DNA of 64,000 nucleotides from Pirellula staleyi DSM 6068 (GTDB taxonomy: Bacteria > Planctomycetota > Planctomycetia > Pirellulales > Pirellulaceae): NCBI GenBank assembly GCA_945875845.1, contig CAMCMB010000011.1, positions 1-64,000 on the forward strand, given 5' to 3'. Position 1 is the stretch's first letter. Every line of letters starts with the position of its first letter. Shown here in pieces: positions 1 through 64,000 of this stretch. The translations under genes were made by a program, and so were the position numbers. The notes beneath the pieces were generated by a model. That model had not been told where the DNA came from. It did no database searches and saw only the letters and a list, made by a program, of their open reading frames with translations.

Positions 1-388
1 ATCAAAGAAGGAATACTTGCGAGATATCTCTCGTTTTTCTAAGTAGGAAATTAAGAAAAACGGCGGAAGAAGAAGGCGCACGACGGAAGTATCAAAAGTG
101 GCTCCCAAAGCGCCGCCGAAAATGGCTCCCTTTCAGACGACGGTCACAGCGGATGCATTGGAAACCAATGGGAGAGCGAGGAATGGATTGGGCAAAGTCG
201 AGGAAAACATGTTTAGAGGGGTGGCCTCACCCTCCCAAATAGACCATTCGGACGCTTTTCAAGTATCTGAAGTGGTATTCATGTCGGGTTGGGATCTTTC
301 GTATAATCAAACCCTTTGTGGGTTCGAAGGATAAGGCCGCGAACCCGCGTTGCCATTAGCAATCCTCTCGTCGATCGAAAGCAACCCA
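1..388. other. Intergenic, no gene recognised
   Basis: I see no convincing gene here. A 78-codon open frame (98-334, plus) is proline- and lysine-rich at its start, has no clear ribosome binding site and resembles nothing I know. The stretch may be further debris of the broken gene that follows. Confidence 0.4.
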
Positions 389-400
389 ATGTAAATCACA

Positions 401-690
401 CACCATGGCGGGCATCAAGGCGTCACTGGTTCTTGCCATGAACTTCACTTTACGGATTCACAATTTGTTTTAATCGATTGCGGGATGTTCCAGGGATTGG
501 ACGCATTCCCTATCTGCTCGAAGCTGGTTTTAACAAACCCATTTATTGCACCAAGCCGACAGCCAAGATGCTGCCCATCATGCTCGAAGATGCGATGCGA
601 CTTGGCATCACTCGCAACAGGCGACTAATCAAAGAGGTCTTAGACGACATTAAGCGCTTGGTTCGTCCGCTCCTTTATGGCGTATGGACG
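401..690 (+). pseudogene. Decayed beta-CASP/metallo-beta-lactamase RNA hydrolase remnant
   Basis: Two pieces of one gene lie in different frames. From 401 the DNA reads HHGGHQGVTGSCHELHF and then VLIDCGMFQG, the usual N-terminus of planctomycete and proteobacterial MBL-fold beta-CASP exonuclease-like proteins. From about 496, in the next frame, it reads IGRIPYLLEAGF, PIYCTKPTA and LEDAMRLGITRNRRLI, the segment that normally follows the HxHxDH metal-binding motif. About 25-30 codons that should carry HxHxDH are missing at the junction (about 495), and an in-frame TAA precedes the first piece at 392. The rest of the beta-CASP domain is absent. Loss of the metal site, frame change and truncation make this a pseudogene. 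The family call is from memory of its conserved segments. Confidence 0.75.
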
Positions 691-931
691 AACACTCTGA
701 ATGGTAAATCGCATCGCACCCTACGGGCCTGCCTGGCACTCGCACGGTGGCACGCCCTTCGTTTCTAAGCTTTTGTATCTAGGAGCGTGCCACGCGAGAT
801 ATCCTCCATGTTACTGACATGCCACCCCAGACCGTCGTTTAAATATGGTATGATATTTGCGGAGGTCTTCCAGCCGAGTGGGCTTTCGTTGATTGCCCGA
901 GTTTTGCTCGCGTTCTTACGGCAGTAAGAGT
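691..931. other. Intergenic upstream of the glucan synthase gene
   Basis: Apart from the tail of the open frame that continues the MBL remnant to 768, I see no gene. A TATGAT hexamer at 849-854 could be a -10 box, but no good -35 box lies 17 bases upstream, so no promoter is called. Confidence 0.3.
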
Positions 932-947
932 TAGGAGACCATGCAGA

Positions 948-3900
948 TTGATCAAGAACATCCTCGCCCATTTGGAGATAGCTCGTAGGTACTTTCGTTT
1001 TTCAGGCGGTGGTTCGAGTCCATTCATAACTTCCTTCACTGCGCATGAGAAGCCATTTCGTTCGGAAATCCTGAGTATGGATCAGCTCGAACGCCATGCG
1101 CATTCGCTCGCCGCATCGCACAAATTATTTTCGGGGCAAACGCCTGATAAGTTATTACCGCGTCTGGCTGAGAATGAGCTTATCCTAAACCAAGCCTATG
1201 AACTGATCACAAACGCGTCACATAAGAATCTTCGTATCGCGCCCGCAGCCGAATGGCTTCTCGACAATTTCTACCTTGTCGAAGAACAGATTCGCACAAC
1301 ACGACAGCTGTTGCCTAAGTCGTACAGTGGCGAATTACCCCGGCTGGCCAATACGACACTTGCCCATTATCCTCGAGTGTATTGCATCGCGATCGAGTTG
1401 ATCTCTCACACCGATGGCCGGGTCGACGCCCCAGCGATTACGGGATTCATCAAGGCTTACCAATCGGTCACTCCTTTGAAGTTGGGCGAACTGTGGGCGT
1501 TACCGCTCATGCTCAGGTTGGCCTTGATCGAAAACTTGCGTCGCGTCGCGGGACGAATATCGCAAGGTCGCATCGATCGAGATCTGGCTTCCGAATGGTC
1601 GACCAAAATGATCGAAGCAGTCGACCGTTGCCCATCCGATTTGGTTCTCGTTCTTTCGGATTTAGCGCGATCCAACCCGAACCTTTCTGGCGCGTTTCTC
1701 GCCGACGTAACCCGGCAATTGCAGGGGCAGGCGAATAGCTTTGTTTTGGCCATCAACTGGTTGGAGCAGCGACTTGCGACCGCCGGGCAAACCATTGAGC
1801 AATTGATACTCGACGAAGGCCAAAACCAAGCTGCTGACCAAGTTTCCGTTGGCAACAGTATCGGCAGTCTTCGCTTTCTGAGTGTTCACGATTGGCAAAA
1901 GTTTGTTGCAGACCAAAGCTTGATTGAGCAAACCTTGCATGGTGATCCAGCTGGAGTTTATTCCAACATGGACTTCCCAACGCGAAACCGCTACCGCCAT
2001 GCTGTGGAAGCGATCGCGAAACGAGCTGGCTGTTCGGAATTCGAAGTCGCACGACGAGCTGTTCAATTGGCACAATCCGAATCCGTCGATCCCGCGAACC
2101 ACCGAACGGTTCACGTCGGTTACTTTTTGATCGACCGTGGGCGAACAGCCCTCGAACGACTTGTCCATATGCGACTGACCGTCCCGGTCGTGATAGAAAA
2201 AATCCGTCGATCGATTCCGTTGACCCTTTATCTTTCTTTCATTGCATTTATCTCTTTGCTGACGGCAGCGACACTAACCAATCTTGTTTCCCTCTTTTCA
2301 TTCTCGACGTTTTGGCTGTGGCTCGTAGCTCTCCCGTTGATCATGTGCTTTGTTCAATTCGGAATCTCGATCTCCAATTGGATGGCGTCCATTTTCGTGA
2401 AACCGGTTGCGCTGGCTCGGATGGATTTCGAACAGGAAATCCCGGCGGAATTTCGAACGCTGATCGCAATACCCACCATGCTTTCGAGTGCGAGCGCCAT
2501 TGAACGCTTGCTCGAAGCGCTTGAGTTGCGATACCTCGCCAATCGCGACCCATGTCTCCACTATGCTTTGGTGACAGATCTAACAGATGCATCGCTTGAA
2601 GAAATGCCGACCGATGCCGATTGGATTCGTCAGGCATGCGATGGGATCGACCGACTCAACAGCAAATACGGCGATACTCGGACGGATATATTTTTTCTCT
2701 TTCATCGCAGTCGCACTTGGAATGTCCAAGAAAACGTTTGGATGGGCTATGAACGCAAACGGGGTAAATTGGCCGATTTGAACGCGACGTTGCGGGGAGC
2801 GACAGGGCGGTTCTCACCCATTGTCGGAGAGACAAAGGTTTTAAGCGATGTTCGTTATGTGATTACTTTGGACAGCGATACGCAACTGCCCAGCGTTGCC
2901 GCGCGCAAGATGATCGAGGCGATGGCTCATCCGTTGAACCGTCCTGTGTCGGATGCCCAAGGAGAACGGATCGTCGACGGATATACGATCCTGCAACCAC
3001 GAGTGGGTGTTAGCCCAAAGAGTTCGCAGCGTTCCTGGTTCGTCCGATTATTCAGTGAAACAGGCGTCGATCCATACACTCGGCTCGTTTCCGATCTCTA
3101 CCAAGACCTCTTTCAAGAAGGATCGTTCATTGGAAAAGGGATCTACGACATTGATGCGTTTGAAAAACAATGCGGAACCTTCCCAGAAAACGCGATACTT
3201 AGCCACGATTTGATCGAGGGGTGTTATGCACGCTCTGGGGTGATCAGCGATGTCATTTTGTACGAAGATTTCCCATCGAACTACGCTGCCGACTCAAGTC
3301 GACGGCATCGATGGGTACGCGGTGATTGGCAGATTGCGGGCTGGTTGCTGCCCACGGTTCGCAATCAAACGAGTCAACGCTGCCGCAATACGCTGTCCTT
3401 CCTTGCTCGGTGGAAAATTTTCGATAACCTCCGCCGAAGCTTGATGCCAGTCTCGATGTTGGTTGTATTGGGCATAGCCTGGCTCGTCGCAACTCCTGCC
3501 GTTGCAATGGCCCTCAGTCTCTTTGTTTTGCTTGTCGTTGCAGCGCCTCACGTACTGCCTGTCTACAACGACCTCTTTTCCAAAGCCAAAGGAGTTCCTC
3601 TGTGGCTGCATTTGCGAGCGGCCATGGCTGCCTCTGGCGGTCATTTGCTGCATTGTTTTTACGTCGTGGCCTTCATCCCGTATGACGCTTATATCAATTT
3701 GGATGCAATCATTCGAACACTGACTCGAGTGCACTGGACCAAACACAAACTTTTCGAATGGAAGACATCGAGCGAATCGGAGGCTTTGGCGGGTAACACG
3801 ATTCGTAGATTCTATCAATTGATGTTTGCCGCACCGCTGATAGCGGTATTCATCGCAGTTGTTCTCCTGTGGCAACGCAATGAGTCGTTTTTTCTAGCAG

Positions 3901-6900
3901 CCCCATTCCTGGGATTGTGGATGGCGTCCCCATTGATCGCGTGGCGATTGAGTCAAGAAATCGTTCCGCCCCAGCTTCAATTGTCGGTCTCTCATCGCGC
4001 TTTTTTGAGAAAGCTCTCCCGCCGTACCTGGCGCTACTTCGAAACATTCGTCACCGAACGGGATAATTGGTTACCTCCGGATAATGTTCACCTTAACGAT
4101 GTTGCCGTGATCGCATCCCGTACCAGTCCCACCAACATTGGGATGTCGCTCCTGGCGGATCTTGCTGCGTGCGATCTGGGATATTGCTCGGTTGGCCGGC
4201 TCATGGAGCGAACTCAGAAAACGTTGGGAACGCTATCCAAGATGGAACGCTACCGTGGACATTTTTTTAATTGGTACGACACTCAAACCTTGTCGCCATT
4301 GAACCCACGCTATGTGTCTACGGTCGACAGTGGAAATTTCGTAGGGCATTTACTAGTGTTTGCGTCTGGACTGCGCGAGCAGATCGATTCAAAAACCTTA
4401 TGTCATCACACATTCCAGGGCCTTCAAGATACGCTGCAAGTGCTTCTCGAAGAATCTGCCAATCTTGTTAATATTTCCGAACCCGGTAGAAAGCCTCCCA
4501 TCGACGGAAAAGCACTTCGAAAGTATGTCCGGTTGATTGAGCGCATCGTCGAGGAGTTGAAAACGCCCATCCATTCTGTCTGTGCTGCGATCCGTTTATA
4601 CAAACGCGTACTAGATCAATTTTCGGCGATACAAGTGTTGGGTCCGTATTCAAGTGAGATCGCTTGGTGGGAGGAATCGTTTGTTCGCGAATGCAATAGT
4701 CATTTCGACGATCTACTTCGCATAACCCCGTGTTCGAACTTGCATTTGCCACCTGAGCTCTTTTGGACGCAGGGTACGGATGAGCAAGTGCGTAAACTCG
4801 AACAGCTTCGGGCGCTTCTGATTCGGATGGATTCGACCGCCACCCTCCGGGAAATCGCCGCATTTCCTGAATCGCTCTTTCCATTGTTGGATGCTGTCCA
4901 AGCGAGCGTTCCACCCTACATCGATAACGAGACGAACGATGGATTCGATTCACGAGATTGGCTCAAACAGCTCAGGGATGGCGCATCGCAGGCGAGTCTC
5001 GAAGTCATCGATCGCGTTCGAGCCCTCGAGCAACTGGCCTCCCAGTGCGATGAGTTTTCAGATATGGACTTTGAGTTCCTTCAGAGCAAAACGATGAAGC
5101 TCTTTGTGATTGGATTCAATGTGACAGACAACCGTCTCGACAGCAGTTGCTATGATATGTTGGCTTCCGAAGCCCGTCTGACCACGTATGTTTTGATTGC
5201 GCAAGGGCAGCTCGATCAAGGCCACTGGTTCTCGCTGGGTCGATTGCTCACCACTACCGGCGGCGCCCCGACTCTCCTCAGTTGGAGCGGATCCATGTTT
5301 GAGTATTTGATGCCACTTTTGGTGATGCCGACCTATGAACATACGTTGCTACAGCAATCGTATCGTGCGATGGTGAATCGGCAAATTCGTTACGGGAGCC
5401 AACGAGGTGTGCCGTGGGGGATTTCTGAGTCGGGCTACAATACTGTGGACCTTCATCTCAACTATCAGTACCGGGCATTTGGCGTTCCAGGTTTAGGTCT
5501 GAAACGCGGGCTTGCTGAGGATCTGGTGATAGCCCCTTACGCAAGTGCGCTGGCACTGATGGTGTCACCGGATGCTGCATGCCGAAATTTGGAACGGTTG
5601 GCGAGCGACGGCCGTGGGGGAGCGTACGGTCTCTACGAAGCAATTGACTACACCCCTTCACGAATGCCGAGCGGCGAGACCAGCGTAACCGTGCGGCAAG
5701 TTATGGCGCACCACGCAAGCATGAGTCTTCTATCTTTTGTTTACGTTCTGCTTGACAAGCCTATGCAACGTCGATTCGAGTCGGATCCGATGCTTCGTTC
5801 GTTCGATCTTTTATTGCACGAACGCATTCCGCGCGTGGCTGTCCCCGTCTATCCACACGTCACCGAAGCCAATGCGACGAGTAGCGCCTCTGCCGAAGAA
5901 GCAGGCACAATGCGGGTGTTTACCGATCCTAGCGGCCGAGTCCCCGAGATGCATTTGCTTTCGAACGGTCAATATCACGTTGCTATCTCAAGTGCGGGTG
6001 GTGGATACAGTCGATTGTGCAATCTGGCCGTAACACGCTGGCGAGAAGATCCAACCCGTGATTGCTTTGGAAACTTTTGCTACGTCCGAGACGTCGAGAG
6101 CGGAAACTTTTGGTCCACCTCGTATCAACCCACCACCAACGCTTCGAAGCACTACGAAGCGATCTTCACTCAGTCGCGCGCTGAATTTCGGCGTCAAGAC
6201 GACCAGATCGAAACGTACACACTCGTCGCCGTCGCATCCGAAGACAACTTAGAGCTCCGTCGTACGAAAATTTCGAATCGTTCGGATCGTCCGCGTACCA
6301 TCGAAGTCACCAGTTATGCTGAAGTCGTTTTAGCACCTCAGGCCAATGACGAATCGCACCCCGCATTTAGCAACCTCTTTGTGCAATCGGAGATCCTCCC
6401 CAATCGACAATCTATCTTCTCCACCCGACGCGCTCGCTCCGCCGAAGAGATTCCACCATGGTTGATTCACATGATGACCGTGAAAGGGGCGACCATTGGC
6501 GAATCGTCGTTTGAAACGGACCGAATGCAGTTCTTGGGCCGTGGTCGAAGCACTGCGAATCCGCAGGTATTCGATACCGTGCGCCCACTCTCCAACACAC
6601 AGGGTTCAACGCTCGACCCAATCGTGAGCATTCGCAATACATTTTTGCTTCAACCAAACGAAACGGTCGAGATCAATATCGTTACCGGGGTCGCCGATTC
6701 TCGCGTGGGAGTCAGTGAGTTTGCCGAGAAGTATAGCGATCCGAACTTGACCGACCGAGTCTTGGAACTGGCTTGGACCCGCGGCCCCATACTGCTACGA
6801 CAACTCAATGTTACCAGCGCAGAGGCGCAAGCCTACGGTCGGTTGACTAGCGGAGTAATCTATGCATCGAATTCTCGGCGAGCCAACGCGAGTGTGTTGC

Positions 6901-9773
6901 TTCAAAACCGTCGCGGACAATCCGGACTTTGGAGTTACGGGATCTCGGGCGATTTGCCCATCGTTTTGGTGCGCATTCGCGATCATGAAAAAATCGAACT
7001 CGTTCGACAAGCCATCCAAGCACACGCGTACTGGCGCATGAAAGGATTAGCCGTTGATCTTGTCATATGGAACGAAGACGATTCCGTTTATCGCCAAGCG
7101 CTTCAAGAATCCATCCTGGACATTCTCTCTGCCAGTACCGAAGCATCGCTCATCGATCGACCAGGTGGTGTCTTCGTAAGACGCGGTGAGCAAATGTCGG
7201 AAGAGGACCGAATACTATTGCAAACCGTGGCTAGGGTGGTTTTGCTCGACGATGCAGGGACACTCGTCGACCAAGTCAATCGGCGTATTCGATCGGAATC
7301 TTTTATTCCCAATTTAAAACCGACCAAACGCATTGTTGGAACAAGTCAGAAAATTTTGTCTCCACGCAGGGATCTGACCTACTTCAATGGACTCGGGGGT
7401 TTCAGTCCTGATGGTCGAGAATATGTTATCTGCCAAAACGCCGGCGAATCGACACCCGCACCCTGGGTCAACGTCATTGCCAATGCGCAATTAGGAACGG
7501 TCGTTTCGGAAAGCGGAAGCGGCTACACTTGGGCCGGAAACAGCCACGAATTCAGGCTAACTACTTGGAACAACGATCCTGTTTCGGACACATGCAGCGA
7601 AGCAATCTACATTCGCGACGAAGAAACGGGTCACTATTGGTCTCCCTCCCCCTCGCCAGCCCGTGGCCAGAATGCCTACGTGACACGGCACGGCTTTGGA
7701 TACAGCATCTTTGACTATTCCGAAGACGGGATCGATACCGAATTGTCCATCTATGTTTCCATCGATGAACCGGTCAAGTTTGCCGCGCTGAAAATCTCCA
7801 ATCGCTCTGGGCGCCCTCGTCAGTTATCAATTACCAGCTTTTGGGAATGGGTGCTTGGAGACGTTCGGAGCAAATCGATGATGCATGTTAGTACCGAGAT
7901 CGATCCGGTGACCAATGCCATTTTTGCACGCAATCCCTATAGCCCTGAGTTTGCGGACCAAATCGCCTTCGTGGATTGCAGTGAAACCACACGCACTTAT
8001 ACGGGCGACCGCCGTGAATTCATCGGGCGGAATGGTACGATGGCAGAACCTGCCGCTATGAAACGCGTTCGTTTCTCAAACCGAATTGGCGCAGGCCTCG
8101 ATCCATGCGCCGCCATTCAAACGCAAATCGTTCTTGAGGATATGGAAGAAAAAACCATTGTGTTTACGATGGGCTCGACTCATAGCGAAGCGAACGCAAG
8201 GCAGCTTGTGCAACGTTTTCGTGGAACGGAAAATGCCTATCGGGCCCTCGAAGGGGTATGGCATTTCTGGAGTCAAACGCTTGGAGCCGTTTACGTCGAG
8301 ACACCAGACCCGGCCGTAAACTTTCTGACCAATGGTTGGTTGATGTATCAAACGCTCGCGTGTCGCATGTGGGCAAGGTCTGGCTTTTATCAGTCCGGTG
8401 GCGCCTACGGATTTCGAGATCAAATCCAAGACGCGATGGCGATGGTTCATTCGCAACCCGCATTGCTGCGCGAACACCTGCTACGGGCCGCTTCGAGGCA
8501 ATTCCGTGAAGGGGATGTTCAACATTGGTGGCATCCACCGGTTGGCCGCGGTGTTCGAACGCATTTCTCCGATGATTACCTCTGGCTCCCCTTAGCTGTC
8601 TGCCGCTACGTTCAAACGACAGGCGATACGGGCTTGCTCGACGAGCGTGTTCCTTTCCTCAATTCTCGGGCATTGCGAGCCGACGAGGAAGCCTACTACG
8701 ATTTACCGCAAATAACCAGCGAGCTAGGTTCGATGTACGAACACTCGGTCCGAGCAATCGATCATGCGCTCCGATTCGGTGAGCATGGACTGCCATTGAT
8801 GGGGTGCGGCGATTGGAACGACGGTATGAATCTCGTTGGCCAACACGGAAAAGGGGAGAGCGTCTGGCTTGGCTTCTTTCTCTACGATGTGCTCAACCAG
8901 TTCGCGAGCCTTGCGAGTCGTCGAGGTGATGATGCGAACGCCGAGCGATATCGTTTGGAGGCGGGCCGATTGCGAGGAAACATCGAGCATCATGCATGGG
9001 ACGGTGAGTGGTATCGACGCGCCTATTTCGACGACGGTACACCTCTTGGGTCTGCGGAGAATCAAGAATGCCAGATCGATTCGATTTCGCAGAGTTGGTC
9101 GATATTGTCGGGCGCTGGAACGTACGAGCGATCGACGATGGCCATGAACAGCCTGGATCGTAGACTGGTGCGTCGCGAGGACCGACTCATCCAACTCCTT
9201 GATCCACCCTTTGACAAATCCTCGTTGAATCCAGGGTACATCAAAGGCTATGTACCCGGTGTACGTGAAAATGGTGGTCAATACACCCATAGCGCTATTT
9301 GGGCTGCGATGGCCTTTGCCATGATGGGAGACACGGAACGGGCTTGGGAGTTGTTTCGGATGATCAACCCAATCTCGCATGGTTCAACACCGGAATCCAT
9401 CGCAAAGTATCGCGTTGAGCCCTATGTCGTAGCCGCAGATGTGTACGGAGTTGCTCCGCATGTGGGTCGAGGCGGATGGACTTGGTATACCGGTTCTGCA
9501 GGTTGGATGTATCGACTCATAACCGAGTCCTTGCTCGGTCTGCAACTCGATGTGGACAAATTGCGATTCAATCCCAAACCACCCAAGGATTGGACTTCGT
9601 ACAAGATCCATTATCGCTATCGCGCAACCTTCTATCACATTGCGATCCAAAACCAAGGAGCCGGTTCAGCGATCCAGCGACTAACGCTCGATGGAATGGA
9701 TCAACCTGAGCACTTTGTACCCTTAGTCGACGATGGCGATCACCATTCGGTAGAAATACATCTCGGGGAATAA
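948..9773 (+). CDS. NdvB-like cyclic beta-1,2-glucan synthase (GT84-GH94), 2941 aa
   Basis: The protein is predicted to polymerise UDP-glucose into beta-1,2-glucan in the inner membrane and to control chain length and cyclisation with a phosphorylase-like domain. Order: N-terminal region with PFRSEILSMDQLERHA; membrane segments at about 425-485; a glycosyltransferase with DSDTQLP (about 642) and RRHRWVRGDWQ (about 785); more membrane helices to about 1010; two GH94 beta-sandwich repeats starting near 1660 and 2145; and an alpha/alpha barrel with GDWNDGMNLVG (Asp about 2622) and GGWTWYTGSAGWMYR. Rhizobial NdvB/Cgs proteins are about 2830-2870 aa, so this one is full length. The start given is TTG at 948. 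The only good ribosome binding site (AGGAG, 932-936) precedes an out-of-frame ATG at 941, whose frame stops at about 988, so the true start or a frame change here is unresolved. Cyclic product is inferred from family. Confidence 0.9.
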   Translation: MIKNILAHLEIARRYFRFSGGGSSPFITSFTAHEKPFRSEILSMDQLERHAHSLAASHKLFSGQTPDKLLPRLAENELILNQAYELITNASHKNLRIAPAAEWLLDNFYLVEEQIRTTRQLLPKSYSGELPRLANTTLAHYPRVYCIAIELISHTDGRVDAPAITGFIKAYQSVTPLKLGELWALPLMLRLALIENLRRVAGRISQGRIDRDLASEWSTKMIEAVDRCPSDLVLVLSDLARSNPNLSGAFLADVTRQLQGQANSFVLAINWLEQRLATAGQTIEQLILDEGQNQAADQVSVGNSIGSLRFLSVHDWQKFVADQSLIEQTLHGDPAGVYSNMDFPTRNRYRHAVEAIAKRAGCSEFEVARRAVQLAQSESVDPANHRTVHVGYFLIDRGRTALERLVHMRLTVPVVIEKIRRSIPLTLYLSFIAFISLLTAATLTNLVSLFSFSTFWLWLVALPLIMCFVQFGISISNWMASIFVKPVALARMDFEQEIPAEFRTLIAIPTMLSSASAIERLLEALELRYLANRDPCLHYALVTDLTDASLEEMPTDADWIRQACDGIDRLNSKYGDTRTDIFFLFHRSRTWNVQENVWMGYERKRGKLADLNATLRGATGRFSPIVGETKVLSDVRYVITLDSDTQLPSVAARKMIEAMAHPLNRPVSDAQGERIVDGYTILQPRVGVSPKSSQRSWFVRLFSETGVDPYTRLVSDLYQDLFQEGSFIGKGIYDIDAFEKQCGTFPENAILSHDLIEGCYARSGVISDVILYEDFPSNYAADSSRRHRWVRGDWQIAGWLLPTVRNQTSQRCRNTLSFLARWKIFDNLRRSLMPVSMLVVLGIAWLVATPAVAMALSLFVLLVVAAPHVLPVYNDLFSKAKGVPLWLHLRAAMAASGGHLLHCFYVVAFIPYDAYINLDAIIRTLTRVHWTKHKLFEWKTSSESEALAGNTIRRFYQLMFAAPLIAVFIAVVLLWQRNESFFLAAPFLGLWMASPLIAWRLSQEIVPPQLQLSVSHRAFLRKLSRRTWRYFETFVTERDNWLPPDNVHLNDVAVIASRTSPTNIGMSLLADLAACDLGYCSVGRLMERTQKTLGTLSKMERYRGHFFNWYDTQTLSPLNPRYVSTVDSGNFVGHLLVFASGLREQIDSKTLCHHTFQGLQDTLQVLLEESANLVNISEPGRKPPIDGKALRKYVRLIERIVEELKTPIHSVCAAIRLYKRVLDQFSAIQVLGPYSSEIAWWEESFVRECNSHFDDLLRITPCSNLHLPPELFWTQGTDEQVRKLEQLRALLIRMDSTATLREIAAFPESLFPLLDAVQASVPPYIDNETNDGFDSRDWLKQLRDGASQASLEVIDRVRALEQLASQCDEFSDMDFEFLQSKTMKLFVIGFNVTDNRLDSSCYDMLASEARLTTYVLIAQGQLDQGHWFSLGRLLTTTGGAPTLLSWSGSMFEYLMPLLVMPTYEHTLLQQSYRAMVNRQIRYGSQRGVPWGISESGYNTVDLHLNYQYRAFGVPGLGLKRGLAEDLVIAPYASALALMVSPDAACRNLERLASDGRGGAYGLYEAIDYTPSRMPSGETSVTVRQVMAHHASMSLLSFVYVLLDKPMQRRFESDPMLRSFDLLLHERIPRVAVPVYPHVTEANATSSASAEEAGTMRVFTDPSGRVPEMHLLSNGQYHVAISSAGGGYSRLCNLAVTRWREDPTRDCFGNFCYVRDVESGNFWSTSYQPTTNASKHYEAIFTQSRAEFRRQDDQIETYTLVAVASEDNLELRRTKISNRSDRPRTIEVTSYAEVVLAPQANDESHPAFSNLFVQSEILPNRQSIFSTRRARSAEEIPPWLIHMMTVKGATIGESSFETDRMQFLGRGRSTANPQVFDTVRPLSNTQGSTLDPIVSIRNTFLLQPNETVEINIVTGVADSRVGVSEFAEKYSDPNLTDRVLELAWTRGPILLRQLNVTSAEAQAYGRLTSGVIYASNSRRANASVLLQNRRGQSGLWSYGISGDLPIVLVRIRDHEKIELVRQAIQAHAYWRMKGLAVDLVIWNEDDSVYRQALQESILDILSASTEASLIDRPGGVFVRRGEQMSEEDRILLQTVARVVLLDDAGTLVDQVNRRIRSESFIPNLKPTKRIVGTSQKILSPRRDLTYFNGLGGFSPDGREYVICQNAGESTPAPWVNVIANAQLGTVVSESGSGYTWAGNSHEFRLTTWNNDPVSDTCSEAIYIRDEETGHYWSPSPSPARGQNAYVTRHGFGYSIFDYSEDGIDTELSIYVSIDEPVKFAALKISNRSGRPRQLSITSFWEWVLGDVRSKSMMHVSTEIDPVTNAIFARNPYSPEFADQIAFVDCSETTRTYTGDRREFIGRNGTMAEPAAMKRVRFSNRIGAGLDPCAAIQTQIVLEDMEEKTIVFTMGSTHSEANARQLVQRFRGTENAYRALEGVWHFWSQTLGAVYVETPDPAVNFLTNGWLMYQTLACRMWARSGFYQSGGAYGFRDQIQDAMAMVHSQPALLREHLLRAASRQFREGDVQHWWHPPVGRGVRTHFSDDYLWLPLAVCRYVQTTGDTGLLDERVPFLNSRALRADEEAYYDLPQITSELGSMYEHSVRAIDHALRFGEHGLPLMGCGDWNDGMNLVGQHGKGESVWLGFFLYDVLNQFASLASRRGDDANAERYRLEAGRLRGNIEHHAWDGEWYRRAYFDDGTPLGSAENQECQIDSISQSWSILSGAGTYERSTMAMNSLDRRLVRREDRLIQLLDPPFDKSSLNPGYIKGYVPGVRENGGQYTHSAIWAAMAFAMMGDTERAWELFRMINPISHGSTPESIAKYRVEPYVVAADVYGVAPHVGRGGWTWYTGSAGWMYRLITESLLGLQLDVDKLRFNPKPPKDWTSYKIHYRYRATFYHIAIQNQGAGSAIQRLTLDGMDQPEHFVPLVDDGDHHSVEIHLGE

Positions 9774-9961
9774 GGTCATGAGGGGCATAAAGCCTGCTTC
9801 GCGGCTTGTCTTAAACCTCGCTCTCCCGTTGAAACGGAGATTCTAGCGAAATATCCTCATTCTGGTATGTCTGGTATGCCATGTGCACCCAGGCTGTCGC
9901 GTAGGCGTATGAAACTGACACGTTGCAGTCCAACATAACCAAAGGAATTGAGGACAAGCCC

Positions 9962-10387
9962 ATGATTTACACTGGGATCTGGATAGACCACCGCAAAGCC
10001 ATCGTAGCAAGTATTTCGGACGACGTTGAAACACTCCATACCATTCTTTCCGAACACGATGCCGCAGGCAACGCGATCCAACCATCCTCTGCGCCGAACG
10101 CATACACACCCAAAGATTTTGTTCCGGAAGACAGGCTCGAACGAAAAGCGGTTGCTCATTCGAATCGTTTTTACGATGAGGTCATCGGCGTTGTTCAAAA
10201 TTCCGATTCGATTCATATCATGGGACCGGGCGAGGCAAAGTTGGAGTTCAAAAAGCGTATCGATGGAGCGAAATTGAAGGGTCACATTGCTCCAGTGGAA
10301 ACGATGGACAAAATGTCGGAGAGACAAATTGCGGCGCATGTGCGCCAAATTGCGACCACAATCATCCACTCGACCTACAAAGCATAA
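9962..10387 (+). CDS. Small eRF1/release-factor-like protein (baeRF-type family)
   Basis: This 141-residue protein begins MIYTGIWIDHRKAIVAS. I associate that opening with a widespread small family annotated as translational machinery or eRF1-domain-like proteins. The middle carries HSNRFYDEVIGVVQNSDSIHIMGPGEAK, shown here only in part, and the end has SERQIAAHVRQIA; both fit a Rossmann-like eRF1 domain. No signal peptide or membrane segment is present, so it should be cytoplasmic. ATG 9962 is preferred over TTG 9923 because GAGGA lies 7 bases upstream. It follows the glucan synthase gene on the same strand after about 190 bases and is probably transcribed separately. Its biochemical role is not known to me. 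Confidence 0.55.
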   Translation: MIYTGIWIDHRKAIVASISDDVETLHTILSEHDAAGNAIQPSSAPNAYTPKDFVPEDRLERKAVAHSNRFYDEVIGVVQNSDSIHIMGPGEAKLEFKKRIDGAKLKGHIAPVETMDKMSERQIAAHVRQIATTIIHSTYKA

Positions 10388-10546
10388 TCAGGGGCCTAAC
10401 GGGTCACTTCGAGGCTTCGCAAGAGCCTTTTAGGCAAATACGGGACGCTCTGGCGAGGGCCTTCGTGGAGTTCCTTGTCAAATTCTATACAATGGGGGGC
10501 TCTATCCCATCCGTCCACAAGTCCGAAACAATTTTTTAACTTACCC

Positions 10547-13500
10547 ATGTTTTCTATTCCCATGCGTTCAATCGCTACCAAAAAATTGCGGCTCGCAATC
10601 GCTTTATCCCTACTTTCGTCAGGACTTTTTTGCGAAAAAGCTCGGTCTCAAGATGTCATTCAAGTTGACGAATCTCGGTTTTTAAGCAAAACCCGCCAGT
10701 TGACGTTTGACGGCGTTCGCGCTGGAGAGGGGTATTTCAGTCGCGATGGCAAAGCCATGGTCTTTCAGAGCGAACGCGAAAAGGAGAATCCGTTCTATCA
10801 AATTTATTGGATGGACCGTGAGACCGGCGACATCGAACGCGTTTCACCGGGATACGGGAAAACCACTTGTGCCTGGATTCATCCAGAGGGCGATCGCGTC
10901 TTGTTTGCTTCAACCCAGTTCGATCCTGAATGCATCCAAAAACAGAAGGCTGAATTGGAGGATCGAGCGACAGGGAAACAAAAACGTTACGCTTGGGATT
11001 ACGATGACCAATTCGATCTGGTCGAGTGGAATCGCAAAACGCACGAGTACAAGAAACTTACCAATACCCGAGGCTATGATGCGGAGGGATCGTACTCACC
11101 CGACGGTCAAACCATCGCGTTTTCGTCCAACCGTTTGGCCTACCAAGCTGGCTTGAGCGAACGAGAAAAGACGTTGTTTGCAAATGACCCTGCAACCGGG
11201 CTCGATTTGTACGTGATGAAAAGCGACGGGACGGAGGTGAAGCGGATCACAGATGTGTTTGGATATGATGGCGGTCCGTTCTTTTCACCCGATGGAAAGC
11301 GATTGTGTTGGCGACGTTTTGCTGAGGATGGGGCAACGGCCGAAATCTACTCGGCAAACATCGATGGAACCGATGCCAAGCGTCTAACCTCGTTAGGAGC
11401 CATGAGCTGGGCACCGTATTTTCATCCTTCCGGTGACTATTTGATTTTCGGAACGAACCTCAATGGATTCGCAAACTTTGAACTTTACATGGTCGATGGG
11501 CAAGGGAGTCACGAACCGGTTCGCGTAACGACAACCGATGGCTTCGACTCCTTACCTGTTTTTACCCCCGATGGAAAAGAGTTGGCTTGGACGTCCAGCC
11601 GAACATCCAACAAAAAATCACAAATCTTTATCGCGGAATGGAACGACAAAGCAGCTCGCGAGGCTTTAGGCCTCGACCCCGCAGGCTCGAAAATCGGCGG
11701 GAGCGCATTATCACCTCCGCAGGCTATTGAATTGGAAGGTGCCAGGGCCGAAGCAACGGCGGTAGCGAAAGCAAACGACCCGGACTATCGAGCCGCGGAT
11801 ATCGGGCGGCATGTGGACTATTTGTGTCGACCCGAGTTGGGTGGGCGACTAACCGGGACAGCGGGCGAAAAGCTTGCAACATCCTATGTCGCAAGCTACA
11901 TGGCCTCGCTTGGATTGGAACCAGCTGGCTCCGACGAAACGTATTTCTTTAACTTTCCGTTTACGGCCGGCGTAGAGCTCAAAACAACCAATACGCTGAC
12001 TTCAGGTGATCGCCAGTGGAAACTAGATCGGGATTGGAGGCCCCTCGTCTTTTCTAAGTCGAGCACAATCGAACCAACGGATGTCGTATTTGCAGGCTAC
12101 GGTATCGTCGCTCCGGCCGAAGGCGGGCATCCTGAGTACGATTCGTATGTTCACTTGGACGTCGAGAACAAGTGGGTCATGATGTTTCGGCAAATGCCCT
12201 CGGAAGTCAGCCCGGAACGCCGTCAGCATTGGGCTCGCTTCAGTTCGCTTCGGTACAAAGCAATGGCAGCTCGTGATCGCGGGGCCAAAGGAATCATCGT
12301 TGTGAGCGGCCCAACGAGCGGTGTTCGGCAGCAACTTGTTCCTCTGCAGATGGATGGAACTCTTTCAGGCTCAAGCATTGCAGCGATTAGTGTTTCTGAT
12401 GCGGTCGCCGAAGCCTGGTTCGAGAAGTCCGAGGAAAAGCTCGCCGACCTGCAAAAAGCCCTCGATAAGGGCGAAATGATGATGGGAATCGAACTTCCCG
12501 ACGTGAAGGTTGGTTCCACCATTGAAGTTCAGCAGGTCAAACGGGAAGGGGTCAATGCGCTCGGAATTCTTCGGGCTGGCGACAAACCGGCCAAGTCGAT
12601 GTTGATCGTTGGCGCTCACGTCGACCACTTGGGAACGGGTGGGAGCGGTTCGAGTTTGGCAACGGACGAGGAAAAACTCGGTATGCACCGTGGGGCGGAT
12701 GACAATGCGTCTGGAGTCGCGGGAATGCTCGAGATTGCCCAATCCCTGTCCCAATTAAAACGGGCCGGAAAACTTACGCTAGAGCACGATGTCCTGTTCG
12801 CCGCTTGGTCCGGTGAAGAGCTTGGGCTACTTGGCTCAGCCTACTTTGCAGATCATTTTTACGAACTTTATCCAACACTGCCCAAACCAGAGGATGGCAA
12901 TAAACTTTATCCAGCATTGGTGGCTTGTTTGAATTTGGACATGGTCGGTCGACTCCGAGAGAATCTTGTTTTGCAAGGGATCGGGTCTTCGCCAATTTGG
13001 CCTCAAGAGATCGAACGGCGCAACACGGTCGTTGGATTGCCGGTGACATTGCAAAACGATAGCTACTTGCCAACCGACGCAAGTACATTTTTCCTAAAAG
13101 GGGTTCCGATCCTATCGGCCTTTACAGGTTCGCATTCCGAATACCATACGCCGCGCGACACTCCAGAATTGCTCAACTATGAAGGGGCTGCCAAGATCGC
13201 CAAGTTGATGGGATTGGTAGCTCGCTCGTTGGCCAGCTCGAAAGACATTCCACAGTTCCAGGAACAGAAGGCACCGGAAGGACAAGGGGCCAGAGCGGTA
13301 ATGACTGCGTACCTCGGCACCGTCCCGGATTACTCACAAGGTGATATCAAAGGGGTCTTGCTTTCGGGCGTCGCCAAAGATGGTCCGGCATCCAAAGCAG
13401 GCGTTCAAAGCAAAGACATCATCGTTGAGCTGGCAGGCCGCAAGGTTGAAAACATATACGACTATACCTACGCGATCGAGGCATTGCGTGTTGGTCAGGA

Positions 13501-13570
13501 AACGGACATCGTGATTCAACGCAAGGGCGAACCGATCCGGCTGAAAGTAACGCCACTGTCCCGACAATAA
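10547..13570 (+). CDS. Secreted M28 zinc aminopeptidase with PD40 propeller and PDZ domain
   Basis: This 1007-residue exported protein starts with a signal peptide (MFSIPMRSIATKKLRLAIAL, Ala-x-Ser region near 30). Residues about 50-390 hold TolB-like PD40 repeats: SPDGQTIAFSSNR, SPDGKRLCW, HPSGDYLIFGTN, TPDGKELAWTSSR. A PA-like insert follows (DRGAKGIIVVSG). The M28 catalytic part shows GAHVDHLG (about 690), HRGADDNASG (about 715), SGEELGLLGS (about 755), LNLDMVG (about 798) and SHSEYHTPRD (about 864), which supply all five zinc ligands and the base Glu. Residues about 930-1005 form a PDZ domain. It should cleave N-terminal residues from peptides outside the cytoplasm. ATG 10562 is also possible; neither start has a clear ribosome binding site. 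The upstream TTG at 10475 would bury the signal peptide and is rejected. Confidence 0.88.
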   Translation: MFSIPMRSIATKKLRLAIALSLLSSGLFCEKARSQDVIQVDESRFLSKTRQLTFDGVRAGEGYFSRDGKAMVFQSEREKENPFYQIYWMDRETGDIERVSPGYGKTTCAWIHPEGDRVLFASTQFDPECIQKQKAELEDRATGKQKRYAWDYDDQFDLVEWNRKTHEYKKLTNTRGYDAEGSYSPDGQTIAFSSNRLAYQAGLSEREKTLFANDPATGLDLYVMKSDGTEVKRITDVFGYDGGPFFSPDGKRLCWRRFAEDGATAEIYSANIDGTDAKRLTSLGAMSWAPYFHPSGDYLIFGTNLNGFANFELYMVDGQGSHEPVRVTTTDGFDSLPVFTPDGKELAWTSSRTSNKKSQIFIAEWNDKAAREALGLDPAGSKIGGSALSPPQAIELEGARAEATAVAKANDPDYRAADIGRHVDYLCRPELGGRLTGTAGEKLATSYVASYMASLGLEPAGSDETYFFNFPFTAGVELKTTNTLTSGDRQWKLDRDWRPLVFSKSSTIEPTDVVFAGYGIVAPAEGGHPEYDSYVHLDVENKWVMMFRQMPSEVSPERRQHWARFSSLRYKAMAARDRGAKGIIVVSGPTSGVRQQLVPLQMDGTLSGSSIAAISVSDAVAEAWFEKSEEKLADLQKALDKGEMMMGIELPDVKVGSTIEVQQVKREGVNALGILRAGDKPAKSMLIVGAHVDHLGTGGSGSSLATDEEKLGMHRGADDNASGVAGMLEIAQSLSQLKRAGKLTLEHDVLFAAWSGEELGLLGSAYFADHFYELYPTLPKPEDGNKLYPALVACLNLDMVGRLRENLVLQGIGSSPIWPQEIERRNTVVGLPVTLQNDSYLPTDASTFFLKGVPILSAFTGSHSEYHTPRDTPELLNYEGAAKIAKLMGLVARSLASSKDIPQFQEQKAPEGQGARAVMTAYLGTVPDYSQGDIKGVLLSGVAKDGPASKAGVQSKDIIVELAGRKVENIYDYTYAIEALRVGQETDIVIQRKGEPIRLKVTPLSRQ

Positions 13571-13582
13571 CGCTTTGGATTA

Positions 13583-13740
13583 ACCAGCCGGAACGCGGTA
13601 GCATCCTGTTGCTTTAATGATACGACGGACTTCCTAGTCCGTCGAATTCCCCATTGACGGATTTGGAAGTCCGTCATACCACCCTTACCGACCTCACCGA
13701 ATAACGACTTCACTAAACCAACAAGCCTCTAGCGTCCGGT
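13583..13740. repeat. Nested palindromic repeat: short TIR element (copy 1) in a host palindrome
   Basis: The inner element, about 13604-13728, ends in CCTGTTGCTTTAAT and TAAACCAACAAGCC, degenerate forms of ends shared by three other copies in the window. Inside are two short palindromes: GACGGACTTCCTAGTCCGTC at 13624-13643, and a related one at 13656-13675. Its orientation is opposite to the copies at 42566 and 44146. The flanks, GCCGGAACGC on the left and CTAGCGTCCGGTTTATC on the right, are two halves of a separate palindrome that also flanks the copy at 42566. It lies between convergent genes. Confidence 0.8.
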
Positions 13741-13761
13741 TTATCAAAAACAGGGCCGTGC

Positions 13762-14202
13762 CTAGCTCTTGAGGTAGGTGCTCAAGGTATCCCTGATCTG
13801 GGTGGGGATTGCTTGGCCTACTAAAGCTCCGTTCACGCGTTTGCAGCAGACGCTTGTCATCGATCCACTGGCGATTGGGCGAGAACCGATAAAAAGCCTG
13901 TGCTGATAGGTGACGCTTTTCTCGCCGAGAGCGGACAAAAAGACATTGATAGAGACGATGTCTTCGAACTTGGCTGGAGAAAGAAAGTTGCATTCGACTC
14001 GAACACGTGGCCAACTGACGTCATTCCACGTCGAATCGCTGGCTGCCGCAGTTGCAGAGAGGGCGACGCTCAACCCGAGGGAGCGAAGCAGGGCATGCTC
14101 CGCTTGTTCCATGTAAATCACAAGAGAGGAGAAGTGCACGATTCCCGCGGCGTCGGTCTCACAAAATTCGACCCGACGCTCCCAGGAAAACTCCGTTGCC
14201 AT
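13762..14202 (-). CDS. Hotdog-fold acyl-CoA thioesterase (4HBT/YbgC-like)
   Basis: The 146-residue protein contains VEFCETDAAGIVHFSSLVIYM (first part shown), which carries the D-x-x-G-x-V/I-H signature of the 4-hydroxybenzoyl-CoA thioesterase/YbgC family; the Asp is the expected catalytic residue. Later segments (VRVECNFLSPAKFEDIV, VTYQHRLF) fit the hotdog strands. Length is normal for the family. The start codon overlaps the rpsR stop codon by one base (TAATG at 14200-14204), so it is translationally coupled to the ribosomal protein gene. The substrate is unknown; short acyl-CoA is a family-level guess. An unusual partner for rpsR, which is more often beside rpsF, ssb or rplI. Confidence 0.82.
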   Translation of the reverse strand: MATEFSWERRVEFCETDAAGIVHFSSLVIYMEQAEHALLRSLGLSVALSATAAASDSTWNDVSWPRVRVECNFLSPAKFEDIVSINVFLSALGEKSVTYQHRLFIGSRPIASGSMTSVCCKRVNGALVGQAIPTQIRDTLSTYLKS

Positions 14203-14486
14203 TATTCTCCGACGAATGGCATAAGAGCCATGAATCGAGCCCGCTTAACCGCTTGGCTGACGGCATGCTGGCTGGCTGCTGAGCAACCCGATTTGCGTCT
14301 GCTAACGATTCGACCATGACGATTGACCAACTTGGTCAACAGCTCAATATCCTTGTAATCGACATACATCGGCCGAGGACGCTTGCCCTCGACGAGTAGC
14401 GGATCTCGCTTCTTGATTTTCGTCCGCACACGCGCTCGCTTGCGAGGAACTCTTTTTCCATTTGGGGGGCGACGCGAATTAAACAT
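14202..14486 (-). CDS. rpsR: 30S ribosomal protein bS18
   Basis: This 94-residue basic protein has the S18 core: VDYKDIELLTKLVNRHGRI, then RRKSGCSAASQ and AVKRARFMALMPFV, matching the conserved YIDYKD, ITG and KRARxMALLPF segments. It binds the 30S platform next to S6 and the 3' major domain of 16S rRNA. The N-terminal 30 residues are very rich in Arg and Lys, as in other planctomycete S18 proteins, so the length of 94 (against about 75 in Escherichia coli) is not alarming. The thioesterase gene overlaps its stop codon by one base. Confidence 0.95.
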   Translation of the reverse strand: MFNSRRPPNGKRVPRKRARVRTKIKKRDPLLVEGKRPRPMYVDYKDIELLTKLVNRHGRIVSRRKSGCSAASQHAVSQAVKRARFMALMPFVGE

Positions 14487-14800
14487 GGCCGTCAGATTTA
14501 GTTAGAACAGGTCGGAATGTACGAACGCAATGCGTTGTTAGGGTTGGCCATGGTACCCGCTCCCGCAAACTCCTTCAATAGCCAAATGGGTGGCGAAGTC
14601 AGCATTTTTGTTGCCGGCCTCATTCGGACACAAAAAATTCCTTCGAAAAATTGTAGGTCGAGATCTTGAGTTTCCACCTGATCCCACTCGCACTTAACGA
14701 TATAACCTTGGAAATAGGCGAGGGTCAGATTGGAAACGATCCGATTTGAGTTGGTGATTGTCCGGTTTCGCACCTAGGCTGTGAAAAAATAATCGGGGCG
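14487..14800. other. Upstream region of rpsR, no confident gene
   Basis: A 91-codon open frame runs on the minus strand (14498-14773), 11 bases before rpsR. Its predicted product resembles nothing I recognise and has no clear ribosome binding site. I treat it as unproven; the stretch probably holds the rpsR promoter and leader. Confidence 0.35.
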
Positions 14801-14863
14801 TCACCGGAGGGCTTGCGCCCTGCCGCTATCAAAGGTAGCGGAACGGCGCAAGCCGTCCGGTGA
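14801..14863. repeat. GC-rich inverted repeat (class C, copy 1)
   Basis: Arms TCACCGGAGGGCTTGCGCC (from 14801) and GGCGCAAGCCGTCCGGTGA (to 14863) pair with few mismatches around an A/T-containing loop. A related pair of arms, arranged the other way round, lies at 44423-44502. It could fold as a hairpin at the RNA level. Confidence 0.75.
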
Positions 14864-15110
14864 GTCAACCACCGTGCCCGTGGGCGAGCGATCGCAGTCG
14901 GCCCTCGCTTACGGGCTTGTTGATTTAATCACAACCCGAAGTGTAAACGAGGGACTCTTTGCCCCTCACTAACATTTCGGGTTATGATAAAACCATAGCT
15001 TAGGTAAAGACTCATTAAATCAACAAGCCCTTACGCGTCGGGTTGTCAAATAGTCGCCTCGCTTACGCGTCGGGTTGCGATGTAGCCGCCCAAAGTGGTC
15101 CATCCGCTAC
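14864..15110. repeat. Host palindromic repeat interrupted by short TIR element (copy 4)
   Basis: The inner element at 14913-15030 has nearly perfect 17-base ends: GGGCTTGTTGATTTAAT, and its reverse complement ATTAAATCAACAAGCCC. It is bracketed by TTAC on both sides (14909-14912 and 15031-15034), which looks like a target duplication. Its core differs from the other copies: arms AACCCGAAGTGTAAACGAGG and CCTCACTAACATTTCGGGTT form another imperfect palindrome. Outside it lie the two halves of a host repeat, CAGTCGGCCCTCGCTTAC and TTACGCGTCGGGTTG, plus a further partial copy ending near 15110. Confidence 0.8.
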
Positions 15111-15144
15111 CGCCGTTTTTGTTTGAATTGCCGTGAGGAAATAC

Positions 15145-15612
15145 ATGTCGGAAATTGATAAAAAGATCGCAGATCTCGGTTTGGTTCTGCCACCAGCTCC
15201 GAAACCGGTTGGCTTGTACAAGCCGATGCTAATGGTAGGAGCGTTGGCCTATTTGTCTGGGCACGGTCCGCTCAAGCCGGATGGCACTCTCATCCTAGGC
15301 CGAGTGGGAGCGGATCTTTCGGTTGAGCAAGGCCAAGAAGCAGCCAAACAAACGGGCCTGGCAATGTTGGCGACATTAAAGGCAAGTCTCGGCTCACTCG
15401 ATCGGATTGTTCGTGTTGTGAAAATCCTTGGACTCGTTCGTTGTACGGATGATTTCGGACAAAGCCCAGTGGTGATCAACGGTTGCAGCCAATTGTTCGT
15501 CGATCTCTGGGGAAGCGACCTTGGAATCGGCGTAAGGAGCGCACTTGGCACCAATTCGCTTCCGGGTGGAATGGCTGTTGAGGTTGAGGCAATCTTTGAA
15601 ATTAAGCCTTAA
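15145..15612 (+). CDS. RidA/YjgF-family protein
   Basis: This 155-residue protein has the Rid-family layout: YLSGHGPLKPDG near the start, QTGLAMLATLKASLGSLDRIV in the middle (first 20 residues QTGLAMLATLKASLGSLDRI), and GIGVRSALGTNSLPGGMAVEVEA at the end. It matches the RidA subgroup with longer N-termini. RidA itself hydrolyses reactive enamine/imine intermediates from amino acid metabolism in the cytoplasm. The Arg that binds substrate carboxylate in RidA should lie in the GVRSA segment, and an Arg is present. ATG 15145 is chosen because GAGGA at 15135-15139 fits it, rather than GTG 15133. rsmA begins 9 bases after the stop, so the two form an operon. Confidence 0.82.
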   Translation: MSEIDKKIADLGLVLPPAPKPVGLYKPMLMVGALAYLSGHGPLKPDGTLILGRVGADLSVEQGQEAAKQTGLAMLATLKASLGSLDRIVRVVKILGLVRCTDDFGQSPVVINGCSQLFVDLWGSDLGIGVRSALGTNSLPGGMAVEVEAIFEIKP

Positions 15613-15621
15613 GCACCACTC

Positions 15622-16551
15622 ATGACCGAACGCCAAACACTTTCCTTTCTCGCCAAAACACTTGAGCGAGCGGGGCTGCAGCCGAAAACAAAGTACGGCC
15701 AGAATTTCCTCATCGACCTCAACCTGCTGGATATTCTCGTCAACGGTGGAGACATTCAAAAGACGGATGTCATCCTCGAGGTAGGGACTGGAGTCGGATC
15801 GCTTTCCAAGCGGATGGCACCGCTGGCAGGGGCGATCATTACCGTAGAAATCGACCGTGACCTCCAAGCCCTTGCAGCCAAGGAACTGCGCGGTGCGGAC
15901 AATGTGACAATGCTTTCGTTCGATGCGCTCCGCAACAAAAACCACTTGCGCGAAGAAATGCTCGTTGCGGTTCGGGAGCGTATGGCATCGATTCCGAATG
16001 CGACTTTCAAGCTGATCGCGAATCTGCCGTACAACGTCGCAACCCCCATTATCAGCAATTTTTTAACGGCTGATCCCGTTCCCCAACGCATGGTAGTAAC
16101 CATCCAAAAGGAACTTGCGCAACGCATCGTCGCCAAAGCTGGCTGCAAGGACTACAGTGCGCTGACCATATGGATGCAGAGCCTATGCGACTGCGAGATC
16201 TTGCGGATCTTGCCTCCGAGTGTTTTTTGGCCGAGTCCCAAGGTCGATTCGGCGATTATCCGTGTAACACCCAACGCGCAGAAACGTAGCCGCATCGTCG
16301 ATCTGGAGTACTTCCACACGCATCTTCGAGCTCTTTTTTTCCACCGACGAAAATTCTTGCGCAGCCAACTGCATACGGCCACCCAAGATGACTTGTCAAA
16401 GCCGCAGATCGACGAGATTCTTGAAAAACTCGGTCACCAGCCCAATTTGCGAGCGGAACAACTTTCGGTCGAACAAATCATTGAACTGCTCGAAGCGACT
16501 CGTGCCTTGACTTTGGCTTCCAAGCATGAAACCAAACTGAGCAACGCATAA
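15622..16551 (+). CDS. rsmA: 16S rRNA (adenine1518/1519-N6) dimethyltransferase
   Basis: RsmA (KsgA) dimethylates two adjacent adenines in the 3' hairpin of 16S rRNA late in 30S assembly, using S-adenosylmethionine. The 309-residue protein shows KYGQNFLIDLNLL near residue 22, the SAM-binding motif LEVGTGVGSLSKRM, the acidic VEIDRDL, and the catalytic NLPYN motif near residue 134. The C-terminal RNA-binding helical part has FHRRKFLRSQL. Length is slightly above the usual 270-290. It lies between the RidA-like gene (9 bases upstream) and ribE (30 bases downstream), all rightward. ATG 15622 gives the expected N-terminus. Confidence 0.95.
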   Translation: MTERQTLSFLAKTLERAGLQPKTKYGQNFLIDLNLLDILVNGGDIQKTDVILEVGTGVGSLSKRMAPLAGAIITVEIDRDLQALAAKELRGADNVTMLSFDALRNKNHLREEMLVAVRERMASIPNATFKLIANLPYNVATPIISNFLTADPVPQRMVVTIQKELAQRIVAKAGCKDYSALTIWMQSLCDCEILRILPPSVFWPSPKVDSAIIRVTPNAQKRSRIVDLEYFHTHLRALFFHRRKFLRSQLHTATQDDLSKPQIDEILEKLGHQPNLRAEQLSVEQIIELLEATRALTLASKHETKLSNA

Positions 16552-16581
16552 ATCGAAACTGCCCTCCGAAAGCCACCAAGT

Positions 16582-17175
16582 ATGTTTACAGGATTGGTCG
16601 AAGCCAAAGTTCTGTTGGTAGAATCACAAAGCGAGGGGACAGGCAAACGCATGGGATTTGACCTCGGCTCGGTAAGCGACACCGTGCAGATCGGAGACAG
16701 CATCGCGCTCAATGGATGCTGCTTAACGGTTGTCGAGATTCAAGCCACAACGTGCTGGTTTGAGCTTGGAGCTGAGACACTTTCGCGAACGAGCCTGGGA
16801 AAATTAACGCTTGGCAGCCACGCCAACTGCGAACGATCGATTCGGGTGGGTGATCGCATGGGCGGGCATTTTGTGACCGGGCACGTGGACGGTTTGGGAA
16901 CGCTCGAACAACGTCGCGACGAAGGCGAATGGTCCTACTTTACCTTTTCGGCCGACAAGCCATTGCTGAGACAAATGGCTTCGAAGGGCTCGGTCACCAT
17001 CGATGGGGTGAGCCTCACTTTGGTCGATGTGAACGACGCAATGTTTAGTATCGCGCTGATTCCACACACTCTCAAGGTGACCACTTTAGGTAATCTGCGA
17101 GTCGGCGACCCAGTCAATATCGAGACCGATATCCTTGCCAAGTATGTGCAGCGTGGTCAAATACCACTTGCATAA
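16582..17175 (+). CDS. ribE: Riboflavin synthase, alpha subunit
   Basis: The enzyme dismutates two 6,7-dimethyl-8-ribityllumazine molecules into riboflavin and its pyrimidine precursor. The 197-residue protein begins with MFTGLVE, the invariant start of the family. It has two tandem lumazine-binding barrels: the first with IALNGCCLTVVE, and the second (from about residue 97) with HFVTGHVDGLG and VTIDGVSLTLVDV. The C-terminal segment NIETDILAKYV is the usual trimerisation helix. Length matches typical members (about 200-215). It is the last gene of the ridA-like/rsmA/ribE run and is followed by an inverted repeat that may terminate transcription. Confidence 0.96.
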   Translation: MFTGLVEAKVLLVESQSEGTGKRMGFDLGSVSDTVQIGDSIALNGCCLTVVEIQATTCWFELGAETLSRTSLGKLTLGSHANCERSIRVGDRMGGHFVTGHVDGLGTLEQRRDEGEWSYFTFSADKPLLRQMASKGSVTIDGVSLTLVDVNDAMFSIALIPHTLKVTTLGNLRVGDPVNIETDILAKYVQRGQIPLA

Positions 17176-17184
17176 CTTAGTTGC

Positions 17185-17226
17185 ACGACGCTCCGCCGTC
17201 GTGATTCCTGCGACGCGGAGCGTCGC
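17185..17226. terminator. Inverted repeat between convergent ribE and trmB
   Basis: Arms CGACGCTCCGCCGTCG (17186-17201) and CGACGCGGAGCGTCG (17211-17225) pair with one bulged base around a short loop. It sits in the 67-base gap between two convergent genes, so it can act as a bidirectional terminator. It has no long U tract, so Rho-independent function is uncertain; it could also be a dispersed repeat. Confidence 0.5.
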
Positions 17227-17242
17227 CCAACGAAGAGCAACC

Positions 17243-17920
17243 CTAGGTCTTCGTGAATCGCGATCGATAGACGGGTAGTCCGTTTCTGCGAGTCCTGCGC
17301 TCGAAATGCGTCAGATAGTCCATATCATGCGTGGCAGGAGGTTCGCTGACAAAGAACGGGCCGTTGAGTTTGGTCACTTGATCGATCAACTCCAACGTCC
17401 CTTCGTAGTAGTCCAGCACATCGGTCCAAAAATGCAACGATCCGTTTGGCTTGAGTGTTCGTTCAATGTTGCGAAGTGTTTGTTCGCTGAGAACACGCCG
17501 TTTTTTGTGCCGCGATTTCCACCATGGATCGGGAAAGTAAACGTGGACCGCTTCCAACGAGCCATCGGAGACATCGCGATCGATGACCGCCACTGCATCG
17601 CAAGCAAAAAACATCGCATTGCTCAACCCAGTTTTTTCGACGCGCGCCTGACAATCGTTCGCGTAGTTCACAGCTAGTTCAAGTCCCACAAACCGGTGCT
17701 TCGGGTTCTTTAACGCGGCGTTGGTCAAAAAAAGTCCTTTCCCCGACCCGATTTCCAGTTCCACCGGTAAATCCGTCGCCAACCAAGCTCGGAACGCTAT
17801 TTCACCGTCGGTTCGCTGAAATCGGTCTCGAAAAGCAGGCGTTTCTATTGCTTCGGCGTTTTCAACAAAAGCGTCGGGATTGTTGTTTTTGGGGGCCGAG
17901 GCCTGTGGATCGTGTTGCAT
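17243..17920 (-). CDS. trmB: tRNA (guanine46-N7)-methyltransferase
   Basis: TrmB methylates G46 in the variable loop of tRNA. The 225-residue protein has the SAM motif VELEIGSGKGLFLTNAA (about residue 55), FVGLELAVNYA, and the family signature VYFPDPWWKSRHKKRR (about residue 130). The C-terminal part has LHFWTDVLDYY, as in other TrmB proteins. The first 35 residues are low-complexity and probably disordered. It is transcribed divergently from the oxidoreductase gene at 18062 and converges on ribE. Confidence 0.95.
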   Translation of the reverse strand: MQHDPQASAPKNNNPDAFVENAEAIETPAFRDRFQRTDGEIAFRAWLATDLPVELEIGSGKGLFLTNAALKNPKHRFVGLELAVNYANDCQARVEKTGLSNAMFFACDAVAVIDRDVSDGSLEAVHVYFPDPWWKSRHKKRRVLSEQTLRNIERTLKPNGSLHFWTDVLDYYEGTLELIDQVTKLNGPFFVSEPPATHDMDYLTHFERRTRRNGLPVYRSRFTKT

Positions 17921-18061
17921 ACGGAACGGGTTGGGTTATAACCGAGTGGTCGCGAAAATCTGACGTTTCAAGGATACGCAAATTCCGCTTCACCGATAGT
18001 CGCTACTAGAGAATCGGTCCTACCAACCATCTTGCAAACCGCTGAAAACAAGGCTGACACG

Positions 18062-19378
18062 ATGACCATCGAAATCAAGAATCCAAAACAAAACGAATCC
18101 AACCGACGAAGCTTTCTTGCAACTTCGGCAACGACGGCCGCAGTCGCTAGCACTGCAGTCGCGGGCACTTCGAGCTTTTTAACACGAAGCGCTCATGCCG
18201 CAGGCAGTGACATTATCAAAGTCGGGCTTGTCGGCTGTGGCGGCCGAGGAAGTGGTGCGGCAAAAGATGCCATGACTGCCGATGCTGGTTGTAGGCTCAC
18301 CGCGATCGCCGAGGTTTTCTACGATCGATTAGAAAATGGAAAAGCCGGCCTAAAGAAAGCCCTCGGTGCCCAATACGAGGTTTCGGACGATCAGTGCTTC
18401 TCGGGCTGGGAAGCGTTAGACCAAATCCTAAAGACCGACATTGACGTGGTGTTGCTTGCAACTCCTCCCGGATTTCGCCCGGCTCAGATGGAAGCAGCGG
18501 TTGCGGCAGGCAAGCACGTTTTCTGCGAAAAACCTGTGGCGGTGGATCCCGTCGGCGTTCGTCGTGTGATGGCGGCATCCGCTGCCGCTGCACAAAAAGG
18601 ACTTTGCGTCGTCTCCGGTCTTTGCTGGCGCTATGAGTACGGAGTCCAAGCGACGATCGAGAAGATCCACGCTGGCGCGATCGGTGAAATCGTTTCCATT
18701 CAGTCCAATTATTTGACGAGCACGCTTTGGGAGCGAACGCCCAAGCCGGAATGGACTCCCATGCATAACCAAGTTCTCAATTGGTTGTACTACAGTTGGC
18801 TAAGCGGCGATCATATCGTCGAACAATTTATCCATTCTTTGGACAAAGCCATGTGGCTTCACCATGACGTACCACCCGTGCTCTGTTACGGAACGGGTGG
18901 ACGACAAGTTCGGACGGAAACCAAGTTTGGCGACGTCTACGATCACTTCTCAATCGTTTACGAATGGGCGGACGGCACGAAGTGTTTTGCATCCACTCGC
19001 CAAATGGCCGATTGCCACAATGAGACCGAGGATTTCATCTACGGAACAGACGGCACAGCCAAAGTCTTGGCAAATCAAATCAAAGGCAAGACAGACTGGA
19101 AGTTTGAGGGCAAGAAACCAAGCATGTATCAACTCGAACATATCGCACTCATGAAAGCCATTCGCGACGGCAAACCGATCAACAACGGCGACTACATGTG
19201 CAAGAGCACTCTCATGGCCATCATGGGACGCGAAGCAGCTTACTCGGGTCAGGTCATCAAATGGGAAGATGCACTCGCAAGCAACCAGAAGCTTGGCCCT
19301 GATCGGCCTGATTGGGGACCAGCACCCGAAGTCGAAATTCGCATGCCGGGTCAATACAAGTTCAACCCACCAAAATGA
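18062..19378 (+). CDS. Tat-exported Gfo/Idh/MocA-family oxidoreductase
   Basis: This 438-residue protein has a Tat signal (NRRSFLATSATTAAVAS and an AHAAG cleavage region near residue 45). It is followed by the Rossmann motif KVGLVGCGGRGSGAAKDA, which binds NAD(P). CEKPVAVDP (about residue 155) carries the conserved Lys of the EKP motif, and the C-terminal alpha/beta domain contains the expected catalytic His/Asp region (GDHIVEQFIHSLDK). Family members oxidise or isomerise sugars and related polyols; exported planctomycete paralogues are numerous and substrate cannot be read from sequence. ATG 18062 is preferred to TTG 18032. Its stop overlaps the mnmE start (ATGA, 19375-19378), so the two genes are coupled. 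Confidence 0.9.
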   Translation: MTIEIKNPKQNESNRRSFLATSATTAAVASTAVAGTSSFLTRSAHAAGSDIIKVGLVGCGGRGSGAAKDAMTADAGCRLTAIAEVFYDRLENGKAGLKKALGAQYEVSDDQCFSGWEALDQILKTDIDVVLLATPPGFRPAQMEAAVAAGKHVFCEKPVAVDPVGVRRVMAASAAAAQKGLCVVSGLCWRYEYGVQATIEKIHAGAIGEIVSIQSNYLTSTLWERTPKPEWTPMHNQVLNWLYYSWLSGDHIVEQFIHSLDKAMWLHHDVPPVLCYGTGGRQVRTETKFGDVYDHFSIVYEWADGTKCFASTRQMADCHNETEDFIYGTDGTAKVLANQIKGKTDWKFEGKKPSMYQLEHIALMKAIRDGKPINNGDYMCKSTLMAIMGREAAYSGQVIKWEDALASNQKLGPDRPDWGPAPEVEIRMPGQYKFNPPK

Positions 19379-20754
19379 GATTTGATACCGAGTCCACCAT
19401 CTGCGCCATCGCGACTGGTTCCGAAGGTGCGTATCGTGGCGCGATCCGAGTCACTGGGGCTCATGCCGTCTCTGTGGCGGCAAAAGCATTTCCCAATCGT
19501 CCCGAATCCACTTGGACTGCCAACGGCGCGGTCCGCTTTCAGGAAACGATCCGCTTGGATCGATTGGGGCTATTGCCGGTTGATGTTTTCGTATGGCCAG
19601 ACTCTCGGAGCTACACCGGCCAACCGTCCGTCGAACTGCATTGCCTAGGTAACACAATCGTTTTGCAATCCATCCAAGCCAAGCTCATTGAGTGCGGTGC
19701 CGTTCTGGCTCAGCCAGGCGAATTCACTTTACGAGCTTTCTTGGCAGGACGCCTCGATCTGACACAATGCGAAGCCGTTTTGGGGGTCATCCACGCAGCG
19801 AACGATCGGTCCCTCAACGTTGCCTTGTCTCAACTGGCAGGTGGACTTTCCCAACCGCTGAGCGAACTCCGAAGCTCCCTTGTGAATCTGCTCGCTGATA
19901 TCGAAGCAGGACTGGATTTTGTCGAGGAAGATATCGCGTTTATCAGCAAAACTCAGATCGGCGATCGTTTAGATTCTGCCCGCTCGGTGGTGGAATCCTT
20001 ATTGCAGCAAATGGAATCTCGAGCAGCTCAAACGGTTCAATTGCAAGTTGCGATCGTCGGAGCCCCCAACGCGGGCAAGAGCTCGCTCGTCAACGCAATT
20101 GCCGAGCAAAACGTATCGATTGTTAGTTCCGAACCCGGGACGACCCGCGACTATATCCGAATACGGCTCGATCTCGATGGAATTCAAATCGATATTCTCG
20201 ACACAGCAGGAATTGAGGACGCGGACTCGACGACACCGCGCGGAATGGCTCAACAATTTACCCGCGAGCAAATCGACCAAGCGGACTTGATTCTGTACTG
20301 TCGGTCGGTCGAGGAGGAGCGTGATGTTGGGGGATGGGCCAATTCTCATTTGCTAAAAACTCCGAACACACAAACTTGGTTGCTCCATACCAAATGCGAT
20401 CTCATCTCCGAAGGCAGTGCATACCTCAATCGTTCCGAACGCGAATTCCTGCTGAGCAATCGTGAACGTGCGAGTGTCGAAGGACTCATGCAAGCATTGC
20501 GGGCTTGGGCGTTAGAGCAGCAAGAAAACGTCAATCAAGTCGTGCCGATCACAGCCGCCCGTTGTCAGGCATCGCTCACCAAGGCCATCCAAGCAATCGC
20601 TCATGCTCACGAGGCCACGCTCCAATCACGCGGTGACGAAATCATCGCAAGCGAGATTCGATTGGCTTTAGAAGAAATCGGTTTGGTCGCCGGTACGGTG
20701 TACACAGATGATATACTCGACGCATTGTTCAGCCGATTTTGTATCGGTAAATAG
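19375..20754 (+). CDS. mnmE: tRNA modification GTPase MnmE
   Basis: MnmE with MnmG installs the carboxymethylaminomethyl group on U34 of several tRNAs. The 459-residue protein has an N-terminal folate-binding domain (TICAIATG, RGAIRVTG, QPGEFTLRAFLAGRLDLTQ) and then a helical domain split by the G domain. That G domain has GAPNAGKSS (G1), GTTRDY (G2), DTAGIED (G3) and TKCD (G4, in place of NKxD). The C-terminus is FCIGK, the catalytic Cys motif. The true start is ATG 19375, overlapping the upstream stop by four bases; the upstream ATG at 19312 lies inside the preceding gene. The G4 substitution of Thr for Asn is a small oddity. Confidence 0.95.
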   Translation: MRFDTESTICAIATGSEGAYRGAIRVTGAHAVSVAAKAFPNRPESTWTANGAVRFQETIRLDRLGLLPVDVFVWPDSRSYTGQPSVELHCLGNTIVLQSIQAKLIECGAVLAQPGEFTLRAFLAGRLDLTQCEAVLGVIHAANDRSLNVALSQLAGGLSQPLSELRSSLVNLLADIEAGLDFVEEDIAFISKTQIGDRLDSARSVVESLLQQMESRAAQTVQLQVAIVGAPNAGKSSLVNAIAEQNVSIVSSEPGTTRDYIRIRLDLDGIQIDILDTAGIEDADSTTPRGMAQQFTREQIDQADLILYCRSVEEERDVGGWANSHLLKTPNTQTWLLHTKCDLISEGSAYLNRSEREFLLSNRERASVEGLMQALRAWALEQQENVNQVVPITAARCQASLTKAIQAIAHAHEATLQSRGDEIIASEIRLALEEIGLVAGTVYTDDILDALFSRFCIGK

Positions 20755-20823
20755 TGCCTAAGCTCCTTTTTCCATTTTCACAATGCAATGACTCTTTCAT
20801 TTCGTCAAAACGATTGCGCCCCA

Positions 20824-22080
20824 ATGACTACTTGGTCGAGACTTGTATTCGCCGTCGCCTTTCTGCATGGGGTATGGCTTGCTCCCAATGTTCGCTCGGA
20901 CTGGCCAAGCATTCTTGGCCCTACGCGAAATGGGATAGCGGACGCCAGTTGTAACCTGCCAGACTCATTTAGCGGATTACCAAAACAAATTTGGAAAGTT
21001 GAGGCCGGGCAAGGATACGCCGGGCCGGCGATTGCAGGCAACAACGTTATTCTCTTTGATCGCGTCAAGGACATCGATCGCGTTCGCATGCTCGACGCGA
21101 GAACCGGCAAAGAAATTTGGCGCCGCGACCTCAGTGCGAAATATCGAGATGGCTTCGACCCCGATAAGGGACCTAGGAGTGTTCCATCCATTCAAGCGGA
21201 AAGTGTCCTCGTCTACTCAGCTGCGGGCGACCTAACATTGCTGTCTCGCAAAGATGGAGCAATCCTATGGGCAAGATCCTTACGAAACGAATACGAAGGA
21301 GACGATGGCTATTTTGGGGCTGGCAGTACCCCGCTGGTTGTTGAGAACCGTGTGATCGTGAATGCGGGAGGAAAGTCGGCATGTGTTGTCTGCGTCGGCC
21401 TGAGCGATGGCAAAACTCTGTGGACCGCTTCGAAGGGGGACGCGAGTTATGCTTCACCAATCCTGCTTGCGGCAAATGCATCCTCCCCGGAGACGAAAGC
21501 CGTGGTCGTTGTTCCTGCAAGGCTAGCAACGCTTGGCCTCGACCTGGAAACAGGGAACGAACTCTGGAAGGTTCCGTTTGGACAACGTGGTCCCACCGTA
21601 AATGCAGCAACTCCCATCGTGACAAGTGAAGGAGACATATTTTTGACGGCAAGTTACGGAATTGGTTCACTGACGATTCGACCGAGCCAGTCGTCGGCAG
21701 AGATCGTTCGCAAAGCATTTGAGATTAGCAGCCAGTACGCTTCTCCTGTAGCTATGGGCGGCAAGATCTTTGGCAGTGATGGTCGGGAAGATCAGGGCGG
21801 CGGCACCTACAAGTGCATCCGAGAAGACGATGGCAATTTGGTATGGATGCAACCCGACATGCCGATAAGTCACACCATTGGAGTTGGCCAAAAAATTTTG
21901 ATAAGTGGAGTCGATGGCCAACTTTGGTGCCTACATTCGAGTGCAACGAAGTTTGCCCCGCTATGGAAAACAAATCTGCCGAAGGGAGTTTTTCGAGCGA
22001 TCCCCGCGCTTTCGGAAAATCGCTTCATCGCCCGGACATCCAGCGGCAATGGCGATGCATGGTATTGTTTTCAGCTCTAA
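20824..22080 (+). CDS. Secreted PQQ-like beta-propeller protein
   Basis: The 418-residue protein starts with a signal peptide (TTWSRLVFAVAFLHGVWLA, cleavage near residue 25). The mature part opens with DWPSILGPTRNGIAD, typical of planctomycete PQQ-like WD proteins. Repeats follow with the pattern DARTGKEIWRRDL, SRKDGAILWARSL, LSDGKTLWTASKGD, LDLETGNELWKV and DDGNLVWMQPDM. They fit an eight-bladed quinoprotein-type propeller, related to BamB but with no catalytic residues that I can point to. It is probably a periplasmic scaffold or binding protein. ATG 20788 is an alternative start that would place 12 extra residues before the signal peptide. Its stop codon overlaps the stop of the convergent pepA gene by four bases. 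Confidence 0.82.
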   Translation: MTTWSRLVFAVAFLHGVWLAPNVRSDWPSILGPTRNGIADASCNLPDSFSGLPKQIWKVEAGQGYAGPAIAGNNVILFDRVKDIDRVRMLDARTGKEIWRRDLSAKYRDGFDPDKGPRSVPSIQAESVLVYSAAGDLTLLSRKDGAILWARSLRNEYEGDDGYFGAGSTPLVVENRVIVNAGGKSACVVCVGLSDGKTLWTASKGDASYASPILLAANASSPETKAVVVVPARLATLGLDLETGNELWKVPFGQRGPTVNAATPIVTSEGDIFLTASYGIGSLTIRPSQSSAEIVRKAFEISSQYASPVAMGGKIFGSDGREDQGGGTYKCIREDDGNLVWMQPDMPISHTIGVGQKILISGVDGQLWCLHSSATKFAPLWKTNLPKGVFRAIPALSENRFIARTSSGNGDAWYCFQL

Positions 22081-23552
22081 GCGAGCGAACCAGCTTTCGC
22101 CTGCGACTGCAACAACTCCACAAACGTGCGAACCAGGGTGCCTGTCCCGCCGGCATCACACCAAGGCTTTGCGGTATCCAAAAAGGCTGGACCCGCAATA
22201 TCAATGTGGGTCCACGGACATTTTTCGACAAATTCTTCGAGGAACTTGGCAGCCGTGATGGCCCCACCGTAACGCCCTTCGCCGACGTTTTTGATATCCG
22301 CTACTTTGCCCGCAATTTGCTCGGTGAAGAACGAATGCATGGGCAATGGCCATGTGTATTCGCCGCATGCGTCTGCAACGTTCCTAATTTCATTTTGCCA
22401 TTCCTCATTGTTCGTCATCAGCCCAGAAATCTCGGTCCCCAAGCCAACGACGCAAGCACCGGTCAACGTCGCAAAATCGACAATTCTCGCAGGATTGTAT
22501 TGCAATGCAACGTTGAGGCAATCCGCCAACACCAATCGCCCTTCCGCATCGGTGTTGTGAATTTCGATGGTCTTGCCACTTCGTGCGGTTAAGACATCAC
22601 CGAGCCTAAACGCATCGCCGGATATCATGTTTTCAACCAAGCCAATGATTCCAATGAGGTTTCTTTTTATCTTCAGTTGAGATGCTGCGGCCATGATTCC
22701 AAGCACCGTCGCGGCTCCCGCCATGTCGCATTTCATGGTCAACATGCCGTCGGTTGGTTTGAGCGAATAGCCACCGCTATCAAAGGTTACACCTTTGCCT
22801 ACTAGTGCCGTCGGCTTCTCGCCTGCATTCCCTCCGTTGTAACTTAAGATGACGAGCCGTGGATCGTGCACCGAGCCTCTCGCGACACCCAACAGAGAAC
22901 CACATTTCTCCTGTTCCAGTCTCGGACGATCCCAAACTTCGACGGACATCGGCAGGTTCTTCGCGATTTCAACAGCTTCGGCAGCCAACGACTCTGGATA
23001 GATGTAGTTGGGGGGCAGATTGACCAATCGCCGAGTCAGGTTGATCGCTTCGCCGATCGATTGTCCCGCTTGAACGGTTTCCGCGTCGACCGAGTGCCAT
23101 TGAATCGCGTCTGGTTGGTACATGGACTTCTCCTTTCGGAAAAGGTCCTGCCCCACACAACCCACGACCGATCCCGCCACTGCCCCCCGGAGTTGCAGTG
23201 GGGATCCCTGGAAACCTGTTATGCGCACCACACTGCGTTTCTTGCTAGCGACCGCTTTGAGAGCTGCCGCGGCTGCGCGGAAGTATACGCTTGGATGGAC
23301 CGACTCGCGCGGGCCAAGTCCAACGAGGACCAGCAGTTTCGTCGGCAAGCCCCTCGGAGCTAGGATTTGAGTGATCTTGAGTGGCTTGGTTGATACATCC
23401 TCCGACTCAACAAGCGGCCCGAGTAAACCGCCGGTGGCCGCGTTCAACATAGCAAATTCAGAAGAGCTGTTCGGCCCGTCATGGATTCCAACAACCAAAC
23501 AATCACAGGGAGAAAGCAGCCAATCTCCTTCAAAAATATCGCATCGCATCAA
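22077..23552 (-). CDS. pepA: Leucyl aminopeptidase (M17 family)
   Basis: The enzyme is a cytosolic hexameric, two-metal aminopeptidase. The 491-residue protein has an N-terminal macro-like domain and a C-terminal catalytic domain. That domain has VGKGVTFDSGGYSLKP (metal-binding Asp and Lys), KCDMAGAATVLG, and the family signature NTDAEGRLVLAD (about residue 330). Gly-rich segments TLTGACVVGLG and AGPAFLDTA follow. Length is close to the typical 480-500. The start MMRCDIF is the first ATG pair; the gene begins 67 bases from the response-regulator gene's end on the same strand. Confidence 0.93.
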   Translation of the reverse strand: MMRCDIFEGDWLLSPCDCLVVGIHDGPNSSSEFAMLNAATGGLLGPLVESEDVSTKPLKITQILAPRGLPTKLLVLVGLGPRESVHPSVYFRAAAAALKAVASKKRSVVRITGFQGSPLQLRGAVAGSVVGCVGQDLFRKEKSMYQPDAIQWHSVDAETVQAGQSIGEAINLTRRLVNLPPNYIYPESLAAEAVEIAKNLPMSVEVWDRPRLEQEKCGSLLGVARGSVHDPRLVILSYNGGNAGEKPTALVGKGVTFDSGGYSLKPTDGMLTMKCDMAGAATVLGIMAAASQLKIKRNLIGIIGLVENMISGDAFRLGDVLTARSGKTIEIHNTDAEGRLVLADCLNVALQYNPARIVDFATLTGACVVGLGTEISGLMTNNEEWQNEIRNVADACGEYTWPLPMHSFFTEQIAGKVADIKNVGEGRYGGAITAAKFLEEFVEKCPWTHIDIAGPAFLDTAKPWCDAGGTGTLVRTFVELLQSQAKAGSLA

Positions 23553-23619
23553 CGCAAACCTTACTTCAAGTGACCTATCTCAAACCGGATGAAATCTCAT
23601 GTTAGCGATTAAGTTACGA

Positions 23620-24969
23620 TCAGCGAATCCCAAGCTGTTTCATTTTTTGCTGAAGACTTTGACGGTGCATTCCCAACCGCCGAGCCGCAGCAGTGATATT
23701 TCCGGATTCCATCTCCAACACCCGATTTATGGCCATTCGATCAAACTCCTCCAACATCACCTGATGTGCTTCCGCCAGTGGCAATTCAAAATAACGTTCG
23801 AAGGTAGGACCGGCTGCAAGCGAAACGGTCGCTGCAAAACCCAAGTCGCTGCGGTGGATCCGTTCCGACTCCGACATTGCGACCGCAGATAGGACTCGCT
23901 GTTTTAACTCGCGTACATTGCCAGGCCACGAATGTTCGAGCAATGCTGCAATGGCGTCGTTCGAAAACTGCCGCTCCTCACCGACAAACTCACTCGCCAG
24001 CAATAGGATATCTTCGCGACGACTCCGCAACGGTGGAATGACAAGCTCGATACCCTTCAATCGAAAATACAAATCCTGGCGGAACGCCTTGTCCGTGATC
24101 GCTTGCTCAAGGTCCTGGTGGGTTGCACTGATCACTCGGACATCGACCGCAATGCTTTGCTCCGAACCGACTGGCTGCAAGATCGATTCCTGCAAAACTC
24201 GCAACAACCGGGTTTGAACCGCAATAGGCATGTCACCGATTTCATCCAGGAATAGCGTTCCACCATCGGCTTGCCGGAAGACCCCTTCGCGTGTCCGATC
24301 CGCGCCCGTAAAGGCTCCCTTCACATGGCCAAACAATTCACTCTCGATCAGCGATTCCGCTATCGCTGCCGTATTGACGGCGACCATGGACTTTTGCAAA
24401 CGATTGCTTCGTTGATGCAATTCTCTTGCCACCAACTCTTTGCCGGTACCGCTCTCGCCCCGAATGAGAACCGGCAAGTTGGATCGAGCAGCTCTCTCAA
24501 TTTGGCCGTACAACCGTTTCATCGGAGGGCTTATTCCAAGCAACCTACCAAAGCGGCATGGTAAATCCGTTTGCGATTGCAACTCGGCGACCTGATGCTG
24601 CAGGCGAATACGTTCTTCCGAACGGCGGGTTATCGATCGCAAGTGCTCCAAATCATAAGGTTTGGTGAGAAAGTCCGTAGCACCACGCCGAATGCATTCG
24701 ATCGCTTGAGCTACGGAGTCATTGGCTGTTACCACAATGATCTCCAATTGTGCCAAGGTTGCATCAACTTGAAGTTCACTAAGAACTGAGAGCCCATCTC
24801 GAACGGGCATATTAAGGTCAAGAAATACAAGGTTCGGCTGTTGTTCCCGAATCGACTGTAGAGCGACTTCACCATTCGAGGCTTCCAGTATCTCACGCCC
24901 CTCGGCCCTCAAGGCTTTGGCCATCGCATATCGGGCGGCGTCTTCATCGTCTACGATCAAAATCTTCAT
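23620..24969 (-). CDS. NtrC-family sigma-54-dependent response regulator
   Basis: This 449-residue regulator has a receiver domain (IVDDEDA; phosphoacceptor Asp51 in VFLDLNMP; TKPYD with the conserved Lys). It continues into an AAA+ domain with GESGTGKELVARELH (Walker A), ELFGHVKGAFTGAD (the GAFTGA loop that contacts sigma-54) and GGTLFLDEIGDM (Walker B). It ends with a Fis-type helix-turn-helix (NITAAARRLGMHRQSLQQKM). It should activate sigma-54 promoters when phosphorylated by the kinase encoded 4 bases upstream. With pspA in the same run, it could be the functional counterpart of PspF, but with a receiver; that role is an inference. No neighbouring -24/-12 promoter was found by eye. Confidence 0.93.
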   Translation of the reverse strand: MKILIVDDEDAARYAMAKALRAEGREILEASNGEVALQSIREQQPNLVFLDLNMPVRDGLSVLSELQVDATLAQLEIIVVTANDSVAQAIECIRRGATDFLTKPYDLEHLRSITRRSEERIRLQHQVAELQSQTDLPCRFGRLLGISPPMKRLYGQIERAARSNLPVLIRGESGTGKELVARELHQRSNRLQKSMVAVNTAAIAESLIESELFGHVKGAFTGADRTREGVFRQADGGTLFLDEIGDMPIAVQTRLLRVLQESILQPVGSEQSIAVDVRVISATHQDLEQAITDKAFRQDLYFRLKGIELVIPPLRSRREDILLLASEFVGEERQFSNDAIAALLEHSWPGNVRELKQRVLSAVAMSESERIHRSDLGFAATVSLAAGPTFERYFELPLAEAHQVMLEEFDRMAINRVLEMESGNITAAARRLGMHRQSLQQKMKQLGIR

Positions 24970-24973
24970 TCAA

Positions 24974-27094
24974 CTAAGTCACTTCTCGCTGATCGCTACC
25001 GAAATCCGTACTCGCGTATTCCAAATCCCGCAGGCTCGACCTGCATTCAGCCTCCGGCAATGCAATCGTAAAAATCGTACCATGGCCCGCTACGCTTTCA
25101 CAGTGAAGTTTTCCACGAAGTTCTCGCACTCGTTCGGATGCGACATACAAACCCAACCCCGTCCCCATTTGCTTGCTGGTCACAAAAGGCTGGAAAAGAA
25201 ATTGCTGAACTGCCGGATCGATGCCCGGTCCATTGTCGGATACCACAAGCACAATGCAACCGTCCGCAATCCTGGATTGAATGTGCACCCTAGCGTTCGG
25301 AACTCCTTGGGACGCTTCAATGGCGTTGCGAATCAGATTAAAGAGAATTTCACTCAGTGCCGCATCAGTGGAATGGACACAAGCGTCACCCGCCGCCAAC
25401 GAAGCATCAATGGCCACATGCAATTGCTTAGCTAAGTGCCCCAAAATATGCAAAAGTCGCTCAACCACTCGATCTGGCTCAACCGTCTGTCTTAATTGGT
25501 CTGCCGGCCGCGCAAATTCGAGAAGTCTCTGAGTCGTCTGCATAAGTCGATCGATCTCGGCAAGAATCACTGCCACATCCTTTTTCGCATGCGAGTCTTC
25601 GCTCGATTCCTCCAAGATCAACGATGCGATCGTTCGAATCGACGACAGGGGATTGCGGAGTTCATGTGCCAAGGATCCGGCCAGCAATCCCAAAACCGAC
25701 AGCTTTTCTTGCTGCATCGCTTTCCGCTCCGCATGCAGACGCTGCTCGTCCAACAGCCGATTATTCAGCGTCACCGCAAACTGTTCGAAAAGCAATGATA
25801 ACGCAGCTAATTGCTCGTCCGCCAACCGATCGCAACGGTCACGTGGCCCCAACAGAACCATGCCGTCCACCGATCCAAACCGAAGTCGAAAGGCCCACAT
25901 CGCATCAAGTCGTTCCATGGACTCACGAATCATCGGGTCGAGTTTCCATCCGCGGACGATTACCGACGTGGCCCCGCTGCTGAGCATTTGTTGCAAACAA
26001 CTTATATCGCGCTGCCGAAGGGAATCTTGCGCCGGGGTGTCCAACTCAATTTGCACGAACTGAACGGCAATCGCATTCTTCACCGCAACTCGAAACGATT
26101 CAATGAGCTCGAGTGTTGGCTGTGTTCCCATTTGCGAAAGCTCCACCGACAACTGCCGTGTCGCGTCGCGAACCTGAAATACGTTGCGACTGAGCAAATA
26201 ACGCAACGACTCACGAACACGCGTTCGGAGCGGTTTCCAAACCAAGACCACACCCAGAATCAATGCCAGTTCCACCAACACCAAGTCAACCTTGGAACGT
26301 GACTGCGCACTCTCGATCATCGGCGATATGGTCGCACGATGGAACAGGAGTAAACCGAAGAATAGTGCACCGTACACAAGCGTCCGTTCCATCACGAGCG
26401 ATAGCAGCCGCGTGCGAATCGAATACCAAACAAAGAGAAACAAAGGAGCCAGAGGTGATAGGATCGTTATCAACCGCAATGAGGATCGTAACCACGAATC
26501 GTAGCCTATGGAAAAGTATCCAATCGCCAGCAACGTCATCGCAAAGAGCGAAAACGAATGCCACACGTAAAAAGAGTTCAAATGAGGGAAGTCCGGTTGC
26601 TTGCGAACTCGAAGAAACAGGAAGATGGCCACTAAATTTGCAGTCGCAAGCCATATGATGTAAGGCCACTTCATCGGTTCAAACGAACCGATGAAGTCAA
26701 AAACGTTTCCGTGAAACGCCAACATCGCAGCAAAAGGGAGACTAAGCAACGGAGCATAGAGAATCAAATAGCGACGATCCACTCTCGGATGAGCCACCGC
26801 ACCGGTGTGATTCAAGCGAATGGCTGCATGCAACATGGCGGACGGGAGCAGCAGCAACCCACCGCTCATGACGAACATACAACCACGCCCCAGAATCATC
26901 GCGGCCGAACTTTCGAACCCATATAGCCAAACTTGAAAGAAACTCGCTGCATGTGCGGCCAAGGTCCCGGCGATCAACAGTTTTAACCAAATTGCTACTT
27001 GCGAAGCATTCACTCGCTCCAAAAGTATGAGCAGCAAGACCAAGTCAAAGATGGCTGCAAATCCGAGCAGTAGCAACTGAATTTGCTCAATCAT
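24974..27094 (-). CDS. Membrane histidine kinase, partner of the NtrC-type regulator
   Basis: The 706-residue kinase has about eight membrane helices in the first 265 residues (for example IQLLLLGFAAIFDLVLLLIL), with no large periplasmic loop. Hence it probably senses something in or at the membrane. A GAF-like region follows (about 290-430), then a HisKA domain with GSLAHELRNPLSSIRT (His477) and a HATPase domain with NLIRNAIEAS (N box), VSDNGPGID (G1) and GTGLGLYVAS (G2). The start overlaps the stop of the 134-residue gene by four bases (ATGA, 27091-27094), and the regulator starts four bases after its stop: a tight operon. The fold of the N-terminus resembles PrsK-type kinases, but I cannot confirm that. 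Confidence 0.9.
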   Translation of the reverse strand: MIEQIQLLLLGFAAIFDLVLLLILLERVNASQVAIWLKLLIAGTLAAHAASFFQVWLYGFESSAAMILGRGCMFVMSGGLLLLPSAMLHAAIRLNHTGAVAHPRVDRRYLILYAPLLSLPFAAMLAFHGNVFDFIGSFEPMKWPYIIWLATANLVAIFLFLRVRKQPDFPHLNSFYVWHSFSLFAMTLLAIGYFSIGYDSWLRSSLRLITILSPLAPLFLFVWYSIRTRLLSLVMERTLVYGALFFGLLLFHRATISPMIESAQSRSKVDLVLVELALILGVVLVWKPLRTRVRESLRYLLSRNVFQVRDATRQLSVELSQMGTQPTLELIESFRVAVKNAIAVQFVQIELDTPAQDSLRQRDISCLQQMLSSGATSVIVRGWKLDPMIRESMERLDAMWAFRLRFGSVDGMVLLGPRDRCDRLADEQLAALSLLFEQFAVTLNNRLLDEQRLHAERKAMQQEKLSVLGLLAGSLAHELRNPLSSIRTIASLILEESSEDSHAKKDVAVILAEIDRLMQTTQRLLEFARPADQLRQTVEPDRVVERLLHILGHLAKQLHVAIDASLAAGDACVHSTDAALSEILFNLIRNAIEASQGVPNARVHIQSRIADGCIVLVVSDNGPGIDPAVQQFLFQPFVTSKQMGTGLGLYVASERVRELRGKLHCESVAGHGTIFTIALPEAECRSSLRDLEYASTDFGSDQREVT

Positions 27095-27495
27095 CCGCGA
27101 TTCTCATTCATTCGTTCATGCCTGTATCGCATTAAAACCCTGTCGCTCATTACAACTACGTCTCCTGGAAACAATTCGTATCGCTCCTGGCCAAGGATGA
27201 GAACGGCATTGTTCGCAAGTCGAACGGAAGCCTCCAAAGGGATAGTCACTCGAAGAAGGCCTGTAACTCCTGCATCGTCGCTTGTAAGAGTGTAAAGCAA
27301 CGATGCTGTGTTGTCAGGTAAGCACTCATCGATCGCATCGCAGATTTGACGATTGGTCACGACCCACACTTGCTGGCGAAGGAGCACTCGATTCCCGATC
27401 TGAAGGTTTAGCCACTGTCCCTCGCTGGGCGCGATCCGGATGCGATCGACGCACAGCCAGCTTTTTGCCAATTGAAACCAAGAGTCCAGAGACAT
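27091..27495 (-). CDS. Unknown 134-aa protein between pspA and the kinase gene
   Basis: I do not recognise this protein. It is mostly beta-strand-like, with no signal peptide or membrane segment, and has the segments LQIGNRVLLRQQVWVVTNRQ (20 residues) and RYELFPGDVVVMSDRVLMRY. The C-terminal half reads like a short beta-barrel or cupin-like fold; this is only an impression. The start MSLDSWFQLAKSW at 27495 is chosen because it falls 14 bases after the pspA stop; an upstream start at 27552 would overlap pspA. Its stop overlaps the kinase start by four bases. The tight coupling implies a part in the same stress response, perhaps as a modulator of PspA or of the kinase. Confidence 0.65.
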   Translation of the reverse strand: MSLDSWFQLAKSWLCVDRIRIAPSEGQWLNLQIGNRVLLRQQVWVVTNRQICDAIDECLPDNTASLLYTLTSDDAGVTGLLRVTIPLEASVRLANNAVLILGQERYELFPGDVVVMSDRVLMRYRHERMNENRG

Positions 27496-27508
27496 CTGCC
27501 TGGTCGCC

Positions 27509-28183
27509 TCACTGCTCAACGCAAGCCCTAAGTTTCGCGAGTTCTTTCTCAAAAAGCTCCTTTCTCTCGTTCGCCTCGAACTGGCTTTCTAAGTCTTCTG
27601 CGGCTGGGTCCTTACCATCCATTCGATCCCATGCTTCGTTCAACGCTTCCTCGCGTTCCACTTTGTCCTCCATTCGACTGAACTGTGCAAAGGCGGATTG
27701 ACTGTTCGATCGCTCCATCGCGGAGTGGATTTTTTGACTGGAAGAAGCCCGTGCCATTCTGGCCGTCAAAAGAGTCTTCTTCTGCTTGGCTTGGCGGATT
27801 TTGTCCTCCAGGTCACGGACGGCTCGCTGAAGCTTTTCCACCTCCGCATATTGCTTCGCATGATCCTCCGCATAGCGATCCGCGCGTTGCTGGGCGGCGA
27901 GCTTCTGATCGAGAGCGGCCCGCGCAGCAGGTTCGTCCTGGCGTTTCATCGCAGCCGAAGCCCTGTCGAGCCATTTGTCGGACTCAAGCCGTTCACGTTC
28001 TGTTCGCTTCCGCATTTGAATTTCATCCGCTACCGCCTCAGCAACACTTCCTCGAACGCGATCGAGTTCCTGTTCCATATCGATGATCAACTGATGCAAC
28101 ATGCGCTCGGGGTCTTCGATTTTCTCTCGGAGAGACGTGACGCTTGAACGCATAACCAAACTAAACTGAGAGAACCAACTCAT
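27509..28183 (-). CDS. pspA: PspA/IM30 (Vipp1-like) membrane-stress protein
   Basis: PspA-family proteins are ESCRT-III-like, bind damaged inner membrane and preserve proton motive force. This 224-residue protein has the amphipathic N-terminal helix (MSWFSQFSLVMRSSVTSL), the family sequence EDPERMLHQLIIDME, and long coiled-coil helices rich in Arg, Glu, Lys and Gln to the C-terminus. The length matches the family (about 220-260), and there is no Vipp1-type C-terminal extension. AAGGA lies just upstream of ATG 28183, so the first ATG at 28225 is rejected. It heads a four-gene run with an unknown protein, a histidine kinase and a sigma-54 activator, recalling psp operons controlled by PspF. An inverted repeat lies about 95 bases upstream. 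Confidence 0.88.
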   Translation of the reverse strand: MSWFSQFSLVMRSSVTSLREKIEDPERMLHQLIIDMEQELDRVRGSVAEAVADEIQMRKRTERERLESDKWLDRASAAMKRQDEPAARAALDQKLAAQQRADRYAEDHAKQYAEVEKLQRAVRDLEDKIRQAKQKKTLLTARMARASSSQKIHSAMERSNSQSAFAQFSRMEDKVEREEALNEAWDRMDGKDPAAEDLESQFEANERKELFEKELAKLRACVEQ

Positions 28184-28277
28184 GGCAATTTTCCTTTTCA
28201 AAAGTTGAGACACATACAAAACCAAATTCTAAATGCAGCTCCGCTAAGCACATCCGCAACTGTTTTTCAACCCAATT

Positions 28278-28350
28278 AGCCGTTGGGCGATAGCCCCGGT
28301 TTTCCAATTGCTCGACATTCGTCGAGAACCGGGGCTATCGCCCTTCGGCT
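28278..28350. repeat. Long hairpin upstream of pspA
   Basis: Arms AGCCGTTGGGCGATAGCC... and its near reverse complement ending at 28350 pair over 24 bases with two mismatches; the inner 17 (28285-28301 and 28327-28343) are perfect. The loop of 25 bases has its own small hairpin (CTCGACATTCGTCGAG). It lies between the membrane-protein gene and pspA on the same strand, and could be a terminator, an attenuator or a dispersed repeat. Confidence 0.7.
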
Positions 28351-28395
28351 ATCAGTTTGTTTCACTCGAAGACTCATACCGATGTGCTTAGGAAG

Positions 28396-31300
28396 CTAAC
28401 GCCAAGTGGCAAGCTCCGCGGTTACCAACCGAATCCTAGCCAGAACCTTTTCGCGATGATTCTCGCAAAAGGCTGCTAACGCAATCACCGACACCCCCAT
28501 GCCAAGGCCGCAAACCCATAGCAACGTCGGATTGTCAATGGATGACCGCACGACCATCCCAAGCAAGTCCGCCATCAAGAATGCGGAGCCCGTGTACACG
28601 AGTGCTCTGAGTCGCAGGCCGATCGACAGCAACACAACCAATACGCATAGAACCATCAAGCTGATGAGATGCAACCAGCTGCCGCCGAGAATCTCGAATA
28701 CAGGGGAAACGAGAATCGTTAGTGCCCCCACGTATCGCAATGGGTCATGCGAACCTTTTGGCAGTTCGCGATCAAGCAATTCGACGAGCCCCAAAACCGA
28801 AAGTCCTATGGGCACCAGGTACCATTGAAAGTCGTTCAGCCCCAAGGAACGCCATAGCAGAACAAGAGCAACGTTCAAGATCGCGCCAGCCGCGATGATG
28901 AAGTACCTGTTGTTGTTGGTGTAGCCGCGATGTAGGTAGATCGCGGATGCAACAAACATAGCCAAAGAGTTGATCGCAATCCCTTGCGCTGCATCTGCCG
29001 CTAGGTTGGAGAATACGGCTATGGCGGTTACGATCGTTGGAATCGAAAGACCAACACATTCAAATGGCCGGGCCATAACTCCATATTTCGTATGCTTCGA
29101 TAGAACATGAGCTGCTACAAGATACACAATCGCAACACAGGCCAACACGAGTTGGATAGTACCCCCCTTGAAAACGATTGCTCCTTGCGAAACCAGCCAA
29201 ACGACCGCTACGCCCAAAGCCGACATGCTGTACCAGATGAAGGATTCCTTTTGAAGTTCCACGCCGCGAAGAAGTTCTGCGGCGGCAACCAATCCTAAGC
29301 CCAGTAGGAACAAGGCTTGTCCTGACATCGTTAAATCATGACAGGTAAACCCGAGTACCGCAAAAATCACTAGCAAACAGCGAAGGTATTTCGCCCAAGC
29401 GTCCTGCAGATGGGTAGCCATCCAAGACCAACGTCGATCGAATACAAGAATGCTTGCTCCAACGCTAGGCATTAAAAAAGCAATAACCAGTGGCAACTGC
29501 GTCCAAGGGGCGAACCATGGCATCCCCCATCCATGCACCCCTCCGAAAAATGCCGCCAGGTAAAGCAACTGAATATTGGCAATGATTGCGAGGACCGTTC
29601 GCCACCGTTTCTCTGCTGCTTGAGCAATCGAATGGTTAAGAACGACGATCCCGATCAGAGCCGCAACCCGCATCGGTAAATCGAATGACAAAAAACTGGC
29701 TGCTACAATGAACATCAGCCAGCCATCGCACACCTTCTGGCCAAGTCTCGCCACGCTTTCCGGCGTTCGAATCCATAGACATTTCGTGGCAAGGGCTGCA
29801 ACGCACCAAATCAACAGGAGCAGCTCATGGAAATGCTCTCGACCATAATTTCCGTTTGGCAACACGGAAATCAGAATCGCGGAAACAGCCAGCGGCATCG
29901 CACATGAAACGGTAACCACCGCAACTCGATTCGCAAAGGTCAAGGCTATCGCGACGAGCCATCCCAGTGCCGCAAAGCCAGCCAGCGGCGTGATCAATCC
30001 CAACCCTAGGTGATGCATCATCACTTGTGGCCCGATCAGCAAAGAGCATGAAAGAAGCATTGCCAGCGAAGTCAAATCATGGAGAGGTACCACAAAAGTT
30101 TCTATCAGACTCGCAACGGTTCGTTCTCGTTGAACACAACCGACCGATCCATTTTGTAAGTCGATCCCGAGCGATGCACGAACGGTTGGCACCAAGTGGG
30201 TCGTACCATCATGGGAGTGAAGCCATCCAATCAGCAATCGAGCCGCAAAGCAGACGATCGCCGTGATCGTGACCCCATAATCGATCCATTGGGGGAGTGA
30301 CGTGTAAGAGAGTGCAATCACCGAATGCACGATCGCCACACATGCGAGCAACCAGACGAAAAGTCCAAACACGTAATGGCGAAAACGAATCGCCTGAACA
30401 AACCAAATTCCGACAAGTATCATACCTTGCGAAATCTCCGTTTGCGCCCAGGCACTCGTCGCGGTCGCAAGGGAATTCGTGGCCCAAAAGACACTTAAAA
30501 CGGTCGCTAAAACCAGTCCAGTGCTATTGCAGACTTCATGCGATGTGCCGTCGTCACGAACCAGCCATGAGCCAGAGCTACCATTGGGTAATGGAATCGA
30601 ATTGATCCATCGATCTGGCATGTGTGAAATCAAGAGAGCCACAGCGAGCACACACAGACTTGTTGGAGTGGCCGCGTTCGGAACTTCTAACCAGCCCATC
30701 GATTGCACGAATGGAACGAACGTGCATGTGGCCGCAAACAATGCGATCACTGCGGGTATCGCATAGCGTCGATCGCGAAAAAGAACCGCGAGCAACAGCA
30801 TCAGCGGGACATTCATCAACGACACCAAAAACGTCGCCTTGGTATCGGATGACGACACAATCAACAGGCCGAGGGACAGTATCGTTGCGAATTGCTTTAA
30901 CGGTTGACTAAACTCGACAAGCTTCCGAGTGGCTAGCAATCGGCTGCCAACCGCCATACCTAGCACCAATGGTAGGTAGGTCAATCCATAGAACGCGAGG
31001 GGTAGCCGCTTTTCATGTAACGACTCTGCCGCAACTGCTTTCACCCGCGAGACGAATTCGGTAGCTAGCGTTGGGGTGCATTGATACGCAACGGTCATTA
31101 ACAGAAGTGCCGCCCAAACGAACCCACGGTGCCGAGTATCTTTTGCTGCAACCATCATCAAAAATGCTGCCAACCCTGCCGTCGGAACGGCCGCGTACGT
31201 TGTCTCTCCAACATACGAGAATCGGTAGAACGAAAGACAAACTCCGATTGCGACAAGAACCAATCCGATGAAAATGGGCAATACGATATTCCACGGGAGA

Positions 31301-32178
31301 GGTCGGACTAGGTTTCCCGTCCGTTGAATGAAGACGTTGGCAACCGTCCGAGCTGTCATAAAGACGGTCGATGCCACCAGCACACTTATCAATCCGAACC
31401 ACTCGACGGGAAGCCCATGAACCGTTTTGAACGCAACGAGTATGACGAATTGCAGTGCCAGCAAGCCAATCGGAAGAAATCCGCAGACACGTGGGAGTCG
31501 ATGCTCTTCCGTTAGCCAGAATACGTGTCGGTTTACCTTGACGACACCAATCGTCATGGTCAACCAGAGCACCGAGGTGATGATCGTAGCCAACCATCCC
31601 GTTGTTATCGCTGGCATACAACCCGCCAAGCATAAGACGACGTAACTCACAAGGAACGTAATCTGAGAGGTATGTAGCCATCCTTTTAGTATTCGGCTCG
31701 CAGCAAAAACGGTAAGCCCAATCGCAGGTACCATCAGTCCAGCGATTTGGACAATGCCCGCAATCCTTTGTGACTCGTTCGCCTTGGTCAGCCAACTCAA
31801 CGCAAGAAAACAGGTTGGTAACAACAAGAGTGTTAAACCTTGCATGACTTTTGCGGTGGCAATGAGACCCAATCGATTGCGACTGAATTCCGCAAAAAAA
31901 TAGATAGCACCCGTGTAACCGAGAAGCGTAAGAAACTTGAGGTTCGAGGGCCAATGTTCCCAATGCCGCGTAACCAGCATGAGGGAGGACCCAAACACGA
32001 TCGCAGCCCCAATTAACAGCATCCATTTGATGTTCCCCTCGTGGAAGAAGCTATCCACGAAGCGCTCAAGCGTGGAGCGAGGACTAGACGATTGCAAGGT
32101 AGATTGCGTTCCTGGCAACGATGGCTGAGAGACATGCCGCTCGATGCCTGTCGATTCGTAAGGTGGTGCATTTGACAT
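28396..32178 (-). CDS. Very large polytopic membrane protein of unknown function, 1260 aa
   Basis: The protein begins with about 50 residues of hydrophilic, Ser/Pro-rich sequence (to about STLERFVDSFFHEG), then is almost entirely membrane helices. Judging from hydrophobic runs there are probably more than 30, for example KWMLLIGAAIVFGSSLMLV and FLTLLGYTGAIYFFAEF. The first part, with a short cytoplasmic head then KWMLLIGAAIVFG, resembles DUF2157/DUF2339-type multi-pass proteins, but I cannot assign a family. No catalytic motif is seen. ATG 32178 is chosen because AAGGA precedes it; ATG 32214 is the alternative. It lies upstream of pspA on the same strand after a gap of about 210 bases with a long hairpin. 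Whether it belongs to the membrane-stress locus is unclear. Confidence 0.7.
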   Translation of the reverse strand: MSNAPPYESTGIERHVSQPSLPGTQSTLQSSSPRSTLERFVDSFFHEGNIKWMLLIGAAIVFGSSLMLVTRHWEHWPSNLKFLTLLGYTGAIYFFAEFSRNRLGLIATAKVMQGLTLLLLPTCFLALSWLTKANESQRIAGIVQIAGLMVPAIGLTVFAASRILKGWLHTSQITFLVSYVVLCLAGCMPAITTGWLATIITSVLWLTMTIGVVKVNRHVFWLTEEHRLPRVCGFLPIGLLALQFVILVAFKTVHGLPVEWFGLISVLVASTVFMTARTVANVFIQRTGNLVRPLPWNIVLPIFIGLVLVAIGVCLSFYRFSYVGETTYAAVPTAGLAAFLMMVAAKDTRHRGFVWAALLLMTVAYQCTPTLATEFVSRVKAVAAESLHEKRLPLAFYGLTYLPLVLGMAVGSRLLATRKLVEFSQPLKQFATILSLGLLIVSSSDTKATFLVSLMNVPLMLLLAVLFRDRRYAIPAVIALFAATCTFVPFVQSMGWLEVPNAATPTSLCVLAVALLISHMPDRWINSIPLPNGSSGSWLVRDDGTSHEVCNSTGLVLATVLSVFWATNSLATATSAWAQTEISQGMILVGIWFVQAIRFRHYVFGLFVWLLACVAIVHSVIALSYTSLPQWIDYGVTITAIVCFAARLLIGWLHSHDGTTHLVPTVRASLGIDLQNGSVGCVQRERTVASLIETFVVPLHDLTSLAMLLSCSLLIGPQVMMHHLGLGLITPLAGFAALGWLVAIALTFANRVAVVTVSCAMPLAVSAILISVLPNGNYGREHFHELLLLIWCVAALATKCLWIRTPESVARLGQKVCDGWLMFIVAASFLSFDLPMRVAALIGIVVLNHSIAQAAEKRWRTVLAIIANIQLLYLAAFFGGVHGWGMPWFAPWTQLPLVIAFLMPSVGASILVFDRRWSWMATHLQDAWAKYLRCLLVIFAVLGFTCHDLTMSGQALFLLGLGLVAAAELLRGVELQKESFIWYSMSALGVAVVWLVSQGAIVFKGGTIQLVLACVAIVYLVAAHVLSKHTKYGVMARPFECVGLSIPTIVTAIAVFSNLAADAAQGIAINSLAMFVASAIYLHRGYTNNNRYFIIAAGAILNVALVLLWRSLGLNDFQWYLVPIGLSVLGLVELLDRELPKGSHDPLRYVGALTILVSPVFEILGGSWLHLISLMVLCVLVVLLSIGLRLRALVYTGSAFLMADLLGMVVRSSIDNPTLLWVCGLGMGVSVIALAAFCENHREKVLARIRLVTAELATWR

Positions 32179-32572
32179 GGCAGGAATCCTTGAAGAAACA
32201 AGTCGCGATTTCATTCACGATCGAATCCTTATACATAAATCGTGCCAGTCGACAGAAAGCCGGGCCGTGACCAACCGGAAGACGAATGCTGGTAACGACT
32301 TACAGTGGCTAGGAAAAAATCAACGGATTCAGAATCCATAAAACTGCAGTCCCACGACTGCGGCTCAGTGCAGGGAAAGGACTGCGTGGGACTGGCAGCT
32401 ACAATCGAAGGCCGTCCAGGCCCGGAGGGCCGGCAGATCCTCTGCCGGTGGTGATAACCAACGGTTTCGTGCGGGGTGAAGTGCAATATTGGCTGCCTGC
32501 AAGGAATCAATTAGAGTATCCTAGTTCATTCGATATTATGAATTGAAAAGATCCAATTGGAGTCGTTGAGCA
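32179..32572. other. Divergent intergenic region with two inverted repeats
   Basis: This region separates the membrane-protein gene (leftward) from the cytochrome gene (rightward), so it must hold both promoters. It contains a perfect 10-base inverted repeat, CAGTCCCACG at 32347-32356 with CGTGGGACTG at 32385-32394, and a compact hairpin CCGGCAGATCCTCTGCCGG near 32430-32448. Both look like dispersed repeats rather than regulator sites. I see no gene in it. Confidence 0.55.
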
Positions 32573-34972
32573 ATGCAGGAAAATGCCGTTAAATCGTTTC
32601 TGGGTAATTGCAAGGAATCCAGCCGTCTTTTTTTCTTGGTCAACGTTTCGCTTGCTTACCTAATTGCTGGTTCGCCGTTGCTTGCGGAACAGATTCAATT
32701 CAACCGAGATGTCCGACCGATCCTTTCCGAAAATTGCCTTGCTTGCCACGGCTTCGACCATGCAAAACGGGAGGCCGGGTTGCGATTGGATACCCGCGAA
32801 GGCGCCTTGACGACTTTGGATTCCGGCCATGTGGCTGTCCAGCCCGGCAAACCCGATGCCAGCGAACTCGTTCGACGCATTCTTTCGACGGATACCGACG
32901 AATGCATGCCGCCCCCTTCCTCGGGGAAAAAACTGTCCGACAAGCAACGCCAGATTTTGCAAGCTTGGGTCCGGCAAGGAGCGGAATATGAGAAACACTG
33001 GTCCTTCATTCCGCCTGTCAAAGCCGAACTGCCATTAGGAACCAATGAACCCGACGCCCAACGCGCAAACCCCATCGATTTGTTCGTCCATGCCAAGCTG
33101 TTGCAGAATGGTTTGACACCTTCCAAGCAAGCAGATCCAACCACACTGATACGCAGATTGAGCTTGGACATCACCGGCCTTCCTCCGACCATTGCCGAAG
33201 TCGATGCGTTTGTTGTGAATTGGGCCATCAACGCAAACTCGGCCTACAACGATTTAGCGGATCGCTTGCTTCGCAGTCCCAATTATGGCGAACGGTGGGG
33301 CCGGTGGTGGCTCGATCAAGCTCGCTATGCAGACAGCAACGGGTACTCCGTCGATTCACCGCGTCAAATTTGGAAGTATCGAGATTGGGTGATCGACGCG
33401 CTCAATCGCGATATGCCCTTCGATCAATTTACCATCGAGCAGTTGGCGGGCGATCTTTTACCAGGAGCGACCGAACAACAAAAGATTGCGACCGGCTTCC
33501 ACCGCAATACCCAAATCAATCAAGAGGGAGGAATCGATGTTGAGCAATTTAGGATCGACAGTGTATTTGATCGCGTTGCAACGACCGGTACCGTTTTTCT
33601 TGGATTGACTGTTGGGTGCGCCCAATGCCATGACCACAAATTCGATCCCATTTTGCAGAAAGAGTACTACCAGCTCTTCGCATTCTTTAACAACCAAGAG
33701 GAGCCGACATTAACGGTCTATCCCCCGGAGCTCAATGCGGCAGACTTGATCGCGGAGAAAAAGCAACTCGACAAAACGATACGCGATGTTATGGCAAAAA
33801 TGGATTCGGCCATCGAAACATGGGAAGCGGAGCTTACGGAGGAGCAACGCAAGGAACTAGCCAAAGAGACACAGAAAATTTTGTCCGGTGATAAAAAGAA
33901 GAAACGCACAGCCCCGCAGAAGGAGATCCTCTACGCCGAAGGGATAGGGGCCAAAGACGAAGACTTCAAGACGACACGGGACCGTATTCGACAGATCGAC
34001 AAAATGCTTGAGCAAGGCGTAAACACGCTTGTTATGAAGGAGTTGGCACAACCTCGCAAGACGACCGTATTCGTTCAAGGAGACTTCACTCGCCCATCCG
34101 AGGAAGTTTCGTGCGGCACTCCCTCGGTGCTGCATTCTTTGGACAAAACAAAATCAGATCTCAACCGCCTGGATTTGGCGCAATGGATCGTTTCTCCAAC
34201 AAATCCATTGACCGCACGAGTCATCGTGAATCGAGTCTGGCAAAACTATTTTGGCCGCGGTTTGGTGGAGTCCGAGAATGATTTTGGCATGCAAGGTTCT
34301 CTTCCGACGCATCCCGAGTTACTTGACTGGCTGGCGGTTGAATTCATCGAGCAAGGCCGGAGTCTCAAAGCCTTGCATAAGTTGATTGTCACGTCGAACA
34401 CGTATCGTCAAAGCTCAACCGATCGCCCAGAGCTGCTGGAAAAGGATCGCGAAAACACGTTTTTGGGGAAACAACGCCGCCTCAGACTCGACGCGGAAAT
34501 CGTTCGTGACGTCGGATTATCCGCGAGTGGTTTGCTTTCCAGCAAGATGGGGGGCGCTCCCGTTTATCCTCCGATACCAGATGGAGTGATGAACCAAGGG
34601 CAAGTAAAAAGAGAATGGAAAGTAAGCACGGGAGAGGATCGGTATCGGCGGGGGCTGTACACATTCCTCTACAGGGCCACACCACCACCCTCCCTCAACG
34701 TGTTTGATGCTCCCGAGGGAAACAGTTCCTGTACCCGTCGCATTCGTAGCAACACACCGCTTCAAGCCCTGACATTGCTCAACGACGCTGCCTTTTTTGA
34801 ATTCGCAAAGGCACTGGAGAAAATCATTGAACGCGATGGAATCGAAGCAGCCTTCCAACGTTGCACCTCGCGAACCCCTCGCGCGGACGAGCTCGAAATC
34901 CTTGGTAAACTCGATCGCTTGAGCGCCGCTCGCGTGTTGCTCAACTTGGACGAAACAGTCACTCGGGAATAA
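32573..34972 (+). CDS. Planctomycete cytochrome PSCyt1-DUF1549-DUF1553 protein
   Basis: The 799-residue exported protein has a signal peptide (FFLVNVSLAYLIAGSPLLAE, about residues 20-39). A PSCyt1 domain follows with the haem motif CLACHG (about residue 53) and DTREGA. DUF1549 spans about residues 165-375, with RLSLDITGLPPT, RWGRWWLDQARYADS and CAQCHDHKFDP, a second CxxCH. A charged linker (about 400-500) precedes DUF1553, with RVWQNYFGRGLVE, HPELLDWLAVEFIE and STDRPELLEKDREN. The family is typical of Planctomycetes, usually next to DUF1501, and is thought to act in periplasmic electron transfer linked to breakdown of complex carbohydrates. Substrate is unknown. The DUF1501 gene starts 50 bases downstream. 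Confidence 0.93.
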   Translation: MQENAVKSFLGNCKESSRLFFLVNVSLAYLIAGSPLLAEQIQFNRDVRPILSENCLACHGFDHAKREAGLRLDTREGALTTLDSGHVAVQPGKPDASELVRRILSTDTDECMPPPSSGKKLSDKQRQILQAWVRQGAEYEKHWSFIPPVKAELPLGTNEPDAQRANPIDLFVHAKLLQNGLTPSKQADPTTLIRRLSLDITGLPPTIAEVDAFVVNWAINANSAYNDLADRLLRSPNYGERWGRWWLDQARYADSNGYSVDSPRQIWKYRDWVIDALNRDMPFDQFTIEQLAGDLLPGATEQQKIATGFHRNTQINQEGGIDVEQFRIDSVFDRVATTGTVFLGLTVGCAQCHDHKFDPILQKEYYQLFAFFNNQEEPTLTVYPPELNAADLIAEKKQLDKTIRDVMAKMDSAIETWEAELTEEQRKELAKETQKILSGDKKKKRTAPQKEILYAEGIGAKDEDFKTTRDRIRQIDKMLEQGVNTLVMKELAQPRKTTVFVQGDFTRPSEEVSCGTPSVLHSLDKTKSDLNRLDLAQWIVSPTNPLTARVIVNRVWQNYFGRGLVESENDFGMQGSLPTHPELLDWLAVEFIEQGRSLKALHKLIVTSNTYRQSSTDRPELLEKDRENTFLGKQRRLRLDAEIVRDVGLSASGLLSSKMGGAPVYPPIPDGVMNQGQVKREWKVSTGEDRYRRGLYTFLYRATPPPSLNVFDAPEGNSSCTRRIRSNTPLQALTLLNDAAFFEFAKALEKIIERDGIEAAFQRCTSRTPRADELEILGKLDRLSAARVLLNLDETVTRE

Positions 34973-35022
34973 GTGCCGAATTACCAACGACCCATGAAAC
35001 CTAATACCCTCCACCGCAACCA

Positions 35023-36462
35023 ATGAATTACGAAATATTCCTTCAGGAACAGACTCGCCGTCATTTCTTCAGCCAATGCGGCATTGGCGTCGGTGCGATG
35101 GCCCTCGCGGACTTGTGCGCAAGTTCCGCAAACGCGGAACCATCGGGCAATCCGCTCGCACCCAAGCCGCCGCACTTTCCGCCTCGTGCCAAACGAGTCA
35201 TCTATTTGTTCATGGCGGGTGGTCCATCCCAACTGGATATGTTCGACCATAAGCCGGCGCTCAATCGGCTCAATGGGCAACCCATCCCTCCGAGTTATTT
35301 GGAAGGCAAACGTTTTGCATTCATGGACAGCAGCCACCGAATCAATTTGCTCGGAACGCGGCGGACGTTTGATCAGTATGGACAGAGCGGCGCCTGGGTG
35401 AGTGACCTGTTGCCTTACACGTCGAAGATCGTGGATGAGCTGACGTTTATCCGCACCTGCAAAACGGACCTCTTCAATCATGCACCCGCCAAGCTGTTCA
35501 TGAACACTGGGACCGGCCAATTTGGACGCCCCAGCATAGGCTCTTGGTTGACGTATGGTCTGGGCAGCGAATGCAAAGATTTGCCTGGATTCGTTGTGCT
35601 GCAGAGTGGGCCTCGCGGGCCTCGTGGGGGAGCAGTGCTTTGGGGGAGTGGCATGCTCCCCTCAACCTATCAAGGTGTGCCGCTTCGCAATCGCGGTGAA
35701 CCAATCTTGAATCTGACGACCCCTGAATCGATCAGCGAAAACCAGCAATTGCAAGTCATCGAAGCCGTCGGCAAGTTGAATTCCAAGCGGCTGGCAGACA
35801 CGGGTGACGACGAGATTGCGACTCGAATCAACGCTTATGAGATGGCCTATCGCATGCAGTCGAGTGCACCGGATCTTATGAACACAGAGGACGAAAGCGC
35901 TGAAACGCTCGATCTCTACGGCATCAAGGATCCGAAAGAAGTCAGCTTTGCAAGAAACTGTTTGCTGGCACGACGTCTCGTAGAACGCGGCGTTCGCTTT
36001 GTTCAGCTCTATCACACGAACTGGGACCATCACGGAGGTGCAACGGAAAATCTGGAAGAACACCTCCCATCGATTTGCCGCGAGATCGATCAGGCATGTG
36101 CCGGCCTGGTTCTTGATTTGAAGAGGCGCGGATTGTTAAAGGACACGATTGTGGTTTGGGGTGGTGAGTTTGGACGCACACCCATGGGAGAAGTGAGAGA
36201 ATCCACTGGACGCAACCACCATATCGACGCATTCACGATGTGGTTTGCAGGGGGTGGCTTCAAACCTGGAACCATTTATGGTGAGACAGACGAGTTTGGA
36301 TTTGGTCCTGTCGATCATTCGGTCCATGTTCGAGATATCCATGCAACTCTCTTGCATCAACTAGGCCTTCATCACGAACGATTAAGCGTCCGCTCGCAAG
36401 GGCTCGATTTCAAACTCACAGGCGTTGTACCGGCAAACGTTGTCAAAGAAGTATTGATGTAG
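35023..36462 (+). CDS. DUF1501 (sulfatase-like fold) exported protein
   Basis: The 479-residue protein opens with QTRRHFFSQCGIGVGAMALA, a Tat-type signal. It then shows FPPRAKRVIYLFMAGGPSQL and MFDHKP, the standard start of the DUF1501 domain, and continues with HAPAKLFMNTG, RPSIGSWLTYGLG, NWDHHGG and WGGEFGRTPMG, conserved segments in this family. DUF1501 has an alkaline-phosphatase/sulfatase-like fold and carries likely metal ligands (the DHHGG and GEFGR regions). Its activity is not established. It is nearly always paired with a DUF1549/DUF1553 cytochrome, as here, so the two form one functional unit. Confidence 0.93.
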   Translation: MNYEIFLQEQTRRHFFSQCGIGVGAMALADLCASSANAEPSGNPLAPKPPHFPPRAKRVIYLFMAGGPSQLDMFDHKPALNRLNGQPIPPSYLEGKRFAFMDSSHRINLLGTRRTFDQYGQSGAWVSDLLPYTSKIVDELTFIRTCKTDLFNHAPAKLFMNTGTGQFGRPSIGSWLTYGLGSECKDLPGFVVLQSGPRGPRGGAVLWGSGMLPSTYQGVPLRNRGEPILNLTTPESISENQQLQVIEAVGKLNSKRLADTGDDEIATRINAYEMAYRMQSSAPDLMNTEDESAETLDLYGIKDPKEVSFARNCLLARRLVERGVRFVQLYHTNWDHHGGATENLEEHLPSICREIDQACAGLVLDLKRRGLLKDTIVVWGGEFGRTPMGEVRESTGRNHHIDAFTMWFAGGGFKPGTIYGETDEFGFGPVDHSVHVRDIHATLLHQLGLHHERLSVRSQGLDFKLTGVVPANVVKEVLM

Positions 36463-36490
36463 GCTATGATTGGATCCGCGAGGGGCAAAA

Positions 36491-36696
36491 CATAGTCGCC
36501 TTTTGCTCCGCAAAAGGTGTGTGAATGACGCATTCTTTCGCGGATAGGATGATTTTTGGATGGACCACTTTTTGGCGGCAGTTTGAAAACCCGACGCGTA
36601 AGCGAGGAGCCGACTGCAATCCCTCGCTCACGCGTCGGGTTACCATATACTATCCGACGGAGAACGCATCTTTCGTGGAGCGAAAGGCGACGATCA
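36491..36696. repeat. Composite palindromic repeat (class B), intact copy
   Basis: A 54-bp core, AACCCGACGCGTAAGCGAGG at 36588 with CCTCGCTCACGCGTCGGGTT ending at 36641, is surrounded by further inverted sequences. The left outer arm includes ATAGTCGCCTTTTGCTCCGC and the right outer arm GGAGCGAAAGGCGAC. The left half (36491-36587) is the reverse complement, with some differences, of 44270-44375, and the right half matches 43963-44020, so this is a second copy of that element in the other orientation. It spans the gap between the DUF1501 and hydrolase genes and reaches up to the hydrolase start. Confidence 0.8.
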
Positions 36697-36729
36697 TTAT
36701 TCGAACGATCACGTAAAGGGAGCACTGCA

Positions 36730-37848
36730 TTGTTAACGCGAAGATTTTTTTTGCATTTGAGCAGCGCCTGCGCACTCAGCGCGGCCAATCCATCCAGTTG
36801 GAGCCACGCCCAAGAAACGAAGCCAGCCATTCGACTGCCTCGGAACAATTTGATGGTTTATCGAGACAAGAGTGGCGCAATAAAAGATGTCAAGACAACT
36901 GCGGATTGGCGATTGCGTCGTCAATCGATTGTGGATGGCATGGAATCGGTTATGGGGAAATTACCAGGCCAAGAAAAACGTTGTCCATTAGATCTCAAGA
37001 TCGAAGAGGAATTCGATGGCGGCACTTATGTTCGACGACTCGTGACGTACGCGTCCGAACCCGGTTCGCGTGTCCCCGCTTACCTGCTGATCCCAAAATC
37101 AGTCATGACCGGCAAGTCAAAAGCACCTGCGGCTCTGTGCCTTCATGGAACGAACAACGTCGTGGGTCACGGAACCGTAGTCGGCATCGGCGAGACTCCG
37201 AATCGTAGTTACGCGTCCGAGCTTGCGGAACGCGGATATGTGACTCTCGCGCCGAACTACCCTTTGTTGGCCCAATACCAACCTGACATTTCTGCGTTGG
37301 GCTGGGAAAGCGGAACACTCAAAGCGGTCTGGGATAATATTCGCGGCCTCGATCTGCTCGAGTCCCTTGCGTTCGTGGATCGAGAGCGTGGATTTGGTAC
37401 GATCGGTCACTCGTTAGGCGGGCATAATTCCGTCTACACCGCCGTTTTCGACGAACGATTGACGGTGATTGTGTCGAGTTGTGGCTTGGACTCGTACGTG
37501 GATTACTATCAAGGGAACGAAGCCAACTGGTTTCCACAGAAGGGCTGGTGCCAAACACGCTACATGCTCAAGTTGGCGGAGTTTCGAGGACGATTAGAAG
37601 AGATTCCGTTCGACTTCCCCGAGATGATCGGTGCTTTAGCCCCCAGAAGAACGCTCATTATTGCGCCACTGAGAGACTCTAATTTTCGTGCCGAGAGTGT
37701 TGATCGTATTGCCCAATCCGCCCGCCCTGTCTTTGATCTACATGGGCATCCCGGATTTTTGAGGGTCGAGCATCCCGATTGCGAGCATGATTTCCCAGAC
37801 TCGATGCGGCAGGCTGCGTATGCATTTATGGATCAGGCGCTCAAGTAA
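36730..37848 (+). CDS. Secreted alpha/beta hydrolase (dienelactone-hydrolase/acetyl-xylan-esterase type)
   Basis: The 372-residue protein starts at TTG 36730, preceded by GGGAG with good spacing. The start gives MLTRRFFLHLSSACALSA, a Tat-like signal. The mature part has RVPAYLLIPK and CLHGTN (oxyanion-hole region), GYVTLAPNYP, and the nucleophile elbow GTIGHSLGGHNS (Ser about residue 235). A late HPDCEHDFPDSMR supplies the likely catalytic His. The closest type is a planctomycete family of esterases with an insert before the elbow. It probably cleaves ester groups on polysaccharides in the periplasm or outside the cell. It follows the DUF1501 gene across a dispersed palindrome, so co-transcription is uncertain. 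Confidence 0.78.
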   Translation: MLTRRFFLHLSSACALSAANPSSWSHAQETKPAIRLPRNNLMVYRDKSGAIKDVKTTADWRLRRQSIVDGMESVMGKLPGQEKRCPLDLKIEEEFDGGTYVRRLVTYASEPGSRVPAYLLIPKSVMTGKSKAPAALCLHGTNNVVGHGTVVGIGETPNRSYASELAERGYVTLAPNYPLLAQYQPDISALGWESGTLKAVWDNIRGLDLLESLAFVDRERGFGTIGHSLGGHNSVYTAVFDERLTVIVSSCGLDSYVDYYQGNEANWFPQKGWCQTRYMLKLAEFRGRLEEIPFDFPEMIGALAPRRTLIIAPLRDSNFRAESVDRIAQSARPVFDLHGHPGFLRVEHPDCEHDFPDSMRQAAYAFMDQALK

Positions 37849-38116
37849 CGTGTCCACCGGCGCAATCTCAACGAGAGCGTTAGCTGGACGGTGTTGCGAT
37901 CGCCGGCCTCGATATCCTGGGGTATAATCGGTTTACCACTGGGGATCGTTACCTTCATGCTAGGGCGAAGGTCAATTACCACTGGCGTAAAGCCAGATGG
38001 CATGCATGGAATGCCCTTGGGTTTATCCGTATAATCCCGCCGGCCTTGTGCGGCGGTTCGTTCAGGTTTTTAGGCTAGACCGCACAACGAGCGGCGGACC
38101 GTGTTATGATCGATGC
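37849..38116. other. Convergent intergenic gap
   Basis: The gap lies between the hydrolase gene and the DUF1552 gene, whose 3' ends face each other. It has small inverted stretches such as GCCGGCCTTGTGCGGCGG near 38040, but no U-rich terminator and no gene that I can support. Confidence 0.4.
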
Positions 38117-39445
38117 CTACAAATCCGCAAGCGGCGTATCGGCGTCACCAAACCGGTCCGCGTCATGCCCCATGCGATGCATGAGCGACAGATAGAAACT
38201 GCAGAGTTTGCGTTGGTCATCGCCCTTGTCGCGGTAGTTGAGAACTCGACCGGTTTGCAAGGATCCACCTAACCCACCTGCGGTAAGCAACGGCACATTG
38301 CTTGAGTCATGGGTGCTGCCCCTCCACATGTTGTTGATGAACATCAAACAGGAATGGTCAAGCACCGTTCCGTCACCTTCCTGCATTTGGTCTAACCGGC
38401 TCGCCAGGTAAGCGAGTTGGCTACAGTAGTACGTGGAAATCCGCTCGAATTCATCCGACTTTTCATTGTGCGATGCCGAATGATGAGCGTTTCGAGCATC
38501 CAAAAAAGGATAGAACAAACCCGAAATGTCACGGCACAGCAGCAGCGTTGCAATACGGGTTTTGTCCATTTGAAAGGCAAGCGCCACGATGTCGCACATC
38601 AATCGCATATGCTCGCGAATGTCCTCGGGCAAACCATTGTCGGGACGCTTCATGCTGATCAAGGGTTGATCTTGCGCGCGTTCTGCGGCGCTTTCTTTTT
38701 CCATCCGCATGCGTTCCGCACGCTTTTCGACCTCTCGTACGCTGGTCAGAAATTCGTCCAGTTTTGCACGGTCACCACCGCTGACATCGAGGCTCAGGCT
38801 AGCTGCTTGCTCTTTGACACGATCCAATACGCTTTGATTTCGTCGACTGCCCCGATTGTCAAATAAACTATCAAACGCCAACGAGGGATAGACTTCCATC
38901 GGGACGGGCGACGTCGCGTTCTGCCATGAGATATGGGAACTATACGCCATCGAGAAATTCGTCTCGTGATAGCCGGTAATGGGCTGTTCACATCCAAGCA
39001 CTAAGCTTGCCTGAACGGTTTGCTGACCAAGCTGATTCGCCAACACTTGGTCGACGCTGATTCCGCCACGAAGTTCGGATCCTTTTTGCAAACTCGCACC
39101 GGAAAGGATATTGCCGGTTTGCCCAGGATGAATACCCACGCCTGTGGAGTTCTTGTTGAAGAGCCCTGAGATGAAATTCATCTTGTTCTTAAGCGGTTCC
39201 ATGGGCGCGAGGCTCTTGCCCAACTCCATGTCGCTGCCGGCCCCTTTCGCCCACCAATGATCGGGGTTGATTCCACAGGCCATAAACAAGGCCGCGAATC
39301 GTTTTGGAAAACTACCTTCCGAGCCTTCTTGGGCCAGCGAGGAGCCCCAAACAGGAATCGATTCAAGCCAGGGCAATCCGACCGTAACACCAGCCCCACG
39401 CAACAAGGTCCGACGAGATATTTGCGAAAACGAGTTGGAACGCAT
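38117..39445 (-). CDS. DUF1552 exported protein
   Basis: The 442-residue protein has a Tat-like signal (SRRTLLRGAGVTVGLPWLES). It then shows KRFAALFMACGINPDHWWA and the sequence FISGLFNKNSTGVGIHPGQT (20 residues), in the DUF1552 family, which is related to DUF1501 proteins. Later conserved parts are SLVLGCEQP, SYSSHISW-like YSSHISWQNA, and HHSASHNEKSDEFERIS. The function is unknown, but it is consistently paired with a DUF1592-type cytochrome, as here, two bases after that gene's stop. The signal suggests it works in the periplasm. Confidence 0.92.
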   Translation of the reverse strand: MRSNSFSQISRRTLLRGAGVTVGLPWLESIPVWGSSLAQEGSEGSFPKRFAALFMACGINPDHWWAKGAGSDMELGKSLAPMEPLKNKMNFISGLFNKNSTGVGIHPGQTGNILSGASLQKGSELRGGISVDQVLANQLGQQTVQASLVLGCEQPITGYHETNFSMAYSSHISWQNATSPVPMEVYPSLAFDSLFDNRGSRRNQSVLDRVKEQAASLSLDVSGGDRAKLDEFLTSVREVEKRAERMRMEKESAAERAQDQPLISMKRPDNGLPEDIREHMRLMCDIVALAFQMDKTRIATLLLCRDISGLFYPFLDARNAHHSASHNEKSDEFERISTYYCSQLAYLASRLDQMQEGDGTVLDHSCLMFINNMWRGSTHDSSNVPLLTAGGLGGSLQTGRVLNYRDKGDDQRKLCSFYLSLMHRMGHDADRFGDADTPLADL

Positions 39446-39447
39446 GG

Positions 39448-42438
39448 CTAGGGCTTCGTAGGTAAAGGTAGGTTTTCTGGCGGGGAGTCACCGCGTTTCT
39501 CAAGGAACTGCGGACTCGTAACAATGGTCTCGATCAGGACCCTGAATCGATGGTCGTTCGCTGTCAACCGCGAACCCATCTGCTCAATCAATGGATCATC
39601 GGAAAGGACAAGCGATCGACCTAAGCTAAAGCATAGCAATTTCCGACATAGATTGTCCACAAAATCTTCTTGCCGACTTTGTTTAAGGTAGGTACGCAAT
39701 CCGTCAATCCCTTGCCCCTGGCTGCCATCCGGAAAAGTCGCCAAGGTGTCAACGGCTCGCCCTCCGAGATCGATTTCACGGCGTTCTCCGACCGGCCCAT
39801 AGTTTTCGAAAACCAAACCGATCGAATCAATCCGGTTGTGGCAACCCGCACAGGCAACATGCTCCCGGTGCATCGCCAACGTTTCTCGCAACGATTTCTC
39901 GCCCAGCTGGGACTCATCGCTTGGCAGTTCCGGCACATTGGGGGGCGGAGGCGGAATCGTTTCTCCAAGCAATCGTCGAACCACCCAATAACCTCGCTTG
40001 ACAGGACTCGTGCGGAGCCCAGGTGCATTTTTGGTCAAGAACACGGACATCGGCAGCAATCCACCCCGTCCATACGGACTCGCATCTTCGACTCGGAACC
40101 AAGGGTCCACGGGCGTCTCATTGCTAGTGGTTATGCCATAGTGACGAGCCAAGTCCGCATTGACAAACGTGTGCTTCGCCTCCAAAAAATCGAGCACCGA
40201 ACGATCGTTCTGGATGACATCCATGCAGAACCGAACCGGTTCCTCAAACATGGCTTGCCGCAATGCGTCGGTAAAGCCGGGAAATCGATTGCGATCCACG
40301 CTGTTGTGCTCTTCGAATCGCCGGAAATCCAACCAGTTACCAGCGAACTCGGTCGCGAGACTTCGGGAACGTGGGTCTTGCAGCATCCGACGGGCTTCCA
40401 AGACAATCGTGTCGGGATCGCGCAAATCTCCTGCCCCAGCCCGTTCCAACAATTTCTGGTCTGGTACGCTCGACCAAAGAAAGAAACTCAATCGGCTCGC
40501 CAACTCCGTGTCCGTCAGAGGTCTACGCGCCGAGCCCGCCACCGCACAATCGCTTCGATAACAAAAGTGAGGGGACATCAAAATCGCGACCAAGGAATCC
40601 TGGATCGCATCTTCATGACTAAGCCCTTCCGCCTTTCGCAACGATCCATAAAAAGCCAGAATCTGCTCTTGATCCTTTTGAGTTAGACTTCGTCGCCACG
40701 CGTTGGAGGCAAAGCTCACGAGCGATTCGATATGGCTTGGTTCCGCAACCACCCTGGCGTTTTCGATCCAGCGTATCTGGTCGTTGATGCGCTCGAAGTA
40801 GTTTTCTAGCGCTTGAATGGGCACTCCCTCGCTCATTTTACGTTTGGCTTTGGCAACATAGGTTGCTGCTAGCTTGCGAATCATTTCTTCGGTCGTGACG
40901 GATTTATCCTCAGCTCTCGCAAAATCAAACTCCTCATCTCGCATATAGGCTGAATCGGTTCGCTCGAACCAAACAAACCCTGCATATTGACGCATGGGTG
41001 CCCCCGTCACAAAGTCAAGTTCCTGCCATAATCCGTCGAGTTCTTGTTTCTCTGCATCGGACAAGATCATGTCGCACAGTGGAGCATCATCCCTGTAGTA
41101 ACCCATCATGCTGTGGAAACCCGCACTCAGGAGTCGCCCTTTCTCTTGCTGTTCTTTGGGCTTGCCCTCATAGTCTCGTCCTCGTTCGGAAATATAAAAA
41201 GCGTCGGGAAACACGCTGCAAAATCGCTCCAGCGACGCATCGTATTGTGCTCGCCGCGAATCATCTGCGGGAACCAGCAATGCGAGTGCAATGGGGTCAC
41301 TGAGTGTTTGCACGTCTTTCTGTTCGCCAGAGTCCGATTCGTTGACGAGAGCTTTTCGGCTGAAGGAGCGACGATAACTTGCGTACTGGTCGTTCTTCCA
41401 AAGCACGAAGGGTTGCGACCCTTTGTGGATACCTTTCAGGTCTAGGTTATCAATGGCTGGTTCCAGTTTGCGACGCACGGTGACAACGAAGTCTCGCATC
41501 GCTTTGCATCCGGACTTTGCATCGACTTCTCGGCTAACATCGGATGGCAACTGATTCCACATGGAGTGCAATTGGGCAAGCGGTCCTGCAGCATCTGGTG
41601 TTTCGGTAAGCGTGGCCCAGACCAGCGACAAGTACTTAGGGCTAATGCCAGATTGGGATGCCATCTCCGGTAAGCTTATTTCTTTCTCGCCGGTAGACTC
41701 ACGTTGACGCAATCGCCATGCAGCCAGAAAGTAATCCGAGAGATCGGTCGGTTGCTTTGCGTAGAACTGCACAATCCGTTTGACACAGTACTTGTCACGG
41801 TCCGTTTCCGTCACCACAGGATGAGGAGCAAAAGCAATCCCATCGGGCTTGAGAACCAGGTGCTCGCTAACAAGTCGAGCCGCTTCCAAGTATTTTTTAA
41901 GCAGGGCGGGCGACATGGAAAGCGATTCCCCAGAGTTGTCGAAGCCCGCTTCGTTAGCTGGATCGACCGGGAAATCACGAGTCGGATTGATGTCGACGCC
42001 CGTTAGATCTCGAATGCTGTAGTTGTACTCTGCATTGCTAAGCCGTCGCACCAGGACGACACCTGGGTCGCCGGCATTGCGCATAGCTTCCTGTCGACGA
42101 ATCGCCCGAATCCAACCGACGAACTGGACTCGTTCTTCGGCGGATGGCTGTGCTTCGGAATCCGCAGGAGGCATTTCCCCTGCCTTCACGCGCGACAAGA
42201 CGTGTTCCCAAAGAGGAAGGGCGCCGGTCACATCCCCAGATGACTTGTACATCGACAAGTCCAACTTGGCTTCCTGCGTTTTTTCATCGTGACAATCACA
42301 ACAGTACTTCGTCAGAAAAGGGAGAATGGATTGCGAGAACTGCTTGTCCACCTGCGTCTCTTCCCCGGCGGCTTCGTGGTTCCACCAAGCGATGCTTGCT
42401 ACAAACGAAAGGATAAAGCAGCAGAGTCGAATTCTCAT
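39448..42438 (-). CDS. Planctomycete cytochrome, DUF1587-DUF1595-DUF1592-DUF1588-DUF1585
   Basis: The 996-residue protein has a signal peptide (RIRLCCFILSFVASIAWW). An N-terminal haem domain follows with CCDCHDEKTQEAKLDLS and, later, AGEMPPADSEAQ, typical of PSCyt-type domains. DUF1587 (RRLSNAEYNYSIRDLTGVD, near 150) comes next, then a long insert of roughly 300 residues, then DUF1595 and DUF1592 (about 575-760, with SRLSFFLWSSVPD and FAGNWLDFRRFE), DUF1588 (with the second haem motif CAGCHNRIDSIG) and DUF1585 (FVDNLCRKLLCFSLGR). It heads a two-gene operon with DUF1552. It is thought to be a periplasmic redox protein; partner and substrate are unknown. Confidence 0.92.
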   Translation of the reverse strand: MRIRLCCFILSFVASIAWWNHEAAGEETQVDKQFSQSILPFLTKYCCDCHDEKTQEAKLDLSMYKSSGDVTGALPLWEHVLSRVKAGEMPPADSEAQPSAEERVQFVGWIRAIRRQEAMRNAGDPGVVLVRRLSNAEYNYSIRDLTGVDINPTRDFPVDPANEAGFDNSGESLSMSPALLKKYLEAARLVSEHLVLKPDGIAFAPHPVVTETDRDKYCVKRIVQFYAKQPTDLSDYFLAAWRLRQRESTGEKEISLPEMASQSGISPKYLSLVWATLTETPDAAGPLAQLHSMWNQLPSDVSREVDAKSGCKAMRDFVVTVRRKLEPAIDNLDLKGIHKGSQPFVLWKNDQYASYRRSFSRKALVNESDSGEQKDVQTLSDPIALALLVPADDSRRAQYDASLERFCSVFPDAFYISERGRDYEGKPKEQQEKGRLLSAGFHSMMGYYRDDAPLCDMILSDAEKQELDGLWQELDFVTGAPMRQYAGFVWFERTDSAYMRDEEFDFARAEDKSVTTEEMIRKLAATYVAKAKRKMSEGVPIQALENYFERINDQIRWIENARVVAEPSHIESLVSFASNAWRRSLTQKDQEQILAFYGSLRKAEGLSHEDAIQDSLVAILMSPHFCYRSDCAVAGSARRPLTDTELASRLSFFLWSSVPDQKLLERAGAGDLRDPDTIVLEARRMLQDPRSRSLATEFAGNWLDFRRFEEHNSVDRNRFPGFTDALRQAMFEEPVRFCMDVIQNDRSVLDFLEAKHTFVNADLARHYGITTSNETPVDPWFRVEDASPYGRGGLLPMSVFLTKNAPGLRTSPVKRGYWVVRRLLGETIPPPPPNVPELPSDESQLGEKSLRETLAMHREHVACAGCHNRIDSIGLVFENYGPVGERREIDLGGRAVDTLATFPDGSQGQGIDGLRTYLKQSRQEDFVDNLCRKLLCFSLGRSLVLSDDPLIEQMGSRLTANDHRFRVLIETIVTSPQFLEKRGDSPPENLPLPTKP

Positions 42439-42765
42439 GTCCGTCCAAAAAGTTGTAGTGTGTCGCCATGGGAGAAACCAAAGTACAGCTAAGTCTAATC
42501 GATTTTGAGCTCGAAACCTCGCGATGGCATCGATAACTGTCCTAATTAGCCGGAACGCGCTAGCGGGCTGTTGATTTAGTGAAGTCGTTATTGGGTAACG
42601 GCGGTACGACGGACTTCCTAGTCCGTCGATGGGGAATTCGACGGACTAGGAAGTCCGTCGTACCATTAAATCAACAAGCCGCTAGCGTCCGGTTTATCGA
42701 GAACCGTAGGAGCACCGTCCTTCGGACGGAGTGGCTAAAACTAAGGCGTAATGCCAGCGGCATTT
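42439..42765. repeat. Intergenic region with nested palindromic repeat, TIR element copy 2
   Basis: The inner element at 42566-42680 has ends GGCTGTTGATTTA and TAAATCAACAAGCC. Its core holds two exact, oppositely placed copies of a short sequence, GACGGACTTCCTAGTCCGTC (near 42608) and GACGGACTAGGAAGTCCGTC (near 42639), about 11 bases apart. It splits a host palindrome into GCCGGAACGC and CGTCCGGTTTATC, with CTAG on each side (42560-42563 and 42682-42685). A small GTCCTTCGGAC hairpin follows near 42709. I see no gene in the gap. Confidence 0.8.
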
Positions 42766-42766
42766 G

Positions 42767-43867
42767 TCAACGGATTCGCCCCACTCCAAACTGGTCCCCC
42801 ACTCGGACCGGCTTTCCATTTTGAAACTGAATTTGAACCATTTTCTCACTATGGACTTCGCGTCCTTGTTCGTCGGCTAAAGTAGTAAGGATCTTTTTGG
42901 TTTTCGTATCGATCACCTCACCTGTTGACGGATAAGCGTAGAGCCCATCGAGACTGAAAGTGATCCAACCAGGCTGTTCGCGAACCTGAATGGACTCACG
43001 CTGCTGCGGTGGGGTTGTCGTATTGTCAAAAACATGGAGTCTTTGATTAAAGGCATCCACGACCCAAACCTCTTTTTCGTCCGGTGTCAGACCGACACCA
43101 TGGCTCGGACAACCGTGGCGAAGAACGGGCCCTTGAGCAAAGTCCGATACCTCTACGCGGTGAATTTTCTTGTTGGTTGTCAGATCGCCAACTTCAAAGC
43201 CGAGCAAACCATTGACACAACTATAAACGCGTGTACTCGAACCGTTGACGACAAAGGGGCGTATCGAACCAGCAAACGGTCCCACCTCTTGGACGATCTT
43301 GTGCGTTTGTGTATCCGCCACGAACAACATCGAGGACTTCAATCCACCCATGTACATCCTTGAGCCATCGAGGGAAACCACCGTATTGTGGGCACCGCTT
43401 TTGGTTTCAATACTGGTTGTCCAGTTTCCAGAGATCGCATCGAATACATTCCATGTATCCTTTTCGAAAGATGGGACGTAAAGAATCTTGCCATCTGGCG
43501 TTAACGACATACGGTCGCAGCCTAGGGATGGGGTGGCATACCAAATCACTTTTTCTGTCCGTAAATCCAGACAAAAAAGTTGCTCTGGAGTCGTGAAGTA
43601 GATGCGTCCTGTTACGGCGGACGCGCAGACGCCTTTGATGTTGCGAGGCTTGTCCCTCTGGCTGGCGGGCGTTTCGATTCGCTTGACAAAGCGATGCTCG
43701 TGGTCGATATCAAAAACAAGGATCCCGCTTCCTCCATATTGCTGATAGTCGCGTATGCCCGGGCATACAACATACAGAGCGTTGGTTACGGAAGTCGACT
43801 CGTCCGCAATCGCAAAAGAATGAAACGACATCAAAGCCATCGAGAGCAAAACGATAACGACTCGCAT
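42767..43867 (-). CDS. Secreted YncE-type beta-propeller protein
   Basis: The 366-residue protein starts with a signal peptide (MRVVIVLLSMALMSFHSFAIA) at ATG 43867, which has AAGG seven bases upstream; GTG 43873 is less likely. The mature protein has about seven blades with the YVTN/SMP-30-like pattern: LYVVCPGIRDYQQYGGSG, SLTPDGKILYVPSFEKDTWN, NTVVSLDGSRMYMGGL, GVGLTPDEKEVWVVDAFNQR and ITFSLDGLYAYPSTGEVIDT. No catalytic residues are seen. It may be a periplasmic binding or redox-associated protein. Repeats lie on both sides. Confidence 0.8.
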   Translation of the reverse strand: MRVVIVLLSMALMSFHSFAIADESTSVTNALYVVCPGIRDYQQYGGSGILVFDIDHEHRFVKRIETPASQRDKPRNIKGVCASAVTGRIYFTTPEQLFCLDLRTEKVIWYATPSLGCDRMSLTPDGKILYVPSFEKDTWNVFDAISGNWTTSIETKSGAHNTVVSLDGSRMYMGGLKSSMLFVADTQTHKIVQEVGPFAGSIRPFVVNGSSTRVYSCVNGLLGFEVGDLTTNKKIHRVEVSDFAQGPVLRHGCPSHGVGLTPDEKEVWVVDAFNQRLHVFDNTTTPPQQRESIQVREQPGWITFSLDGLYAYPSTGEVIDTKTKKILTTLADEQGREVHSEKMVQIQFQNGKPVRVGDQFGVGRIR

Positions 43868-43962
43868 AGACACACCTTGGAGAGTTAGAACAAAGCCATT
43901 TGACTGCCGCGATTATGATCCAAATGACGCGAAGAAAATACTATGGATCTGGCCTGTGACTT

Positions 43963-44375
43963 CTATAGTCGCCTTTCGCCCAGCGAAAGTACGCGTTCTC
44001 CCTCGGGTAGGCTATGGTAACCCGTGCCCGTGACGGCTCGGTGGCATGGGCGTCTCGCCCATGGATTCACGAGCGAGCGCGCTCGTGCCACGCTATGGTA
44101 ACCCGTGCCCGTGAGCGAGGGATTGCAGTCGGCTCCTCGCGTACCGGCTTGTTGATTTAGTGAAGTCATTATTGGGTAAGGGCGGTGAGACGGACTTCCA
44201 AGTCCGTCAATGGGGAATTCGACGGACTAGGAAGTCCGTCGTACCATTAAAGCAACAAGCCGTTACGCGTCGGGTTGTCAAACTGCCGCCAAAAGTGCTC
44301 CATCCAAAAATTCACAGCCTATCCGCGAAAGAACGCGTCATGACCACTGCTTTTGCGGAGCAAAAGGCGACTATG
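43963..44375. repeat. Composite palindromic repeat (class B) with two insertions
   Basis: This is the plus-oriented counterpart of the repeat at 36491-36696, about twice as long. Its ends are TAGTCGCCTTTCGCC near 43966 and GGAGCAAAAGGCGACTATG ending at 44375. Two insertions interrupt it. First, a 58-base piece (44034-44091) with two neighbouring hairpins (CATGGGCGTCTCGCCCATG and CACGAGCGAGCGCGCTCGTG) lies between two exact 23-base copies of one sequence (44011-44033 and 44092-44114). Second, TIR element copy 3 lies at 44146-44261. No gene is seen in 43868-44678. Confidence 0.8.
44146..44261 (+). mobile_element. Short TIR element copy 3 (MITE-like)
   Basis: Ends GGCTTGTTGATTTA and TTAAAGCAACAAGCC are near-perfect inverted repeats. 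The core holds two 20-base inverted sequences, GACGGACTTCCAAGTCCGTC and GACGGACTAGGAAGTCCGTC, about 12 bases apart; the whole core is close to the copy at 42566. It sits in the class B core between CTCCTCGCGTAC and GTTACGCGTCGGGTT. Sites are degenerate (GTAC and TTAC) compared with the clear TTAC and CTAG duplications of two other copies. It is too short to code for a transposase. Confidence 0.75.
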
Positions 44376-44422
44376 TTTGGACGTCAGACCAATGGCAACC
44401 GCGTTCGGTTCGAGTCAACGAG

Positions 44423-44502
44423 TAGCGGAGCGGCGCGAGCCGCCCGGTGATTTCTCAAGTAAATTGCAAATCCTCACCGGACAGCTTGCGCTGTTCCGCT
44501 GC
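44423..44502. repeat. GC-rich inverted repeat (class C, copy 2)
   Basis: The arms TAGCGGAGCGGCGCGAGCCG (from 44423) and the facing CAGCTTGCGCTGTTCCGCTG (to 44502) are related to those at 14801-14863, but face outward in the opposite order. It lies 180-250 bases upstream of the csrA-like gene. Confidence 0.65.
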
Positions 44503-44584
44503 AAAGTAAGTGTCATTTGGCTGATACCACCGGCATATCCTTACCGCCCGCTAGGCGTGAAAGCTAGCACTTAATAGGAATTTA

Positions 44585-44593
44585 CCCCCCCCC
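44585..44593. other. C9 homopolymer tract upstream of the csrA-like gene
   Basis: Nine consecutive C residues lie 86-94 bases before the GTG start. Such tracts are prone to slippage, so length could vary between cells and affect the spacing of promoter elements. There is no evidence here that it does. Confidence 0.6.
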
Positions 44594-44678
44594 AGCCAAA
44601 GCTGCGATCGGATTTGTTACACTAGTTGCCTTGCTGTTAGAACAACGTACATATTTCGCTTAAGAATGGAGTCGTATC

Positions 44679-45560
44679 GTGTTGATTTTAGGTCGCCGAA
44701 CAAATCAATCCATTGTCTTCCCTAATTGTGGAATCACCGTCCGCATACTCGATGTGAATGGCCGCGTTGCCAAAGTGGGTATCGAAGCCCCTCGAAGTGT
44801 AGAAATCATGCGAGGCGAACTCGCAACGACCAGCGCGACATCCGGTCCTGTCGCGGGTCACCCAAGTAGCGAAAACCACACTTACGAACAAGACAGTGCA
44901 CCGGAGTTTGAGTCCGCGTTGCTCCAATTCGGACAGCGACTGGCCGATATCAAATCAAGTCTGCACATTTTCCAGCAACTACGAGCCTCAGGCGATGAGG
45001 CAAAAGCCGACGCCGTGCTGTCCGACCTGCTCAATGATTTGGCCCACTTGGACAAAGATTGTCTCGAAAGTCACTTTGAACAGCCAGAATCCCGCAAGCG
45101 TATTGCATCGGAGTGGGTGTCGGAACCATCCACCCTATACAACGACTCACCCTACGACGACTCACTTGATCGTGGCCAGTCGCCCCGTTACATACTCATT
45201 ATTAACGCACCGAGCAACGTAACGCTATTCACTTTACCGGCTGGCAGTTTCCGAGGTTTTCAGGTCTGTACCGTGAATAGCCGATCTGCTGCCTACAAAG
45301 CCATCGATTCGAACGAGCCATTCGATTATATCGTCTGCAATGGAGACTCCACCGTGCTGGATGAACTCGAACTTGCAAGAAAAATTCGATCAAATGGTAA
45401 GTATGACAGGACGAGAGTATTCGTTGCCGACGAATCTACCAGTACACTGGAGCAATTAGTGTATGCAAAGGAGTACCGTATTGACGGTTGGCTCGCTCGC
45501 CCCCTCGCTGCACAAGATCTTTGGAACCACATCGTCGAAAGCAACCAGCTTGAATCCTAG
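44679..45560 (+). CDS. CsrA RNA-binding domain fused to a degenerate receiver domain
   Basis: Residues 1-50 are a clear CsrA domain: MLILGRRTNQSIVF, VRILDVNGRVAKVGIEAPRS and VEIMRGEL. Leu4 and Arg45 match the RNA-contacting Leu4 and Arg44 of CsrA. A charged linker with a Gln/Ser-rich helix follows to about 165. Residues about 168-290 resemble a response-regulator receiver (RYILIINAP, FDYIVCNGDS, RTRVFVADEST, DGWLARPLAAQDL). The acidic pair is lost, the phosphoacceptor position reads Asn and the conserved Lys reads Arg. So it is a pseudo-receiver and unlikely to be phosphorylated in the usual way. CsrA binds GGA-containing mRNA leaders; the C-terminal domain may control dimerisation or partner binding. 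GGAG at 44668 supports the GTG start at 44679. Confidence 0.85.
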   Translation: MLILGRRTNQSIVFPNCGITVRILDVNGRVAKVGIEAPRSVEIMRGELATTSATSGPVAGHPSSENHTYEQDSAPEFESALLQFGQRLADIKSSLHIFQQLRASGDEAKADAVLSDLLNDLAHLDKDCLESHFEQPESRKRIASEWVSEPSTLYNDSPYDDSLDRGQSPRYILIINAPSNVTLFTLPAGSFRGFQVCTVNSRSAAYKAIDSNEPFDYIVCNGDSTVLDELELARKIRSNGKYDRTRVFVADESTSTLEQLVYAKEYRIDGWLARPLAAQDLWNHIVESNQLES

Positions 45561-46167
45561 GGACCTCGAACAAATACGAATCTCCAAGGCTATTATCTTT
45601 GATTGCGATGGTACCTTGGTGGACTCGATGCCAGTCCATTTTCTAGCTTGGCACCAAACGATGAGTCGTTATGGAATCGAGTTTCCAGAAGATCGATTCT
45701 ATTCGCTTGGTGGAATGCCCAGCCATCGCATCATCGAGTTACTCTCGCGGGAGCAGCAGGTCGACCTGGACGCCAATGCGGTTGCCATTGAAAAAGAGCA
45801 AGCGTTTTTGGATCGAATCGAGTTGCTCGTCCCGATCGAAAAGGTTGTGGAAGTAGCCCGTCAAAGCCGTGGGACAAAACCCATCGCGGTCGCAAGCGGT
45901 GGCTTTCGTGAAATCATCCTGCAACAGCTAACGCAAGTCGCGATGGCCGATTGGTTCGATGCGGTCGTCACCGCCGAAGATACCGCGAAACACAAGCCCG
46001 AACCGGATGTGTTTTTGGAGGCTGCTCGTCGATTGGGGGTCGAGGCTCAGCACTGTCTAGTTTTCGAAGACGCGGATCTGGGAGTGGAAGCAGCCTTGCG
46101 AGCCGGAATGCCATGTATTGATGTTCGGACGTTCTTTAGCCCTCGCCGCTTTGCAATCGGGTTTTAA
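45550..46167 (+). CDS. HAD-superfamily phosphatase/phosphomutase (beta-PGM-like)
   Basis: About 205 residues, with the HAD motif I FDCDGTLVDSMP (nucleophile Asp18, acid/base Asp20 from this start), motif II VASGG, motif III TAKHKPEPDVF and motif IV FEDADLGVEA. The cap between residues about 30 and 100 and the overall pattern resemble beta-phosphoglucomutase/YqaB-type proteins, which act on small sugar phosphates in the cytoplasm. The start is uncertain: TTG 45550 overlaps the csrA-like gene by 11 bases; an ATG at 45463 would overlap it by 98 bases. It is followed after 5 bases by the RND exporter gene, so all three may be co-transcribed. Confidence 0.82.
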   Translation: MNPRDLEQIRISKAIIFDCDGTLVDSMPVHFLAWHQTMSRYGIEFPEDRFYSLGGMPSHRIIELLSREQQVDLDANAVAIEKEQAFLDRIELLVPIEKVVEVARQSRGTKPIAVASGGFREIILQQLTQVAMADWFDAVVTAEDTAKHKPEPDVFLEAARRLGVEAQHCLVFEDADLGVEAALRAGMPCIDVRTFFSPRRFAIGF

Positions 46168-46172
46168 AATCC

Positions 46173-48578
<2,406 letters not shown>

Positions 48579-48580
<2 letters not shown>

Positions 48581-48895
48581 CTTCTCTGTTTGGTTAGGAA
48601 ACTGACCGCAGTAGGTTATTCGATTAAGCCGACGTTTAGCAGATACGCAAAACGTCGGCTTTTTTCGTATTTTCCTGCAAGCTTCAGGGGCTCGAACACT
48701 CTCCAGAGACTCGAATCCCAGCCGCGACTCTCGCCAAAACAGCCCCTCTCTGGGGGCCAACCAGAGACAAAAACTCTCAAAGTCTCTGGGTTATGAAAAC
48801 CGCCGGGTTAACGACTCTGGGTTATGAATTGTCCGCCTGACAGGACTTTCTTTTTGTTCCATTGATCTGCCTCACTAAGAGGCCAAAGTTGCGAA
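48579..48895. repeat. Island boundary repeat, copy 1 (317 bp)
   Basis: The sequence begins AACTTCTCTGTTTGGTTAGG at the tRNA 3' end and ends GCCTCACTAAGAGGCC...GCGAA. It is closely matched by copy 3 at 58386-58703, and its last 180 bases by copy 2 at 55095-55275. Shared landmarks are a terminator hairpin, GGGGCTCGAACACTCTCCAG, CCCCTCTCTGGGGGCCAA and two copies of CTCTGGGTTATGAA. The position next to tRNA-fMet suggests an attachment site. Confidence 0.85.
48626..48666 (+). terminator. Rho-independent terminator after tRNA-fMet
   Basis: A perfect 12-base stem, AAGCCGACGTTT at 48626-48637 and AAACGTCGGCTT at 48650-48661, is followed by a run of T. It lies about 45 bases after the tRNA gene and would end its transcript. 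Confidence 0.85.
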
Positions 48896-49354
48896 CTCTT
48901 GCGAAGAGTAATGGCCGGCGCGAGAATTTCGAGCCCAGAAGGCCAATTGAGCGTGACTTGTCAGGTTGCCAACTCAAGAAGATGCCGGTTTGTTAACGCC
49001 ATCAGTAGTAAGTAATCCAAGAGTTGTAAGCTACCCTTCAATCTCTTGCGGATGCGATGCAAGGGCGGTATCGAGTCCAGTCGACCGGGATTGGCCTTGT
49101 GAAATGGATGTCACAACAGCGGCGTTTTATTTTCTTTTAATCGGCTCCAACCAAATCAACACGCAGTAGGACGGTTGATTTGGCCGACCGAAGCCACCGT
49201 TTGGTTTCGCTACAGAAAACACCTCGCGGTACAGTTCAACTGACGCGGAAGAATTGCTCGGTTGGCCGCAAGAATTAAAGCAGTGATTAAAGGGCGTTAC
49301 GCCATGGTGTCGCGTAAGTCTTTACGAAGAAAGTTAGGCACGGGGAGTGTTTGG
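48896..49354. other. Island intergenic stretch, no gene recognised
   Basis: No open frame here has a believable start signal and no RNA gene or strong repeat is visible. It lies between the first island repeat and the first island gene. Confidence 0.4.
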
Positions 49355-49807
49355 TTACCACGGTCGAAGTAGTGAGAAGAAACTGCTAGTGTCTCCTGAA
49401 TCGAGCGTTGTGCCGGTCCCGAACTTTGCCCACTGATGTTGGGTCTCTTGCTCGGCTCGGAAATCGTTCGTGGTCAAATCAATGGAGGCTCCCACTGTGC
49501 CATCGGATTCTATCCAAAGCTGGTTTCCAGTGTCGTTGTACTTCAGGACGACGTGTTCGAAGCCGCCATGCACGCGATCAACCCAGTAGTGTTTTACCGC
49601 CACGTTGGGAGCAACCACGATCAACCGATCGTCCGTTTCGAATCCTGCGGGACGTGCTTGAAAATAGACTTCGGTGCCATTGGGCAACTGGCCACCGATT
49701 CTTGGCCCCCAAGGCGCAGTGTCCGTGAGCACGCGTCCAACGCAGATGACTACCCACAAGACGATCAACATAAAAATCGTCCCGAACGTCAACAAGTATG
49801 TTTTCAT
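49355..49807 (-). CDS. Small membrane-anchored protein of unknown function
   Basis: The 150-residue protein starts with a membrane helix (MKTYLLTFGTIFMLIVLWVV) and continues with a soluble beta-rich part: RIGGQLPNGTEVYFQARPAG, VVAPNVAVKHYWVDRVHGGF, and LWIESDGTVGASIDLTTNDF. I do not recognise the family. The helix acts as a signal anchor, so the rest faces the periplasm. An A/T-rich ribosome-site region precedes the start. It lies downstream of the kinase/ECF-sigma pair in the same direction after about 200 bases, so it could be their target or output. Confidence 0.6.
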   Translation of the reverse strand: MKTYLLTFGTIFMLIVLWVVICVGRVLTDTAPWGPRIGGQLPNGTEVYFQARPAGFETDDRLIVVAPNVAVKHYWVDRVHGGFEHVVLKYNDTGNQLWIESDGTVGASIDLTTNDFRAEQETQHQWAKFGTGTTLDSGDTSSFFSLLRPW

Positions 49808-50012
49808 TTTACACTCTTTCAGAGTCAGTTAGCCGGGAGTGGAACCCATTGCTTCGGAAGTTTTGAAACTCGCTTTGTGGAGTCGCAAGGCATTTTAGAA
49901 TCTTCGCGATCATTGAGATGATTATTTTCGCTTCCAACTAGCGCTAAACGAGCCGACTGGGCGGAGAATCCTAGATTGCGGTCTCTTCGTCTCCGGTGTA
50001 TCTCATGCTGGA

Positions 50013-52328
50013 TCAGAACTTCGGCCCTACTTGCTCCGGATTCAACATTTGGGGATCGCTGACTCCCTTTTCTCGGAGAGTTTTGCTCCAAGGTCCAAGT
50101 TCCATACCCTTGGTGATCTCGCCGGTGGCTGAATCCAACCAGAAATACCCAAGCGTATCCTCCGGTTCATCGACACCTTCTCGTTGAGTGATAAGCCCGT
50201 AGATGATGTTTTCATGACAACCAATCTTCTCGAGCTTAGCGCCGGCAACCCCGCTACGCTTACTGTCAATCAGGCTGACTTGCAACCGACTGGCAAAAGC
50301 GACTTTGTAGCCGTTAGGCAGCGTTAGCCGATTCAAGTCCGGCTCGACGTAGGGTTCGCCGATGCGAGCGGCCGACTTGCCTGACAGACTTGTCGTCTCA
50401 GCAGGTTCAAAGCCGTGAACTTCAAGTTGTCCATTCCCTTTGACTGTGATCTGAAACTGACTCTCCGCATCTCCTTTTTCGGCTGGCTTGGTGACCGTTT
50501 CTGGTTCGGGGCGTCCTGCGGCAATGGGTGTCAGCGTTAGTGTTCGACTTGCCAAATCCCAATGCCCATCATAGAAGTTCCCGGAAAGGGGAGACATCTT
50601 TTCACCGACTTGCGAGAATTGAGCCACACCGCGCCACTGAACTTCGTATTTCTCCATCATTGGTAAGAGAAGGATGGTCCAAGTGCGTTCAGGCTTTTCA
50701 CGCGGCCACTGAATGCTGAGTGTCCAGCCAGGACCGGGACGACCGACTTCCTCGAAATGGGTCTTAAAACCACCCTCCACATTCATGATTGCATCAAACG
50801 CTGAGTCTTTGTCGTCGGTTTTCATGTTTCCACCAAACAACCAACTGCCTCGGCTTTTGTTCAGGGCGTCGATCAGGACAAGCGGTTCTTTGGGAAGACG
50901 ATCGAGATGTTCCTGAGGAATGTCTGTTCCGAGCAATGCCGGCCAGGTTAGCGGCTCTGATTTGGAATCCCCTTTGTCGACAGGTTCAGCCTCTTTCTCT
51001 TGTTGCGGTGCCGCTGGTTCATTTGATTGTTGCTGCGCTGGACCATCCTGAACGAGAAACGCCAGCGCGCCGGTTAGCCAAAGCAGTGAAGTGAAAACGC
51101 TTGTCATTAAAAGGACTCCAAGGGTTACGAGGAATAAAGTTCGTGGTTTAGTTTGTTGAGCGGGCCGAAGACTTACCGGAAGATCTATCGCTGTTGGTTG
51201 CTGGACGTGGCTCAGGCAGGCGTCGAGCAAGCAGTGCACCTCTTTCGCTGAGGGTAAGCGATTGACTTTGTCTTTCGCCATCAGCCGCTCAATGATGCGG
51301 ACCAGCCAGTCCGGTATCTCAGGGTTGAGTTCACGGATCGGCGTGGGGTCTTCGTCGATGATTTTTCTCATGACGCTGTGTGATGATTCGGCGCGAAACG
51401 GCACACGCCCCGTGCATAGTGTGTAAAGGACGCTACCCAGGCTGAACAGATCGCTTTGCTGGTCGACGGATTCGCCGCGTGCCTGTTCCGGCGACATGTA
51501 CTGCGGAGTTCCGGCGATTGTCCCTTCACGCGTCACCGAAGCATCATCGACAGCGCGGGCCAAGCCGAAGTCGGTGAGGGTGACGCGTTCAACGCCGTCT
51601 TCCAACAAGATGTTCTCAGGCTTGATGTCACGATGCACCAGCCCCTGTTCATGAGCCGCCGATAGTCCTGCGGCGATCTGTGATCCGATTCTCAAGATCT
51701 CTACGGTGGCCAAAATGCCTTCGCGGTCGAGTCGCTTTTGCAGCGAACCGCCTCGAATATAGCCCATCACCAAATAAGGCGTCGCATCTTCGCTTGAAAC
51801 ACTATGAATCGGAATGACGTTTGGATGCAGCACGGCTGCCGCTGCCTTCGCCTCTCTTGCAAATCGTTTTCTGGCGGTTGCATGACTGGCTAAGTGCGGA
51901 GCCATCACCTTGATGGCGACGATGCGATCAAGTGCGGTATCAACGGCCTTCAGCACGACGCCCATCCCGCCGACGCCGATGACGCCCGAGATTTCATATC
52001 CGCCAAGTCTTCCAAGACGCTGCGGATCGTCGGAAGGCGCGAGCGAATCCAGAACATTTTGAATCGATGTCGGGACATCGGGTTTTCCAAAGTCCATAGA
52101 AGCCGCTGAGTATTCGATCGAACTCGAGCGATCAAACTCTGATGCCAGCAGGTACGCCGCTGCATCGCTCCAGCTTTGAGATTCCGCAGCAACTTGCTCC
52201 ATGTAGTCTCGGCAGTCCGAACAGTTATCCAGATGTGCGACAAGCGAAGCATCTCTCAAATCGTCAGGATCCGATGCGAGGAAGGCATCGATCCGCTTAT
52301 GGTCACAGCGATCAAGTCTGGCGTTCAT
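50013..52328 (-). CDS. Ser/Thr protein kinase with N-terminal zinc finger and C-terminal extracytoplasmic domain
   Basis: The 771-residue protein has an N-terminal anti-sigma-like zinc finger (HLDNCSDCRDY, about residues 28-38). Next comes a Pkn-type kinase domain (about 95-360) with the P loop IGVGGMGVVLKAVD, the Lys in IVAIKVM, the catalytic loop HRDIKPENILL and DFGLAR. A transmembrane helix (LFLVTLGVLLMTSVFTSLLW, about 395-415) is followed by about 350 residues outside the membrane. That last part has strands such as WTILLLPMMEKYEVQW and ASRTLTLTPIAAG, but I cannot name a domain. Its start overlaps the ECF sigma-factor stop by four bases. In Planctomycetes such pairs are thought to form signalling units with the zinc finger restraining the sigma factor; that is inference here. 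Confidence 0.9.
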   Translation of the reverse strand: MNARLDRCDHKRIDAFLASDPDDLRDASLVAHLDNCSDCRDYMEQVAAESQSWSDAAAYLLASEFDRSSSIEYSAASMDFGKPDVPTSIQNVLDSLAPSDDPQRLGRLGGYEISGVIGVGGMGVVLKAVDTALDRIVAIKVMAPHLASHATARKRFAREAKAAAAVLHPNVIPIHSVSSEDATPYLVMGYIRGGSLQKRLDREGILATVEILRIGSQIAAGLSAAHEQGLVHRDIKPENILLEDGVERVTLTDFGLARAVDDASVTREGTIAGTPQYMSPEQARGESVDQQSDLFSLGSVLYTLCTGRVPFRAESSHSVMRKIIDEDPTPIRELNPEIPDWLVRIIERLMAKDKVNRLPSAKEVHCLLDACLSHVQQPTAIDLPVSLRPAQQTKPRTLFLVTLGVLLMTSVFTSLLWLTGALAFLVQDGPAQQQSNEPAAPQQEKEAEPVDKGDSKSEPLTWPALLGTDIPQEHLDRLPKEPLVLIDALNKSRGSWLFGGNMKTDDKDSAFDAIMNVEGGFKTHFEEVGRPGPGWTLSIQWPREKPERTWTILLLPMMEKYEVQWRGVAQFSQVGEKMSPLSGNFYDGHWDLASRTLTLTPIAAGRPEPETVTKPAEKGDAESQFQITVKGNGQLEVHGFEPAETTSLSGKSAARIGEPYVEPDLNRLTLPNGYKVAFASRLQVSLIDSKRSGVAGAKLEKIGCHENIIYGLITQREGVDEPEDTLGYFWLDSATGEITKGMELGPWSKTLREKGVSDPQMLNPEQVGPKF

Positions 52329-52924
52329 AGACTGCTCTCCTGCAGACGTTGTACCTGCTCACGAAGCCTGCGCATTATGCGACTGCGAGCCGCATAAATC
52401 GCGCCCATTGATTTCCCGAGCAGCTTCGCGACTTCCTCGCTAGGCTGACCGTTGACGACGGTCAACTCAAATGCTCGCCAGCTTTCCGAATCGACATCGG
52501 CCTTCACCACCAATGCTGCGCGCAGATAATTCTCTCGCATCGATTCCTTCAACAACTCTCGCTCGATGTCGGCTGCGGTGGCAGGTTGCTCCGCTAGCAG
52601 ATCAAGCATCTCGGATCCGCCAACCCCTACATCTTTGGGCTGTCGGGAAAAGGCGGTGGCGATGGCATTCCGGGCGACGCGCCGCAGCCAGTGGCGAAAC
52701 TTGGTTTCGGGACTTGACTTCTCCCAACCCTGGATTGCTCCGGCCACACGTATCAAGACCGTTTGAACAAGGTCTTGCGCATCAGCGTCCTGCATTCCAC
52801 GGCGTCGTGCCATGCGATAAATGACAGGCCGGTACATGATCACGAATTGATCCCATGCTTCGCGATCCTGTGGGGATCGGATTTGCGCGATCAGGCTCGT
52901 TCGTGTCTCTGGAAAATCGGTCAT
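52325..52924 (-). CDS. ECF-type RNA polymerase sigma factor
   Basis: The 199-residue protein has sigma region 2 (FVIMYRPVIYRMARRRGM, DADAQDLVQTVLIRV, WLRRVARNAIATAF) and region 4 (SWRAFELTVVNGQPSEEVAK and GAIYAARSRIMRRLREQVQ). Between them lies a linker of about 40 residues. The layout is that of planctomycete ECF factors next to Ser/Thr kinases; the downstream kinase carries a cytoplasmic zinc finger that may act like an anti-sigma factor. The kinase start overlaps its stop by four bases (ATGA). No promoter of the class it might recognise can be picked out by eye. Confidence 0.92.
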   Translation of the reverse strand: MTDFPETRTSLIAQIRSPQDREAWDQFVIMYRPVIYRMARRRGMQDADAQDLVQTVLIRVAGAIQGWEKSSPETKFRHWLRRVARNAIATAFSRQPKDVGVGGSEMLDLLAEQPATAADIERELLKESMRENYLRAALVVKADVDSESWRAFELTVVNGQPSEEVAKLLGKSMGAIYAARSRIMRRLREQVQRLQESSL

Positions 52925-53252
52925 TACTGTCTCCTGGCAGATTAAACTCGCGATGTTGCGTCAATCTGACACAAAAAGACGAGAATCCTTGATTTCACGG
53001 CAGTTTTCTCCGCCCCGGCGGACTAACTAGATGTTTGGCCAAGCTTGCGCTGCAGTTTCCGCTATCGTGCTAGCGACAATTCTAATGCGGAATCCACAAA
53101 TCATCGGGGCAAATATTTCCTGAGAACGCTGAACTGGGCATTTGATAAGGGAATTGCAGTTCCGGATTGGGAAAAGAGCCTCAGGTCATGAGTCGCGCGT
53201 CGGCCGTTTTGCATAGATAGATCTGGGAGGGATGCCACTTCGGTTCCCTTGA
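52925..53252. other. Divergent intergenic region in the island
   Basis: The stretch lies upstream of the ECF gene (leftward) and the DUF2924 operon (rightward). I see no gene, and no strong repeat. A stop at 53250 closes the reading frame of the small gene fragment that follows. Confidence 0.4.
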
Positions 53253-53585
53253 AGGTCTATCTATGGAGGCGGAATCATCGACGCTTTTTCTTTCGATACT
53301 CTACCCGATGATGGCGAACGGCCGGCCGATCCGGCGTCGGTTCGCGTTCGATCAATTGCTGAAATCTTGCTACGCGGTATCCAGCGATGTGTGGCTGCAG
53401 ACCGCGAATTCGATGACGAATCAAGCGAGAATTCGGCGCTGGGCGAACCTGTTTTGGGCAATCTTGGAGACTCTTTACCCGAGCCGCTTGCTTTCGTTTC
53501 CGGCAAACCCCTCTCTGTGTCTCGCGTCTCCAAAACGCTGGGTTTTGGCGACGCCCAAGACATCCAAAACGGAGGTAATTCGTGA
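53253..53585 (+). pseudogene. 5'-truncated unknown gene fragment of a DUF2924 operon
   Basis: The frame is open from 53253 to the TGA at 53585, but has no start codon in the first 114 bases other than a TTG at 53367. Its translation (for example GGGIIDAFSFDTLPDD, SIAEILLRGIQRCVAADREF) is coherent throughout, so it is probably the 3' end of a gene whose start was lost when the island was assembled. The next small gene starts inside its last codons with a good GGAGG, an arrangement typical of an operon. The product is unknown. Confidence 0.5.
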
Positions 53586-53806
53586 GCAACGAAGCAAGAC
53601 ACAGAGACATCGCAGCACTGTTGGCCCGAGGTGTAATTCGGGTCAAAAGGAGCCCGCTGGCGGCCAAGGCGATTGAATCCCACATGCCCGACAGCAATGC
53701 GTTTTCCGCTGAGCAGCCCTCTCAAGGCGAGAGCATGCATGCGGACGACCAAAGCCAGGGCCAAGTGGATTCAAAGGCACCAATTCAGCAAGGTGGTGAT
53801 CAATGA
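53582..53806 (+). CDS. Small unknown protein upstream of DUF2924
   Basis: A 74-residue hydrophilic protein starts at GTG 53582 with GGAGG eight bases before it, overlapping the previous frame by four bases and the DUF2924 start by four (ATGA). The N-terminal half (ARHRDIAALLARGVIRVKRS) could be a short helical DNA- or protein-binding segment; the C-terminal half is Gln/Ser/Asp-rich and likely disordered. The overlaps on both sides support a real, co-translated gene. I do not recognise a family. Confidence 0.6.
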   Translation: MSNEARHRDIAALLARGVIRVKRSPLAAKAIESHMPDSNAFSAEQPSQGESMHADDQSQGQVDSKAPIQQGGDQ

Positions 53807-54309
53807 GCCCAAACGTATTGCTCGAAATCGCCGAGCTTCAGGACAAAACGGTTAGCCAATTGGTCCAGCGTTATGAGCAGGTCTTCGAAGAAGAATGTCG
53901 GAGCCGTAACAAGCAGTACTTGATCCGTCGCATCGCGTGGCGGCTTCAAGCAAACGAAGAAGGCGGGCTGTCCAGAGACGCGTTGAAGAAAGCCGAGGAG
54001 TTGGCGATTGGCGCTGAGACGCGAGTGACGGCTCCAAGGAAGTACAGCACCGAGGGCGTCAAGCTGGTTCTTCCCGAGCCCGATTCGTTTGTGGACTGGG
54101 ACCCGCGACTGCCTCCACCGGGCAACATCGTGGAGCGGCAATACAAAGGCAAGATGATCCGCGTGATCGTCTTGCAGGAAGGCTTTGAGTACGAGGGCCG
54201 GCGCTACAAATCGCTCACGGCAATTGCCAAAGAAGTTATGAGAAGCTTGACTGGGATGCGACAACTGGCGTTGAGCAGAATCGCTATTTCCATTGGAAGC
54301 CCGCGCTAG
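53803..54309 (+). CDS. DUF2924 protein with aberrant C-terminus
   Basis: The 168-residue protein contains the DUF2924 core: NKQYLIRRIAWRLQANEEGG, RYKSLTAIAKE and GKMIRVIVLQEGFEYEGR. In other genomes this family lies just upstream of a recombinase gene and is phage- or element-linked. Here the usual C-terminal end after SLTAIAKE is replaced, from about 54240, by unrelated sequence (VMRSLTGMRQLALSR). The adjoining DNA is open in another frame (54237-54404), with DWDATTGVEQNRYFHW, so an old recombination junction lies near 54237. Its function is unknown; a role in element mobility is likely by context. Confidence 0.78.
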   Translation: MSPNVLLEIAELQDKTVSQLVQRYEQVFEEECRSRNKQYLIRRIAWRLQANEEGGLSRDALKKAEELAIGAETRVTAPRKYSTEGVKLVLPEPDSFVDWDPRLPPPGNIVERQYKGKMIRVIVLQEGFEYEGRRYKSLTAIAKEVMRSLTGMRQLALSRIAISIGSPR

Positions 54310-54324
54310 AGCCAGTCCAGCAGG

Positions 54325-55176
54325 ATGGCCCTCCTCGTACGCCGCTATCGAGTATGGCTTTATTTCGCAACTACTGGGAAAGTGAGCGCTGCGACACGAA
54401 CTGAAGCCGAGTCGCTTGCCGCGAAAGCGAGCGGGGATGTTACGCTTGACGTCATCGATGGCAAAGGAATTTCGCTTCTAGTGAGAGACTACTTGGATGG
54501 CGTCGCCCCGCCGATACCTGGCTTGGAACTTGAGATGGAAAAAGCTCCCAACGTAACCGTGAATGGAGTTTCTCAACGTTACGATGACGAAAACAAAATC
54601 GAGTCCTGGGTATTCTCAATGAGGGGAGATGCAGTAGCGGCAATCTTTCAGTATGCCGGTGTCAGGCTCTTCGCTCGTAACATACGAGGCTTCCTTGGTG
54701 GTACGACGGCGGTAAATGAAGGCATGCTGCAAACGTTGATGCATGAGCCAGATCGGTTCATCTACTACAATAACGGAGTAACCATTCTTTGTGACGAAGC
54801 AAAGAAGGAGAGCAAGAAAGGAAAGGATATTCTCGTAGTTGCGAATCCCCAGGTAATAAATGGGCAACAAACGACCAGAACTTTGGCGAGTCGTCCGGAA
54901 CTTGCAAAGAAGGCAAGTGTGTTAGTCAAAGTGGTGCAGGTTACCCGAGAAGCTGGAACAAACGGATTTGAAGAGTTGGTTTCTAGAATCGTACAGGGAA
55001 CCAATTCGCAGAACTCGATAAGGCAGTCAGACCTGACGGCAAATGACCGAATACAGATCGATCTTGAACGCTCGCTGCGAAAACTTGGGTACGCTTTCCG
55101 GTCGCAACTCTCGCCAAACCAGCCCCTCTCTGGGGGCCAATCAGAGACAACTACTCTCAGAGTCTCTGGGTTATGA
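54325..55176 (+). pseudogene. AIPR-family gene, truncated at both ends
   Basis: From about 54343 to 55097 the frame matches the AIPR family (abortive-infection phage resistance). It has LYFATTGKVSAATR, DVIDGKGISLLVRDYLDGV, GDAVAAIFQYAGVRLFARN, IRGFLGGT, FIYYNNGVTILCDEA and PQVINGQQTTRTLA. Full-length members are about 550-700 residues, so roughly the first 200-250 and the last 200 residues are missing. The 5' end begins near a junction with the DUF2924 gene. The 3' end runs into repeat copy 2 at 55095, which supplies a foreign tail (LSPNQPLSGGQ) and the stop. AIPR proteins are phage-defence proteins in some systems; here the gene is very unlikely to work. Confidence 0.8.
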
Positions 55177-55275
55177 AAACCGTCGGGTTAACGACTCTGG
55201 GTTATGAACCGTCTGTCTCACTCGGGATTCTTTTTTTCAGCTGTTCTGCCTCACTAAGAGGGCCAATGTTGCGAA
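55095..55275. repeat. Island boundary repeat, copy 2 (3' part only)
   Basis: It matches the last 180 bases of copies 1 and 3: TTTCCGGTCG, CTCTCGCCAAACCAGCCCC, CTCTGGGGGCCAA and two CTCTGGGTTATGAA motifs. The terminator and tRNA-adjacent part are lacking. It interrupts the AIPR reading frame and divides the island into two compartments. Confidence 0.85.
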
Positions 55276-55353
55276 AAACTGGCTTGTAGGTTATTCGATT
55301 CGCAAAAGCGCGAGCGCGCGCTCGCTGCCGACAGCTTGGCACAAAAGATTTTA

Positions 55354-56595
55354 TTAATCAGTTCGTTCAGCAGGCAGGAGCTGGGCAATGATCGAATCGA
55401 TTCCCGTTTTGAACTGAATAGTTAGCTCTTTCGCTTCGAAGTTGAAAAAGACACGATCCACCAGATCGCTTAGGCGTTCTTTCCGCTGTTGATTGGTAAA
55501 GCCTCGCCACAACGTTGAGAATCCGGAATTGCTGCAATCTGATTCTTCAATTTCCATTAGGACTTGCTTCACCAGGCTATCCGCTTCCATCGCGGCAATG
55601 TTCACACCAGGGCATGGTGGTCGACCACCGGCATGGGATCGGCATCGATAATAGCGATAGCGAATATCACCGCGAATTGAAATGCTTGGGCTCATTGGCC
55701 GGCTGCACTGTCCACAGTGCAGTACGCCGCGAAGATCCAATTCATCAGAGGTCGGACGAATCGGTTCCCTTGCCCAGCCTGATGTCCCACGAGCGATGCG
55801 ACTTGCAAGTTGAAGCTGAACCGTGTCAAACACAGATGTAGAAACGATCGCAACATGCTCGCCGGGCACAGATAGAGAGCCATCCCTGATCTCCCCGATG
55901 TAGACCCTACTCTTAAGCAACTTTGAGATCCAACGAGGCGTCCATTTCCCCGTTTCATCGCGATGATTCTTCCATTCACTTGCATTGGCGTGGGCAGCGA
56001 TCTCGCTTGGTTTAATACCTTGTGAAGCCATTTCAAAAAGTTGCTGAACAATTAGTGACTGTTCAGGATCGGGCCTAAGTGCCTTGGTTGCCCCGTCGGA
56101 TTGGTAGCCAAACGGAACTCTACCCGCAACGCGTTTCCCCTGCCGTTTCAGCGAAGCTCGAGCATCAGCCAATCGCTCGCGTGTCAGTTCAATCTCGAAC
56201 TCGCTCGCCGCAGCCACAATATTCCTCATCAGTTGACTGGCTGCCGAACCGTTATACTTCGGGTCTGTAACGACAATTAATTCCACCGCTCTGTTGTTGA
56301 ACCGTTCGAGCAGCCTTTGGAGGTGATATAAACGCCGCGTCAGCCTATCAATACTATATACAATCACGCGCTTTACTTCTCCAGAGTCAATTGCATCCAG
56401 CAATCGCGTCAATTGCGGTCTGGTCAACGATTCGCTCGACTCGCCTTCGTCCGAGTAAACCTCGCGAATTTGGTAGCTGAGCTCGTTTGCTAAATCCCAG
56501 CAGATCCGAATCTGTGCATCGCATGACGAATAACTTGTGCGGCTCGAACGCGACTGTCGAGCATAGATTGCAGTAACGGGATCTGGTTTTTGCAT
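55354..56595 (-). CDS. Serine recombinase (large resolvase/integrase type)
   Basis: The 413-residue protein has an N-terminal resolvase domain with IYARQSRSSRTSY (nucleophile Ser in this segment), VYSIDRLTRRLYHLQ and ELTRERLADA. A recombinase domain follows with QLFEMASQGIKPSEIA and WTPRWISKLLKSRVYIG. A zinc ribbon has LHCGQCSRPM and CRSHAGGRPPCPG. It is short for a large serine integrase (usually 450-550), lacking most of the coiled-coil tail after the zinc ribbon, but the reading frame is clean. It is the best candidate for moving the island. The start MQKPDPVTAIYARQ is the first reasonable ATG; the AbiEii gene lies about 60 bases upstream on the same strand. Confidence 0.9.
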   Translation of the reverse strand: MQKPDPVTAIYARQSRSSRTSYSSCDAQIRICWDLANELSYQIREVYSDEGESSESLTRPQLTRLLDAIDSGEVKRVIVYSIDRLTRRLYHLQRLLERFNNRAVELIVVTDPKYNGSAASQLMRNIVAAASEFEIELTRERLADARASLKRQGKRVAGRVPFGYQSDGATKALRPDPEQSLIVQQLFEMASQGIKPSEIAAHANASEWKNHRDETGKWTPRWISKLLKSRVYIGEIRDGSLSVPGEHVAIVSTSVFDTVQLQLASRIARGTSGWAREPIRPTSDELDLRGVLHCGQCSRPMSPSISIRGDIRYRYYRCRSHAGGRPPCPGVNIAAMEADSLVKQVLMEIEESDCSNSGFSTLWRGFTNQQRKERLSDLVDRVFFNFEAKELTIQFKTGIDSIIAQLLPAERTD

Positions 56596-56657
56596 GGCAT
56601 AGTAGTCAAACGCTGGCCACTGGTGATTCGTCGTAAACGGCGATCAGAATGACGCCA

Positions 56658-57563
56658 TCAATGGCCCCAAGGTCCGCCCGCCTTCCAGCTCGAAATGAGT
56701 TTCCGACCAGCAGCGAGCGATTGAGCAATAGGTGATAAGAAGATGCTGATATCATCGACAACATTGGAAAACGAATCCCAAGTACCCTCCAGCTTCGACT
56801 TACGAATGAATGCCATCCACTGAATTTGTTTGGTTGCGTCTAAACGGAACGGTTCGGAAAAAACGTACGGTTCTGCAACCAGCTCTGTACCTCGATTAGC
56901 AAAGGTCTTCTGAACTGCGTTGCTAAGTATTTCTGCGTCGAAGTCAAACTGACGCGCCAGCACGCATACATCGAAAAAATCCTTCATGCGACTGTTGAGT
57001 TGACCAAGCTTGACCATCGCCTCGAACTTTTCAGCGATAACCGTCTCTTTCGGATAGCCAATCAAGTTGGGCGCTTCGAACTCGAGCATGGTTGGATACG
57101 TGATCGTCGTCGCGACCGGGTGAATAACATCACCAAACCCCACATCGAGTTGCATCGGCAATCGAGCATTCTGAATCATAGCCACGAAGGTCACTCGAAC
57201 GCCTGAATACTCAGCATCTTCTTTAATCATCGTGCCTCGTACCGAATCGCTCGGGAACTCTACTCCATCTGGTTCGACAGATTGTTGGTACACATCCTTC
57301 ATCATGGCAGAAATTGTTTGCACAGAGTTTTCGGCGCGAGCGAGTAGATCGATATCGCGTGTGGCTCTCGACTGAGGCGTCCCCCATACCCGAAACATCA
57401 AAGCCCCCTTCAGGACGAATCGTTCCGCATGCTTGGATTTCGATAGTCGAAAAAGAAATCGCTCCATCACGAAATACTGCATCAGTTCTTGAAGTGGCCG
57501 TCCAGACTCTCTTGCGGCATTTTCCAATCGACCGCGAACCGATGCGGAGATATCACGAGTCAT
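56658..57563 (-). CDS. abiEii: AbiEii/AbiGii nucleotidyltransferase toxin
   Basis: The 301-residue protein belongs to the AbiEii (MNT-like) toxin family of type IV toxin-antitoxin systems that cause abortive phage infection. It has KHAERFVLKGALMFRVWG, the metal-binding RATRDIDLLARAE, DGVEFPSDSV, and YPKETVIAEKFEAMVKLG, whose Lys is expected near the nucleotide. The C-terminus is helical, as usual. Its start overlaps the AbiEi stop by four bases (ATGA, 57560-57563). The partner gene upstream supplies the antitoxin. No frameshift or missing motif is seen, so the pair looks intact. Confidence 0.9.
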   Translation of the reverse strand: MTRDISASVRGRLENAARESGRPLQELMQYFVMERFLFRLSKSKHAERFVLKGALMFRVWGTPQSRATRDIDLLARAENSVQTISAMMKDVYQQSVEPDGVEFPSDSVRGTMIKEDAEYSGVRVTFVAMIQNARLPMQLDVGFGDVIHPVATTITYPTMLEFEAPNLIGYPKETVIAEKFEAMVKLGQLNSRMKDFFDVCVLARQFDFDAEILSNAVQKTFANRGTELVAEPYVFSEPFRLDATKQIQWMAFIRKSKLEGTWDSFSNVVDDISIFLSPIAQSLAAGRKLISSWKAGGPWGH

Positions 57564-58177
57564 ATCAGCGCCTCAAGATAAGGACGCAGCGCTTTAGCAA
57601 CCCTCAGCTTTGAGGCATACTCCATAATCAGGTCGACATTCACCTTGCCTTGCGATACATACGACTTCAGCGCCTCGAGTGCGACGTCCAGACCGACATC
57701 ATTTCGACGGCTGAAACTGTCGACGAGCGACTTCTCCTTCGAGTACACTCGCAGCGTAACACCGTCGACCTTGTGTTCTTCAATCCCAGTGGCATACGCC
57801 GCGTCGCCGAGACGTGATGTACGCAGTGGCGGGAACTCCAATCTTGGCGGTTCGCTATTTCGAGGGATCGCAATCCAAACTTCGTGTGGGATTTGTGTCG
57901 TCAGCTCGTGAAAGGAAAGGGCTGAAACCAAATAGATCACGGCTTGTGGGCTCTTGGCGGCAACCGTTACCAGATCGGATTGGCTGAGCGAAGGCATTTC
58001 TGCTAGCCGATACAGGCCTCGCGCGAGTTGTTCGATCTGTCCAGAGTCTCGCATGGCGTACAGAGTGTTGCGCGTGATACCGCTGCGAAGGATGTTTGCC
58101 ATCCGCATGATTCCGCCGCTCTCACGAAATACCTGGATCGCTCGCGTTGCAGCATTGACCGGCGTGGGTGCCACCAT
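57560..58177 (-). CDS. abiEi: AbiEi transcriptional-repressor antitoxin
   Basis: The 205-residue protein has the AbiEi layout: a winged helix near the N-terminus (GGIMRMANILRSGITRNTLY and SGQIEQLARGLYRLAE) and a C-terminal domain with YLVSALSFHELTTQIPHEVW, VTLRVYSKEKSLVDSFSRRN. It should repress its own operon and block the AbiEii toxin. The ATG at 58177 is favoured because GGGGAGG lies 11 bases before it; an ATG at 58225 would add 16 residues. The four-base overlap with abiEii ensures coupled expression, as needed for a toxin-antitoxin pair. Confidence 0.88.
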   Translation of the reverse strand: MVAPTPVNAATRAIQVFRESGGIMRMANILRSGITRNTLYAMRDSGQIEQLARGLYRLAEMPSLSQSDLVTVAAKSPQAVIYLVSALSFHELTTQIPHEVWIAIPRNSEPPRLEFPPLRTSRLGDAAYATGIEEHKVDGVTLRVYSKEKSLVDSFSRRNDVGLDVALEALKSYVSQGKVNVDLIMEYASKLRVAKALRPYLEALI

Positions 58178-58320
58178 AGAACAAAAGACCTCCCCGAAAG
58201 ATAACGTGGAGGTAATTTGTACCATGTGTTTCCCAAATTGTCAAATTCTGACGGTTTGCGAAACGAGTGACTGCACCGCTTTTTGCGGCAGATTAAAATA
58301 CCCTAAGGCGTCTTAGTGAG

Positions 58321-58385
58321 AGCTTTGGCTCCTCGGTTTGGCTCTTTCATGACCTGGAGGTCGCAGATGAGCCAGCCCAAATTTC
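58321..58385. other. Degenerate tRNA-fMet-like sequence before repeat copy 3
   Basis: CATGACCTGGAGGTCG at about 58348 differs at two positions from the tRNA segment CATAACCTCGAGGTCG, and the sequence after it runs directly into AACTTCTCTG just as the real tRNA does. The acceptor and T arms are not recognisable. It looks like a decayed tRNA end, as expected at the far side of an element integrated into tRNA-fMet. No functional tRNA. Confidence 0.5.
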
Positions 58386-58703
58386 AACTTCTCTGTTTGG
58401 TTAGGAAACTGACCGCAGTAGGTTATTTGAAGAAGCCGACGTTTAGCACACAAGCAAAACGTCGGCTTTTTTCGTATTTTCCTGCCATCTTCCGGGGCTC
58501 GAACACTCTCCAGAGACTCCATTTCCGGTCGAGACTCTCGCCAAATCGGCCCCTCTCTGGGGGCCAATCAGAGACAAATACTCTCAGAGTCTCTGGGTTA
58601 TGAAAACCGCCGGGTTAACGACTCTGGGTTATGAACCGTCTGACTGACTCGGGTTTCTTTTTTATCCATTGATCGGCCTCACTAAGTGGTGCCAAGTTGC
58701 GAA
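58386..58703. repeat. Island boundary repeat, copy 3 (318 bp)
   Basis: Almost the whole of copy 1 is repeated here in the same orientation, including AACTTCTCTGTTTGGTTAGG, GGTTATT, the terminator hairpin (58433-58472), CTCTCTGGGGGCCAA, two CTCTGGGTTATGAA motifs and a GCCTCACTAAG end. Copies 1 and 3 bracket about 9.5 kb. Confidence 0.85.
58433..58472 (+). terminator. Terminator hairpin in repeat copy 3
   Basis: The 12-base stem AAGCCGACGTTT and AAACGTCGGCTT, followed by a T run, is the same as in repeat copy 1 except for loop bases. Confidence 0.75.
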
Positions 58704-58937
58704 ACTTCAGCCGCAGGTAATTGGACGCGCGGTACTAAGAATGCGAAAGTATGGTGCAATGACGCAAAACGAGATTGCACTTGTTTTTTCGCGAAATTGT
58801 AAATGCAATGCCCGCATCTCGGCCAGCGGTCGGACACCTACTAACTTGGACCAATCGAGCTGACGAGAGCGGAACCACAAGCGTTATATTATCTGCTTGT
58901 TACTTCGAATTCTGACGACTCGCGTTCGCAGAATTGT
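58704..58937. other. Gap after the island, no gene
   Basis: A 64-codon frame that starts inside the repeat has no ribosome site and is not credible. I see nothing else. Confidence 0.4.
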
Positions 58938-59222
58938 CTAATGAGATGCGTTTTTGGAATGCTGATGCGGAAGTTGGTTTGGATGAGAATGCAACGGTGT
59001 TGTTTGGGGCTGCTGGTGGTTGGAAGCCTTTAAGTTCGTCGAAACGCTCGCTGGCTTCTTTGTCTCGCCGACGTGCGAGTGTGTGCGGCGTCTTGCACTG
59101 TCATACCGGACGTTTCCGCGAGGCATCATACTGTCGTCCCCGAAAGTACTTTCAGGTAAGCTTGCAAGAAGCGTCCCAAACGCGAAACAAACGAGCAGTG
59201 ATTTACGCAAAGATCTAAACAT
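58938..59222 (-). CDS. Small secreted His-rich protein (94 aa)
   Basis: The protein starts MFRSLRKSLLVCFAFGTLLA with a clear signal peptide and cleavage near residue 28 (TFGDD). The mature part has no predicted fold but carries about nine His residues, including HSHPNQLPHQHS. AGGA lies about nine bases before the ATG. It is divergent from the metal-efflux operon, which is fitting for a periplasmic metal-binding peptide, though that is inference. I do not recognise the family. Confidence 0.5.
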   Translation of the reverse strand: MFRSLRKSLLVCFAFGTLLASLPESTFGDDSMMPRGNVRYDSARRRTHSHVGETKKPASVSTNLKASNHQQPQTTPLHSHPNQLPHQHSKNASH

Positions 59223-59481
59223 GGTGACTATTTCCTGCGAAAGAGAATTTCAAAGGCTACATCTGGAAACCTAGGTCAGAATGGTGCGGGGTCACAGCGC
59301 AAACGGCCCATTTCGCAAAGCCTGCTCGGAACATTGGTCGATCGGTACGATTATGACGATTGCCGAGTTTGTGCTGATTCAGCTGGTCTAACGCGACTCG
59401 GCTAATGCAAGCACTAAGTGGTTGGGGGAGAAGCTATTTTTGGAGGCTTGTTGGCAACTTTGTCTGAATTGAGCACAAAAA
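59223..59481. other. Divergent promoter region of the metal-efflux locus
   Basis: It separates the small secreted gene (leftward) from the efflux operon (rightward). I see no gene and no clear operator palindrome. Confidence 0.4.
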
Positions 59482-59510
59482 TTGGTTTTTTTCTAATTAA
59501 ACGCTACACT
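59482..59510 (+). promoter_or_regulatory. Candidate sigma-70-type promoter of the efflux operon
   Basis: TTGGTT (59482-59487) and TACACT (59505-59510) are separated by 17 bases and lie 31-59 bases before the ATG at 59541. The match to TTGACA/TATAAT is moderate. Confidence 0.4.
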
Positions 59511-59540
59511 GCTACGGAGGTCCTAACCGACGAATACATC

Positions 59541-60050
59541 ATGTTTAAATGTGCCGTTACCCTACTTTTGATTCCCTGCTTGCTGCTCAGCCAAACAGCA
59601 GCGGTCGCGCATTCTCACGGTGAATACACTGTTGAGGGGCACGGGGTACGCGCGCACATCCATGTTCAAGGAAAAGCCCCCTCGGCTTGCCATGACGAAG
59701 AGCAGGAACATTCGCATCATGCTCACGGGCACAGCCACAAACACGGGCATTCTCACTCTGCTAAGCAGTCCGAAAAGCACGAGACCTCGGCTTCCAAGAA
59801 AACGAATGGATCTTATTCAGAACCATATCAACATGATGCTGACTGTATCTATCTAACTGACGTAGTCGCGCCAGGATTCGAGAGAGTGACTTTCGAGAAA
59901 TCTTGCGATTCAGTCAATATTTGCCTTTCGACGATTTGGGATGAGACTGATACGAAGTTACGAGGCAGTGCCCTGCGATTCTACCGGCCGCCGCCGATTC
60001 GTCCCTACAGCTGCCCTCTCTATCTACAACACCTCTCGCTGCTTATTTGA
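59541..60050 (+). CDS. Secreted His-rich protein in a metal-efflux locus
   Basis: The 169-residue protein starts with a signal peptide (MFKCAVTLLLIPCLLLSQTA, cleavage near AHSHG). A His-rich stretch with HSHHAHGHSHKHGHSHS is typical of proteins that bind Zn, Cu, Ni or Co in the periplasm. The rest has DADCIYLTDVVAPGF and two Cys but no known fold. The first in-frame start codon upstream (59418) would give a long hydrophobic N-terminus without a signal pattern, so ATG 59541 is chosen; GGAGG at 59516 is too far upstream to be its ribosome site. It precedes the adaptor and pump genes and may collect metal for them. Confidence 0.72.
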   Translation: MFKCAVTLLLIPCLLLSQTAAVAHSHGEYTVEGHGVRAHIHVQGKAPSACHDEEQEHSHHAHGHSHKHGHSHSAKQSEKHETSASKKTNGSYSEPYQHDADCIYLTDVVAPGFERVTFEKSCDSVNICLSTIWDETDTKLRGSALRFYRPPPIRPYSCPLYLQHLSLLI

Positions 60051-60268
60051 GCTTTCTTAAACAGCTCAATCGTGGTTTGTGATTGAACGCAAACCGCAAA
60101 CTCTTGCGGCCTCAATTGTCTTGCATTGAACGATGACATTCGGCTCTTAGCTTTAAGTCATCAAAAATTGTCCTTCCTCGTGTACCCATCTGATTGTCCA
60201 AGTCGTTGCTGACATTTAGTTCGCTCGAGTCGGCAAAGCTTTTGAATTGAATTTTGTGAGTGACGTTC

Positions 60269-61708
60269 ATGACCCAAACTGCCAACCAAAAATCTGTAAG
60301 CAAACTACTTCTGGGAATAGCCATTGCCGGTGGAATCGGTGTCGCAGGTTACTTCGCTCAAGATCGTTGGCTTCCGTTTCTTTCACACCAGCAGACAGCT
60401 TCAACGGACGTTGCCATTTCTATTGCAGACAGCAAGGGTGCTGAACCAACAGGGAAAGTTCTTCTGTCGGATCAAGCTATAGCCAATCTCGGTTTAGTGG
60501 CTCGCGCAGTCAAGCCTTCGACCTATTGGAAGACAATTCAGGTTCCAGGCATGATCGTCGATCGGCCTGGGCGCAGCGATCGCAGCGTGGTTTCACCCGT
60601 TACGGGAATCGTCTCCAAGATCAATTTCTTTCCCGGCGACAACATTCGTTCTGGTGATGTCTTATTCGTGATTCGCCTGATGAGTGAGACCTTGCATCAA
60701 ACGCAGTCCGATCTCTTCAAGTCCCTGCAGGACATAAGACTTGCCGACGCACAGCGCACGAGACTTGTGTCTGCGCAAGATGCGGTCCCGCAGTCACGGG
60801 TAATTGAAGTCGAAAATCAAATCAAACGCCTCGAAGTAGCTGTAAAAACCTATCAGAAGGAACTGAGCAACCGCGGCTTATCGGCTCAGCAAATTGATGA
60901 AGTAGCACAGGGGAACTTTATTAGTGAGATTGAAGTTCATGCGCCAAATCGATCTTCTGAAGTACCGGCCCTCATTGAACCATCGAAAATCATTCAAACC
61001 TCCAGTGGTGCTGTCCCAGGTTCTGCACCAACTTTCGAACTTCAGGCTTCCAAGGTCGAACTTGGGCAACAGGTTGACGCCGGACAAGTTCTTTGTTTGC
61101 TGGCCAATCATCAAATGCTCGTGATAGAAGGCCGGGCCTTTCGGGATGAAACGTCGCTTCTCGAGCAAAGCGTCAAGGAAGGCTGGCCCGTTGAAGTGGA
61201 CTTCCAAGAGAACGCCGCTAGTGGTTGGCCTTCGATCTCCCAAGAATTTCACATCCGGCACTTGGCCAACACGATTGATCCGGTGAATCGAACATTTGCA
61301 TTTTTTCTCCCCCTTGAAAACGAATCTCGTGTAGTCGACGACAACGGAAGAACACAGATCTTGTGGCGTTTTCGCCCTGGGCAGAAGCTGCGACTTCGCG
61401 TTCGAGTTGAAAAGCTCGACAACGTCTTTATCTTGCCTACCGATGCCGTTGTTATGGACGGCGTAGATGCTTTTGTCTTCACACAAAACGTAAACACTTT
61501 TGAACGCAAGCCAGTGCGAATTGTCACGCAAGATCGGCAGCACGCGGTGCTGGCTAACGACTCTTCACTCATACCTGGATCGTTCGTTGTCCAGAGCGCT
61601 GCAACGCAGCTCAACCGAATGGCTAAGTCCGACACAAGCGGTGTGCCAAAGGGGTTTCATATCCATGCAGACGGTAGTTTGCACAAGAACGAAGACGAAG
61701 GAAAGTGA
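60269..61708 (+). CDS. CusB/CzcB-type periplasmic adaptor (membrane fusion protein)
   Basis: The 479-residue adaptor has an N-terminal membrane anchor (SKLLLGIAIAGGIGVAGYFA). Then come barrel-sandwich parts (VSPVTGIVSKINFFPGDNIR and DAGQVLCLLAN), a helical hairpin with heptads (about 135-230, for example VIEVENQIKRLEVAVKTYQ), a beta-barrel (WPVEVDFQENA and FAFFLPLENESRVV) and a membrane-proximal end (VQSAATQLNRMAKS). It joins the inner-membrane pump to an outer-membrane factor. The C-terminus ends with HIHADGSLHKNEDEGK, which contains possible metal ligands. ATG 60269 is preferred over GTG 60260. The pump gene follows after 15 bases. No outer-membrane factor gene is seen in the window. Confidence 0.88.
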   Translation: MTQTANQKSVSKLLLGIAIAGGIGVAGYFAQDRWLPFLSHQQTASTDVAISIADSKGAEPTGKVLLSDQAIANLGLVARAVKPSTYWKTIQVPGMIVDRPGRSDRSVVSPVTGIVSKINFFPGDNIRSGDVLFVIRLMSETLHQTQSDLFKSLQDIRLADAQRTRLVSAQDAVPQSRVIEVENQIKRLEVAVKTYQKELSNRGLSAQQIDEVAQGNFISEIEVHAPNRSSEVPALIEPSKIIQTSSGAVPGSAPTFELQASKVELGQQVDAGQVLCLLANHQMLVIEGRAFRDETSLLEQSVKEGWPVEVDFQENAASGWPSISQEFHIRHLANTIDPVNRTFAFFLPLENESRVVDDNGRTQILWRFRPGQKLRLRVRVEKLDNVFILPTDAVVMDGVDAFVFTQNVNTFERKPVRIVTQDRQHAVLANDSSLIPGSFVVQSAATQLNRMAKSDTSGVPKGFHIHADGSLHKNEDEGK

Positions 61709-61723
61709 TAGGAATGATCCACT

Positions 61724-64000
61724 ATGCTTAATGCACTAATTCGTTTTTCGCTCACGCACAGATCTTTGGTACTCGCTGCCTGTGTTGTCGTGCTGGCCTA
61801 CGGCGGGTATCTATCGACTCAGATGCCAATCGACGTTTTCCCTGACCTCGATAGACCCCGAGTGGTGATCCTGACGGAGTGTCCCGGTTTGTCCTCGGAA
61901 GAGGTCGAAACGCAGATAACATTGCCGATTGAGACAGCTCTCCTCGGCGCTTCGGGCGTCGAGGCAGTTCGAAGTCAGTCAAGCCAGGGTATGAATGTCA
62001 TTTACGTTGAATTCAGCTGGAAGACCGAGATTCGGTACGCGCGACAAGTCGTCATGGAACGGATCGCCACGGTTCCTATGCCACCTGGTATTCGCCCGCA
62101 AATGACCCCGCCGGCCTCAATCATGGGTCAGATACTGCATGTGGGCATACATCGTAGAAAAGGTCCAACGGGCGGTGACTTGGTGCCAGTTGGGCAGACT
62201 GGCTTGTTAGCTGAGTTGGTGAAGAGCGAGCAGACGTCGACTGTCCGCCTGTGGCAACCACTAAAACGAAACGATCCAGCGACGTGGCAAGAACTCAAAG
62301 TGGAGAACCTCGTCTGGGGAAATGAGAAAGAGGCAACATTCACTTCAGGCGGTCGCTCGCACGAGGTCTCGTTCCTAGACGCACTGCATGAACGAATGGA
62401 ACTCCGCACGACGGCCGATTGGCTTATCAGGCCTCGACTGCTTAAATTGCCGGGGATCGCAGAAGTTATCGTCATGGGTGGCGATAGAAAGCAGTATCAG
62501 GTTTTGGTCGATCCAGAGAAACTGCAAGAGTACAACGTTTCGCTTCAGGAAATTGAAACGGCCATCAAGGCCAATAACCTCAATACCAGTGGAGGTTTCC
62601 TCGAAGAAGGTCAATCGGAGCGCTCGGTTCGCGTCATCGGACGACTGGGGCCAGTTCCTCACAAGGTGATTGAAGAACTTGGGAAGATACCCGTCAAGAC
62701 GAGCACTGATCGTCCAGTATTATTGAGTCATGTCGCGAGTTTAGAAGAAGGGCCCGCCCCCAAACGCGGTGACGCGAGCGTCGATGGTAACCCTGGTGTC
62801 GTTATCACGATCGTCAAACAGCCGCATGCGGATACTCGCAAACTAACGGACCAAGTGAAAGCTGCTTTGAGAGAAGCAGAAGCAACGCTGCCTGCCGACG
62901 TGGTAATCAATACTGATCTCTTTCAGCTAAAGAGCTTTATTGATCGTGGTGTTTACTACGTAGAAGAAGCTCTCATGATCGGTGCAGTTCTGGTCGTGAT
63001 TGTACTCTTCCTGTTTCTACTAAACATCAGAACGACTTTTATAACACTGACTGCTATACCGCTTTCTTTAGTGATTACGACGTTGGTATTTCGAGTGATC
63101 AGTACGTTGACTGGTACGGAACTGTCAATCAATGTCATGACGCTCGGTGGTATCGCCGTAGCCATTGGTGAACTCGTCGACGATGCCGTTGTGGACGTTG
63201 AAAACATTTTCAGGCGACTTGGCGAAAACAATGCCATGCCTAGCCCTCGACCAGCGATTGTCGTTGTTTACGAAGCCAGCAAAGAAATACGATCCGCGAT
63301 TGTATTTGGTACTGCGGTGGTGATTTTGGCCTTCATGCCACTGTTCTCACTATCCGGTGTAGAGGGACGCTTATTCGTTCCGCTAGGCCTAGCCTACATC
63401 GTATCGATTCTTGCTTCTCTGCTGGTGTCACTGACGGTCACTCCGGTTTTGTCGTACTACCTTTTGCCTCAAGCCAGAACAACTCACGGCCACAAGGATG
63501 GCATGTTGTTGCGATTGCTCAAGCACTTGGCTTCGTATCTGATCCGATTCAGTATGCGGCATGCCGGATTGCTCTTGTTGGCAACATGGGGCGTCGTAGG
63601 AATTTGTATGTGGCTGCTTACTCAACTTGGCGCTGACTTCCTTCCCAAGTTCGACGAAGGGTCCGTTCAAATCAATGTGGCTCTACCTGGAGGCTCATCC
63701 TTGAAAGCATCCAATGAAGCATCAGCGCTTATTGATGAACGGCTGAAGACGATGCAAAAGTCCGCCCAGAAGCCTAATAATCCTGTCATGCATTTTGCGA
63801 GGCGAACTGGCCGTGCAGAGCTTGATGAACACGCCCAGCCCGTAAACGTCGGCGAATACATTTTGACCATGAATCCAGAGTCACAGTATCGGCGAGATGA
63901 GTTTCTAAAAATGCTTTTGGCCGATTTGAAGTCTAATGTGCCTGGTGTAGAGATCGAAGCTGAGCAACCACTCTCGCACCTGATCAGTCATATGCTCTCC
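61724..64000 (+). CDS. CusA/CzcA-type heavy-metal RND pump (partial, runs off the window)
   Basis: The first 759 residues are present, about three quarters of the usual 1040. It begins LIRFSLTHRSLVLAACVVVL and STQMPIDVFPDLDRPR, the standard opening of HME-RND pumps. ETALLGASGVEAVRSQS and PGIAEVIVMGG lie in the porter domain. There is an insert of about 60 residues near 140-200. Transmembrane segment 4 carries IAVAIGELVDDAVVDVEN, with acidic residues needed for proton transport; this GELVDD form is between the known Cu/Ag and Zn/Co/Cd classes, so substrate is uncertain. The protein exports metal ions from the cytoplasm or periplasm through CusB and an outer-membrane channel. The open frame has no stop to the window edge. 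Confidence 0.92.
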   Translation, partial: MLNALIRFSLTHRSLVLAACVVVLAYGGYLSTQMPIDVFPDLDRPRVVILTECPGLSSEEVETQITLPIETALLGASGVEAVRSQSSQGMNVIYVEFSWKTEIRYARQVVMERIATVPMPPGIRPQMTPPASIMGQILHVGIHRRKGPTGGDLVPVGQTGLLAELVKSEQTSTVRLWQPLKRNDPATWQELKVENLVWGNEKEATFTSGGRSHEVSFLDALHERMELRTTADWLIRPRLLKLPGIAEVIVMGGDRKQYQVLVDPEKLQEYNVSLQEIETAIKANNLNTSGGFLEEGQSERSVRVIGRLGPVPHKVIEELGKIPVKTSTDRPVLLSHVASLEEGPAPKRGDASVDGNPGVVITIVKQPHADTRKLTDQVKAALREAEATLPADVVINTDLFQLKSFIDRGVYYVEEALMIGAVLVVIVLFLFLLNIRTTFITLTAIPLSLVITTLVFRVISTLTGTELSINVMTLGGIAVAIGELVDDAVVDVENIFRRLGENNAMPSPRPAIVVVYEASKEIRSAIVFGTAVVILAFMPLFSLSGVEGRLFVPLGLAYIVSILASLLVSLTVTPVLSYYLLPQARTTHGHKDGMLLRLLKHLASYLIRFSMRHAGLLLLATWGVVGICMWLLTQLGADFLPKFDEGSVQINVALPGGSSLKASNEASALIDERLKTMQKSAQKPNNPVMHFARRTGRAELDEHAQPVNVGEYILTMNPESQYRRDEFLKMLLADLKSNVPGVEIEAEQPLSHLISHMLS

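What the first reader, a model, noticed from the sequence alone, without database searches (positions are those of the whole stretch)
13583..13740. A family of four short elements with shared ends, each inserted in another palindrome
Elements at 13604-13728, 42566-42680, 44146-44261 and 14913-15030 share inverted ends (GGCTTGTTGATTTA/TAAATCAACAAGCC with variations). All four split a second, separate palindromic repeat. Clear tetramer repeats flank two of them, CTAG and TTAC. That pattern suggests small mobile elements that prefer the middle of palindromes. Only hairpin-like structure is shared by the host sites; their sequences differ.
Basis: seen in the sequence. Interest (0 to 1): 0.7.

Follow-up and report, generated by a model that had tools for sequence, protein, structure and literature searches.

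The report
Miniature transposons nested inside palindromes
The four short repeats are copies of a large family of small, gene-less jumping DNA pieces that land in the middle of other hairpin-forming repeats, very probably moved by a known type of bacterial transposase (IS1182) that seeks out palindromes.

Summary
The four copies (13603-13727, 14914-15029, 42565-42680, 44146-44261) belong to a family with 437 ends in the 7.0 Mb genome (reversed-pattern control 0). Three share one interior (class A, 116 bp in 64 of 69 collected copies); the second copy has another interior between the same ends. Insertion is shown: 36660-36540 (minus strand) is an empty paralogue of the 44146 site, lacking the element and a 4-bp duplication. 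45 of 67 class A copies have identical flanking tetramers (permuted mean 13.6), and target sequence is locally self-complementary around the tetramer. They are MITEs. IS1182-family insertion sequences of the same genus carry matching ends, and IS1182 relatives elsewhere often lie at palindrome centres. No close transposase is in the held assembly of this genome, so mobilisation there is inferred. Palindrome targeting by IS1182/IS1272 and an IS1182-type MITE are already in print; what looks new is loop duplication instead of stem-loop deletion, the copy number, and self-nesting: the main target palindrome is the interior of elements with the same ends in related species. At five loci the closest relative lacks the element; at one it has an unoccupied hairpin at the insertion point.

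The parts
13603..13727 (-). Element 1, class A, 125 bp; end at 13603 degenerate (ATCCTGTTGCTTTA), end at 13727 GGCTTGTTGGTTTA
13598..13601 (.). left target tetramer GTAG of element 1 (right one CTAG at 13729-13732)
   Evidence: direct reading
13585..13748 (.). CTAG-centred host palindrome split by element 1 (arms 13585-13601 and 13729-13748)
   Evidence: empty copies elsewhere
14914..15029 (-). Element 2, class B, 116 bp, perfect 14-bp inverted ends, interior is a P-type palindrome
14909..14912 (.). TTAC target duplication, left (right copy 15031-15034)
   Evidence: direct reading
15057..15076 (+). unoccupied P-type target site (CCTCGCTTACGCGTCGGGTT) about 30 bp beyond element 2
42565..42680 (+). 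Element 3, class A, 116 bp
42560..42563 (.). CTAG target duplication, left (right copy 42682-42685)
   Evidence: direct reading
42548..42700 (.). CTAG-centred host palindrome split by element 3
44146..44261 (+). Element 4, class A, 116 bp
44141..44144 (.). target tetramer GTAC, left (right copy TTAC 44263-44266)
   Evidence: direct reading
44110..44294 (.). P-type host repeat split by element 4
36540..36660 (-). unoccupied paralogue of the element 4 host site (CTCGC-TTAC-GCGTC intact)

Best explanation
[quoted passage not shown] The transposase recognises the ~15-bp ends (S-GGCTTGTTGATTTA), inserts at the centre of a locally palindromic site (most likely a hairpin or cruciform loop) and duplicates the central 4 bases. 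Shown: the ends, the insertion, the 4-bp duplication, the preference for palindromic sites, and same-genus IS1182 elements with matching ends. Inferred: that the transposase acts in this very genome, that it recognises extruded DNA structure rather than sequence, and the DDE chemistry. Most class A targets in this genome are P palindromes, which in related species are the interior of elements with these same ends, so the family lands largely in its own relatives.
For: 437 ends at <=1 mismatch, control 0. Class A: 64 of 69 copies exactly 116 bp; those 64 have mean pairwise identity 92.6%. Identical flanking 4-mers in 45 of 67 copies, permuted mean 13.6, maximum 22 in 1000 permutations. In-window filled versus empty pair, and class B intact versus split by class A. 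Symmetry over 27 distinct reconstructed class A targets (mostly two host families, so not independent): 0.49 at the tetramer centre; 48 other offsets 0.14-0.41, 29 of them 0.2-0.3. Only 2 of 38 elements lie mostly inside six-frame ORFs of >=130 aa although these cover 83% of that DNA. Partner: L136, a 1784-bp IS with a 528-aa transposase above NCBIfam's IS1182 cut-off and ends GGCTCGTTGCTTTA, an end variant on 4 of 10 class C ends of this genome; L146 has the exact 14-bp end behind a transposase C-terminus 67% identical to L136's; L220 has the exact end on both sides. 31 copies of a related IS in strain TBK1r, by eye mostly in palindromic repeats, 25 with identical 4-mers. In L177 and L178 the duplicated bases equal the loop of a 7-bp and a 5-bp perfect stem; in L220 a 7-bp stem has its 3-nt loop inside the duplication. 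In G014 the orthologue of one insertion point is a perfect 6-bp stem with loop GTAT where this genome has the duplicated GTAA; only 9 of 14,901 positions of that stretch have such a stem.
Against: No close IS1182 transposase in the held assembly of this genome: one IS1182 HMM match (C24, 307-aa frame) without matching ends and without tblastn similarity to L136's; DUF772 0 matches. The smallest contig seen is 3,088 bases, so a collapsed IS could be missing. 22 of 67 copies lack identical 4-mers. In the fold of the whole P palindrome the tetramer lies in the stem, and so does that of the class A site at C4:146 kb as it reads in this genome. In TBK1r the symmetry is 0.57 and 0.52 one base either side of the tetramer centre but only 0.29 at it. 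L205 has a duplication but no palindrome; 6 of 9 single IS sites with a duplication have no perfect stem of 4 bp or more at the insertion point. At four of five loci the relative showed no empty host at the insertion point.
Confidence: 0.85

Rival explanations
1. The transposase recognises the sequence of particular repeats (CTCGC-TTAC-GCG, GCG-CTAG-CG), and palindromy is incidental because those repeats happen to be palindromic.
For: 62 of 69 class A sites fall into two host families, P on both sides (47) and the CTAG palindrome (15); the P repeats are themselves high-copy.
Against: Related IS1182 elements sit at centres of palindromes with unrelated sequences (TBK1r repeats, L177, L178, L220, L137, L169). 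Across eight single IS sites with a duplication 37 of 64 arm positions are complementary, binomial p 2.5e-8 at a null of 0.25 and 3.6e-6 at 0.30 (arm counts, p; the L205 count was by hand; these were the sites whose ends and duplication could be read).
Confidence: 0.25
2. The elements are REP/REPIN-like repeats moved by a RAYT-type tyrosine (HUH) transposase.
For: Interior hairpins resemble REPs; a RAYT-like ORF lies directly beside the IS in L138 (MPDHIHL motif read by eye).
Against: Inverted ends plus a 4-bp target duplication, and IS with a DDE-family transposase and the same ends. That HUH transposition leaves no duplication is recalled, not from a call. RAYT genes were not searched for in this genome.
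Confidence: 0.05
3. Element plus host palindrome is one composite unit that spreads as a block, by recombination or as a larger transposon; the 'insertion' is an ancient internal feature.
For: At four of five loci compared, the closest relative G014 lacks both the element and a recognisable copy of the host; tandem element-P-element arrays exist.
Against: Empty hosts exist: 74 P places with control 0, intact CTAG palindromes, and an empty/filled pair in the window. The same element occurs in different hosts, class B occurs with and without class A inside, and one G014 locus has an unoccupied hairpin at the insertion point.
Confidence: 0.06

Closest known systems
IS1272 / TnSha1 of staphylococci (IS1182 family), PMC5678879 and PMC4923244 (passages read)
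   Same: Same transposase family; targets are hairpin-forming inverted repeats with little shared sequence; ~16-bp inverted ends.
   Different: IS1272 and TnSha1 are reported to leave no target duplication and to delete part or all of the stem-loop. Here 45 of 67 class A copies have an exact 4-bp duplication, an outcome PMC5678879 draws only as a possible pathway (loop duplication). Four single IS copies here (L136, L206, L218, L225) have inverted flanks without a direct duplication, like IS1272 (the exact end positions of the last three are ambiguous).
MITEPye1 of Paracoccus yeei, an IS1182-type MITE (PMC11578231, passages read)
   Same: Gene-less element with IS1182-like ends, direct repeats, folds into a long stem-loop, intergenic.
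   Different: 1-3 copies per chromosome there, against 437 ends here; the word 'palindrom' does not occur in its main text (count 0), and the passages shown describe no nesting.
IS elements that insert specifically into REP sequences, e.g. ISPsy8, ISPa11, ISPpu9, ISPpu10 (PMC1525189, abstract and section list seen)
   Same: Repeated palindromes serve as insertion hot spots.
   Different: The abstract describes IS elements in other bacteria, not MITEs that carry the target palindrome themselves.
ISPse1 of Paracoccus (IS1182 family; a table row in a passage of PMC3281130 gives 16/16 and 4, read here as inverted repeats and direct repeat length)
   Same: Same family and apparently the same duplication length.
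   Different: One captured element; 'palindrom' does not occur in that paper's main text (count 0).

Membership tests
MITE | short (about 70-300 bp), no coding capacity | tested here: met
   64 of 69 class A copies are 116 bp; too short for a transposase gene. Definition from a PMC3733652 passage.
MITE | terminal inverted repeats of about 15-30 bp | tested here: met
   14-bp ends plus an extra base, C..G in 53 of 67.
MITE | target-site duplication | tested here: met
   45 of 67 identical 4-mers; filled/empty pair.
MITE | ends shared with an autonomous element | tested here: met
   L136, L138 and L146 in the same genus, L220 in another planctomycete.
MITE | mobilised by that element's transposase | not testable with these tools
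   needs a transposition assay; no close transposase in the held assembly.
IS1182 family (for L136, the proposed partner) | transposase matches the curated IS1182 model over its cut-off | tested here: met
   352.8 bits against a cut-off of 270.
IS1182 family (for L136, the proposed partner) | palindromic targets in some members | tested here: met
   L136 lies between the arms of a P palindrome, with no direct duplication.
IS1272-type stem-loop replacement | stem-loop deleted and no target duplication | tested here: not met
   45 of 67 class A copies have an exact 4-bp duplication and the in-window pair keeps both arms; a few class A copies, e.g. in L053 (by eye), and four IS have inverted flanks without duplication.
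REP/RAYT (REPIN) | GTAG tag and flanking tyrosine transposase | not tested
   no search for RAYT genes was made in this genome.

The most novel reading that the evidence does not exclude
A self-feeding MITE system: IS1182-type transposases attack hairpin loops, duplicating the loop, and the elements they move carry strong palindromes of their own that are (in the P type) the preferred landing site. Each insertion therefore supplies a new target, giving Russian-doll nesting and exchange of interiors between constant ends, and could explain how much of the palindromic repeat content of these planctomycete genomes arose.
Probability: 0.4. Interest if true: 0.7.

Novelty: new variant of a known kind. 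Interest (0 to 1): 0.52.

Why it matters
It links palindromic repeats of planctomycete genomes to a transposase family, and provides a natural collection of insertions (437 ends in this genome, plus 31 copies of one IS read in TBK1r) for asking whether a DDE transposase reads DNA structure instead of sequence. The duplicated tetramer at the hairpin centre is a clean, testable prediction that differs from the published stem-loop deletion by IS1272.

Tried and rejected
IS4/IS5-type partner: five DDE_Tnp_1 hits in this genome, none with matching ends. DUF772: none. An apparent 2.7-kb pair of ends on C1 (149890 and 152560) turned out to be two separate 116-bp elements. The twenty last-numbered contigs (3.1-7.7 kb) were read with the other loci for ends leading into unknown sequence: of 138 distinct ends 17 were unclassified, of which by eye 10 are class C, 2 class A variants and 5 chance matches; none was recognised as an IS end. 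Orthologous sites in G014: five loci compared; element absent at each, right or intergenic alignments poor. At one of them (C4:146 kb) there is a hairpin at the insertion point; at the window element 1 locus G014 has other hairpins in its 155-nt intergenic stretch. For comparison, 160 of 2000 random 60-nt stretches of L286 hold some stem of 6 or more, so only the exact position at C4 is noteworthy. The element 3 and 4 loci could be aligned with G014 contig C10 only up to 42459. Copies dropped before counts: class A copies without a recognisable hairpin or end were not collected; 64 further records, taken to be mainly the same elements read on the other strand, were set aside; two odd-length copies, one of them window element 1, were dropped. 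Hairpin pairs outside strictly bounded elements: 6 in 460 kb, of which 3 have both ends at up to 5 mismatches, 2 one good end, and 1 (L077 13603) no recognisable end. In one search L205 was tested with a wrong boundary; one search corrected it (duplication CATG, no palindrome). Of the 73 loci, 25 were given; 3 gave no inverted ends (L170, L212, L224), 2 repeat L136 and L137, and ends or duplication of L167, L173, L201, L207, L208, L210, L219 and L227 were unclear and not counted. 31 TBK1r copies were treated as a set; the remaining loci were not analysed. Idea not tested: lengths of 116 and 126 bp are close to 11 and 12 helical turns. Literature: searches; no listing showed a high-copy IS1182 MITE nested in palindromes, but for most hits only title and start of abstract were seen, and subscription papers and ISfinder are not held.

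Full report
The observation. Each is bounded by GGCTTGTTGATTTA-type inverted ends, with one extra base outside each end that is usually complementary (C..G in 53 of 67 class A copies), and then by a tetramer: GTAG/CTAG, TTAC/TTAC, CTAG/CTAG and GTAC/TTAC. The end occurs 437 times in the genome at <=1 mismatch (219 forward, 218 reverse, reversed-pattern control 0). In 40 relatives it is enriched in some same-genus genomes (G020 84, G014 59, G016 30, G022 21, G015 19, G023 17; controls 0-1) and rare in the others; the 15 genomes of other genera have 0-7 matches each, controls 0-2.

Anatomy. From the loci and stretches of this genome fetched by that point I collected 69 class A copies: ends, about 30 bp of left spacer, and two inverted hairpins of the GACGGACT..AGTCCGTC type. 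64 of 69 are exactly 116 bp, with mean pairwise identity 92.6%. In 460 kb of window and stretches, 6 hairpin pairs lay outside strictly bounded elements: 3 have both ends at up to 5 mismatches, 2 have one good end and 1 has none. The window's second element (14914-15029) has a different interior, a P-type palindrome, yet the same ends and the same 116-bp length (class B). A third class (C) has yet another interior; 4 of its 10 ends seen read GGCTCGTTGCTTTA. 2 of 38 elements lie mostly within six-frame ORFs of >=130 aa, which cover 83% of that DNA.

They inserted. The minus strand of 36660-36540 is an unoccupied paralogue of the element 4 site: apart from point differences and small indels, it differs by the element plus a 4-bp duplication. 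Class B is intact in the window and split by a class A element in L075. Identical tetramers flank 45 of 67 class A copies; permuting partners gives a mean of 13.6 and a maximum of 22. Unoccupied P sites occur at 74 places at <=2 mismatches, control 0. CTAG palindromes match at 20 places at <=3 mismatches, control 0, several of which are visibly ends of filled sites.

Where they insert. Hosts of the 69 copies: P on both sides 47, CTAG palindrome 15, P on one side 5, other 2. On 27 distinct reconstructed targets (identical tetramers only; mostly the two host families), complementarity between the sides is 0.49 when centred on the tetramer; at the 48 other offsets it runs 0.14-0.41, 29 of them between 0.2 and 0.3. 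Folded alone, the local P site puts TTAC in a 4-nt loop, and the CTAG palindrome puts its centre in a loop shifted by one base; the complete P palindrome folds with TTAC in the stem, and so does the class A site at C4:146 kb as reconstructed from this genome. So 'middle of a palindrome' holds locally, not for the whole of P.

The partner. A genus-wide search with the IS1182 transposase model (27 genomes; 14 with a match, 4 over the cut-off) gave IS with these ends: L136 (1784 bp, GGCTCGTTGCTTTA on both sides, 528-aa transposase), L137 (GGGCTGTCTATTTA, 4 mismatches to the MITE end), L138 (GGGCTGTTGATTTA, right end off the contig) and L146 (exact end behind a transposase C-terminus 67% identical to L136's). 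A scan of genome contigs gave 73 relatives, among them L220, from another planctomycete, with the exact 14-bp end on both sides. The other IS1182-model loci fetched from the genus show no such pair of ends. This genome's own single IS1182-model match is without the ends and without tblastn similarity to L136's.

The partner's relatives behave alike. Of 31 copies of an IS1182 element (1991 bp, GGCCTGTCGGTTTA) read in strain TBK1r, most lie by eye in palindromic repeats; 25 have identical 4-mers; symmetry is 0.57 and 0.52 one base either side of the tetramer centre and 0.29 at it. Among nine single IS copies with a duplication, L177 and L178 have the duplicated bases exactly as the loop of a perfect stem (7 and 5 bp), and L220 has a 7-bp stem whose 3-nt loop lies within the duplication; L137, L168, L169, L172, L204 and L205 have no perfect stem of 4 bp or more there. 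Arm complementarity over eight of them (without L220) is 37 of 64, p 2.5e-8 at a null of 0.25 (arm counts, p, L205 counted by hand). L136, L206, L218 and L225 have inverted flanks without a direct duplication, as reported for IS1272; L175 shows neither clearly.

Nesting. In related species P is the interior of elements with these ends: of 18 P-type starts listed, 9 have both ends (six of 112-126 bp, plus 218, 248 and 362 bp), and by eye 5 of these 9 are themselves inserted between P arms. The main host of class A is therefore probably an older member of the same family.

Comparison with the closest relative. G014 (97% identical over a 342-aa protein) lacks the element at five loci: window elements 1 and 2 and three places in L078. 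At C4:146 kb (L078 6025) the left flank is conserved and G014 reads GGTCAG-GTAT-CTGACC, a perfect 6-bp stem with a 4-nt loop exactly where this genome has the duplicated GTAA; 9 of 14,901 positions of that stretch have such a stem. The right flank does not align, so this is suggestive, not proof. At the other four loci no copy of the host palindrome was recognised.

What is known. IS1272 and TnSha1 (IS1182 family) target hairpins and delete them wholly or partly without duplication (PMC5678879, PMC4923244; passages); both papers cite a review saying that some IS1182 members target palindromes. An IS1182-type MITE is on record in Paracoccus (PMC11578231; passages) and apparently a 4-bp duplication for ISPse1 (PMC3281130; table row). 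REPs as IS targets are also known (PMC1525189; abstract). The present family is thus a new variant: many copies, loop duplication, constant ends with exchangeable palindromic interiors, and self-nesting.

Certainty. MITE identity and insertion are shown by sequence. IS1182 as the driver is strongly supported by shared ends but untested by experiment and without an intact copy in the held assembly. Recognition of structure rather than sequence is an inference.

Noticed in passing
window 14808-14870: Two inverted copies of a palindrome (CACCGGAGGGCTTGCGCCCTGCCGCTA / TAGCGGAACGGCGCAAGCCGTCCGGTG) that by eye is the same repeat that IS1182 copies occupy in strain TBK1r; unoccupied here.
   Followed up: partly
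window 36488-36695 and 43965-44378: A larger composite repeat in opposite orientations, with ends reading ATAGTCGCCTTTYGC; it contains the P site and may itself be a mobile unit.
   Followed up: no
window 48578-48877, 55095-55236, 58385-58684: Separate repeat family of up to 300 bp (90% identity between the two long copies) with an AAGCCGACGTTTAGC..ACGTCGGCTT hairpin.
   Followed up: no
window 28277-28351: Strong palindrome TAGCCGTTGGGCGATAGCCCCGG; by eye a related sequence lies next to an element in relative G023 (L100) and in G014 at the orthologue of window element 1.
   Followed up: no
L138 561-1355: RAYT-like ORF (MPDHIHL read by eye) directly beside an IS1182 element with GGGCTGTTGATTTA ends.
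   Followed up: no
G000 contigs C2, C8, C9, C37, C76, C123, C135: Several contigs begin within about 450 bases of an element, suggesting that these repeats break the assembly.
   Followed up: no
L078 10333-10863: Tandem array of class A elements alternating with P units, period 152 bp.
   Followed up: partly
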